Shown here: piece after piece, positions 1 to 37,777 of the stretch
Numbering within the stretch: the first letter of the stretch is position 1
How the letters are laid out: every line of letters begins with the position of its first letter
Virus record (IMG/VR): IMGVR_UViG_3300030060_005621
Coordinates: 1-37,777 of that record
Length of the DNA stretch: 37,777 bases
Strand: one strand, 5' to 3'
Origin: a virus
Made by a program: the position numbers and the translations under genes
Notes under the pieces: generated by a model
Seen by the model: only the letters and a program-made list of their open reading frames with translations
What the model was told of the DNA's origin: nothing
The model's database searches: none

Positions 1-314
1 AACATTTTAAGATTGTAGTCGTTTCCTCTCCATGCCAAATTAACAGATATTATATTTCCTGTCTTAGGTGCAAGACGAATGGCTTCACTAACTCCGCCAC
101 CGTTACCGCCACCGTTGCCGTTAGAGCCGTTGCCATTCCCGTTTCCATTTCCGTTACTGTTTCCAGCACCGTTAGATCCGTTTCCATTTCCATTCTTCTT
201 TTTGTAATCATCTCTGACTAAAAATCCACCACGAGCGGTGTGATAACCACTTGGGATGGGTTTGCATTTTTTATCCTGATTACAATAATATTCACCTGTA
301 GGACATTTTTTCAT
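1..314 (-). CDS. Probable virion structural protein with Asn/Gly linker (partial, runs off left edge)
   Basis: This frame is open from an ATG at 314 to the window edge, giving the first 104 residues. The N-terminus (MKKCPTGEYYCNQDKKCKPI) is a small Cys-rich head with Cys at 4, 11 and 17. A basic segment follows, then an almost pure Asn/Gly/Ser linker at about residues 41-74, then the start of a second domain. A TATAAATA late promoter core lies 23 nt upstream, and the gene follows a fibre gene and two small probable virion genes, so a late structural role is likely. I recall cyanophage structural proteins with a similar head and NG-rich linker, but I cannot name a function. A second ATG at 306 is in another frame. 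The C-terminus is unknown. Confidence 0.8.
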   Translation of the reverse strand, partial: MKKCPTGEYYCNQDKKCKPIPSGYHTARGGFLVRDDYKKKNGNGNGSNGAGNSNGNGNGNGNGSNGNGGGNGGGVSEAIRLAPKTGNIISVNLAWRGNDYNLKM

Positions 315-337
315 TAAAAAGACAGACTCTACATGTT

Positions 338-345
338 TATTTATA
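338..345 (-). promoter_or_regulatory. T4-type late promoter core TATAAATA
   Basis: On the minus strand this reads TATAAATA, an exact match to the T4 late promoter core. It ends 23 nt before the ATG at 314. It contains the TAA stop codon (341-343) of the 57-residue gene upstream. Confidence 0.75.
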
Positions 346-514
346 GTCCTATAACAGTTAAAGGATCGGTATAAACAGTAGCAACACCAGCATTTGCATC
401 AAATTTCACCCTATTACTTTGAAAATTTAAATCAGTCATATTACCCAAACTAGTGCCATCACTAGAAATACCAACTGCTCCTGTACTATTAACGTTGCTA
501 AGAAGTCTAGGCAT
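341..514 (-). CDS. Small probable virion protein, 57 aa
   Basis: This short ORF of 57 codons begins MPRLLSNVNSTGAVGISSDG and ends TVIGL. Its start overlaps the end of the 110-residue gene by 8 bp. A GGAG sequence lies about 7 nt before the ATG, so translation initiation looks sound. It is rich in Gly, Ser, Thr and Asn, like the neighbouring virion proteins, with no membrane segment or Cys. It is probably co-transcribed with the fibre and the 110-residue protein. Function is unknown; a small fibre or capsid accessory role is inferred only from position. Confidence 0.75.
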   Translation of the reverse strand: MPRLLSNVNSTGAVGISSDGTSLGNMTDLNFQSNRVKFDANAGVATVYTDPLTVIGL

Positions 515-839
515 TTGCTGTCTCCAATACTGAAAGAAGAATCTTTAAAGTACTATTTGCACCAGCTTCAGCTACAACATAATCACTTGTTTCCAAAACC
601 AATTTTCCATCTAAAGGAATATAAGCATCAGCAACAGGAACACTTGCTCCTTTAATAATTTGAGTTGTTGTACCACTTCTCACATGAGACATAGTGACAG
701 TAGTTGCTGCTGCAGCATAATTGGTTATATGTGCATATAAAATAATACCAGTATATCCTGTTGGTGCAGTATATATCGTTGCGCTACTTGTTGTAAGTGT
801 AGCAGTATATGTTTTAAATCTGTTGAGTGCGAGTGCCAT
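507..839 (-). CDS. Small probable virion protein, 110 aa
   Basis: The protein starts MALALNRFKTYTATLTTSSA and is composed of short beta-prone Thr/Ala/Val stretches, with a TAPTGYTGIILYAHITNYA segment at about residues 24-42. No catalytic motif, signal peptide or membrane helix is visible. The ATG at 839 is 1 nt after the fibre stop codon (TAA-T-ATG), so it is translationally coupled to the 1223-residue fibre. I recall similar short proteins in marine T4-like phages next to fibre genes. A beta-sandwich decoration or fibre accessory protein is an inference from size, composition and neighbours. Confidence 0.8.
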   Translation of the reverse strand: MALALNRFKTYTATLTTSSATIYTAPTGYTGIILYAHITNYAAAATTVTMSHVRSGTTTQIIKGASVPVADAYIPLDGKLVLETSDYVVAEAGANSTLKILLSVLETANA

Positions 840-840
840 A

Positions 841-3800
841 TTAACTTAATGCTAGGATAAACGGAGTCATTTCTGAGAACAAACTCTTACTAAAGGATCT
901 TCCACTAATTGTACCAGTTTCTTGGTCAATTTGTAAATCATCACCTATTCTAAAATTACCTGCTTGGTCTGTACTGGTATAAAGAACCTTACCACCATCT
1001 TCAGTAATAACTTCATTCTTTTGATTAAGAACACCTCCTCGTTTAGGAGTAGCTTCAGTAATAAGATTACCTGCCCCAACATATTCAAAAGTATGAGAAC
1101 TAGCAATAATTTTACTTTGTTGAGAGAAATATGCAGTAGAACCAACTCCAACTGTATTAAGTAAATTAGTAGCAAGTGTTAATGTAGTTATTCCTGATGA
1201 TACAGCGGTCGAACTATTTATTACATAATAAAGGGGATCCATACTAGCAGTTGCAGTTGCAGTATTAATACCAACATTTGGTGCTCCAATTGTTATATCA
1301 GGAGTTTCTGTATACTGACTTCCACTACTAATAATAGTAATTGATTTAATTGCTTCATCTTCTACTGTCGCAAATGCCGTTGCAGTTTCTCCATTAGGAC
1401 CAGAAGGTGCTTCAACAGTCACTACAGGAGTTGAAGTATATCCAGTTCCTCCTGCACCAACTGTAATAGTTTTAACTTCTTTATATAATTGATCAAAGTA
1501 AACCATCTGCCCATCATATGGTCTATCAACATCAATCTTTGCCGTTCCAGCAGATGATCCTGAACCAACATAAGTATGCGTTAATGTCGAAATACCAACG
1601 TTAACTACAAATGAAGTTGTTGATGGTATTGAATCAACAGTAAAAATATAAGGTCTTTTATGTGGATATATTTTAGATCCAAATTCACATGTTAGTCCAA
1701 TTCCAGCAAGAGTCACTCCCATACCAACTTGGAAGTCATGTGCAGCAGTAGTTGTGATTGTAGCAATACCAACTTTATTATCATAAACAAAATTGTTAAT
1801 TGTTTTTTCAGGAGCAAAGGTATCCACATTTACTATAACTTCAGCCTGAGAGACAGCACCTGCAGTTGTGACAAAACCCGTATATTGAAGATCACTAACC
1901 CCTTTAGCAACTAATCCATATGTACCAAAACTACAGTTGCTATTTGCTATATCTGCTTGACCACCTTTATCAACTCTAACTGCTTGATCATTACAAATAG
2001 TGAATAAAGAAACTAATTGGGCAAATCCTCCATTAGTAACAGCAACACCAATACCACCTTGATTATATTGAGTAAAGGCATCAACATTCATAGATCTAAG
2101 AAGTCTTGCTTGATCACCATCAACATAAACTCCAGTACCAGTAGTAGTATCACTAGTACAGTTTTGAATATATGGACCTTTCCACTTTCCACCACCTACG
2201 TTTTCTGCAATCTCATCTGTAGGGAATGCAACAGCAGCAGCAGGAGCAACATGACCTTTAAAAGTCATATTTGCTAACTTAACAGCTTTTCTTACATGGA
2301 AAAGATCACTAGTTGTTGTGCTTGGTGTAACCTCAACTGTTCTTTGGTCGTCTCCTACGATAGAAACAAAAGCAGGAACTGAAATTGGATTTGCTTCTGT
2401 ATATTTTCCAGAAAGAACTTTAACTGTAGTTCCTGAAGAAGCAGCTCCAACTGCTGCTTTAATTGTTAAAAACGCATTATCAATTGATGTTCCATTATTT
2501 GTATCACCTCCATCTTTAGCAACATATAAAACATTTGGTGCAGAGTTAATACCAGTTGCAGATGCATCAAGTGTTACATTTTCACCAATTACAATAGTAG
2601 AATTTGAGACAGTAACAAGACCAACATTAATCTGATTATTATCACCATCAATAGTAATAGATGATTTACCAACAGTGAGGATACCCGTAATCCTTGCATT
2701 ACCATCAACTAAAAGAGCAGTAGTTCCTATACCAATATGTACGGTTCCTACTCCAGAACTAGAACCAATAGTTGCAACACCTAGAATACTCGCATTCCCG
2801 CGAATATCTAAGTCACCCATACCAGTAATAATACCAACAGACTCAATATTTTTAACACTCTCACTAAAAGTAGTACCACCAATATGAACCACACCATCAA
2901 AATATGCTACATTATCATGAGTGTTTCCTGTGCTTACATATAAAGGCCAATCTGCTCTTGCAGTGGTTCCAATACCTACATTTGCCAAGGTATGAATTCC
3001 AGCTGAACCCTTAGCCCAAGTTCCACCAGCACCAGTGGAACCAGCATCCCATTTTTGAGTTGATGCATTATAAACTAATGTATCACCATTTCCCAATCCA
3101 GAAATATTGACATCATCAAGATCCTTAATAAATCCAGCACCACCTCCACCGATAGTATATAATTGTTGCTCAACCCTATTAACAAATAATCTATAGTTTG
3201 CTGCTAAATCTTTTAATGTTGCAAATTTTTGATCTGTTGGTGTAAGTGGATCATTCCCTTGTTTTTGTTTAGGATCTGGAGTATCAGGTCTTCCTGGATC
3301 AGTATCACCATACTTTGCATTTTCAGTTAATACTTTCTGATCAGATTTAATATCCTCAATAATTTTATATAATTCAGCAATATTAGTGCTATAATCTTTA
3401 GACTTATCTTGTAAATTAAATACCGTTTTTCTTATATCTACAATATCATTATCATATTCAGGAAGATTTGTTATTTCTTCTTTCAATTCATTAAAATATT
3501 CTCTCAAAGAATCTGTGATTGTATTCTGTGATTCTATATTTTTATCATTAAATTCTTCTATTTTTTCATCAACATTTTGTTTTAAAATATTATACTCACC
3601 AAGAATTTGTTTTCTTAATTTTCTATCATCATCTTTAGATTCTTTATGATGTTCCCAAATTCTTAAAGCAGCAGTTTTTAATTCCTTGTATATTTTCTCA
3701 GTTGTTTTATCTAAATCTTCTTTTAATTCTTTATTTGAAGATTTTAAATCATCTGCTACATTTTGAATATCAACAGAAGTTTCAAAATTTTTCTTTTCTA

Positions 3801-4512
3801 ATGATTCAGAAAGTTCCTTAGTCTCAAAATTTATCCTATCTTTTATAGTTTGTAATTGATCTTGTACTTTACTAACATCACCATCAATTACACTAAACGT
3901 GCGACCAATCCAAGTAAGATCAGGAATTCCATCACCCTCAAAAACCCATTTTGGAAAATCAGATTTTAATGTTTCTATCTCTTCTTTTATAGATTGTAAA
4001 TCTGATTCATAGTACTTAGGTTGAGGTAGATTTGTTATTTCTTGTTGAATCAGATCTACCTTATCTTCAATACTATCAATTTGTTCATCATAGTATTTTA
4101 TTTCAGGCAAATCTTTTACAGAAGATCTTAAAAGATCTATCTGTTCACATATTTCATCTACTGTATTATCATAATCTTTAACTTCGGGGATCTCTGGGAT
4201 CTCTGGAATACTTTCTTTTACTTGCTCAATATGTTCTTCAAGTTTTTTTAATTCATCATCATAATACCTAACTTCTGGAATATCTGGAATACTTTCTCTA
4301 ACATCATTAACCATCCGAATTAATTCGGACCATTCTGGAGCTTTTACAACATCAGTAACTTCTAAGAATGGGTTACCATTTGCATCTTCAATACTTATTG
4401 TATCTTCTTCGTTTAATTCTTCTTTTGCAATAAATTCTTCTACGGAAGGTAATTTATTCTCATCCTCCTCGTTTAAAAAATCATTTATGGACGGCAACTT
4501 ATCGTCAGGCAT
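841..4512 (-). CDS. Long fibre/whisker-like virion protein with coiled coil and beta-helix
   Basis: This is a 1223-residue modular protein. Residues 1-30 carry two copies of KLPS[IV]xxF. Residues 71-190 hold four copies of a segment containing [IL]P-x-[PI]-[KR]-[YD]Y-[DE] followed by a heptad-like helix, and more charged coiled coil runs to about 400. A Gly-rich collar near 455-490 (DLDDVNISGLGNGDTLVYNA) resembles a common tail-fibre motif. Residues about 657-870 begin NVLYVAKDGGDTNNGTS and look like a DUF1565/pectin-lyase-type right-handed beta-helix. Two GYT-P modules lie near residues 1040-1110. The C-terminus (SGRSFSKSLFSEMTPFILAL) resembles other cyanophage virion proteins. It lies directly after gp16, where gp17 is normally expected. 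A trimeric whisker or host-binding fibre is inferred; the exact particle location is unknown. Confidence 0.8.
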   Translation of the reverse strand: MPDDKLPSINDFLNEEDENKLPSVEEFIAKEELNEEDTISIEDANGNPFLEVTDVVKAPEWSELIRMVNDVRESIPDIPEVRYYDDELKKLEEHIEQVKESIPEIPEIPEVKDYDNTVDEICEQIDLLRSSVKDLPEIKYYDEQIDSIEDKVDLIQQEITNLPQPKYYESDLQSIKEEIETLKSDFPKWVFEGDGIPDLTWIGRTFSVIDGDVSKVQDQLQTIKDRINFETKELSESLEKKNFETSVDIQNVADDLKSSNKELKEDLDKTTEKIYKELKTAALRIWEHHKESKDDDRKLRKQILGEYNILKQNVDEKIEEFNDKNIESQNTITDSLREYFNELKEEITNLPEYDNDIVDIRKTVFNLQDKSKDYSTNIAELYKIIEDIKSDQKVLTENAKYGDTDPGRPDTPDPKQKQGNDPLTPTDQKFATLKDLAANYRLFVNRVEQQLYTIGGGGAGFIKDLDDVNISGLGNGDTLVYNASTQKWDAGSTGAGGTWAKGSAGIHTLANVGIGTTARADWPLYVSTGNTHDNVAYFDGVVHIGGTTFSESVKNIESVGIITGMGDLDIRGNASILGVATIGSSSGVGTVHIGIGTTALLVDGNARITGILTVGKSSITIDGDNNQINVGLVTVSNSTIVIGENVTLDASATGINSAPNVLYVAKDGGDTNNGTSIDNAFLTIKAAVGAASSGTTVKVLSGKYTEANPISVPAFVSIVGDDQRTVEVTPSTTTSDLFHVRKAVKLANMTFKGHVAPAAAVAFPTDEIAENVGGGKWKGPYIQNCTSDTTTGTGVYVDGDQARLLRSMNVDAFTQYNQGGIGVAVTNGGFAQLVSLFTICNDQAVRVDKGGQADIANSNCSFGTYGLVAKGVSDLQYTGFVTTAGAVSQAEVIVNVDTFAPEKTINNFVYDNKVGIATITTTAAHDFQVGMGVTLAGIGLTCEFGSKIYPHKRPYIFTVDSIPSTTSFVVNVGISTLTHTYVGSGSSAGTAKIDVDRPYDGQMVYFDQLYKEVKTITVGAGGTGYTSTPVVTVEAPSGPNGETATAFATVEDEAIKSITIISSGSQYTETPDITIGAPNVGINTATATASMDPLYYVINSSTAVSSGITTLTLATNLLNTVGVGSTAYFSQQSKIIASSHTFEYVGAGNLITEATPKRGGVLNQKNEVITEDGGKVLYTSTDQAGNFRIGDDLQIDQETGTISGRSFSKSLFSEMTPFILALS

Positions 4513-4532
4513 GTTATTAGTAAGCTAGTACT

Positions 4533-4549
4533 TTGGGATTTCTCTCCCA
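4533..4549 (-). other. Small stem-loop in the fibre mRNA leader
   Basis: TGGGA and TCCCA arms of 5 bp flank a short purine-rich loop between the late promoter core and the fibre start codon. The arms are short, so this could be chance. It is noted because this leader (44 nt after the core) is about twice as long as the other late leaders in the window. Confidence 0.3.
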
Positions 4550-4555
4550 TTAAGT

Positions 4556-4984
4556 TTATTTATCTTCTTGCTTTGCTCCATTTTTTAAGAGTTTTGCAAG
4601 TTCTGCTGTGGAACCAACAAAGAGTGCATTATTAACGGTAGATGGTCCTTTCTGAGGACTATCTTCATTAACATCTTTAACTTTTTTCTGAAGATCCATC
4701 AACTTATCAGTTGCATCAGAAACACTCTTAATTAACTGTCCAGCGACCTCATATGCCCTTGGCATCTCACTATCCTGTGCAAGTTCAAGAATACCATTAA
4801 TTGCCTCCTGACCCTTCTCTATGATGCTGTAGAGATTACCACGAGTATACTCATAATCTTTTTCAATATCACCTTTAGTTAATCTATCTGGTTTTTGTAT
4901 TCCTACAGGTTCTTTAACTTCAACGGGATCTACTTCCACTTCAGTAGGTGTAATATTAAAAGCATCATCTAAATTGTTTTTCAT
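4556..4984 (-). CDS. 16: Terminase small subunit gp16-like
   Basis: This 142-residue protein is probably the T4 gp16-type small terminase, which regulates DNA packaging by the large terminase gp17. The central part (KDYEYTRGNLYSIIEKGQEA, then LAQDSEMPRAYEVAGQLIKS at about residues 69-88) matches the gp16 pattern of a DYxxxRxN motif followed by an 'SPR.(Y/M)EV...L' helix. The tail (NNALFVGSTAELAKLL) matches the gp16 'NATVFMGSPTEL' motif. Its length is near that of T4 gp16 (164 aa). The ATG immediately follows the gp15 stop (TAAATG), and the order gp13-gp14-gp15-gp16 is that of T4. The gene that follows is a fibre rather than gp17, which is unusual. Confidence 0.9.
   Translation of the reverse strand: MKNNLDDAFNITPTEVEVDPVEVKEPVGIQKPDRLTKGDIEKDYEYTRGNLYSIIEKGQEAINGILELAQDSEMPRAYEVAGQLIKSVSDATDKLMDLQKKVKDVNEDSPQKGPSTVNNALFVGSTAELAKLLKNGAKQEDK
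4557..4563 (-). promoter_or_regulatory. T4-type late promoter core ATAAATA for the fibre unit
   Basis: The minus strand reads GATAAATAAAC here. The core overlaps two bases of the gp16 stop codon (4556-4558). It lies 44 nt before the fibre ATG, a longer gap than the 20-23 nt seen at the other late promoters. Confidence 0.6.
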
Positions 4985-6001
4985 TTATCCATTCCAAGTA
5001 GAAGTTCCACTAAATCCAAAGTCATCTCCTTCCTCTACTAATGCATTATCAGCAGACGTAATAGATTTAACCTCAGTGCCTCTTATATGAGCAAGTTTGG
5101 TTGTACCATCTTGACCCCTCTTAACAGTAATCTTATTACTATCAGTATCCTTAGATTTAACGTAAACTTCCTCACCACCAATATCCAAGTAAACACTAGT
5201 AGTTCCAGAAGATGCATCAACATTAGTCACATCATTAAGTGCAATAACAGTTTGTGTTTTGGTTATGTCCTCTGCCAAGTTAGTAAGGACTGTTCCATCA
5301 TAGTTCTGAATTGCTCTAGGAACAACAGAGTATGTAAGATTGCGTTGTGCGTTTGATGTATCTGTACCAGTAAGATAGTTGACTGTAGACTTGGTAATGA
5401 TATCCTTGGAAGCATCTGCAACAGGACCAAAGAGGTATGTCTTAGCAGTGAATCTTAGAGTATACATAAGAACTCTTCTAGACTCAAAATCTCCTTCATA
5501 ATCATCCTGCATAGTAATATTTTCAAGAACTATGGGAATATCTCTCTTCTCTTTTATAGAACCTACCAAGTTTACTGTAAGGTTATATGATGGTTGGAAA
5601 TATGGTAATATCTGTTCTACTATTTGTAATGCATCATCATTTAATTTACACATAACAGCAAGTTCAAATTGCATATTATATGGAACTGGCATATAAACTT
5701 TCTTCTCATCAGGAGTATCTGAATCTGGATTCTGGACTACAATCTTCTGAGTAGTAGTTACTTTTCTAGATGGATCATAAGTTAATCCAGTAAACTCAAA
5801 AGACATCCTCGGCAAAGATAAAGATGTTGCTTTATTAAGATCTGGTGATTGATTTAATCTTGCTAAAAACTTTTGAGTAGGTCCATAAGCAAGAGGGACT
5901 CTCAATGGTGAACCATCTTGTTTAATTGATATACTATTGAATAGAGTACCAAAACCAATAATGGTTCTCCTCAAGATTTCGTTATAAAAATATTCAAACA
6001 T
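4985..6001 (-). CDS. 15: Tail sheath stabiliser / tail completion protein gp15
   Basis: This 338-residue protein matches T4 gp15, the protein that caps the tail tube and sheath at the neck. The N-terminus (MFEYFYNEILRRTIIGFGTL) follows the T4 'MFGYFYN..FRR' pattern, and residues 127-140 (IVEQILPYFQPSYN) are nearly identical to the T4 segment. KRDIPIVL at 152-159 is also conserved. The protein is about 65 residues longer than T4 gp15. The extra C-terminus (about 242-315) carries an IGGEEVYVK...ITVKRGQDGT...H..GTEV module that is common in phage structural proteins. A good AGGA ribosome-binding site precedes the ATG. It is transcribed with gp16 from a late promoter at 6023-6029. Confidence 0.93.
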   Translation of the reverse strand: MFEYFYNEILRRTIIGFGTLFNSISIKQDGSPLRVPLAYGPTQKFLARLNQSPDLNKATSLSLPRMSFEFTGLTYDPSRKVTTTQKIVVQNPDSDTPDEKKVYMPVPYNMQFELAVMCKLNDDALQIVEQILPYFQPSYNLTVNLVGSIKEKRDIPIVLENITMQDDYEGDFESRRVLMYTLRFTAKTYLFGPVADASKDIITKSTVNYLTGTDTSNAQRNLTYSVVPRAIQNYDGTVLTNLAEDITKTQTVIALNDVTNVDASSGTTSVYLDIGGEEVYVKSKDTDSNKITVKRGQDGTTKLAHIRGTEVKSITSADNALVEEGDDFGFSGTSTWNG

Positions 6002-6022
6002 TTTTAAAGTCCTAGTATCTTA

Positions 6023-6029
6023 TATTTAT
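6023..6029 (-). promoter_or_regulatory. T4-type late promoter core ATAAATA for gp15-gp16
   Basis: The core ends 21 nt before the gp15 ATG and contains the gp14 TAA stop codon (6026-6028). An AGGA ribosome-binding site lies between the core and the start. Confidence 0.75.
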
Positions 6030-7468
6030 GGAATTCCGAATGGGTTCTGTTCACTAAAGTCTAAAATATCATCTGCAGCAGATTCTATATTAACATTATC
6101 GGCATATCCATCCTCTGGAGGATCTTCACTAACTACCCTTAATGCATGAACAGCACCAGAAGTGCTACCAGTTATATCCTCTCCAATACTAAACATTCCA
6201 GATACATTTGCTACCTCTAGAATGTTTGTAGTAGCACTCCATGTTCTTACTCTTCCTGTCACACCCGTAATAGATCCAGTAACAACTTCGTTAAACTTGA
6301 AGTTGCCACTATTATCAAGTGAAGGATTACCAATAGTAATTGTTGGACTTGAAGTATATCCAGCACCAGCATTTGTAATATTAATAGCAGTAATGGTTCC
6401 AGCAGAACTTACGACTGCTTCAGCAGTTGCCTGTGTATTTCCTGCTCCAACAGGTGCAGTAATAGTTACAGTAGGTGCTGTAGTGTACCCAGAACCTGCG
6501 TCAGTAAGTGTGACGATACCAACTGCCCCATCACCTATAAAGACGGTTCCAGCAGCACCTGAACCCCCTCCACCAGTTACTTGGAGTGTGGGTGCAAGAG
6601 TATATCCAGCACCTGGATTTGTAATAACAACCTGTTGAACAGATTTTTGATTATCACTAATATTTAAATTACATACATTAATACCACTAATCATCGTAGC
6701 AGTAAGAATACCAGTAACTCCTCCTGTAGGTGCAGAACTGACTCCAATAGTTGGAATAGCAGTATATCCACCACCCCTATTACTGAGACTAATTAACCTA
6801 ATAGATCCTTCAGTATTGAATCCAATTTCAGCAGTAGCAGTTGCTCCAGTGCCTACAAGAGTGAGAGTTTGAGAGTATCCAAGAATTGTAGATGTGCTAC
6901 CATCTTCTGCTAATCCATCTGATTCATCACCAGTAAGAACATCATCAATTTCAGAAACTCCAGTATCAATAATCTCATCCTCATAACGGAAGAGCTCACA
7001 CTTCAGAGTATATACATAAGTCTTCTGAAGTTGATAGAATGGTTTCTCGTGCTCTACATACTTGATTTCAAATAAACGATCACCTAATGGAAAATAAACT
7101 AAATCCCCTTCTTTAGGACGGGTAGTTAACTTTACATTAGATTCGTTTTTAAGTAATGGTTGAATATATGTTTCCCATCTTTCTCTAGAAATAACAAGAG
7201 TCACTTCATTCGTTTGTTCAATACCAAATTTTGATAGAAGAGTAGGGTTATCTGCATAACCATCAAAGTTATCAATATATGCTTCTAATGGATATGAATC
7301 ATCAAACTTAGATTTAACTACCTCTCTTATTACAGTTTTTTCTTCCATATATTTTCTAGGAAGATAATGTATCTCAACACCATACATCCTCAACTGTTCG
7401 TTGATTAAATCCTGAACTAAATTCTGTTCAGATCTTGCACCTTGTTGAAAGAATGGATTAAGTGCCAT
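6026..7468 (-). CDS. 14: Neck protein gp14
   Basis: This 480-residue protein corresponds to T4 gp14, a head-completion neck protein that acts with gp13. Residues 1-170 are the conserved N-terminal part (MALNPFFQQGARSEQNLVQD at 1-20, then VEIHYLPRKY and GDLVYFPLGDRLFEIKYVEH at 121-140). The C-terminus (ADDILDFSEQNPFGIP) is typical of cyanophage gp14. Between them sits a large insertion relative to T4 gp14 (256 aa): four Gly-Tyr-Thr modules at about 233-240, 286-295, 325-335 and 368-378, then a EVVTGSITGVTGRVRTW segment at 394-410. I recall similar modules in other cyanophage gp14 proteins. The ATG overlaps the gp13 stop by one base, with AGGA upstream. Confidence 0.9.
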   Translation of the reverse strand: MALNPFFQQGARSEQNLVQDLINEQLRMYGVEIHYLPRKYMEEKTVIREVVKSKFDDSYPLEAYIDNFDGYADNPTLLSKFGIEQTNEVTLVISRERWETYIQPLLKNESNVKLTTRPKEGDLVYFPLGDRLFEIKYVEHEKPFYQLQKTYVYTLKCELFRYEDEIIDTGVSEIDDVLTGDESDGLAEDGSTSTILGYSQTLTLVGTGATATAEIGFNTEGSIRLISLSNRGGGYTAIPTIGVSSAPTGGVTGILTATMISGINVCNLNISDNQKSVQQVVITNPGAGYTLAPTLQVTGGGGSGAAGTVFIGDGAVGIVTLTDAGSGYTTAPTVTITAPVGAGNTQATAEAVVSSAGTITAINITNAGAGYTSSPTITIGNPSLDNSGNFKFNEVVTGSITGVTGRVRTWSATTNILEVANVSGMFSIGEDITGSTSGAVHALRVVSEDPPEDGYADNVNIESAADDILDFSEQNPFGIP

Positions 7469-8319
7469 TATCCTATCATATCAAGTGGAGGAAGTTCGTA
7501 AGTATTAGACATCTGTTCTCTGATGATTTCTAAATCTTTTTCTGCATCATCATAGATTTGTCTGCCATTCAATTCTACTCCACCAGGTAATTTAACACCT
7601 TGGAACTTAAGTAAATTTTGACCCCACTGTCTTTTCATAAGAGCAGTAGCATATTTCTTCAAGAATGAATCATTCCATACTCTTCCATAATCATTAGGAT
7701 CTAATTGTCTAAAACAATCAATAACCAAGTAATCATCTTTTGATACACTACCCCAATCAATATCAAGATATAATCTATCCATTCTTTTATTAAATCTTAT
7801 TTGCTTCTCTGTTGTCAATAAAAAATTAATATCTTCAAGATATGTCTTAGTCATCGCATAGGTTAATAATTCAGTTGCACCCCAATAGTAAATATCATTC
7901 AAGAACATCTGATATTTAACACTAAACATATTATTTGTCATAGTGTTAGTGCCATCAAAATGGTATATCTTAGTTACACCAATAACTGCAGGAGGAATTT
8001 GTAAAAAATTACTATTTTCATAATAACTAAAAGTTGTTTCTGTTCCAGCAATATCAGCAGTTGCTGTTGTAGTTGTTATTCCAGTTTGTTTTTTATTAGT
8101 TTCCATCGAAGCTCTGCCCCGATCAATATCATCTTGAGTTATCTTATATTTAAGATATGCTTGTGCAACACCATCAAAATGTCTTTCTTGAAAGTATTGA
8201 ACTGCATCATCTATTACGTCTTCAACTTGCTCATCAGCAATATTAATTTCCAGCACTGGAGCACCCAGTTGCCTTTTGCAATAGTTTACAAATTCTGTTC
8301 TATTTGATGGAGATGCCAT
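7468..8319 (-). CDS. 13: Neck protein gp13
   Basis: This 283-residue protein matches the T4 gp13 neck/head-completion family (T4 309 aa). The N-terminus (MASPSNRTEFVNYCKRQLGA) and an early acidic helix (EQVEDVIDDAVQYFQERHFD at 30-49) are typical of cyanophage gp13, as are VIDCFRQLDPNDYGRVWND and the C-terminal LPGGVELNGRQIYDDA.  It would form the ring below the portal to which the finished tail docks. The gene is coupled to gp14 by a 1-base stop/start overlap and has its own late promoter at 8341-8347, with a GGGGT ribosome-binding-site-like sequence in the short leader. Confidence 0.92.
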   Translation of the reverse strand: MASPSNRTEFVNYCKRQLGAPVLEINIADEQVEDVIDDAVQYFQERHFDGVAQAYLKYKITQDDIDRGRASMETNKKQTGITTTTATADIAGTETTFSYYENSNFLQIPPAVIGVTKIYHFDGTNTMTNNMFSVKYQMFLNDIYYWGATELLTYAMTKTYLEDINFLLTTEKQIRFNKRMDRLYLDIDWGSVSKDDYLVIDCFRQLDPNDYGRVWNDSFLKKYATALMKRQWGQNLLKFQGVKLPGGVELNGRQIYDDAEKDLEIIREQMSNTYELPPLDMIG

Positions 8320-8340
8320 GTATACAATTACCCCTGAATA

Positions 8341-8347
8341 TATTTAT
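8341..8347 (-). promoter_or_regulatory. T4-type late promoter core ATAAATA for gp13-gp14
   Basis: The core ends 21 nt before the gp13 ATG and contains the TAA stop codon (8344-8346) of the preceding 134-residue gene. Confidence 0.75.
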
Positions 8348-8748
8348 GGTGCTGAAGCTATGCCAGTATAAACTAAAATATTTCCATTTACTATATTATA
8401 GATTGATGCTCCTGAACTTACTAAAACATTATATTCATATCTTCCTTCTGAAAGACTTGATGTTGCGGTAGATCCCATAGAGATATCAAATATACCACCA
8501 CCAGCACTTGTAAACCCTACACTAAAGGTTCCTGCTGCTACAGTCGTTGCTGCTACACCAGCACTTTTCTGCATTTGAGCAGATCCTGACCAAACAGATG
8601 TTGTAGTTAATCCTTGGAAATCAAAAGCAACATCAGAAGTATCAACTACTGTAAAAGTAGTTTTGAAATCTGTACCAGTATAAATGGTTAGATTAGCAGC
8701 GTATGGAACACCTGCTGATGGATCAAATGTTAAATTTTTACTTGCCAT
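8344..8748 (-). CDS. Small probable virion protein, 134 aa
   Basis: This is a beta-rich protein (NLTFDPSAGVPYAANLTIYT, then GTDFKTTFTVVDTSD) dominated by Ser, Thr, Ala and Gly. The 'NLTIYTGTDFKTTFTV' pattern followed by a second set of strands resembles the small beta-sandwich at the N-terminus of BppU-type baseplate proteins, but this is only a fold-level resemblance. It overlaps the 74-residue gene by 11 bp and lies between the DUF4815 baseplate protein and gp13, where T4 carries short-fibre and whisker genes. A small structural component is likely; no precise function can be given. Confidence 0.8.
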   Translation of the reverse strand: MASKNLTFDPSAGVPYAANLTIYTGTDFKTTFTVVDTSDVAFDFQGLTTTSVWSGSAQMQKSAGVAATTVAAGTFSVGFTSAGGGIFDISMGSTATSSLSEGRYEYNVLVSSGASIYNIVNGNILVYTGIASAP

Positions 8749-8962
8749 TTACCAGTTCCTTTAATAGAGATTTAATTTCACCAATTTCGCCTTTTAAATT
8801 AGCAAGATCTTTTTCCATAGATTCAACTTTTTCATTTTTTGTTTGTTTTGCATTACGAGATGAAACATAATGTTGATAATCCAGAGAATTTACATTAACA
8901 ACTGATCCTGTTTTTGGATCTCTAGCAAGATCATGATGACCTTCAATATTGTAATGTTCCAT
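8738..8962 (-). CDS. Hypothetical 74-aa protein with C-terminal coiled coil
   Basis: The protein starts MEHYNIEGHHDLARDPKTGS. Its second half (about 45-72, KVESMEKDLANLKGEIGEIK and onwards) has heptad-spaced Leu/Ile and looks like a short coiled coil that could oligomerise or dock to a partner. The ATG lies 2 nt after the stop of the 2548-residue gene, and its end overlaps the 134-residue gene, so all three are one translational unit. I recall similar proteins next to the large DUF4815 gene in cyanophages. A baseplate or fibre adaptor is possible but unproven. Confidence 0.78.
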   Translation of the reverse strand: MEHYNIEGHHDLARDPKTGSVVNVNSLDYQHYVSSRNAKQTKNEKVESMEKDLANLKGEIGEIKSLLKELVNGK

Positions 8963-8964
8963 TT

Positions 8965-11900
8965 TTATGCTAATGCCATTACTCTTAGATCTTTTACTCT
9001 AGGAACATAAACTTGATTTTTAGATGTTAAGAGTAATTTGATTCTATAATTTCTAAAGGTTGGTAATTGATCAGCAGTAAATGTATATTCTTTAAATATA
9101 GCATTATTACCAAATTCATTATCATTTGATTTTGGAACAAAGGAATCGGATTGACCATTACTATCTTGAATAGCAATCATTTTACCTCTACTATCTAAAT
9201 TATCAAATCCAGGGAAAGGTGTAAATATAGGATCAAATCCAGTTTTATTTCCAATTGAATAGAATGCTCTAATATCAGCATCAACATTCACATGAGCATT
9301 CAATACTATTTTAATTGATGATGATCCGTTTTCCAATTGAATCTCTTTAGAAACGTATTGAGCAGCAGTTGGATCATCGACAATAGTTTTAACTCTATTA
9401 TCTGTAGCATAATTACTAACTACATCATTAACCCTATTATTAGTCAAAATTGTGCTCATTCTTTGACCATCAATTACTGGACTTACTTTGGAGTTTACTG
9501 TTGCTAAAGTCAATCTCATTTGAAGAGACTTATTACCTTCAAGTTGATCTAATTTTTCATCCTCATTAACCTTTGAATAGATTGCTCTAGTGCTATCAAG
9601 ATAATTTGATTCATTCAAAGTAATAGATTCATATCCCTCATCAATAAATGGAATTTCAGATCCACTTATACTAGAACCAGAAACGGTTCTTACTGCAGCC
9701 CCAAGAGTTGTTCCCGTGACAGTAATATTTTGAACTAAAGGTGTTATAATTTCAAAAGGAATATTCTGTGTTGCATTAATTTCATACCCACCAGCAGATT
9801 TAGTAGAATTTAAATACAATTTAGGATACCCAACATCATTACTTCTATCATCATTAATAGTTCCAATTCCTGTCATACCCAATTTAATATTATAAGAATC
9901 AAAAGAAATTGATCCAGTGGGTGAAGTAGCAGTTGAAGTTGATATGCCGTGAGTTGTGTTTATTCTCTTTAAACTTACTCCACCAAGTTCATACTTATAA
10001 ACAGGTGTTCCAACACTATAATTTATAGAATCACTTCCTCTCTCAGAAATAGTAATTACATTACCATTTACATTATTATATTCTATAATCTCATTTCCAA
10101 TTTTTACATAACCTCTATTAGTAGTGCCAACACCCACACCTTCAAAGTTTTCATAAATTGATCCATCAGAAACACTAAAGGAATTCTGATTACCTGTTTC
10201 TAACGCAATAGAAAGTTTTCCTGGTTTAATATCTGTTTGTGCATTGGATATTTTAACTCTATTTTCGGTAGAATACATTCCATGATTTTTATGATTTACT
10301 TTCATATGTAAACCATCAGATTCAACATCTATAGAAGATATTTGAACATCTCCACCTGTACTATTTCTCCAATTTAATTCTGTTCTAATTCCAGAACTAT
10401 TTGTGTAGAATAAAGTATTTGCAGTTCCTACAACAAATTCGCCTTGAACATTATCAAAGGTCAATTCATTAGTCATTCCAATACCAGTGATACTAAATCT
10501 AGCATTTCTTCCAACAGTACCAGAAGATCCACCAGTAGAAAGACCAATAGTAGTAATACCAAGAACATCACCTACAGAATAACCTGTTCCACCAGAAGTA
10601 ATTGTAGCAGCAGCTGCAACTCCATTGTTAACGTAAATATCAGCAACTGCTCCTCTTCCAGTACCAGTAATTGTGACTAGATTCACACTACTAAAGGTAT
10701 AATTACCATCAATAGGAGTATAACCAATACCAGCAGCAGTGATGTTTATTCCACCAGCAGAACCACCAGCACCAACAAGATTTCCTGATGCTAATGTTCC
10801 CATCTGATCAAATCTATTACCCATTTCATAACTATCACCAACAGTAGTTCCAAGACCAACTCTTATTTTTCTAGAACTTAGTTCAATAGAATCTGGTTGA
10901 AGAACTGCAATTTGATTATTTCCTTCACTTAATTCTGGACTGAATAATTCAACAGTACCAGTGCTCTCAAACTCTGCTCTATAAAGAGTAAATTTAAGAT
11001 CTTCCCACTGACTTGGTTCCCATGTAGAAGCATTTTGAGACTTAAACAGAGATCCTAGATAGGGTTGATTTGAAATGTATGAATCAGTTAATAGATCAGT
11101 CTCACCAACTCTTGAAATATAAACACTATACTTAGTCGAATCAGATGCTATAACCACACAATAATCAGTATTTCCACCTTCCAAATAAACTGGTGCTTTA
11201 AATGAAATTGTGGTTGCTATAGAACCATCAGCAGATATGTTAACTTGATTTGGATCTAAGACAACTTCAGATAATGGAACAACACTTTCTGATGGAAGTC
11301 CATCTGTCATAGGTCTAATTTGGATTAACACAGGTATATCCATATCATCTCTAGTTCTAAAGAAGAGATCTACTTTAGTTAGGAATATACCACCAACATC
11401 TTCTACTTGGAATGATTGTGCTAATGGATCTCCCCATCTCCTTCTAGGAGGGTTCCTCCTTGCTATAACCCTTTCACTTCTTCCTGATGCAAAACTAGTT
11501 GTAATAACTTCAGTTCCAACTGTTCTCTCAGCATCAGTTCTCCTTTGAGAAGTAGTTCTTCTCTCAATTCTTGCATTTCTAACAGAAAGAATATTCTCTT
11601 GAACAGTTTCGATAGTGCCAGAAGCAGTAAATGATTCATTAGCTATTGTTGTAGCCTCATCTTCACTATTTTCAGAATCATTTGTTAATGTAAGAAGTTT
11701 TGTTCCTGTTTCAAATCTTGGGTGGAATTGATCTGGAACTGGGAGGAATAAAGATCCAATACATGTTGCCCCTATATCAGAAAGAAGTTTAACATCAGTA
11801 ATAGTAGCAATTGCACCACTATTTTCACCCCTTAATATCATACCATTTTGAATATATCCAAAATATCGACCCTGTGCTTCACTAGCTAATGAAAATGTAT

Positions 11901-14900
11901 CTACATTTAAAACAGTTGATGTTGAAGAATAAGATGCTGATAAAGATTGGTAATTATAAGGATTTTCTGCATAAACCTTAGTAGGAAGATTGTATGGACC
12001 TTCCTTATGATTTGATTGAGCAACTCTAAATCTTATAGAAGGTGATGAGGAAGGTATTCTTACAAGTCCACTAGAATTTGGTTGTTGTAGTCCAGTTTTA
12101 TTCATTGCACCTATTACCCTTTCCCCTACTTGGAAAGCACCAGATGTCATACTTATTTGAATAAGTTTTGGTACACAGTATTTCGTAACATCCTTACCAT
12201 CAAAGAAAGCATAAAGTTTGGTTAATGGTTTTACTTTTTTAGCAACAAATTCAATATTTCTAGATCTCATAAAGGATACAAGATCTCTACTTACTACTCT
12301 ATCACCTTGAGAAACTCTATTAAATACTTCTCTAACAAGTGTCTGAGTACCTGATCTAGTAGAAACACCAGTTTGGAATGTCTCTCTTGTTTGTTGACGT
12401 ACAGTTCTAAATTCTCGAATGTTGACTAAATTTCTCCCTCTCCAAAAATTATCGTTCGATGTCATCGATCTGGTTTCACTCACAGGACCAACCATCCTAG
12501 TGAATGTTTGCCCAGACCAATTAGTCTGCCATGCATTCCACACAACAGGAGCCATTCCTGTCTGTGGATCAACATTTTGACCAGCTCGATTTAATGCATT
12601 AATTGTTTGACTAAAGTTTCCTTCAGTTTCAATAATTTTAGCTTGAATTCTTCTAGTATCAATCCATGTATCAGTAGCAGGAGTCAACTCCATAGTTCCT
12701 TGCCAGAAACTAATCATAAAAGGTGTGACACTTTCAGTTCTAGTAGCAAATGATTGTTTTAACCACTCTACTTCAGAATAATCTAAAGTTATAATATCAC
12801 TTTTCTTTCTTACATTAACTCCATCAATTAATCGGAAATTAAGATCATCAGTTGGATCATTTCCTACTACTGGTCCAAATATTAAATCAGTGGAAGTAGT
12901 GAAATGACTAGGACGCAATTCCCCATTTTCTCGGTCTATACTATTGTTAATAGAATTACTACTATCTTGAGTTTTAAAAGAACTAAAGTTATCTACAAAA
13001 AATCCTGACTTAAATCTATTCAATCCATCAGCATCAGCAACAAACATGTTTGCTGTATTAGTCTCTAATAGAGAAAGAGTGGTGTAATATTCAAGATTCT
13101 TAATTCTATTTTCAAGATTCTTAATATCGACCATCCTAAATCTCTTATGATTTAAGAACTCTAAAGATGCTTGAGAAACATTATACAAATAAGGTGGTAA
13201 AGTGACTTTAGCTATTTCTATTGCATCATCAACTGGAACAGGTGGTTGAGGATCTAAAGAAGAATCACCATACTTAACTTGAAAATTTCCATCTTTATCT
13301 AAGAAAATTCTATCAATTCTTCCAAGATAGAAAGAAAAATCTACTAAAATAGTTTCATCAGATGCTAAAATATTTGGAACAGAATTTCCTGATGCAGTAA
13401 AACTTCTTCCAAGAAATTCTAAAGGAGATCTATCCCCCTCAGAGACAGAAGCAATTGTATTAACTCTTGGTCTTATATCAATAATATCAGACTGACTATT
13501 ACCATCAATAGTTGTTAATTCAGTTGAATAATCAAATTGATCATAAGAATTAATAGTCACAATATCTCCATTATCATTAGAATCATAAGATCCACTCATA
13601 TAATATATTTTTATTTGTTTTGCAGGAGAATCGGAATTTGGATTTCTTTCAATACTTGAATAATTATAAAAAGTTCCTTCTTGACCATCCACCCAACTAT
13701 AATTTGGTGATATATCAAAACTAACTTCATTAAGTGTTGTAATTACAGCAATAGCTCCAGATTCTTTAAAATTAAGAGTTTCACCCTCTTCAAAAATATC
13801 ATCATTTTTATAAATGAAACTAATAGTAGAATCATCTATTCTTTCAGCAACAATTGCAACAGCATTGCTAGTTTGACCAACTAGTTCTTCTCCAATAATT
13901 AATCCACTTGTCGTTGTTGATTCTGTTACAATCGAAGATAGAGTTGCTCGTGGTGCAGAAGCAGCAGAAGTATCTGATGATTCAAATATACCATGAACAG
14001 ATATAACATCAGGAACATTTAATGAAATAATTTTATCTTCTACTCTCGTTCCATATGGATAATCACCATGTGTTAAACCATTATTAAGAGTAGTAGTACC
14101 TATACCAGATCCAACTAATATACTCTTATCAACTGTTATGGACTTAACTCTGTTTCTTATTTTTTCCTTTGACTTTGGTTTTGATTTTTTAATTGATACA
14201 ACAAGAGTTGCTCCTTTATTAGAAGCAATAGGATCAATTAATCCACGAATTTGGCAAGTATTTCCAGATCCAAAATCAAACTGATCTGCTGTTAACTCAT
14301 GAGTTATTCCATCAGCACCTATTAAAGAATATCTTTTAGCTGTAAATGGTTGGAAAGACTCATCAGATCCTAAAGTAGGAACAGGAGTTTCTAATTGATT
14401 ACCACTAATATTAACCGTAAATGTTTTTCTAATAATAACAGAAGAATTACTCAAATCAAGTGAAGAAACATTTTGTTGTGAAAGTGGTGTATATAATGTA
14501 TTATCGCTAGACGAATCTAATTCTGTTGATAATACTTTTAAATCACTAACATTTAAGAAAGGGCTAACACTAGTGATACCAGATGCAGTGGTGGGTAATC
14601 CACCATTACATATTCCAGATACAGTTTGAACACCAACCACAGTAACATGGTCAGATGATACACTAGTGACTCTAGCTAAAATTGGATCATTAGATATACC
14701 AAGATCACTCCATTGAAGAAGATTTCCTACTGTAGTAATTCCTGGAAAATCAGGATTACTACTTTGAATTTTTGTTTGATCTCCAGCATCTTTACCAACA
14801 GTTCCTACACCAACATCAAATAAAGTGGAAGGAATTATGTTTGCACTAAAAGTATTGATACCAGATGTTCCATCATCAGTACCATATATCGATCTTACAT

Positions 14901-16611
14901 CTGATATTGTATGTGCAGTAATTGCTGTAGCAATTCTTCCATTATTAATACCATTAATAATAAGTTGCTCATTTTTAAGAAAAGTACCAGTGCTATTATA
15001 GACAGTTAATGCTGTTCCATTAGATACTGCACTATGAAGAAATCCTTTAGCACCACTATTTTTACCTTCAATGTGAGCTGGAACCGATTGAGTAAGTGAT
15101 TGATTTAAAGATATATTAGTAAAAGGAGTTACATCATATAAAGAAAGATCCCATTGATTCTTATTTTTATTAGAATTTTCATAAGATCCAGATTCAAGTC
15201 TAAAATCATAAACTCTAGCAAGACCAATTTCACTACCAGGAGCAGTTTCTGAATTTAAACCAACTCTTTGGTCACGTAAACTTAGAACATATGTACTACC
15301 AATACCTATAGTGGGAGTTCTATATACGTTATTTACTTTAAAAGTAGGACCAGTATTATAAATTATTGCTTGATTTTCTAAACTTTTTACATTCCTCGGT
15401 TTGTCAGCATCAATAAATATGGGATCTATAGTTTCAATTTCATATCCTTTTACATATGCTTTACCTGGAGAAACTTTATAAAGCATTACATCTTCTGATG
15501 CGGTTTCTCCAGAAGGAGTAAATTGCCCTGCATTTAATAGACCACCATTACCAACTTTATTATCTAAAGAATTGATTACGGTAATATCAAAAGGTTTAAT
15601 ATCATAATTACCACTTTCATCAAAAGTTCTTCTAGCTAAAGTATCTGTTAAATCAAAATTCTCTGAATATGGACTTGCTCCACCACCTCCACTTGCAGTA
15701 ACTGAACCTGCACCACGAGATATACTTGAACCTTTTGTAGATTTTTGAGATCTAATAACTCCTTCATTTATTGTAGATAACTCTACAAAACTTGTATCAT
15801 CAAAATCGTCTAATGATTTTTTAAATAAACTTAAAGATAATTTTAATCTATCAGCACCTGGAGCGGAGTAATTATTGTATCCCTGAGAATTATCATTTAA
15901 TGTTTGATCTATATCAGAATTGATTATTTCTTCATTTACAAATAGACCAACCCTATATGAAGGAATAGTTGAATATTGATCAAGTAGAAGAGTTTCTGTA
16001 TTTACATTACAAAATTGACCACGAACAAAATATATACCTTCTTGAATACTAAAAGCAGAACCAGTTATTGCTGCATTATTAGAGATAGTAGTCGCAAATG
16101 GAGCTCCAGCAGAAATTACAGTATTTCCTAATAATCCAGAAGTAATATTTTGTGAACATTTTAATTCTTCTCCATCAGAAAATGTTAAAGTAGAATTATT
16201 TGATGTATTTGAATTTAAATAACCAATGTAAAGTGTAAGTTGATCATTTTCCGAATCTTCAGATAATAAAACTTTATCTACAACTGCAGATATACCAGAA
16301 GTTTGTCCTGTGATTTTTGTACCAATCAACTGATCTACATATGCAGATACAGGTACTCCTTGATAATTATTGTTTATTTGAACTCCATAATAAAAAGAAT
16401 TATATGTAGTATTTCCTGGAATTATTTTAGCTCCTTCTTTAAAGAAGTGTTGTCCAAATTTTTCAACCTGATTTTGTAATATCGATTGAAGAGTTGTTAA
16501 TTCTCGAGCTTGTACTGGATATCCAGGTTTAAATAAAACTCGATAAAAATCATTAGACGAGTTAAAATCATCAAAATATGGAGCTACGTTTAAATTCGTT
16601 TGTTGTGGCAT
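8965..16611 (-). CDS. Giant virion protein with N-terminal DUF4815-like domain (gp9-gp12 position)
   Basis: This is a 2548-residue virion protein. The N-terminus (MPQQTNLNVAPYFDDFNSSN, then FKPGYPVQARELTTLQSILQ) is the DUF4815 signature seen in large marine-phage structural proteins. Residues near 1727-1880 (WGDPLAQSFQVEDVGGIFLT onwards) form a likely beta-sandwich that I also associate with this family. Gly-Tyr modules occur near 1957 and 2007, and an IGNEIIEYNNVNGN...ERGSDS motif lies nearby. The C-terminus (YRIKLLLTSKNQVYVPRVKD) looks conserved. The gene occupies the slot of T4 gp9, gp10, gp11, gp12 and wac, so this one chain may replace several baseplate-periphery or fibre proteins; that is inference. 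The ATG is 3 nt after the gp8 stop. Confidence 0.85.
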   Translation of the reverse strand: MPQQTNLNVAPYFDDFNSSNDFYRVLFKPGYPVQARELTTLQSILQNQVEKFGQHFFKEGAKIIPGNTTYNSFYYGVQINNNYQGVPVSAYVDQLIGTKITGQTSGISAVVDKVLLSEDSENDQLTLYIGYLNSNTSNNSTLTFSDGEELKCSQNITSGLLGNTVISAGAPFATTISNNAAITGSAFSIQEGIYFVRGQFCNVNTETLLLDQYSTIPSYRVGLFVNEEIINSDIDQTLNDNSQGYNNYSAPGADRLKLSLSLFKKSLDDFDDTSFVELSTINEGVIRSQKSTKGSSISRGAGSVTASGGGGASPYSENFDLTDTLARRTFDESGNYDIKPFDITVINSLDNKVGNGGLLNAGQFTPSGETASEDVMLYKVSPGKAYVKGYEIETIDPIFIDADKPRNVKSLENQAIIYNTGPTFKVNNVYRTPTIGIGSTYVLSLRDQRVGLNSETAPGSEIGLARVYDFRLESGSYENSNKNKNQWDLSLYDVTPFTNISLNQSLTQSVPAHIEGKNSGAKGFLHSAVSNGTALTVYNSTGTFLKNEQLIINGINNGRIATAITAHTISDVRSIYGTDDGTSGINTFSANIIPSTLFDVGVGTVGKDAGDQTKIQSSNPDFPGITTVGNLLQWSDLGISNDPILARVTSVSSDHVTVVGVQTVSGICNGGLPTTASGITSVSPFLNVSDLKVLSTELDSSSDNTLYTPLSQQNVSSLDLSNSSVIIRKTFTVNISGNQLETPVPTLGSDESFQPFTAKRYSLIGADGITHELTADQFDFGSGNTCQIRGLIDPIASNKGATLVVSIKKSKPKSKEKIRNRVKSITVDKSILVGSGIGTTTLNNGLTHGDYPYGTRVEDKIISLNVPDVISVHGIFESSDTSAASAPRATLSSIVTESTTTSGLIIGEELVGQTSNAVAIVAERIDDSTISFIYKNDDIFEEGETLNFKESGAIAVITTLNEVSFDISPNYSWVDGQEGTFYNYSSIERNPNSDSPAKQIKIYYMSGSYDSNDNGDIVTINSYDQFDYSTELTTIDGNSQSDIIDIRPRVNTIASVSEGDRSPLEFLGRSFTASGNSVPNILASDETILVDFSFYLGRIDRIFLDKDGNFQVKYGDSSLDPQPPVPVDDAIEIAKVTLPPYLYNVSQASLEFLNHKRFRMVDIKNLENRIKNLEYYTTLSLLETNTANMFVADADGLNRFKSGFFVDNFSSFKTQDSSNSINNSIDRENGELRPSHFTTSTDLIFGPVVGNDPTDDLNFRLIDGVNVRKKSDIITLDYSEVEWLKQSFATRTESVTPFMISFWQGTMELTPATDTWIDTRRIQAKIIETEGNFSQTINALNRAGQNVDPQTGMAPVVWNAWQTNWSGQTFTRMVGPVSETRSMTSNDNFWRGRNLVNIREFRTVRQQTRETFQTGVSTRSGTQTLVREVFNRVSQGDRVVSRDLVSFMRSRNIEFVAKKVKPLTKLYAFFDGKDVTKYCVPKLIQISMTSGAFQVGERVIGAMNKTGLQQPNSSGLVRIPSSSPSIRFRVAQSNHKEGPYNLPTKVYAENPYNYQSLSASYSSTSTVLNVDTFSLASEAQGRYFGYIQNGMILRGENSGAIATITDVKLLSDIGATCIGSLFLPVPDQFHPRFETGTKLLTLTNDSENSEDEATTIANESFTASGTIETVQENILSVRNARIERRTTSQRRTDAERTVGTEVITTSFASGRSERVIARRNPPRRRWGDPLAQSFQVEDVGGIFLTKVDLFFRTRDDMDIPVLIQIRPMTDGLPSESVVPLSEVVLDPNQVNISADGSIATTISFKAPVYLEGGNTDYCVVIASDSTKYSVYISRVGETDLLTDSYISNQPYLGSLFKSQNASTWEPSQWEDLKFTLYRAEFESTGTVELFSPELSEGNNQIAVLQPDSIELSSRKIRVGLGTTVGDSYEMGNRFDQMGTLASGNLVGAGGSAGGINITAAGIGYTPIDGNYTFSSVNLVTITGTGRGAVADIYVNNGVAAAATITSGGTGYSVGDVLGITTIGLSTGGSSGTVGRNARFSITGIGMTNELTFDNVQGEFVVGTANTLFYTNSSGIRTELNWRNSTGGDVQISSIDVESDGLHMKVNHKNHGMYSTENRVKISNAQTDIKPGKLSIALETGNQNSFSVSDGSIYENFEGVGVGTTNRGYVKIGNEIIEYNNVNGNVITISERGSDSINYSVGTPVYKYELGGVSLKRINTTHGISTSTATSPTGSISFDSYNIKLGMTGIGTINDDRSNDVGYPKLYLNSTKSAGGYEINATQNIPFEIITPLVQNITVTGTTLGAAVRTVSGSSISGSEIPFIDEGYESITLNESNYLDSTRAIYSKVNEDEKLDQLEGNKSLQMRLTLATVNSKVSPVIDGQRMSTILTNNRVNDVVSNYATDNRVKTIVDDPTAAQYVSKEIQLENGSSSIKIVLNAHVNVDADIRAFYSIGNKTGFDPIFTPFPGFDNLDSRGKMIAIQDSNGQSDSFVPKSNDNEFGNNAIFKEYTFTADQLPTFRNYRIKLLLTSKNQVYVPRVKDLRVMALA

Positions 16612-16614
16612 CGT

Positions 16615-18171
16615 TTAAAACTGCAATACTATTTTGATATCTTCTTTTTGGTTGGCTGATCTATTAATAGATGGTCTATTATCAACAAAAATAATGTTTC
16701 CTGAGTATTTTTTAACCTCTGGATTAGCAATACCATCACTAAAAGTTTGGCCAAGATAATATGTCTTATTATTTATTGATGTTGATAGACCACTAAAATT
16801 GGTGTCAATTTCTAAAGTTGATCCTGAAGATGGAACAATTTCTACACTTCCTCCACTTGCAGGAGAAGCAGTAAATGCATTTAAATTATATCCATATGTA
16901 GGATTTGTTAATGCAGTTCCAACTGTATTAAATCCAGCAAGAGTTCTATCTTGTTGGTATTTTAATACCCCTGTAGTAGAATCATAACTTACAACCCTTC
17001 CAACAGCAGTAGAACCAGTAGCAATTGTTTGTGTGACAAAGGAATCGGCAGTAAATGTTGCAGAACTATATCCAGTTCCTGTTAATCTTAAAGCATTTAC
17101 TGCACTTGCTTTATCAGCACTTAAAAGAGAAGTAGAATTATATTGCTGTGGATTGCATACAACACCTACCCTTGCAATTTGATTACCAGTTATAAAATCT
17201 GGGTTCTCATTATCATTTTCAATCCTAGAATATAAAAGAACTTGATAGGCTCCCAATTCCCTATAAATGTTTGATCCATGTCCACCTTGTGGTGGAATGA
17301 TAACTTCAAAAGTAGGTATGGTAGTTCCAGTAGGCACTCCACCTGCATCCAAATCAACATTACCATAAGTATATCCATTCCCTTGCTTAGATACGGTTAT
17401 GGTGTCAATTTGTTGATCATTAGTTGTTGTGATAGTACATTCAGCTCCTGATCCATCACCTTTAATTGGAACTTTAGTATACTCTGCTCCTCCTGATGGA
17501 CCTATACCTTCACCCCTATCAGTGACAAGTACAATTTTTATTGACCCATCTACAGAATTATCTCTTACTGCTGCATCATCAGTGTTAGTGCTCCAATCAG
17601 TAGGAACTGGTATATAATCAGTAGAATCAAATTTTACAATATCTGAGGGTTTAATTGTAAAAAGATATTTCCATAGATAATTATCTCCACTACTACCAGC
17701 ACTTCTTGGTTCTAAATCAGTAAATGTTGGTTCATCTAAAGAAGGTCTTCCACTTGGATTATCAGGATCTATACCATTCTGTAAACACTCATAAACTCTA
17801 TAATCACTGTTTATAACATAATAAGAAGCAGAATATAAATTAGTTGCACCAGAAACAGGGGCAGTATTGGTTCTACTGTAATTACCCTTATACATGTCAT
17901 AAGTAGTACCTGAAGACCAAACTCTTTTTTTAACAACTTGCCTTGCATCTCCAGATGCAATTTTTTTCAAAGCAACCATAGTATCCCAATAGCCATTTTC
18001 TTCAGAAAAACTATCTTTAGGAGATGGTGGGGTGGTATCCCAGTCAGATTGAATATCCGTAGGATTAGTCAATCCAATAAATGAATAATATGAGTTTGTA
18101 GTAGAAGTTACTCCAGCAACAAAATTCTTGGCATTTAATATTCTAATCTGGTCAGTTATAATAGCGGACAT
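16615..18171 (-). CDS. 8: Baseplate wedge protein gp8
   Basis: This 518-residue protein matches the T4 gp8 baseplate wedge subunit. Shared patterns are DYRVYECLQNGIDPDNPSG (123-141, T4 'WLVYRCLDVP'), GDNYLWKYLFTIKPSD (162-177, T4 'GDGYVWEYLFEIPPD') and DYIPVP (185-190, T4 'EYIVVPWP'). It is longer than T4 gp8 (334 aa); the extra part after about residue 205 contains a GNGYTYGNVDL module and related Gly-rich strands like those in the neighbouring virion proteins. The C-terminus (KEDIKIVLQF) looks conserved. It starts a transcription unit, with a late promoter core 20 nt upstream; no strong ribosome-binding site is visible. Confidence 0.9.
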   Translation of the reverse strand: MSAIITDQIRILNAKNFVAGVTSTTNSYYSFIGLTNPTDIQSDWDTTPPSPKDSFSEENGYWDTMVALKKIASGDARQVVKKRVWSSGTTYDMYKGNYSRTNTAPVSGATNLYSASYYVINSDYRVYECLQNGIDPDNPSGRPSLDEPTFTDLEPRSAGSSGDNYLWKYLFTIKPSDIVKFDSTDYIPVPTDWSTNTDDAAVRDNSVDGSIKIVLVTDRGEGIGPSGGAEYTKVPIKGDGSGAECTITTTNDQQIDTITVSKQGNGYTYGNVDLDAGGVPTGTTIPTFEVIIPPQGGHGSNIYRELGAYQVLLYSRIENDNENPDFITGNQIARVGVVCNPQQYNSTSLLSADKASAVNALRLTGTGYSSATFTADSFVTQTIATGSTAVGRVVSYDSTTGVLKYQQDRTLAGFNTVGTALTNPTYGYNLNAFTASPASGGSVEIVPSSGSTLEIDTNFSGLSTSINNKTYYLGQTFSDGIANPEVKKYSGNIIFVDNRPSINRSANQKEDIKIVLQF

Positions 18172-18189
18172 TTGGACAGAGATTTTTTC

Positions 18190-18207
18190 TTTATTTATTA
18201 AGGATTA
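18190..18207 (-). promoter_or_regulatory. T4-type late promoter (18-nt repeat) for gp8
   Basis: The core AATAAATA lies at 18192-18199 and ends 20 nt before the gp8 ATG. The surrounding 18 nt (TAATCCTTAATAAATAAA on the minus strand) are identical to the promoter in front of gp25. The first TAA of this repeat is the stop codon of the giant gp7-like gene. Confidence 0.75.
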
Positions 18208-21200
18208 ACTTGAGGTTTTAAAATTTTTAAATTTTAAAGCTTTAGATCTTCTAACAATTGCTCCAGTGGAAATTCCACCAACACCTTTGCTAGTATAAGC
18301 TGAGTAAGCAGAACTTTCTGATCTTGATCCTAAACTAATCTTACCCCAACTATAATCACCAAAATAATTACCAGTATGGATACCAGTTCCACTGAAACTT
18401 GGCCAATCACCATCCCAAGAGAATTTATTTGATATATTAACAAATACTCTATTAAGATGAGTTGTGCCTATCCCCACACCTGTAGTACCAACACCCGTAG
18501 CAGATTGAACTATTTCATACTTATTAACCACATAAACATTATCAACAAATTGAGTTCCAATTCCTATTGTTCCTCCACCATTATCGGTAGAAGTCATAGA
18601 AGTGCTAGATGATCCAACTGTTGAATTTGAAACAACGAAGAAATCACCAGTATTAATTCCACTAATAGTTACTGCAGTTCCAGTAATATTAGAATCTCTT
18701 AAATCAGAGGTAAGAGGAATAAACAAATCAAATATTAATTGAGTTCCTATTCCAGATGTTGTTGTAGTACCAAATCCAACAATAATTCCAGAATCACCTT
18801 GATAAGTATCAATTTTATTTTCCTCTTCAGACCATGTTGGAGGACTTATAAGAACCATTGGTGGATTAGATGAAGTATATCCAGCACCAACACTTGTAAT
18901 TGCAATTCCAGTAATAGTTCCTGCGGCACTAATTATAGGAGTTCCAAATGCTCTTGTAGATGTTGTGACTACACCAACTTCTGTATCTCCAATAGATGTA
19001 CTTGCAAAACTTACCGTAGCAGTACTATATCCAACTCCTCCATCAGAAATAATAACTGAAGTAATAGTTCCAGCAGCTGAAACTAAAGCAGTGCCAGCAG
19101 CACCAGTCTTATTCTCTTGAGAAATAAATTTAACTTTCTTTTGGAATGAGAAATCTGAAGCAGTAGGTGAAACTTCATTAACTTCATCATATGGATCAAA
19201 GAAAGGTCTTAATCTTTCAACATAAACTATGGTTGATCCTATTCCTACAGATTTAATCATATAAGAATATGGATTAATGACAGGTTCATAAATTTCCCTA
19301 TCTTTTCCTATTTCTATTTCATTAATAATTTTATCTTCAGTTTGTCTGCATAATGTGATAGGTCTCTTCAAATTAGCATCTTCAGTATTTCCTGGTCCAT
19401 AATAAGGATCAGTTGATACTCTATCTGTACCATCAATACTAAGAGGAACTCTTTCAGTTTCTTCCAACCAACTTGCTTGTGTAGAGAAACGATCAATCGT
19501 CAATTCATCACCAGGTTGAACTGGTTCGGCAACTTCCCTATCAACAACATCCTGATCTCCTGTTCCCTTATAGAAGAGAATCTGTATTGTATCACCTGTT
19601 TTAGGTGCTTCAGTAAAGGTTATTACACTTCCACCAGGAAACTCATAACCTATTCCAGGAACTTGAGGAATGTTATTAACAAAGACTAATAATAATTCTT
19701 GCTCAACAATCTTAGATCCTCTTTTAGCTTTAATTGAAAGAGTATCTCCATTAACAGTTAGAGGGAAATCAACTGTGCTTCCATCAATATATCTCTCAAC
19801 ATTATCAACAACTTGTAATTGACCAAGAGACCAACCAGTAAATTCATCATTAAATACTTTTTCAATTTCAATATAAGATTCAGTAAAGGTCTGACTTGGA
19901 TCTGTTGGGATACCAGTTGTTCCTCCAATAGGGAATGTTAATCTTTGCCCATTACCATATCCACTTCCTGTATTAGTAATAGTAAATGTAATTATACTAG
20001 ATCCTTGACCAACCACTACATCTGCCTTAGCTCCTGTTCCAATTCCACTAGAAGAAGAAGTATAAGTTAAAGCAATACCAGAATATGATAATGGATCATC
20101 AATTACTACTTCATTATATCCATTAACAACTCCACCTCTAGCATAAATGTGATGTCTAGTTGATATACCAGTATTAGTTTCAAATGTCTTACTATCAACT
20201 ACACGTAAAATTTCACTTCCCTTGATAGCAGTATCAAACTGACTTGCAGAATTATTACTTACTCTAGGAGCTATAATTGCAGATTGAACCGAACCAAATC
20301 CAACATAATGACTAAGAACTGTTGATATGCCAACATTAACCTCAAATTGGGTAGTGCTATTAACAGCAGTAACATTAGTTCCTGTATAGTAAGGATCTGG
20401 TTTTCTTGGATACTTATGGACAGAAGCATAACTGTCTTTAGAACATCTAAATGATAGAGACTCTGTAGAAAGTTTTATACTGGTTCCAGTTGTTAGACCA
20501 TGTAAAGCACCACCACTACCAAGTGTCATCGTTAGAATTCCAGATGAAGCACTGTATACAGCAGTAGAAATATTGTAATTAACTATTGTTGATACACCCA
20601 CATTAATAGAGAATGTATTTGTAGTAGCAGCAGTGATTGCAGTGCTTCCATAACCAACAATAGGATCAGTTGCACGAGGATATGGATGTAATGATGAATA
20701 ATCATCCATAGAACATCTAAAGACTAAACTACTTTGAGCAACAGAAACATAGTTTGAAGTAGTAAGTCCATGCGATGCTAGTGTAAATGTTACTATACCA
20801 CTTGGACCATCATAAGTAGCATTTGTTGGAGTATATCCTAATCCAGAAGATACCTCAGTAATAGCACCACCACTAATACTTACAAATCTATGATCATAGT
20901 CTCCTCCACTAATTACAGCATTATCTGATGCACTTACGAATTGATGGGTGGATTGATCACTTACACCAGAGTATCCAACATCAATTGTTATTGTAGTATT
21001 AGATGTACCAACAATTGAAATTGAAGTATTATATGCTCTATCCTCACCTCTTGGATAATAATGAATACTTGATCCATTATCAAGAGCACATGTAAATCCT
21101 AATCCACTAAAGATTACAACACTCTTCTGACCAGTGGTTGAGAATCCATGAGCACCAACTGTGGTGACAGTCATAATACCAGTTGCTGTTCCATAACCTA

Positions 21201-24200
21201 CGGTAGCAATTCCGAGAGCTGGGGAGTAATCACATGTAAAGGCAATTCCTGATAATTTTACTTCATCTCCAACATTTAAATTATGAATAGTTTGTGTAGT
21301 GACTGTAGTTAATCCAGTTACTGAAGTATATCCAACATTTGCTATCTTTCTAGGTGAATAGAAAAGATGATCTGTATTAGTAATAGCAATTCCTGTAATA
21401 TTTCCAGTAGTAATCTGTGCTGTTCCTATTCCAATTACATTTGTACCAACACGACTTAGAGTTTGTATACCAACATTAACTGTTTGAATACCTGCCCTAT
21501 AACCAGATCCAGTATTACCAATACTAATAGATTTAACAGTTCCTCCAGCAGATACTGTAACAGTACCACCTGCTGCAACTAAAGGTTGATATCCAAAACC
21601 TTCACTAGATCCAACAGAGACAATTACACCACCCATTGGTAAAGTTCCAACATCAGGTGATCCAGAAACAGAACTTCCAGTACCAGTAAACAGAATAGTT
21701 GTGACTCCAACTGCAGAATCTTCTTCTAAGAAATAATCATTAAGACTATTAGTTACTTTAATGGTTTGGAATACATCATTAACAAGAACTATAGCTCCAT
21801 CAGTGGTAAGACCTGAAACATTAGATCCTTCTGATTGTAAAACAAAGTCAGATTTTATGCCAGTAAACTGATCCGAAATACTATCAAAAATATAATTTCT
21901 ATAGTATGTCTCACTTGTAGTATCTGGCACTCCAGAACGCATAAACATTCTTCCATTAAAACTAGATCCTGTAGCAATACCTGTCCAATCTCTAGAATCA
22001 GGTGGATTAGTATCAGTGCTTAAAGGAACATTTCCATATGGTGCTTCTACAAAATTAAGTGTATTATCAACAATATTATAATTACCAATTACTTTAGTGA
22101 CTAAAGTTCCTGTGCCATATCCAGCTAAAGCAGTACCCATCCAAGGTCTCTTAACTCTGATGAGATTATCATTTCCACCCTGACCAATAGAATCTAATCT
22201 TATTATCTCACTACCAATCTTAACTATATCACCACCATAGAATGATGTAATACCAGCAAATTCTATAGTATCAGATGTTGTAAGTACTTGATCAGCCAAA
22301 TGAGTTGTCACTGATGTTGCAACAACAGGAGATTGAATAATATTATCTAAAGAAACTAGAACTTTTGAATTTTGACCAATAGCATTAAAAGCATGTGAGG
22401 TTCCTATACCAACACTTGATAATTCTATTGCTGTTGGAACTGTTTTTAATGCGTTTTCTGCAGTTGTTGCTAATTTGATTGTATTATCATTAACCTTAAT
22501 TGCAAATACGTCTGCAGGAAGTTTATCAGTAGTACCAATTCCAACAAAACTAGTAGATGCAATACCAACTGACATAGTATATCCAGTACCAGGATTACTA
22601 TAAACTAGTTGTTGACCAGTTACAAAGAAGTGATTAGATAAAGTAATTGTATCATTTGAAGTATCAATTGTAGAACTATCACTACCATCAAAAGGTTTTC
22701 TAAAGATAGGATCTGTTCTATGAGATAATCCAAATGATCTTAAAATAGTATTTTCAGTTCCAGTGTATTCACCAAATCCAGCTTCAATAAGTCCATTTTC
22801 AAAATCTATTTGATTTTTACTATCATCATTAATTCTTAATTGATTTGAAAATACATTTGTTTGAACGTCAATATTTGCATTTGGAGTGTATGTAATTGCT
22901 ACTGTTCCTGCAGCAGATACCTTAGTTCCAATTGTACCCAATCCAGAAGAAGCATCAGCTACGTCAGATGTCACAGAAGCCCATTCAACATCATATGTTT
23001 CTGTGGTATCACCCGAAACATAATCAGTGAGAACAAGATATTCTTGGAATTCAAATTGCTGGTTTGTTGCATCAGTTATTTGAATAAAGCAGTACGCACC
23101 TTCATATGTACCACCATCAAATTCCGCAATGGTAGTAATTCCAGGAGAGGCAGCGGCAGAAATAGCAGTTGTTTGGGATTGTAATCTAGCATGATTTAAA
23201 GTAAGAGTTCCGATACCTGTAGTAGTGGAATCTGCCAAACCAACTAAGATTGTATTAATTGCACCAGTGGTTCCTATACCAACATCGGCATTTGGAATAA
23301 AATCAACTTTTAATGAAGACCCATCAATATATCCTCTATAAGTACCAAACCCATCAGTAGCATTAGCACCGCTAATATTAAGATTTGAAGTTAATTGACC
23401 GTATTCCAATAATTCAACATCTGTACCATTATGAACAATATTAAACTGAGTAAACTCATATTCTTCAAGACTAATATCGGGAGTAATTTCAACCATTACC
23501 TTAGCCGATCTGTAAGTACTCGCAATTCCCACTATGGTAGTAGTTCCTACACCAACAGCAAGAGTAATACTTTCAGTATCAATAATAGAAGGACCAATAG
23601 AAGTTGTTGCCGTGCTTAAAACAGATTCATCCAAATTCCAAGAAAGACTAGAAATCCAATAATCGTTAACACTAAATTTTGTAGGATAGAAGTTTAATTT
23701 ACCTTCACTACCAGAAACAGCAAAATCAAAATCTCCCTGATCGTAAATACTTTCTACTCTACCATATTGATTAATATATCCTTGAGTGCTGTCATGAAGG
23801 AGATCAACAATCATCAATTGTCTTTGAGCAGTATATCTTTTATCTCTTACTAAAATAAAATATTTTAATGCTCTTCTATCTGTTAAAGTCCATGTGTTAA
23901 CAGTAGTAAATCTTGTAGATCTTGGATTACTATTAAAAGTTCCACTAAAATCATCTATTGATACTACTCTATTGCCTATAGACTCAGAGTAATCTTGCAA
24001 AATTCTACTAGTAAATGTAATTTCATCAGATACTATATTTTTACCTACAGTAAGTGAATTTTCGGTTACAATATCAAAATCATGAACACAATTTAAATTA
24101 CCAAACCCTACTGCATCAACAACAACATCAATTTGATCAGTGGTCACACCAACTTTAGCAGAAGCAGTTGATTCTAATTGATAATCGGCAAATTTCTTAA

Positions 24201-27200
24201 ATCCCAATGTATGATTTAACGTAGAAACTGGATCATCCCAAGTTTCAAAATCAATCCTTGAACTTAAAGAATATGATAAATTCTGATAGTAAAGACTATC
24301 TTGAACTCTTTGCATATTTGCATTAAAGAATCCAGAATCAGTTTCCCATCCTTTTTGTACTTTAGAAGATGCACCTAATTTAATATAAGCATCAAAAGAT
24401 CTAATAGATGATGCTATTCCTTCTGTTCTAGTAGTTTCTCCTTTTATAAGATCATTTACTATAAAGTCATTATCAGCACCAGAGATTCTAAGTATTCCAC
24501 TATTTGGATTCCAAGTATCTACTGTTCCAGTAGCACTACTAATTGAACCAGTGACGACTTCTCCATGAATATAATCATTTGATTTTTTAAACTTAATATC
24601 AAAAATAGGAAATGCTCTTTCAGGAATAACTCTTCCTGATGAATTATTAACATCAAACGAACCAGGAGTTAATGAGGGGGCTAAATCACTAGTAAAATAA
24701 TCACTTAAGTTATATGTAATAGTTCCAATTCCACCATAATTTTCATCAACACTAGTAAGAGTGAAAAGTTTGTAATCATATTGATCAGAATTGTATCCTC
24801 TACCTGTTGTACCAACTCCAACACTAATACCCTCAATTAAAACATTATCTCCACTCGCAAATGGGAAAGTGGTTGTAGTGCTAAATCCTTGATTTAATGT
24901 AACTGTTACGTCTTTGGTAATAGTGTTAAATCCTACGGTACTAATTCCTACACCATTACTATTATGAATTGGAATAATTGTTGGTGTTGAATCACTAATT
25001 CCAAAAGTATTTTTTAAAATTTCTACATTAGAATTTCCTAATGTATATCTCAAATCAACGTCATCAACTAATTTGTTAGTTTTTCCATCAAGAATTATAA
25101 GATCTGGAGCATTAAGATATCCCCTTCCAAAAGAACTTACTCCTACAGACTCAAGAGACATATATGAATCAATTTTAACAATTTGATCTAATATGGCATC
25201 AGGCGTTAAAGTTGTGTCTGAAGGGAAATCATACCCAATATCAATAATACCAGTATTACAGATTCTTCCCACAGAAGTGCTCAGTCCCTCAACAATTGCA
25301 TTATCTCCAACATTACTTGTAATTGTTGTTATTCCAGGAAGAGAGTAGTAATTTGTTCCAGGAGTTCTTATTTCAAATTCTTTAATTGCTCCATATGCTG
25401 TAGGACTATCTGTTTCGTATGATAGATTGGATGTAGTTCCATAAGAAACTCTTTCTGGATATTGAGGAATAGTATATGTAAACTGATTTGTAGCAGCTAC
25501 AGTTATTTTTTGTTTACCATTATACAAACTATTAAATAACTGCAATTCACTTCCAGATAAGATTTCAGGATCTACAGAAATTTCTTTTTTTAATTCTGGA
25601 AGATTAGATTCAAAAATAGGATCTAAGGTGTAATATAAAACATCGGGAACATCATCATTAACATCCAATCTAAGTTCGGCAGTAGTGGTCACACCAACTG
25701 TCCCTGCTCTTGTAATATTAAAAGTATCTGTTTGTAATGAACTATCCCAAATTTGAGTAAAGTTTTTATCTTTATAGAAATTTAATCTAAAAGCAGGATA
25801 ATTTGTTGATTGATTAACATATCCCAAAGATGAATCTGAAAGATCAAATATAGCTGTAGAATTTTTATATACTTTCAATGCTGGATTTATTGGATTAATA
25901 GTTCCTGCAGATGTATCAGCAATTCCAACTATTTCTGGTTTTGAATCAGTTGAATCATAATATGTTTTTGAAAGTTTAAAAGTATCATTATCTACTTTTA
26001 CAATATAATAAATTCCATTATCATCTAAACCATCTACAGGAGTAGATGCTGTATGAATAATTTTATCTCCAGTTTCAAATCCATGATTAGTGATAGTCAA
26101 AGAATTAGTTGAAGTATTAACTCCAGTAGCTGCAAATGATTTTGGATTAACTACAATTCTTCTATTGTAATCATTATACTTAACACTAAAGTTAGTAGGT
26201 ACTCCTGGATTTACATCAATATAAACATTTTCATTATTCAACAAACCATGAGTTTGTGCAGTTGAGACAGTTACTGTATTTTTTTGGATTGATCCAGTTA
26301 TGACATCATAATTTGTCTTAAAGCTATGATATACACCAGTTCCAACTCCAGAGAAGAAGACTGTTGTAGAGTCCCTCTGTGTGCTTGCAATGCCCACAAA
26401 AGTGCCTGTAGTACCTAAACCTACCCTACATGTGGATATACCAATAAAGTCCTCTGTTATAACCGCAGCAAAAAGAGTTTGTCCATTAATAAGAGTGGTT
26501 ATTCCTGCTGCTGCACCTGCTGCACCATCTTGTCTAATATTAATACCTTCACCAGCATTTGGAGAATATGTTAACTTATCTCCTGTTTTCAATCCATGTT
26601 TTGGAAGATACATTTCTTTTGTCTTCACAAAAAGTTCAGACAATCCAATTCCAGGATTAGAGAATACAATTGTACTACCAATACCAACTCCAGATATAGT
26701 ACCCAAACCTACGGATTCTACTGGGTTGAAATATATTTGTTTATTTAATCTAAAGTCATATGTTGAATTAAATCCAGCACTAATAGTAAGTTTTCTTGGA
26801 TCTTCAATAACTTCTGAAGTTATTGTGTGAGAAACTCCTGTAACTCCATTAAATGCTCTAAGAACTCTTATTCTAGAATTGCTTACTTCTACATTTAATA
26901 CTTTAACCTGTTCTGTTCCAATTCCAAGAATATCATTAGATCTAATTTTTGGAAAAGATAGATCACCAGCAACATTAATATGAGTGACAATACCTGTTGA
27001 TCCATCAGTTCCAATTGCAACTGCTGTTGTGCCAATACCAGTTAAAATTAATCTATTGCTACTAATACCTGCAATATAAGATCCTTCAATTTTTGATGAA
27101 GTTGTTGATAAACCTAAGATAGAAATAGTATTAGTATTAATCCAATTATGAGGATTGTCTGCAAGAATCGTATAAGATCCTTTTCTATCAGAAGGATATA

Positions 27201-30200
27201 TTTCAACATTGCTTATTGAACTAGTAGCAACACTTACTGAATTTACTTCTTTACCTAAAATTTTAGAAACAACCGCAGACACTCCAGTTCCACGAGTATT
27301 AACATTATCAAATATTGCCTTATCTCCAATTTGGTAATTACTACCACCTGTTATAATTCCTATATTTTCAACTATTCCTGGTTTAACTGATTTAATCTCT
27401 GCTGTTTGTGATAATTTATCAGGAAGAGAAAAATATGAATAAGAAGTATCACCTTCAATTAAATTATATGGAGCAGTATTTCTACACCAATCAGTATCTT
27501 TAAAATCAAAACTATCTTGATTGGAGAATATATTAAAGTTAAATTCATTAGGAAGTGAATGATAATCCTCACCAATTAAATATGGGAATTTTGGTAATCT
27601 ATAAGAATTAAATTGACCAGAAGATTCAGACCCACCATCACTAACAGTCGCAAAATATGCATAAGTTCCATGTGGATATTGTGGAGTAATACAAAATCTT
27701 CCATTATTTTCATCTAGAACAGTATCATCATCAAGTTGCTTATAAGTATAATCTTCAACAAAAAATCCTCCAGGAAAAGCACTTAATGATGGTCTATTTT
27801 CTTTGATTGAAGATTCTTCAACATATCCAGATTTCATCTGAACTACTGTTCCACCATCTTTTTTAATATATCCATATGGACCATAAATTGGATTTCCATC
27901 ATATGCCCATCCAATTATTGGAGAATGGTTATCAGAATTTACTTCTTGTCCATTAAGTCTTCTTAAATCTGGTTCTCCATATAAAGATTTACCTTCTTGA
28001 GTTGTAGAATAAACAGACTCTCTTAATTTTCTAGGAGCATAAAGATGGGTGTATTGAAGTTCAAAGTCTTTATTTAATCCTTTTGTTAAAATTCCATCAT
28101 CATTTGCAATTTGATCACCCAAATATTTCTTTTCAAATAAATTAACAGTCCATTTTTGGATATTAGATCTTACCTTTACATCTGTTCCTGGAACAACAAC
28201 AGAAATAGATGTATTTGGTTTAGTATAACCAGTTCCTTTTTGAATAACATTAACAGAATCTAAAACATATTTTGTCGTGGTTCCTACACCAACTGCAGAA
28301 ACATTTCCATTAAGATCAACTACTTTTAATACTGGTGTCACTACTAAACCAGAACCATCTCCAATAATTTGTAAATTAGGAGGAGCATTATAATTTTTAC
28401 CTTTATTTTCTACTATAACTTCAACAACACTTCCATTACTAATAACAGGACTAAGTTGAGCTTCACTACCAGCCAATAATGTTACTTCAGGTTCTCTAAC
28501 AAAATTTATTATTTCTGATGATCCATATCCAACACCATTTTCGGATAAATGTATTGAAGTAATTTCACCCCTAATTATAGGTTGAATTTTACCCTCAAAA
28601 GTTTCAGATCCTATTGAAGATAATCCAACTTTTCCTGTTAACGTTGCTGTTATAGGTTGATAATTGAAAGTGTGAGTGCCTATACCAATAGATGTTAACG
28701 GTCTGTATTGTTTTGTATTATAATAAAATTCTTGATTGGTAGTTCCCACTCCCACACTTGATAATTTAAAATTATCATCATCAACTTTAGTAATGTAAAA
28801 ATCAGTAGAAGTAGTTAATCCTGAAATTGGAGTTCCATCACAATTATAACTAACAATTTCTCCAGATTCATAATCATGATTTTTAATTTTTATAGTATCT
28901 AAAGCAGTGTTAATACCAACAGGATTACAAGTTCTCTTTTTATTTTGATACCCAGATCCACCAGAAACTATATTAATAGACTCTATGGTTGATTTTGTTT
29001 TAAGAGACTTTATAAATTGTTTACCAACTCCATTAGAAGTTAAGGTAATTGTATTAATTCCAGCAAGAGCACCCGCTTCATCTTTATGCAATCTTACAAT
29101 AGTTCCAGCAGTTCCTACGTGTGAAACAAAATATGTAGAACTAGTTGTCATTCCACCAACAGTTTGTTGGTCATTTGTTACATATATTACTTCTTCGGCA
29201 TTTTTAAATTTATGATATGTTCCAAATCCAATTGTTGATGCTAAAGTTCCTGTTGTTCCAAGTCCAACAAGAGGGTCATTAGAATTAAAAGAAACACTAT
29301 GACTTACTTGTTGCATATTTACAGATACATTAGCACCTGAACCATTACCACCACTAATTTTTATAGTGGGAATTTCTTGATAATCAAAACCAGGATCTAT
29401 AATTCTAATATCTTTTAAAGATCCAGAAACAGCAACAAATCCAGTAGCTCCTGTTCCAACAGAATCTTTAATATGTAAAAAAGGAGGATTAATTACATCA
29501 TAGTTTCTTCCTCCACCCAAAACTTTTATATTTTCTAATTCACCATAAGTAATTTTATCAAATGATTTATAATTTAAAATTTCAACACCATTTATCAATA
29601 TTCCTGTTTTACCAGGATTTGTTGTATTTGTAGATCCATCATTTTCTGGTGGACATACTTCTCTAATTAATTTTTGTGATTTTAAAGTTTTAGTATGAAA
29701 ATCATATGGGATAAGTTTATTGTCAGTGACAATACCAGTCCTAGTATTGTCAGTATCAAGATTTATAAATTTAGAATTATCAATATCAGACCTACTTTTG
29801 GCAAGTTTTAAAGTAGTAGCATTTACTCTATGAACAAAATATAAACCTTCTTTTGCTAAAGAAGATTTTATAACAAAATTATCTAAACTAGTTCCACTAG
29901 TAGGATCTACATAAGATTCATTAACTATTTGAGGAGTATAATAAACAGCATCTCCAGTATAGAATCCATGATCAAAAACTGGGACACCTGAAGGAGTAGT
30001 AGTTGATGAATTTATTATTTCAAATTGATCTCCAGTAAAAGCACCTTCAAATACAATTTCTCCATCATTAACACCTAAAGATTGTCCTTCATATGAAGGA
30101 AGAGATGAGGATGCTACTATAAGTTTATCTTTACTTTTTTCTTTATATACATTCTGAACGTCGGTAGAATAAATTGAAGATTCTTCAAAATTAATTGCAT

Positions 30201-31812
30201 TATTTAATGTAATATTTCTTTGAATTGTAAAAACAGCTGGGGTGTTTTCATAAAAATCTCTAATCTCACCCTGACCTTTTACAATAAAAGATTTTGAATT
30301 TACTATTTGAGAAACAGTAGATTTAGGTAAATCTATACCATCATTACCTTTAAGAACTGCAGTATCCCCTACTCTAAATTGATGATCAACATCCAAATTA
30401 ATTTGATATGTAAAATCAGAAGAATCTTTAAGAGTGTTGCTTTTTACATTATAAGTTGGTGCAATATTATAAAACCAATTACTAAATTTAAATCCAGTAT
30501 CACCAATTCCTAAAGTTTTAATTTTTATAGTATTACCAGACTCATAACCACTATTATGAGATTTATATTTTAAACTCTCAAGTACAGAAGTCAATCTTAC
30601 TTCAATAATTTCATCTTGATCTACAGAAGATCTTCCATATGCAAATGTATTAATACCAACACTTTCTGTAGATGTAATTGTTTTTGCTATTCCTACACCA
30701 AAAAATTGAGTTAAGTTTTTAGATGTATAAGAACTTATTCCAACAGTGCCATCAATATATTTAAAATGCAATTCTCCTGTTGTACCAAATCCAACGGTAG
30801 AATCTACATTAAGAACAGTAGTACCTGCTGATACATTTCCTATTACTTTAGTTCTTGCAGGAACAGAAAAATTACCGTATATTGCACCATCTACTCTAGA
30901 ATCTCTATTATATCCAGCATCTATACTTAACCTATAAAATGTAGTACCTGCACTTACATTAATAGGTTCTACATGAGTTATGGGAGCATATGCCTTTTCA
31001 ATATCATCACCATAAGCATCTTGATATAAAGTTGATAATTCTAAGTTAAGTGGGTCACCTACAATTGGTTCAACTACAAAATCATTTGTAAATTTATAGT
31101 TTGCATTGGATGGTGTAAAAAGAAATTCAGAAGGTCTTATAATTTTTACATTTTCATTATATAAAGCTTTAAATAAAATCTCAAACCCTCTATCAGTACC
31201 CTTACTTAAATAAAAATCTTTTGTTTGTTTTAAAAAGATATTTTGATCTAAATCCGAATCTAATTGTCTTCCCTCAAATCCTGGTGTAATTTGAGTCTTA
31301 GTTTTATATAAAAATTCTTTTAAAAATAAAGTGCTTAAATTTTGAACAGTATCTCCCTTATCATGCTCATCAGCTACTGTGGTTTCAAATACCAATTCTT
31401 CTGGATTAAGAGAACTTTTATAAGAAGTAATTCCACTAAATCCTCTAACACAACCAGTGAATGCAAAAGTAGTTATTCCAGTATATGTAATAATTTCATC
31501 ATTAATTTTTATCAATCCATAAGAATCAGGAAACCCTTCAGTTCCTGTAGGATAATTTTGCATATCCACTTCTATAGTATCACTAGCGATACCCACAGAC
31601 ACTCCCAGTCCTACAGAATGAATAAGATTAGTTAAACTATCAACTTTTACATAATCATCAATATTTTGAGCTAAATCAATTGGACCACCTTGATATTCCT
31701 GTCCTTGATAATATGACTTTAAAAATTCAGCAACTAATGGATATTCGTTCCTTACATAACCAGGTAATTGGTTTTGAACGATGTTATTAAACTTAATTCT
31801 ATTTACTGTCAT
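18205..31812 (-). CDS. 7: Giant baseplate wedge gp7-like protein, 4535 aa
   Basis: This is a single open frame of 4535 codons. The N-terminus (MTVNRIKFNNIVQNQLPGYV) and the ITYTGITTFAFTGCVRGFSG motif (about 108-127) resemble the protein between gp6 and gp8 in marine T4-like phages. Synteny (gp25-gp6-X-gp8) makes it the gp7 equivalent. Near residues 1296-1430 there is a YHYH-type domain (HSPIIGWAYDGNPIYGPYGY, then YPHGTYAYF). At least ten Gly-Tyr beta modules are scattered through it, and residues about 3550-3840 hold three copies of an FxC...YPR...VGxS module. An EVVTGSISSATGTVDTW segment near 2415 matches one in gp14. T4 gp7 is only 1032 aa. I see no frameshift or internal promoter. The wedge role is inferred mainly from position. 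Confidence 0.85.
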   Translation of the reverse strand: MTVNRIKFNNIVQNQLPGYVRNEYPLVAEFLKSYYQGQEYQGGPIDLAQNIDDYVKVDSLTNLIHSVGLGVSVGIASDTIEVDMQNYPTGTEGFPDSYGLIKINDEIITYTGITTFAFTGCVRGFSGITSYKSSLNPEELVFETTVADEHDKGDTVQNLSTLFLKEFLYKTKTQITPGFEGRQLDSDLDQNIFLKQTKDFYLSKGTDRGFEILFKALYNENVKIIRPSEFLFTPSNANYKFTNDFVVEPIVGDPLNLELSTLYQDAYGDDIEKAYAPITHVEPINVSAGTTFYRLSIDAGYNRDSRVDGAIYGNFSVPARTKVIGNVSAGTTVLNVDSTVGFGTTGELHFKYIDGTVGISSYTSKNLTQFFGVGIAKTITSTESVGINTFAYGRSSVDQDEIIEVRLTSVLESLKYKSHNSGYESGNTIKIKTLGIGDTGFKFSNWFYNIAPTYNVKSNTLKDSSDFTYQINLDVDHQFRVGDTAVLKGNDGIDLPKSTVSQIVNSKSFIVKGQGEIRDFYENTPAVFTIQRNITLNNAINFEESSIYSTDVQNVYKEKSKDKLIVASSSLPSYEGQSLGVNDGEIVFEGAFTGDQFEIINSSTTTPSGVPVFDHGFYTGDAVYYTPQIVNESYVDPTSGTSLDNFVIKSSLAKEGLYFVHRVNATTLKLAKSRSDIDNSKFINLDTDNTRTGIVTDNKLIPYDFHTKTLKSQKLIREVCPPENDGSTNTTNPGKTGILINGVEILNYKSFDKITYGELENIKVLGGGRNYDVINPPFLHIKDSVGTGATGFVAVSGSLKDIRIIDPGFDYQEIPTIKISGGNGSGANVSVNMQQVSHSVSFNSNDPLVGLGTTGTLASTIGFGTYHKFKNAEEVIYVTNDQQTVGGMTTSSTYFVSHVGTAGTIVRLHKDEAGALAGINTITLTSNGVGKQFIKSLKTKSTIESINIVSGGSGYQNKKRTCNPVGINTALDTIKIKNHDYESGEIVSYNCDGTPISGLTTSTDFYITKVDDDNFKLSSVGVGTTNQEFYYNTKQYRPLTSIGIGTHTFNYQPITATLTGKVGLSSIGSETFEGKIQPIIRGEITSIHLSENGVGYGSSEIINFVREPEVTLLAGSEAQLSPVISNGSVVEVIVENKGKNYNAPPNLQIIGDGSGLVVTPVLKVVDLNGNVSAVGVGTTTKYVLDSVNVIQKGTGYTKPNTSISVVVPGTDVKVRSNIQKWTVNLFEKKYLGDQIANDDGILTKGLNKDFELQYTHLYAPRKLRESVYSTTQEGKSLYGEPDLRRLNGQEVNSDNHSPIIGWAYDGNPIYGPYGYIKKDGGTVVQMKSGYVEESSIKENRPSLSAFPGGFFVEDYTYKQLDDDTVLDENNGRFCITPQYPHGTYAYFATVSDGGSESSGQFNSYRLPKFPYLIGEDYHSLPNEFNFNIFSNQDSFDFKDTDWCRNTAPYNLIEGDTSYSYFSLPDKLSQTAEIKSVKPGIVENIGIITGGSNYQIGDKAIFDNVNTRGTGVSAVVSKILGKEVNSVSVATSSISNVEIYPSDRKGSYTILADNPHNWINTNTISILGLSTTSSKIEGSYIAGISSNRLILTGIGTTAVAIGTDGSTGIVTHINVAGDLSFPKIRSNDILGIGTEQVKVLNVEVSNSRIRVLRAFNGVTGVSHTITSEVIEDPRKLTISAGFNSTYDFRLNKQIYFNPVESVGLGTISGVGIGSTIVFSNPGIGLSELFVKTKEMYLPKHGLKTGDKLTYSPNAGEGINIRQDGAAGAAAGITTLINGQTLFAAVITEDFIGISTCRVGLGTTGTFVGIASTQRDSTTVFFSGVGTGVYHSFKTNYDVITGSIQKNTVTVSTAQTHGLLNNENVYIDVNPGVPTNFSVKYNDYNRRIVVNPKSFAATGVNTSTNSLTITNHGFETGDKIIHTASTPVDGLDDNGIYYIVKVDNDTFKLSKTYYDSTDSKPEIVGIADTSAGTINPINPALKVYKNSTAIFDLSDSSLGYVNQSTNYPAFRLNFYKDKNFTQIWDSSLQTDTFNITRAGTVGVTTTAELRLDVNDDVPDVLYYTLDPIFESNLPELKKEISVDPEILSGSELQLFNSLYNGKQKITVAATNQFTYTIPQYPERVSYGTTSNLSYETDSPTAYGAIKEFEIRTPGTNYYSLPGITTITSNVGDNAIVEGLSTSVGRICNTGIIDIGYDFPSDTTLTPDAILDQIVKIDSYMSLESVGVSSFGRGYLNAPDLIILDGKTNKLVDDVDLRYTLGNSNVEILKNTFGISDSTPTIIPIHNSNGVGISTVGFNTITKDVTVTLNQGFSTTTTFPFASGDNVLIEGISVGVGTTGRGYNSDQYDYKLFTLTSVDENYGGIGTITYNLSDYFTSDLAPSLTPGSFDVNNSSGRVIPERAFPIFDIKFKKSNDYIHGEVVTGSISSATGTVDTWNPNSGILRISGADNDFIVNDLIKGETTRTEGIASSIRSFDAYIKLGASSKVQKGWETDSGFFNANMQRVQDSLYYQNLSYSLSSRIDFETWDDPVSTLNHTLGFKKFADYQLESTASAKVGVTTDQIDVVVDAVGFGNLNCVHDFDIVTENSLTVGKNIVSDEITFTSRILQDYSESIGNRVVSIDDFSGTFNSNPRSTRFTTVNTWTLTDRRALKYFILVRDKRYTAQRQLMIVDLLHDSTQGYINQYGRVESIYDQGDFDFAVSGSEGKLNFYPTKFSVNDYWISSLSWNLDESVLSTATTSIGPSIIDTESITLAVGVGTTTIVGIASTYRSAKVMVEITPDISLEEYEFTQFNIVHNGTDVELLEYGQLTSNLNISGANATDGFGTYRGYIDGSSLKVDFIPNADVGIGTTGAINTILVGLADSTTTGIGTLTLNHARLQSQTTAISAAASPGITTIAEFDGGTYEGAYCFIQITDATNQQFEFQEYLVLTDYVSGDTTETYDVEWASVTSDVADASSGLGTIGTKVSAAGTVAITYTPNANIDVQTNVFSNQLRINDDSKNQIDFENGLIEAGFGEYTGTENTILRSFGLSHRTDPIFRKPFDGSDSSTIDTSNDTITLSNHFFVTGQQLVYSNPGTGYTMSVGIASTSFVGIGTTDKLPADVFAIKVNDNTIKLATTAENALKTVPTAIELSSVGIGTSHAFNAIGQNSKVLVSLDNIIQSPVVATSVTTHLADQVLTTSDTIEFAGITSFYGGDIVKIGSEIIRLDSIGQGGNDNLIRVKRPWMGTALAGYGTGTLVTKVIGNYNIVDNTLNFVEAPYGNVPLSTDTNPPDSRDWTGIATGSSFNGRMFMRSGVPDTTSETYYRNYIFDSISDQFTGIKSDFVLQSEGSNVSGLTTDGAIVLVNDVFQTIKVTNSLNDYFLEEDSAVGVTTILFTGTGSSVSGSPDVGTLPMGGVIVSVGSSEGFGYQPLVAAGGTVTVSAGGTVKSISIGNTGSGYRAGIQTVNVGIQTLSRVGTNVIGIGTAQITTGNITGIAITNTDHLFYSPRKIANVGYTSVTGLTTVTTQTIHNLNVGDEVKLSGIAFTCDYSPALGIATVGYGTATGIMTVTTVGAHGFSTTGQKSVVIFSGLGFTCALDNGSSIHYYPRGEDRAYNTSISIVGTSNTTITIDVGYSGVSDQSTHQFVSASDNAVISGGDYDHRFVSISGGAITEVSSGLGYTPTNATYDGPSGIVTFTLASHGLTTSNYVSVAQSSLVFRCSMDDYSSLHPYPRATDPIVGYGSTAITAATTNTFSINVGVSTIVNYNISTAVYSASSGILTMTLGSGGALHGLTTGTSIKLSTESLSFRCSKDSYASVHKYPRKPDPYYTGTNVTAVNSTTQFEVNVGISTVLSHYVGFGSVQSAIIAPRVSNNSASQFDTAIKGSEILRVVDSKTFETNTGISTRHHIYARGGVVNGYNEVVIDDPLSYSGIALTYTSSSSGIGTGAKADVVVGQGSSIITFTITNTGSGYGNGQRLTFPIGGTTGIPTDPSQTFTESYIEIEKVFNDEFTGWSLGQLQVVDNVERYIDGSTVDFPLTVNGDTLSIKAKRGSKIVEQELLLVFVNNIPQVPGIGYEFPGGSVITFTEAPKTGDTIQILFYKGTGDQDVVDREVAEPVQPGDELTIDRFSTQASWLEETERVPLSIDGTDRVSTDPYYGPGNTEDANLKRPITLCRQTEDKIINEIEIGKDREIYEPVINPYSYMIKSVGIGSTIVYVERLRPFFDPYDEVNEVSPTASDFSFQKKVKFISQENKTGAAGTALVSAAGTITSVIISDGGVGYSTATVSFASTSIGDTEVGVVTTSTRAFGTPIISAAGTITGIAITSVGAGYTSSNPPMVLISPPTWSEEENKIDTYQGDSGIIVGFGTTTTSGIGTQLIFDLFIPLTSDLRDSNITGTAVTISGINTGDFFVVSNSTVGSSSTSMTSTDNGGGTIGIGTQFVDNVYVVNKYEIVQSATGVGTTGVGIGTTHLNRVFVNISNKFSWDGDWPSFSGTGIHTGNYFGDYSWGKISLGSRSESSAYSAYTSKGVGGISTGAIVRRSKALKFKNFKTSS

Positions 31813-31829
31813 TTTATAACTTTTCTATC

Positions 31830-33845
31830 TTAGTAGGAGGATGAACCAGAAATGGTGGATGATGAACCAGATGATGAACCAGTAGTGCCAGTTGAGGATG
31901 TTATATTAGCATTACGTCCTCCAGACCGAACTAAAGTGCCATTAGCATAACTTGAAGATGTAATATAATTAGAACCAGATGGATCCAATCCTGAAGAAAT
32001 CTCATCTACAACTGTTTCAAATACACTATTACTAATATCTAGTTGTAAATAAAGATCCTGTAATCCAATAATATCATTAGAAGCAGGACATGCAGAAATT
32101 TCAATAACGGTCTGACCATCTTTTATCATACCTGATTGTATGTTGACAGGATTGAGAGTAATGATTCCTTCTTTATAATTTATTGTTCCCACATTTCTTC
32201 TATGTATGGTTGGAGTCGAAGAGGCTATATTAGGAACAGAAAAGAAAAACAATGACCCATTTATTCTATTTGTGTTTGGAATGTCACCAATATAAACATC
32301 TTGAGTTATTCCAGCCATTCTAAATGCAGATGATTTAATATTATATCCACTCATACTCTTAATATGAAACTCATTACCAAAACCAATTGAATATTCAGCA
32401 AAAGAATTTAAAACAGCTCTTAAATCCCTTCTCATATTAACTGTTGTAATATTCGATGTTATTGATTCATTACTATTATCAATAAGTGATAAAAATTTAC
32501 TATATTTGAATCTAGCACCATATTTGTTCATTTCAGATGATTCTGCATATTTATTTGCATTGCTTTGAACTACACTAGAAACGTATGCTGCAGATACTGT
32601 CTTATTTGTGTCATAATATACCTTTGAATTGATTTCAATGTAAAGATATTTCAAATCAAGGATTTCTGGGACAATTCCCGATATTGCATACTTCTTTAAT
32701 TTGGTTTTTATCTGTTCTTTTATAAGATTTGGAAGAAAATCACCTGCTTTTGGTTTAATACTAATAAAAACCTTTCCAAACTGTGGAGGAATCAAATCTT
32801 CACCACCAAATACTGAAATAGATTCAGTTTCTGGGTAAATTTTTGCAGGTATTAAAGATTCATAGTCATTTGACGTTACTGCTCTGTTTTGAGAGGCATA
32901 AATGCGAGGAGCAAACTTTCTAACCGACTCTACAGACTCAATTGACTCTCCTCCAGAAGAAGGTAGTCCAGTTGTTAGTAAAGATATCCCACTTGTGACA
33001 TTGTATGTCGCAGAATTGCGAGTATATTGCAATCTACCAGCAAAATTGAATTGTCCTATGCCATTTGCGGAATCTCCACTTGAAGTTATGTAATTAATAG
33101 TGACAAAATTGCCATCCTCTAGTGCTTTTCCAAAAATTCCATCTCCAAAAAATATTTCATATCTTTCATCTTCAATTTCTTGTAAAAAATAAACTTTTGA
33201 TTCAGATTTTACATCAAAAAGACTATCTTGGGTGCTATATTTTGTTTCTGTCGAAGAAGCTTCACTTGGTTTTACTCTAACTGATATTAAATCAGTATCT
33301 ACACCAATATTTGGTAAATTAAACTTCTGATTTGGTATTCTTGAAGAATAAGTGTAAGTTTGAGTTAATAATGTTCCTTCATATATCGAGACATCGTTAA
33401 AATCTGCAATTCCATTATTTACAGGAACTGTAATATCATCTAAAATAGAAAAAACAAAGGACTGATTAGCAAAATTACCCACTGAAGCTGCCACTGGACC
33501 TTTTTTAAGGACTAAAGAAGCAGGTGAAGGGGTCACACTACTTACATCTACGAAAAAGGATATAGTTGCTCTTGCTGCTTGTCTAGGACGGGGTACATAA
33601 CCTATGTTTCTTGCTAATGAAACGATATTTTTCCTTAAAGTTGCCGTATCAATGAACACTTCATTAGTGATCATGTTAGCATTGTAAGAAGTAATGTAGG
33701 TATTATATGCTAAAACGTCTAAAATCGTAGAAAGGTTCGATCCCTCGAAGTCATAATCGGTAAAATTCGAGTTAGACTTAAGATAATCTCGTAAAGTTGT
33801 CTTAACCTGATCAAAATCAAGGTTAGAAAAGTTGGCTAATGGCAT
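31830..33845 (-). CDS. 6: Baseplate wedge protein gp6
   Basis: This 671-residue protein matches gp6 of T4-like cyanophages, the wedge subunit that links neighbouring wedges in the baseplate inner ring. The N-terminus (MPLANFSNLDFDQVKTTLRD, then NFTDYDFEGSNLSTILDVLA and NTYITSYNANM) is the family signature, and RNIGYVPRPRQAARATISF follows. I chose the ATG at 33845: the frame is open 19 codons further, but that extension overlaps gp25, while MPLANF is the usual start and sits 1 nt after the gp25 stop (TAA-A-ATG). The last about 40 residues are Ser/Gly/Thr-rich and low complexity (SSTGTTGSSSGSSSTISGSS). It is the second gene of the gp25-gp6-gp7 unit. Confidence 0.93.
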   Translation of the reverse strand: MPLANFSNLDFDQVKTTLRDYLKSNSNFTDYDFEGSNLSTILDVLAYNTYITSYNANMITNEVFIDTATLRKNIVSLARNIGYVPRPRQAARATISFFVDVSSVTPSPASLVLKKGPVAASVGNFANQSFVFSILDDITVPVNNGIADFNDVSIYEGTLLTQTYTYSSRIPNQKFNLPNIGVDTDLISVRVKPSEASSTETKYSTQDSLFDVKSESKVYFLQEIEDERYEIFFGDGIFGKALEDGNFVTINYITSSGDSANGIGQFNFAGRLQYTRNSATYNVTSGISLLTTGLPSSGGESIESVESVRKFAPRIYASQNRAVTSNDYESLIPAKIYPETESISVFGGEDLIPPQFGKVFISIKPKAGDFLPNLIKEQIKTKLKKYAISGIVPEILDLKYLYIEINSKVYYDTNKTVSAAYVSSVVQSNANKYAESSEMNKYGARFKYSKFLSLIDNSNESITSNITTVNMRRDLRAVLNSFAEYSIGFGNEFHIKSMSGYNIKSSAFRMAGITQDVYIGDIPNTNRINGSLFFFSVPNIASSTPTIHRRNVGTINYKEGIITLNPVNIQSGMIKDGQTVIEISACPASNDIIGLQDLYLQLDISNSVFETVVDEISSGLDPSGSNYITSSSYANGTLVRSGGRNANITSSTGTTGSSSGSSSTISGSSSY

Positions 33846-33846
33846 T

Positions 33847-34248
33847 TTATCTGCTAGATTGCAAAACAAATTGTAATTCTTGAGTTGGAATCTCAGATCC
33901 AACTATGTCATATACTATAATTACATCAAAACCGTTGTTATCGAAGTCGGGAGATGCCTCTACTTTAACAACATCTACTCTTGGTTCATAAATTCTGATA
34001 GATTGACGTATTTCATCAACAATTATTGTCGATGTTATGTTGTCAATGTTCTCAAAAAGAGATTCTGTTATTCTTGAACCAAAAGTTTGGTTAAAAAACT
34101 TCTCTCCTGGTAAAGTAAAAACAATATTTCTAACAGAACGGGCAATTGCATTGGCATCTTTAAGCCCAATAAGGTCACTATTCAGGGGATTTGCCTGAAA
34201 ACTCATACTAATATCTTTAAAACCTTGACTTACCCGTTCTATCGGCAC
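33847..34248 (-). CDS. 25: Baseplate wedge protein gp25 (GTG start)
   Basis: This 133-residue protein belongs to the GPW/gp25 family, a conserved baseplate wedge component of contractile tails. The start MPIERVSQGFKDISMSF is typical of cyanophage gp25 and uses GTG. The family's EPR core motif is present (IYEPRVDVVKV, about 87-97), as are the LPGEKFFNQTFGSRITESLF segment (about 46-65) and a C-terminal beta strand region. It opens the late block: a late promoter lies 21 nt upstream, and gp6 starts 1 nt after its stop. An alternative start at the internal ATG (residue 15) would remove the conserved first helix and is unlikely. Confidence 0.93.
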   Translation of the reverse strand: MPIERVSQGFKDISMSFQANPLNSDLIGLKDANAIARSVRNIVFTLPGEKFFNQTFGSRITESLFENIDNITSTIIVDEIRQSIRIYEPRVDVVKVEASPDFDNNGFDVIIVYDIVGSEIPTQELQFVLQSSR

Positions 34249-34267
34249 ACTAATACAGCGATTATCT

Positions 34268-34285
34268 TTTATTTATTAAGGATTA
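34268..34285 (-). promoter_or_regulatory. T4-type late promoter (18-nt repeat) for gp25-gp6-gp7
   Basis: The core AATAAATA lies at 34270-34277 and ends 21 nt before the gp25 GTG. The surrounding 18 nt are identical to the gp8 promoter at 18190-18207. Confidence 0.75.
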
Positions 34286-34297
34286 CAAACTATTGTT

Positions 34298-34444
34298 TCA
34301 AATAATCATTGTTTGGTCGTCATATTCAAGTTCATCTTCTTCAAAATCTCCAAATATTTCACTTTGTACTAAATCATCACGTTTTTTTGGAGTAAGACGG
34401 TCATGTGAAACCTCTCTTAGCATCTTTTTCTTGGAGTTTTCCAT
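34298..34444 (-). CDS. Small charged protein, 48 aa
   Basis: This ORF encodes MENSKKKMLREVSHDRLTPK and ends in an acidic tail (DFEEDELEYDDQTMII). The protein is basic at the N-terminus and strongly acidic at the C-terminus. The reading frame is clean from ATG to TGA and sits alone between the intrinsic terminator (34474-34500) and the gp25 promoter. The spacing to a weak TTAAATA late-core variant (19 nt) is like that of the other late genes. I recognise the general type from marine T4-like phages but not a function. It is probably the first gene of the late block. Confidence 0.75.
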   Translation of the reverse strand: MENSKKKMLREVSHDRLTPKKRDDLVQSEIFGDFEEDELEYDDQTMII

Positions 34445-34463
34445 AATTTTAGTATGTTTTTAC

Positions 34464-34470
34464 TATTTAA
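34464..34470 (-). promoter_or_regulatory. Possible weak late promoter core TTAAATA
   Basis: The core differs from ATAAATA at one position and ends 19 nt before the ATG of the 48-residue gene, close to the spacing at the other late promoters. It is the only candidate between that gene and the terminator. AT-rich DNA makes chance matches easy. Confidence 0.35.
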
Positions 34471-34473
34471 CAA

Positions 34474-34500
34474 TAAAAAAAGGGGGATTGCTCCCCCCTT
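34474..34500 (-). terminator. Intrinsic terminator after the early-type gene block
   Basis: On the minus strand a G-run (34493-34498) and a C-run (34482-34486) form a 5-bp GC stem, extended by flanking A-T pairs, with a loop of about 6-7 nt. It is followed at once by a 7-T tract (34475-34481). It lies 3 nt after the stop of the 48-residue basic protein gene, and would insulate the early-type block from gp25 onwards. Confidence 0.9.
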
Positions 34501-34503
34501 AAT

Positions 34504-34650
34504 CTATTTTCCTTGTCCTCTGTACTTCTTTTTTGCTTTATTGCGAGAAGTTGCGGATAGGAGTGTGTTAGCCGAGCGTCCTTGACGAGTTTTTTTGGGC
34601 ATCGAGACGAGTTGGACGGTTCCCCATGCTCCTGTAGTTGCCTTTGCCAT
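34504..34650 (-). CDS. Small basic protein, 48 aa
   Basis: The protein is MAKATTGAWGTVQLVSMPKK followed by TRQGRSANTLLSATSRNKAK and KKYRGQGK. It has about 11 Lys/Arg and few acidic residues, so it could bind nucleic acid. The start overlaps the stop of the glycosyltransferase gene by one base (TAATG), so the two are translationally coupled and share the strong promoter at 35441-35469. A strong terminator follows 3 nt after the stop. I recall proteins ending in a similar KKYRGQG tail in cyanophages, but function is unknown. An internal Met (residue 17, MPKKTRQGRS) is a possible alternative start. Confidence 0.8.
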   Translation of the reverse strand: MAKATTGAWGTVQLVSMPKKTRQGRSANTLLSATSRNKAKKKYRGQGK

Positions 34651-35417
34651 TAAATTACCCTCATTTTCTCATGACCTACACGAATGCGAGGGTCGCACCA
34701 TGTCTCCACACCTGCTTCTTTAGCATCTAGGCAGAACGACACATCCTCACCACACATATCCTGCACTCCACCAGATTCAAAGACTTGCATCTTAGGAGCA
34801 AACCAAGGATATTCCATATTCTCGAAGACACCCTTCTTAATTAACACCCAACCGAAACCAGTATAGTCAACTGTGAAAGGTTTGTTGCGTTTGCCCATTG
34901 ACTCAACAGTCTCATGATTCATAACTCCCCCATTTTTGCGGAAGTCATCTTCTTCTAACCAATGAGCAACTGAGGTAGTATGTCCATCTTCTGTAGCATA
35001 CCAACCTGCTGCGATCTCTCTTTCGTCACCTTCAGCAGGAACTGCTAGATCGCAGAGTTGCCAGAACTTCTCAGGAGTAAAGACAATATCATTATCAATC
35101 CAGAGTTGATAGTCATATTCTAGTTTACCATCCCAAGGTATTTGATTAGGACCACGAAGAACATTTGCACCAAGACACTTACATCTTGCAAAGTTCACCA
35201 TAGAAGAATAATCTTGTGATATCTGTATACTCATTCCAGACTGCACCATATCAAAGCACAGTTGTACAAAATTCTTTAAAAAGGTATAAGAACAACCTCT
35301 GCCAGGTAGACAGAATACAATTGTCTTACCCTTCATTCTTGCTTTAATAGCAGGAATATCCCAACTAGGTGCTGCCTTAGTCGGTGCTTTGGCCTTAACA
35401 GTAAATCCTTTTGCCAT
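34650..35417 (-). CDS. GT-A-like glycosyltransferase
   Basis: This 255-residue protein looks like a GT-A fold glycosyltransferase. After a basic N-terminal 30 residues comes KTIVFCLPGRGCSY (31-44). DYQLWIDNDIVF (102-113) gives a D108-N-D110 DxD-type metal and nucleotide-sugar site. GEDVSFC (223-229) resembles the acceptor/catalytic ED motif, and a late His (H249 in RIRVGHEK) is often the last metal ligand. No signal peptide or membrane helix is visible, so it should be cytosolic. The substrate is unknown; modification of phage DNA, virion or host envelope are all possible. It has a perfect consensus sigma70 promoter, with a predicted leader of about 17 nt, so strong early expression is expected. 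Confidence 0.75.
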   Translation of the reverse strand: MAKGFTVKAKAPTKAAPSWDIPAIKARMKGKTIVFCLPGRGCSYTFLKNFVQLCFDMVQSGMSIQISQDYSSMVNFARCKCLGANVLRGPNQIPWDGKLEYDYQLWIDNDIVFTPEKFWQLCDLAVPAEGDEREIAAGWYATEDGHTTSVAHWLEEDDFRKNGGVMNHETVESMGKRNKPFTVDYTGFGWVLIKKGVFENMEYPWFAPKMQVFESGGVQDMCGEDVSFCLDAKEAGVETWCDPRIRVGHEKMRVI

Positions 35418-35440
35418 AATTCGTAATTACCTTCAATCCA

Positions 35441-35469
35441 ATTATACAATGATATTATATAGTTGTCAA
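35441..35469 (-). promoter_or_regulatory. Perfect consensus sigma70 promoter
   Basis: The minus strand has TTGACA (35464-35469), a 17-bp spacer and TATAAT (35441-35446). This matches consensus at all 12 hexamer positions with optimal spacing. The start of transcription should fall near 35434, giving a leader of about 17 nt to the glycosyltransferase ATG. Confidence 0.88.
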
Positions 35470-35476
35470 TAAAATA

Positions 35477-36052
35477 TTAATTCTTATCATATAAAAACGT
35501 ATAACTTACACGTTTATTTTCATGACCTGATTTCATACTAACATAATCTGTTTCATGAATAGTATTTCCTCTAAAAATAACACATCTATTATACTTGTAA
35601 GGTATCACATCATACTTTAATCCCTTCATAGATTCTTTATCCACTATTCCACCAAAATTAATTTTATTATATTTCTTTCTATAAATCCTTAACCCATTTT
35701 TACTATTATCTCCAATACACTGATTAGGTGTCACCCATGTATTAATAGTATAATAACTTCCAGGATCTATATGAGGACCAACACCTTCTCCCTTATTATC
35801 ATATAAAAAACTCCATGATCTAATATAAGATTCTTTTCTTATAAAAGAAACCTTAGATGAAACATAACGATCTGCTATATCTTTTAAAGAATCTCCTCCC
35901 TTATCAAAATCTCTTGCAACATAACCATTCCAATCAAAATCAATTTGCTTATTATCTAAAGCTATACATCTTAGTTGATAACATATTTCATCAGGAAAAA
36001 AATTATCAATAACAAGATATCCTTTCAGTTTTAATCTTAGTAAATCAATCAA
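35477..36052 (-). CDS. 2OG-Fe(II) dioxygenase, HxD...H type (TTG start)
   Basis: This 191-residue protein has the signature of a 2-oxoglutarate/Fe(II)-dependent oxygenase: H94-x-D96 (GPHIDPGSYYT), distal H166 (NTIHETD) and R181 (RVSYTFL) for 2-oxoglutarate binding. The N-terminal LKGYLVIDNFFPDEICYQL is also typical of the prolyl-hydroxylase-like group. The double-stranded beta-helix would be cytosolic; the substrate is unknown. No ATG is available before the conserved region. The frame opens only two codons before the TTG at 36052, so TTG is the likely start, overlapping the previous gene by 8 bp. It follows a second oxygenase of a different subfamily in the same operon. Confidence 0.85.
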   Translation of the reverse strand: MIDLLRLKLKGYLVIDNFFPDEICYQLRCIALDNKQIDFDWNGYVARDFDKGGDSLKDIADRYVSSKVSFIRKESYIRSWSFLYDNKGEGVGPHIDPGSYYTINTWVTPNQCIGDNSKNGLRIYRKKYNKINFGGIVDKESMKGLKYDVIPYKYNRCVIFRGNTIHETDYVSMKSGHENKRVSYTFLYDKN

Positions 36053-36602
36053 GAAATTTTAAATTAAATGCTAATGATATTCTAGGAGTATTAGTAAGAT
36101 TCGGATTTACTCGATGTGGTACATGTGCAGGAAAAACTAAAAGGTCACCTGCTATTGTTGTCATTCTACTTGTATTGCTAAACAGTTCATTATCTTCCCA
36201 TTCACAAAATCTTTCAATAGGATGATGATTATGAAATAAAGGATTTATTAATATCAATGTTCCGTTATTATCAGTGATAGAATAAACAGCAGATAAATCA
36301 GAACTTGGATGAGTGTGTGTTATATTATAATGATCTTTTCTATTAATATTCAACCACCAATTACCATATGTAAAAGTAGGTAGTGTTTTTAAACTATCTT
36401 GAATTTGATCAAAGAAAGGTATTACTGTAAAATCTTCATTAGATATACTTTGATAACCTCCTAAATTAGAAATCACTGCACTCTCTGGATTTGCCTTTTC
36501 ATATTCTAATGCCCATTTAACAGCACCTTCTTGTGGAGGTGTTCTGTAATGCCAAAAAGGTGTAGAGAATAATACCCCAGATGCTTTATATTTTTCAGAC
36601 AT
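36045..36602 (-). CDS. 2OG-Fe(II) oxygenase, TIGR02466 / 2OG-FeII_Oxy_5 type
   Basis: This 185-residue protein resembles the 2OG-FeII_Oxy_5 family found widely in marine phages. The motif N-x-x-x-H-x-H-P (NITHTHPSSDLSAVY, H96 and H98) carries the first iron ligand(s). LLVFPAHVPHRVNPN (154-168) carries the distal H163, and R174 in PRISLAFNLKF should bind 2-oxoglutarate. No signal peptide is visible. Substrate is unknown; protein or nucleic-acid hydroxylation are both possible. The ATG overlaps the stop of the 79-residue gene by one base, and its end overlaps the second oxygenase by 8 bp, so the three genes form one tightly coupled operon. Confidence 0.87.
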   Translation of the reverse strand: MSEKYKASGVLFSTPFWHYRTPPQEGAVKWALEYEKANPESAVISNLGGYQSISNEDFTVIPFFDQIQDSLKTLPTFTYGNWWLNINRKDHYNITHTHPSSDLSAVYSITDNNGTLILINPLFHNHHPIERFCEWEDNELFSNTSRMTTIAGDLLVFPAHVPHRVNPNLTNTPRISLAFNLKFLD

Positions 36603-36841
36603 TAATAAGAATCTCCTCCTTGAGGTTCTGCGAATATTCTCACAGGTCCACCAACACCTACTGTGGGGGCAGCTCTCTCATAACTTAAATCATCTGCGTC
36701 GTAATCTGTCTTTAACAATCCTACCATGACGTTGAGTAGTTCCCATGTCTCCTCAAATTCGTCTTGTTTTAAATTATGGTACAAGCACCTGTCTTTTGCA
36801 TATATGTGATAAGTTATTATATTTTCCTTTTCGGCACTCAT
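36602..36841 (-). CDS. Conserved-type small protein, 79 aa
   Basis: The protein is MSAEKENIITYHIYAKDRCL followed by YHNLKQDEFEETWELLNVMV and a tail rich in Gly and Pro. The first half looks like a compact alpha/beta fold, with the central acidic helix DEFEETWELLNVMVGLL. I recall proteins with a similar YHIYAKD...LSYE pattern in marine T4-like phages, with no known function. It is the first gene of the operon with the two 2OG oxygenases and is coupled to the first by TAATG. Its mRNA may start at the TTGACA/TAGAAT promoter near 37053-37081, leaving a leader of about 200 nt, or at a weaker nearer promoter. Confidence 0.78.
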   Translation of the reverse strand: MSAEKENIITYHIYAKDRCLYHNLKQDEFEETWELLNVMVGLLKTDYDADDLSYERAAPTVGVGGPVRIFAEPQGGDSY

Positions 36842-37052
36842 TTTTTCTGGGGGATTTTTTTATATAGTAAACCTGAGAAGGTCAAAAAATTTTTTCGGGA
36901 AATTTATATATAGCTCTCGAATTCGGTTCGTTGTAGGTTAGGGACTTTCACTTTTTTATAAACGCAACGCCCGCACCGCAAAATATAACATAGGGGGCAT
37001 AAACACTGTCCTAACTGTCAATAACTCATAAGCACACTAAGTGTATATTATT
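36842..37052. other. Gene-free leader/intergenic region
   Basis: No convincing ORF is present; the longest ATG frame noticed is 14 codons (MPPMLYFAVRALRL). The stretch holds a TATAAATT late-core-like sequence at 36901-36908, an isolated TTGACA at 37016-37021 without a good -10, a GC-rich patch at 36963-36979 and an 11-bp palindrome at 37034-37044 (ACACTAAGTGT). The palindrome lies at the predicted start of transcription of the 37053-37081 promoter and could be an operator. Confidence 0.5.
36859..36885 (-). promoter_or_regulatory. Possible weak sigma70 promoter before the 79-aa gene
   Basis: The minus strand has TTGACC (36880-36885) and TATAAA (36859-36864), but only 15 bp apart, shorter than the usual 16-18. 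It could act as a proximal promoter for the 79-residue gene. The setting is very AT-rich, so confidence is low. Confidence 0.35.
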
Positions 37053-37081
37053 ATTCTACATTATAAAGGGCAGACTGTCAA
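37053..37081 (-). promoter_or_regulatory. Strong sigma70 promoter TTGACA-17-TAGAAT
   Basis: TTGACA (37076-37081) and TAGAAT (37053-37058) are separated by exactly 17 bp. It reads towards the 79-residue protein and the two oxygenases. The -35 box lies in the loop of the hairpin at 37068-37091. Confidence 0.75.
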
Positions 37082-37091
37082 CAACCTGCCC
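37068..37091 (-). terminator. Hairpin after the 41-aa gene, possible leaky terminator
   Basis: GGGCAG and CTGCCC arms of 6 bp flank a 12-nt loop, followed on the minus strand by TTTATAAT. It lies 23 nt after the stop of the 41-residue gene. The T-tract is poor, so termination would be partial. The loop contains the TTGACA of the next promoter. Confidence 0.5.
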
Positions 37092-37114
37092 CTAATCTGT
37101 TTACTAATTGTTAT

Positions 37115-37240
37115 TTAAAGTGCTGTATCTTCCACCTCCACAATATCATCCAAGACTGCCAAAATATCCGCACCATTGTTTGCATTTTCTAGCAAGAATT
37201 CTGCAAAGTTCGGTGATACTCTGTTTACGTAATCTGCCAT
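37115..37240 (-). CDS. Small acidic protein, 41 aa
   Basis: The ORF encodes MADYVNRVSPNFAEFLLENA then NNGADILAVLDDIVEVEDTA and L. It is acidic and largely helical, with two amphipathic helices (about 10-20 and 25-36). The first helix plus NN-turn plus second helix looks like a small helical hairpin. I recall a very similar class of about 40-residue proteins in marine T4-like phages, which supports it as a real gene, but the function is unknown. It follows the 59-residue gene and probably shares the promoter at 37522-37550. No good ribosome-binding site is seen before its ATG, and a stem-loop (37273-37302) lies between the two genes. Confidence 0.7.
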   Translation of the reverse strand: MADYVNRVSPNFAEFLLENANNGADILAVLDDIVEVEDTAL

Positions 37241-37272
37241 AATAAATTGATAAAAACTGTGAGTAAATTAAG

Positions 37273-37302
37273 AGTGTCTGACCCTTACATAAGAGGGACA
37301 CT
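37273..37302 (-). other. Stem-loop between the 59-aa and 41-aa genes
   Basis: AGTGTC and GACACT arms (6 bp) enclose a second stem (CC/GG and CTT/AAG around a 4-nt loop). No T-tract follows, so this is more likely an RNA-processing, stability or translation-control element than a terminator. Confidence 0.5.
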
Positions 37303-37311
37303 TTCGACGCT

Positions 37312-37491
37312 TCAGTTATAATAATCGTAGGGTGAATCTACATCCTCTATGTAACATTCAAGGTTCTCATTCTCTTCTATTTTTAATACTTTTCTCCAGT
37401 CAATCTGTCTTGGATTAAAGTCATCAAGCACGTCTAATTCTAGTGTTATTCTATACTTACTCTTCTGCCCGTAATAGTTAGAAACTGTCAT
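37312..37491 (-). CDS. Small protein, 59 aa
   Basis: The ORF encodes MTVSNYYGQKSKYRITLELD, then VLDDFNPRQIDWRKVLKIEE, then an acidic tail (CYIEDVDSPYDYYN). The pattern is a beta strand, an 'NPRQIDW' helix start, and a second strand, which suggests a compact folded protein rather than a chance frame. I recall proteins with the YRITLELDVLDDFNPRQI pattern in cyanophages. The function is unknown. It lies about 24 nt downstream of the predicted start of a perfect sigma70 promoter, so it should be transcribed strongly and early. No canonical ribosome-binding site is obvious beyond a G-rich stretch (CGGGG) about 10 nt before the ATG. Confidence 0.75.
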   Translation of the reverse strand: MTVSNYYGQKSKYRITLELDVLDDFNPRQIDWRKVLKIEENENLECYIEDVDSPYDYYN

Positions 37492-37521
37492 GGAATTAGA
37501 CCCCGTGGAGTATTACTTTGT

Positions 37522-37550
37522 ATTATACAATCACTGTGGAAAAATGTCAA
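37522..37550 (-). promoter_or_regulatory. Perfect consensus sigma70 promoter with DnaA-box-like spacer
   Basis: The minus strand has TTGACA (37545-37550), a 17-bp spacer and TATAAT (37522-37527). The spacer includes TTTTCCACA (37535-37543), which is the form of DnaA box I recall from Synechococcus elongatus. Transcription would start near 37515 and run into the 59-residue gene. Confidence 0.87.
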
Positions 37551-37569
37551 TAATTACAGTATTATTATG

Positions 37570-37589
37570 TATAAATCTTGACATTTATA
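37570..37589. repeat. Inverted repeat of late-promoter-like cores
   Basis: TATAAAT (37570-37576) and ATTTATA (37583-37589) form a perfect 7-bp inverted repeat around a 6-bp spacer. Each arm equals seven bases of the T4 late core, pointing in opposite directions. Confidence 0.55.
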
Positions 37590-37635
37590 AAATTGTAATA
37601 TCCCTACAAAATATAAACGAGGGTATTGCAATTAA

Positions 37636-37663
37636 ACCGAGTTCGTGTTATACTCTGCTCGGT
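37636..37663. repeat. Inverted repeat ACCGAG/CTCGGT
   Basis: Arms of 6 bp (37636-37641 and 37658-37663) flank a 16-bp spacer. It could be a protein-binding site or a weak hairpin; no T-tract follows on either strand. Confidence 0.4.
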
Positions 37664-37682
37664 AAGATCACTATAAAATCAA

Positions 37683-37762
37683 CACTTTATTTCACATATT
37701 ATCCACACTATATCACAACAATTCCACACGTATTCCACTGCATTACTAACACTTATCCACAC
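37683..37762. repeat. Helically phased array of CACA units with two perfect DnaA boxes
   Basis: CACA (or CACT) begins at 37683, 37693, 37704, 37714, 37725, 37736 and 37758, so units recur every 10-11 bp with one position (37747) degenerate. Most units read as [TA]-T-x-C-CACA. TTATCCACA occurs exactly at 37699-37707 and 37753-37761, and AATTCCACA at 37720-37728. The array lies in a gene-free AT-rich stretch upstream of a perfect promoter. It may be an iteron-like or DnaA-binding control region; function is inferred. Confidence 0.6.
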
Positions 37763-37777
37763 ACTTGTTGAAAAGGT

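Follow-up and report, generated by a model that had tools for sequence, protein, structure and literature searches.

A helically phased, conserved array of host-type DnaA boxes beside an early promoter in T4-like cyanophages, a candidate oriC-like DnaA assembly site

In a 37,777-bp virus fragment, the whole of which was analysed and is here called the window, we found a helically phased array of DnaA boxes that match those of picocyanobacterial replication origins; the right end of the fragment cuts through the array, which related phages retain. Host DnaA very probably binds it in infected cells, and we give an even chance to the array being an oriC-like assembly site for host DnaA that starts, or transcriptionally activates, phage replication. 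DnaA boxes are already known from phage and plasmid origins, that of lambda among them (PMC3985674); their setting in T4-like cyanophages is new, and a literature search with incomplete journal coverage returned no paper on DnaA boxes, or on a phased conserved DnaA array, in these phages.

Gene content places the fragment among the T4-like marine cyanophages (Kyanoviridae): it carries a phrog_438 baseplate wedge protein and has family relatives in synteny, the complete genomes of S-SM2, Bellamy and SynMITS9220M01, all Kyanoviridae, which bears out the T4-like assignment of the initial annotation. At the DNA level the fragment is closest to two marine virus particles, AG-345-E15 (92% over 950 bp) and AG-345-O18. 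Leftward from the array lie a 59-aa gene, small genes, a 2OG-Fe(II) oxygenase, a 255-aa phrog_1574 gene and baseplate wedge genes. The 59-aa gene (37312-37491, minus strand) matches phrog_12516 in PHROGs (1.5e-19), and its protein has 149 relatives among viral contigs; a Pfam search with this protein gave no match, and its AlphaFold model, of low confidence (pTM 0.43), was too weak to be of use. The 255-aa gene (34650-35417, minus strand) is found in more than 80 cyanophage records, and its product is about 70-96% identical across most cyanophages having the gene and weakly glycosyltransferase-like. The start of a 4,535-aa gene (18205-31812, minus strand) weakly matches baseplate wedge sequences, and residues 1290-1390 of its product carry a YHYH domain (PF14240, 3e-21). 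An open reading frame running across the array (37490-37771, plus strand) had no PHROGs match and was treated as spurious, and an Rfam search of 36800-37777 gave no match.

Seven CACA/CACT cores had been described over 80 bp of the array, and all seven are present, at 37683, 37693, 37704, 37714, 37725, 37736 and 37758; their steps of 10, 11, 10, 11, 11 and 22 bp depart from the uniform 10-11 bp first reported only at the last, where one helical turn is skipped. The accompanying view that all cores lie on a single face of the helix is nearly correct, with steps of 11, 21-22 and 32-33 bp. The [CT]CAC cores have a period of 10.8 and a vector strength of 0.99, equalled by none of 615 shuffles of similar core number, so that the periodicity persists against shuffled sequence. 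A peak at 11.25 bp that appeared to conflict with helical phase was settled by an explicit spacing histogram.

Sites were scored with a matrix built, without phage sequence, from 61 oriC sites of 14 low-GC picocyanobacterial genomes, which were chosen by family kinship with Synechococcus WH 5701 as the centre. The four best sites of the 37.8 kb all fall in this region, at 37535, 37753, 37699 and 37766, the last three tied for second place. Two exact TTATCCACA boxes had been noted before and are indeed there, predicted DnaA boxes at 37699-37707 and 37753-37761 (both plus strand); a third exact box had been overlooked, a predicted TTTTCCACA box at 37535-37543 (minus strand), which has the top score of the entire fragment, corresponds exactly to the cyanobacterial DnaA-box consensus (PMC4674748) and is invariant in 18/18 sequences of the fragment's clade. 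The predicted weak box TTTTCAACA at 37766-37774 (minus strand) has one mismatch to TTTTCCACA and forms the outer half of an inverted pair, of which the 37753 box is the strong inner half; apart from a C/A position, it is kept in 18/18 clade sequences. Two putative low-affinity sites lie in the same register, TATTCCACT at 37731-37739 (plus strand, score 9.6) and, 11 bp from it, AATTCCACA at 37720-37728 (plus strand, score 9.5). Two degenerate units complete the row: TATTTCACA at 37688-37696 (plus strand, score 6.3), 11 bp from the 37699 box, and TATATCACA at 37709-37717 (plus strand), which is placed by register alone and falls under the matrix threshold, so that binding there would be a guess. 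With exact and near boxes on both strands the site extends beyond the original 80 bp, and relatives carry two more TTTTCCACA boxes past the cut end of the fragment.

The three exact TTWTCCACA boxes fall within the 286-bp non-coding stretch 37492-37777, and the remaining 37.5 kb of the fragment holds none; shuffling this stretch gave a mean of 0.0165 boxes, and 0/2000 shuffles reached three. For comparison among relatives, 80 viral loci were gathered via the 59-aa protein, of which 60, including the fragment, were left after duplicates and short ends had been removed. Exact boxes number 228 in their 600-bp upstream regions (33.4 kb) and 6 in the 401 kb that flank them, a 457-fold enrichment. 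At least one exact box was found upstream in 57/60 loci, and 3-5 in most, so that the array, which the initial annotation had proposed to look for in close relatives, is conserved there. The AT-rich composition of the fragment (33% G+C) is all that speaks for chance clustering of boxes; set against the 0/2000 shuffles and the 457-fold enrichment, that explanation was rejected, and we regard its probability as negligible.

The initial suggestion of a DnaA-type array fits host DnaA better than could then have been known, since TTTTCCACA is the cyanobacterial consensus and picocyanobacterial dnaN-upstream regions contain the same box family and variants as the phage array. Like the array, the dnaN-adjacent oriC of Synechococcus and Prochlorococcus combines TTTTCCACA with its one-base variants TTTTCAACA and TTATCCACA, and strong with weak sites, in AT-rich surroundings at spacings of about 21 and 32 bp; the cluster thus matches the host DnaA consensus as an oriC-type origin would. 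The array differs in lying in a phage genome with no dnaA or dnaN adjacent, in having close pairs at 11 bp where the host has 9 bp, and in lacking both convincing homology outside the boxes and a conserved CTACTACTA. Contamination by host DNA, or a captured oriC, was discarded: the surrounding genes are phage genes, and blastn matches to host oriC were short and weak (best E 0.001).

Spacing points the same way. Same-strand neighbours in the relatives are 11 bp (58 cases), 21-22 bp (70 cases) or 32-33 bp apart, where fewer than one case per spacing is expected; the counts overstate the evidence, relatives being non-independent, but the period of about 11 bp also appears in 41 loci outside the fragment's clade; in host oriC the same-strand spacings are 9, 20-23 or 30-33 bp. 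The phage spacings are those expected for cooperative growth of a DnaA filament: E. coli DnaA favours box pairs 2 or 3 bp apart, an 11-12 bp step (PMC11317965), and its strong boxes nucleate the filling of weak arrayed sites (PMC4285127). A phage DnaA gene was not found, PF08299 being absent from nine records that included complete genomes, with the control positive in 10/14 genomes; host DnaA is therefore the only known protein for the array sites. Another candidate, that the sites are the operator of a phage-encoded DNA-binding protein with a DnaA-box-like motif, would accord with lineages lacking DnaA boxes, which seem to have other, AAATGTC-type repeats at this place, as if different proteins used the site. 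We consider such an operator improbable, and the phage-repressor site proposed at first less likely than before, because the sites match a matrix derived from host oriC only, the exact cyanobacterial consensus is among them, and their spacing is the one that DnaA prefers.

Within the clade alignment (n=18), box positions are better conserved than other non-coding positions (0.95 versus 0.85; permutation P 0.011). Read toward the gene, the region begins with two facing TTTTCCACA boxes by a terminator-like hairpin, followed by a late-promoter-like AATAAATA motif (in cyanophages the late motif reads NATAAATA; PMC2984593). Next come the inverted pair, the phased array and a conserved inverted repeat, and then AT-rich DNA and the box-containing promoter. 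In almost every clade sequence one half of the inverted pair is of the C type and the other a C-to-A variant, either TTTTCAACA with TGTGGAWAA or TTTTCCACA with TGTTGAWAA, one sequence having TGGGGAAAA; a perfect palindrome was never seen at this pair in the 18 sequences. This one-strong-one-weak arrangement suggests selection for the combination, or against a cruciform. The strong and weak roles (37766-37753 and homologues in L003-L024) are swapped between sub-clades, 9 versus 9.

The inverted repeat CCGAG-N16-CTCGG (37637-37662), with loop TATAACAC and GTGATCTTA ahead of it, is conserved in most relatives, where it stands 147-217 bp before the 59-aa gene in shifting register; its arms show some compensatory changes (CCGAG/CTCGG, GCGAG/CTCGC, GGGGG/CCCCC) and are lost in some lineages. 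The conserved GTGATCTWAGCGAGC...TATAACAC element that holds this repeat stands some 150-215 bp before the 59-aa gene in L003-L089 and recurs in Bellamy and SynMITS9220M01, both box-less.

The strong early promoter that had been placed beside the array is a sigma-70-type TTGACA-17-TATAAT of the 59-aa gene (37522-37550, minus strand) with 12/12 consensus matches, and the TTTTCCACA box at 37535-37543 sits between its hexamers, in the 17-bp spacer. A second strong promoter-like site, TTGACA-17-TAGAAT with 11/12 matches, lies at 37081-37053 (minus strand). The AT-rich stretch at 37541-37600, a weak duplex that resembles an unwinding element, is the fourth least stable distinct 60-mer of the fragment; in the relatives L009, L021 and L085 this upstream region contains the least stable 60-mer of the locus, and the S-SM2 boxes at 58064 and 58085 are directly preceded by a stretch (57975-58034) that ranks as the second least stable 60-mer in the 190-kb genome. 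The weakest DNA of several loci is thus found here, yet promoters are also AT-rich. The weakest 60-mers of S-SM2 (L178, 101652) and SynMITS9220M01 (L187, 95579) are a common AT-rich stretch, which in S-SM2 falls between gp21 and gp22 and contains TATAAATA motifs resembling late promoters.

A box inside a promoter raises the possibility, which we think fairly unlikely, that host DnaA acts as a transcription factor only, repressing or timing the early promoter with the array adding cooperativity and no replication start involved. DnaA is known to regulate transcription (PMC11317965), and the spacer box, within its 12/12 promoter, is unchanged across 18/18 clade sequences. The DnaA-trio-like CTACTACTA motif, moreover, which adjoins the boxes in 14/14 host oriC regions, was not found as a conserved feature of the phage region; within the fragment's clade it occurs in a few members only, inside or adjoining the gene on the upstream side of the array. 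Yet the main array lies about 150 bp upstream of the -35 hexamer, and further boxes in relatives lie 365-390 bp upstream of the 59-aa gene, which exceeds the needs of promoter control; outside the clade, moreover, the spacer box is often missing while the array is retained.

A further reading is titration of host DnaA: as phage copies rise, initiation on the host chromosome would stop, much as with E. coli datA. Box clusters are known to titrate DnaA in E. coli (PMC5835720), and several strong boxes at one spot would be multiplied by phage replication. Like a datA-type cluster, the array consists of DnaA boxes gathered outside oriC; it differs in its regular helical spacing and promoter overlap, and titration needs neither the fixed 11/21/32-bp spacing, nor conservation of register, nor adjacency to a promoter. 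Titration would also favour many scattered boxes, whereas the whole S-SM2 genome has only 4 exact ones, and we hold it to be improbable as well. One S-SM2 box, at 101562, lies inside gp21 and was disregarded, as was a box cluster of S-PM2 (19231-19264) within tRNA genes.

For the oriC-like reading we envisage that host DnaA would bind the strong TTTTCCACA and TTATCCACA boxes first and that the weaker sites at 11 bp would then fill, giving an ordered oligomer by very AT-rich DNA and a perfect host-type early promoter. Such an oligomer might help to open the phage DNA, upon which the T4-type replisome of the phage itself (gp41/gp59/gp43) would start, or it might activate transcription through the region, comparable to DnaA at the lambda origin. 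That the outcome is replication initiation and not gene control alone strikes us as evenly balanced. An origin, or a transcription-activated one of the lambda type, would be expected to show just this combination, in which an ordered row of strong and weak boxes occupies a single fixed position together with AT-rich DNA and a strong promoter.

T4 origins (oriE, oriF and others) depend on R-loops or promoters, and no use of DnaA is known for them; P1-type plasmid origins carry DnaA boxes. The array shares with T4 origins the company of T4-like replisome genes (gp59 in S-SM2) and a promoter by AT-rich DNA. Boxes near the lambda origin and pO/pR, beside a phage promoter, are bound by host DnaA, which stimulates transcriptional activation of the origin (PMC3985674). 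Lambda differs in requiring the iterons of its own O protein and in having few boxes, and the cyanophage array is larger, helically phased and part of a T4-like phage. According to PMC2984593, T4 has several origins, and work cited there predicted a single theta origin for cyanophage Syn9. In favour of the oriC-like reading we counted the enrichment of exact boxes in relatives and their conservation, the ranking by the host matrix, the spacing, the weak S-SM2 60-mer before its boxes, the absence of a phage DnaA gene, and the cases of Syn9 and lambda. Against the oriC-like reading we counted the missing CTACTACTA, the box-less relatives and the presence in S-SM2, which bears the array, of its own gp59 helicase loader; loss of gp59 was accordingly dropped as a reason for needing DnaA. 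GC skew over the whole S-SM2 and SynMITS9220M01 genomes is monotonic because their genes lie mostly on one strand, and is uninformative on the origin.

By sequence comparison the array is specific to certain lineages, added to a control region that is itself conserved, and is not a general feature of T4-like cyanophages. In Bellamy and SynMITS9220M01 the neighbouring element and the promoter are present with no exact box there, and no exact box was found upstream of the syntenic gene in S-SSM7, ACG-2014f, S-CAM9, S-T4, S-SKS1, P-SSM2 or S-TIM5; because several relatives thus do without exact boxes, T4-like cyanophages have no general need of DnaA. Among wider cyanophages, a box cluster upstream of the syntenic 255-aa gene is confined to a minority: of 29 loci whose sequence reaches 2.4 kb or more upstream of it, about one-fifth have at least two exact boxes there. 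Seven other viral contigs (L242, L248, L250, L276, L280, L301 and L305) have 5-8 exact boxes in inverted pairs without the conserved element; a phrog_1574 gene lies near the boxes in those tested (L242, L250, L280 and L305), with gp6 as well in L305, so that additional T4-like lineages may have the box cluster in synteny. In P-TIM68 (NC_028955), the 645-bp gap upstream of the phrog_1574 gene (57650-58296) contains an inverted TTTTCCACA pair at 58194/58208 and a diverged element at 57965.

For the start of cyanophage replication, a DnaA-box array that is conserved and fixed in position provides an exact candidate origin. With rather less than an even chance, we propose that some T4-like cyanophages acquired an oriC-like replicator, in which host DnaA on the phased array would hand opened DNA to the phage replisome and replication would be tied to the host's diel, light-driven supply of DnaA; dnaA transcription in Prochlorococcus is diel and drops under UV (PMC2921402). 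If this is true, infection would be linked to the host cell cycle, and a phage with a full T4-type replisome would still rely on the host initiator.

Fifteen of 81 related contigs end close to the conserved element, no more than 290 bp upstream of the 59-aa gene: this fragment and L004, L013, L018, L020, L023, L031, L033, L034, L042, L045, L047, L060, L077 and L078. These ends are not natural; they are probably assembly breaks from the near-identical DNA of co-occurring phages.
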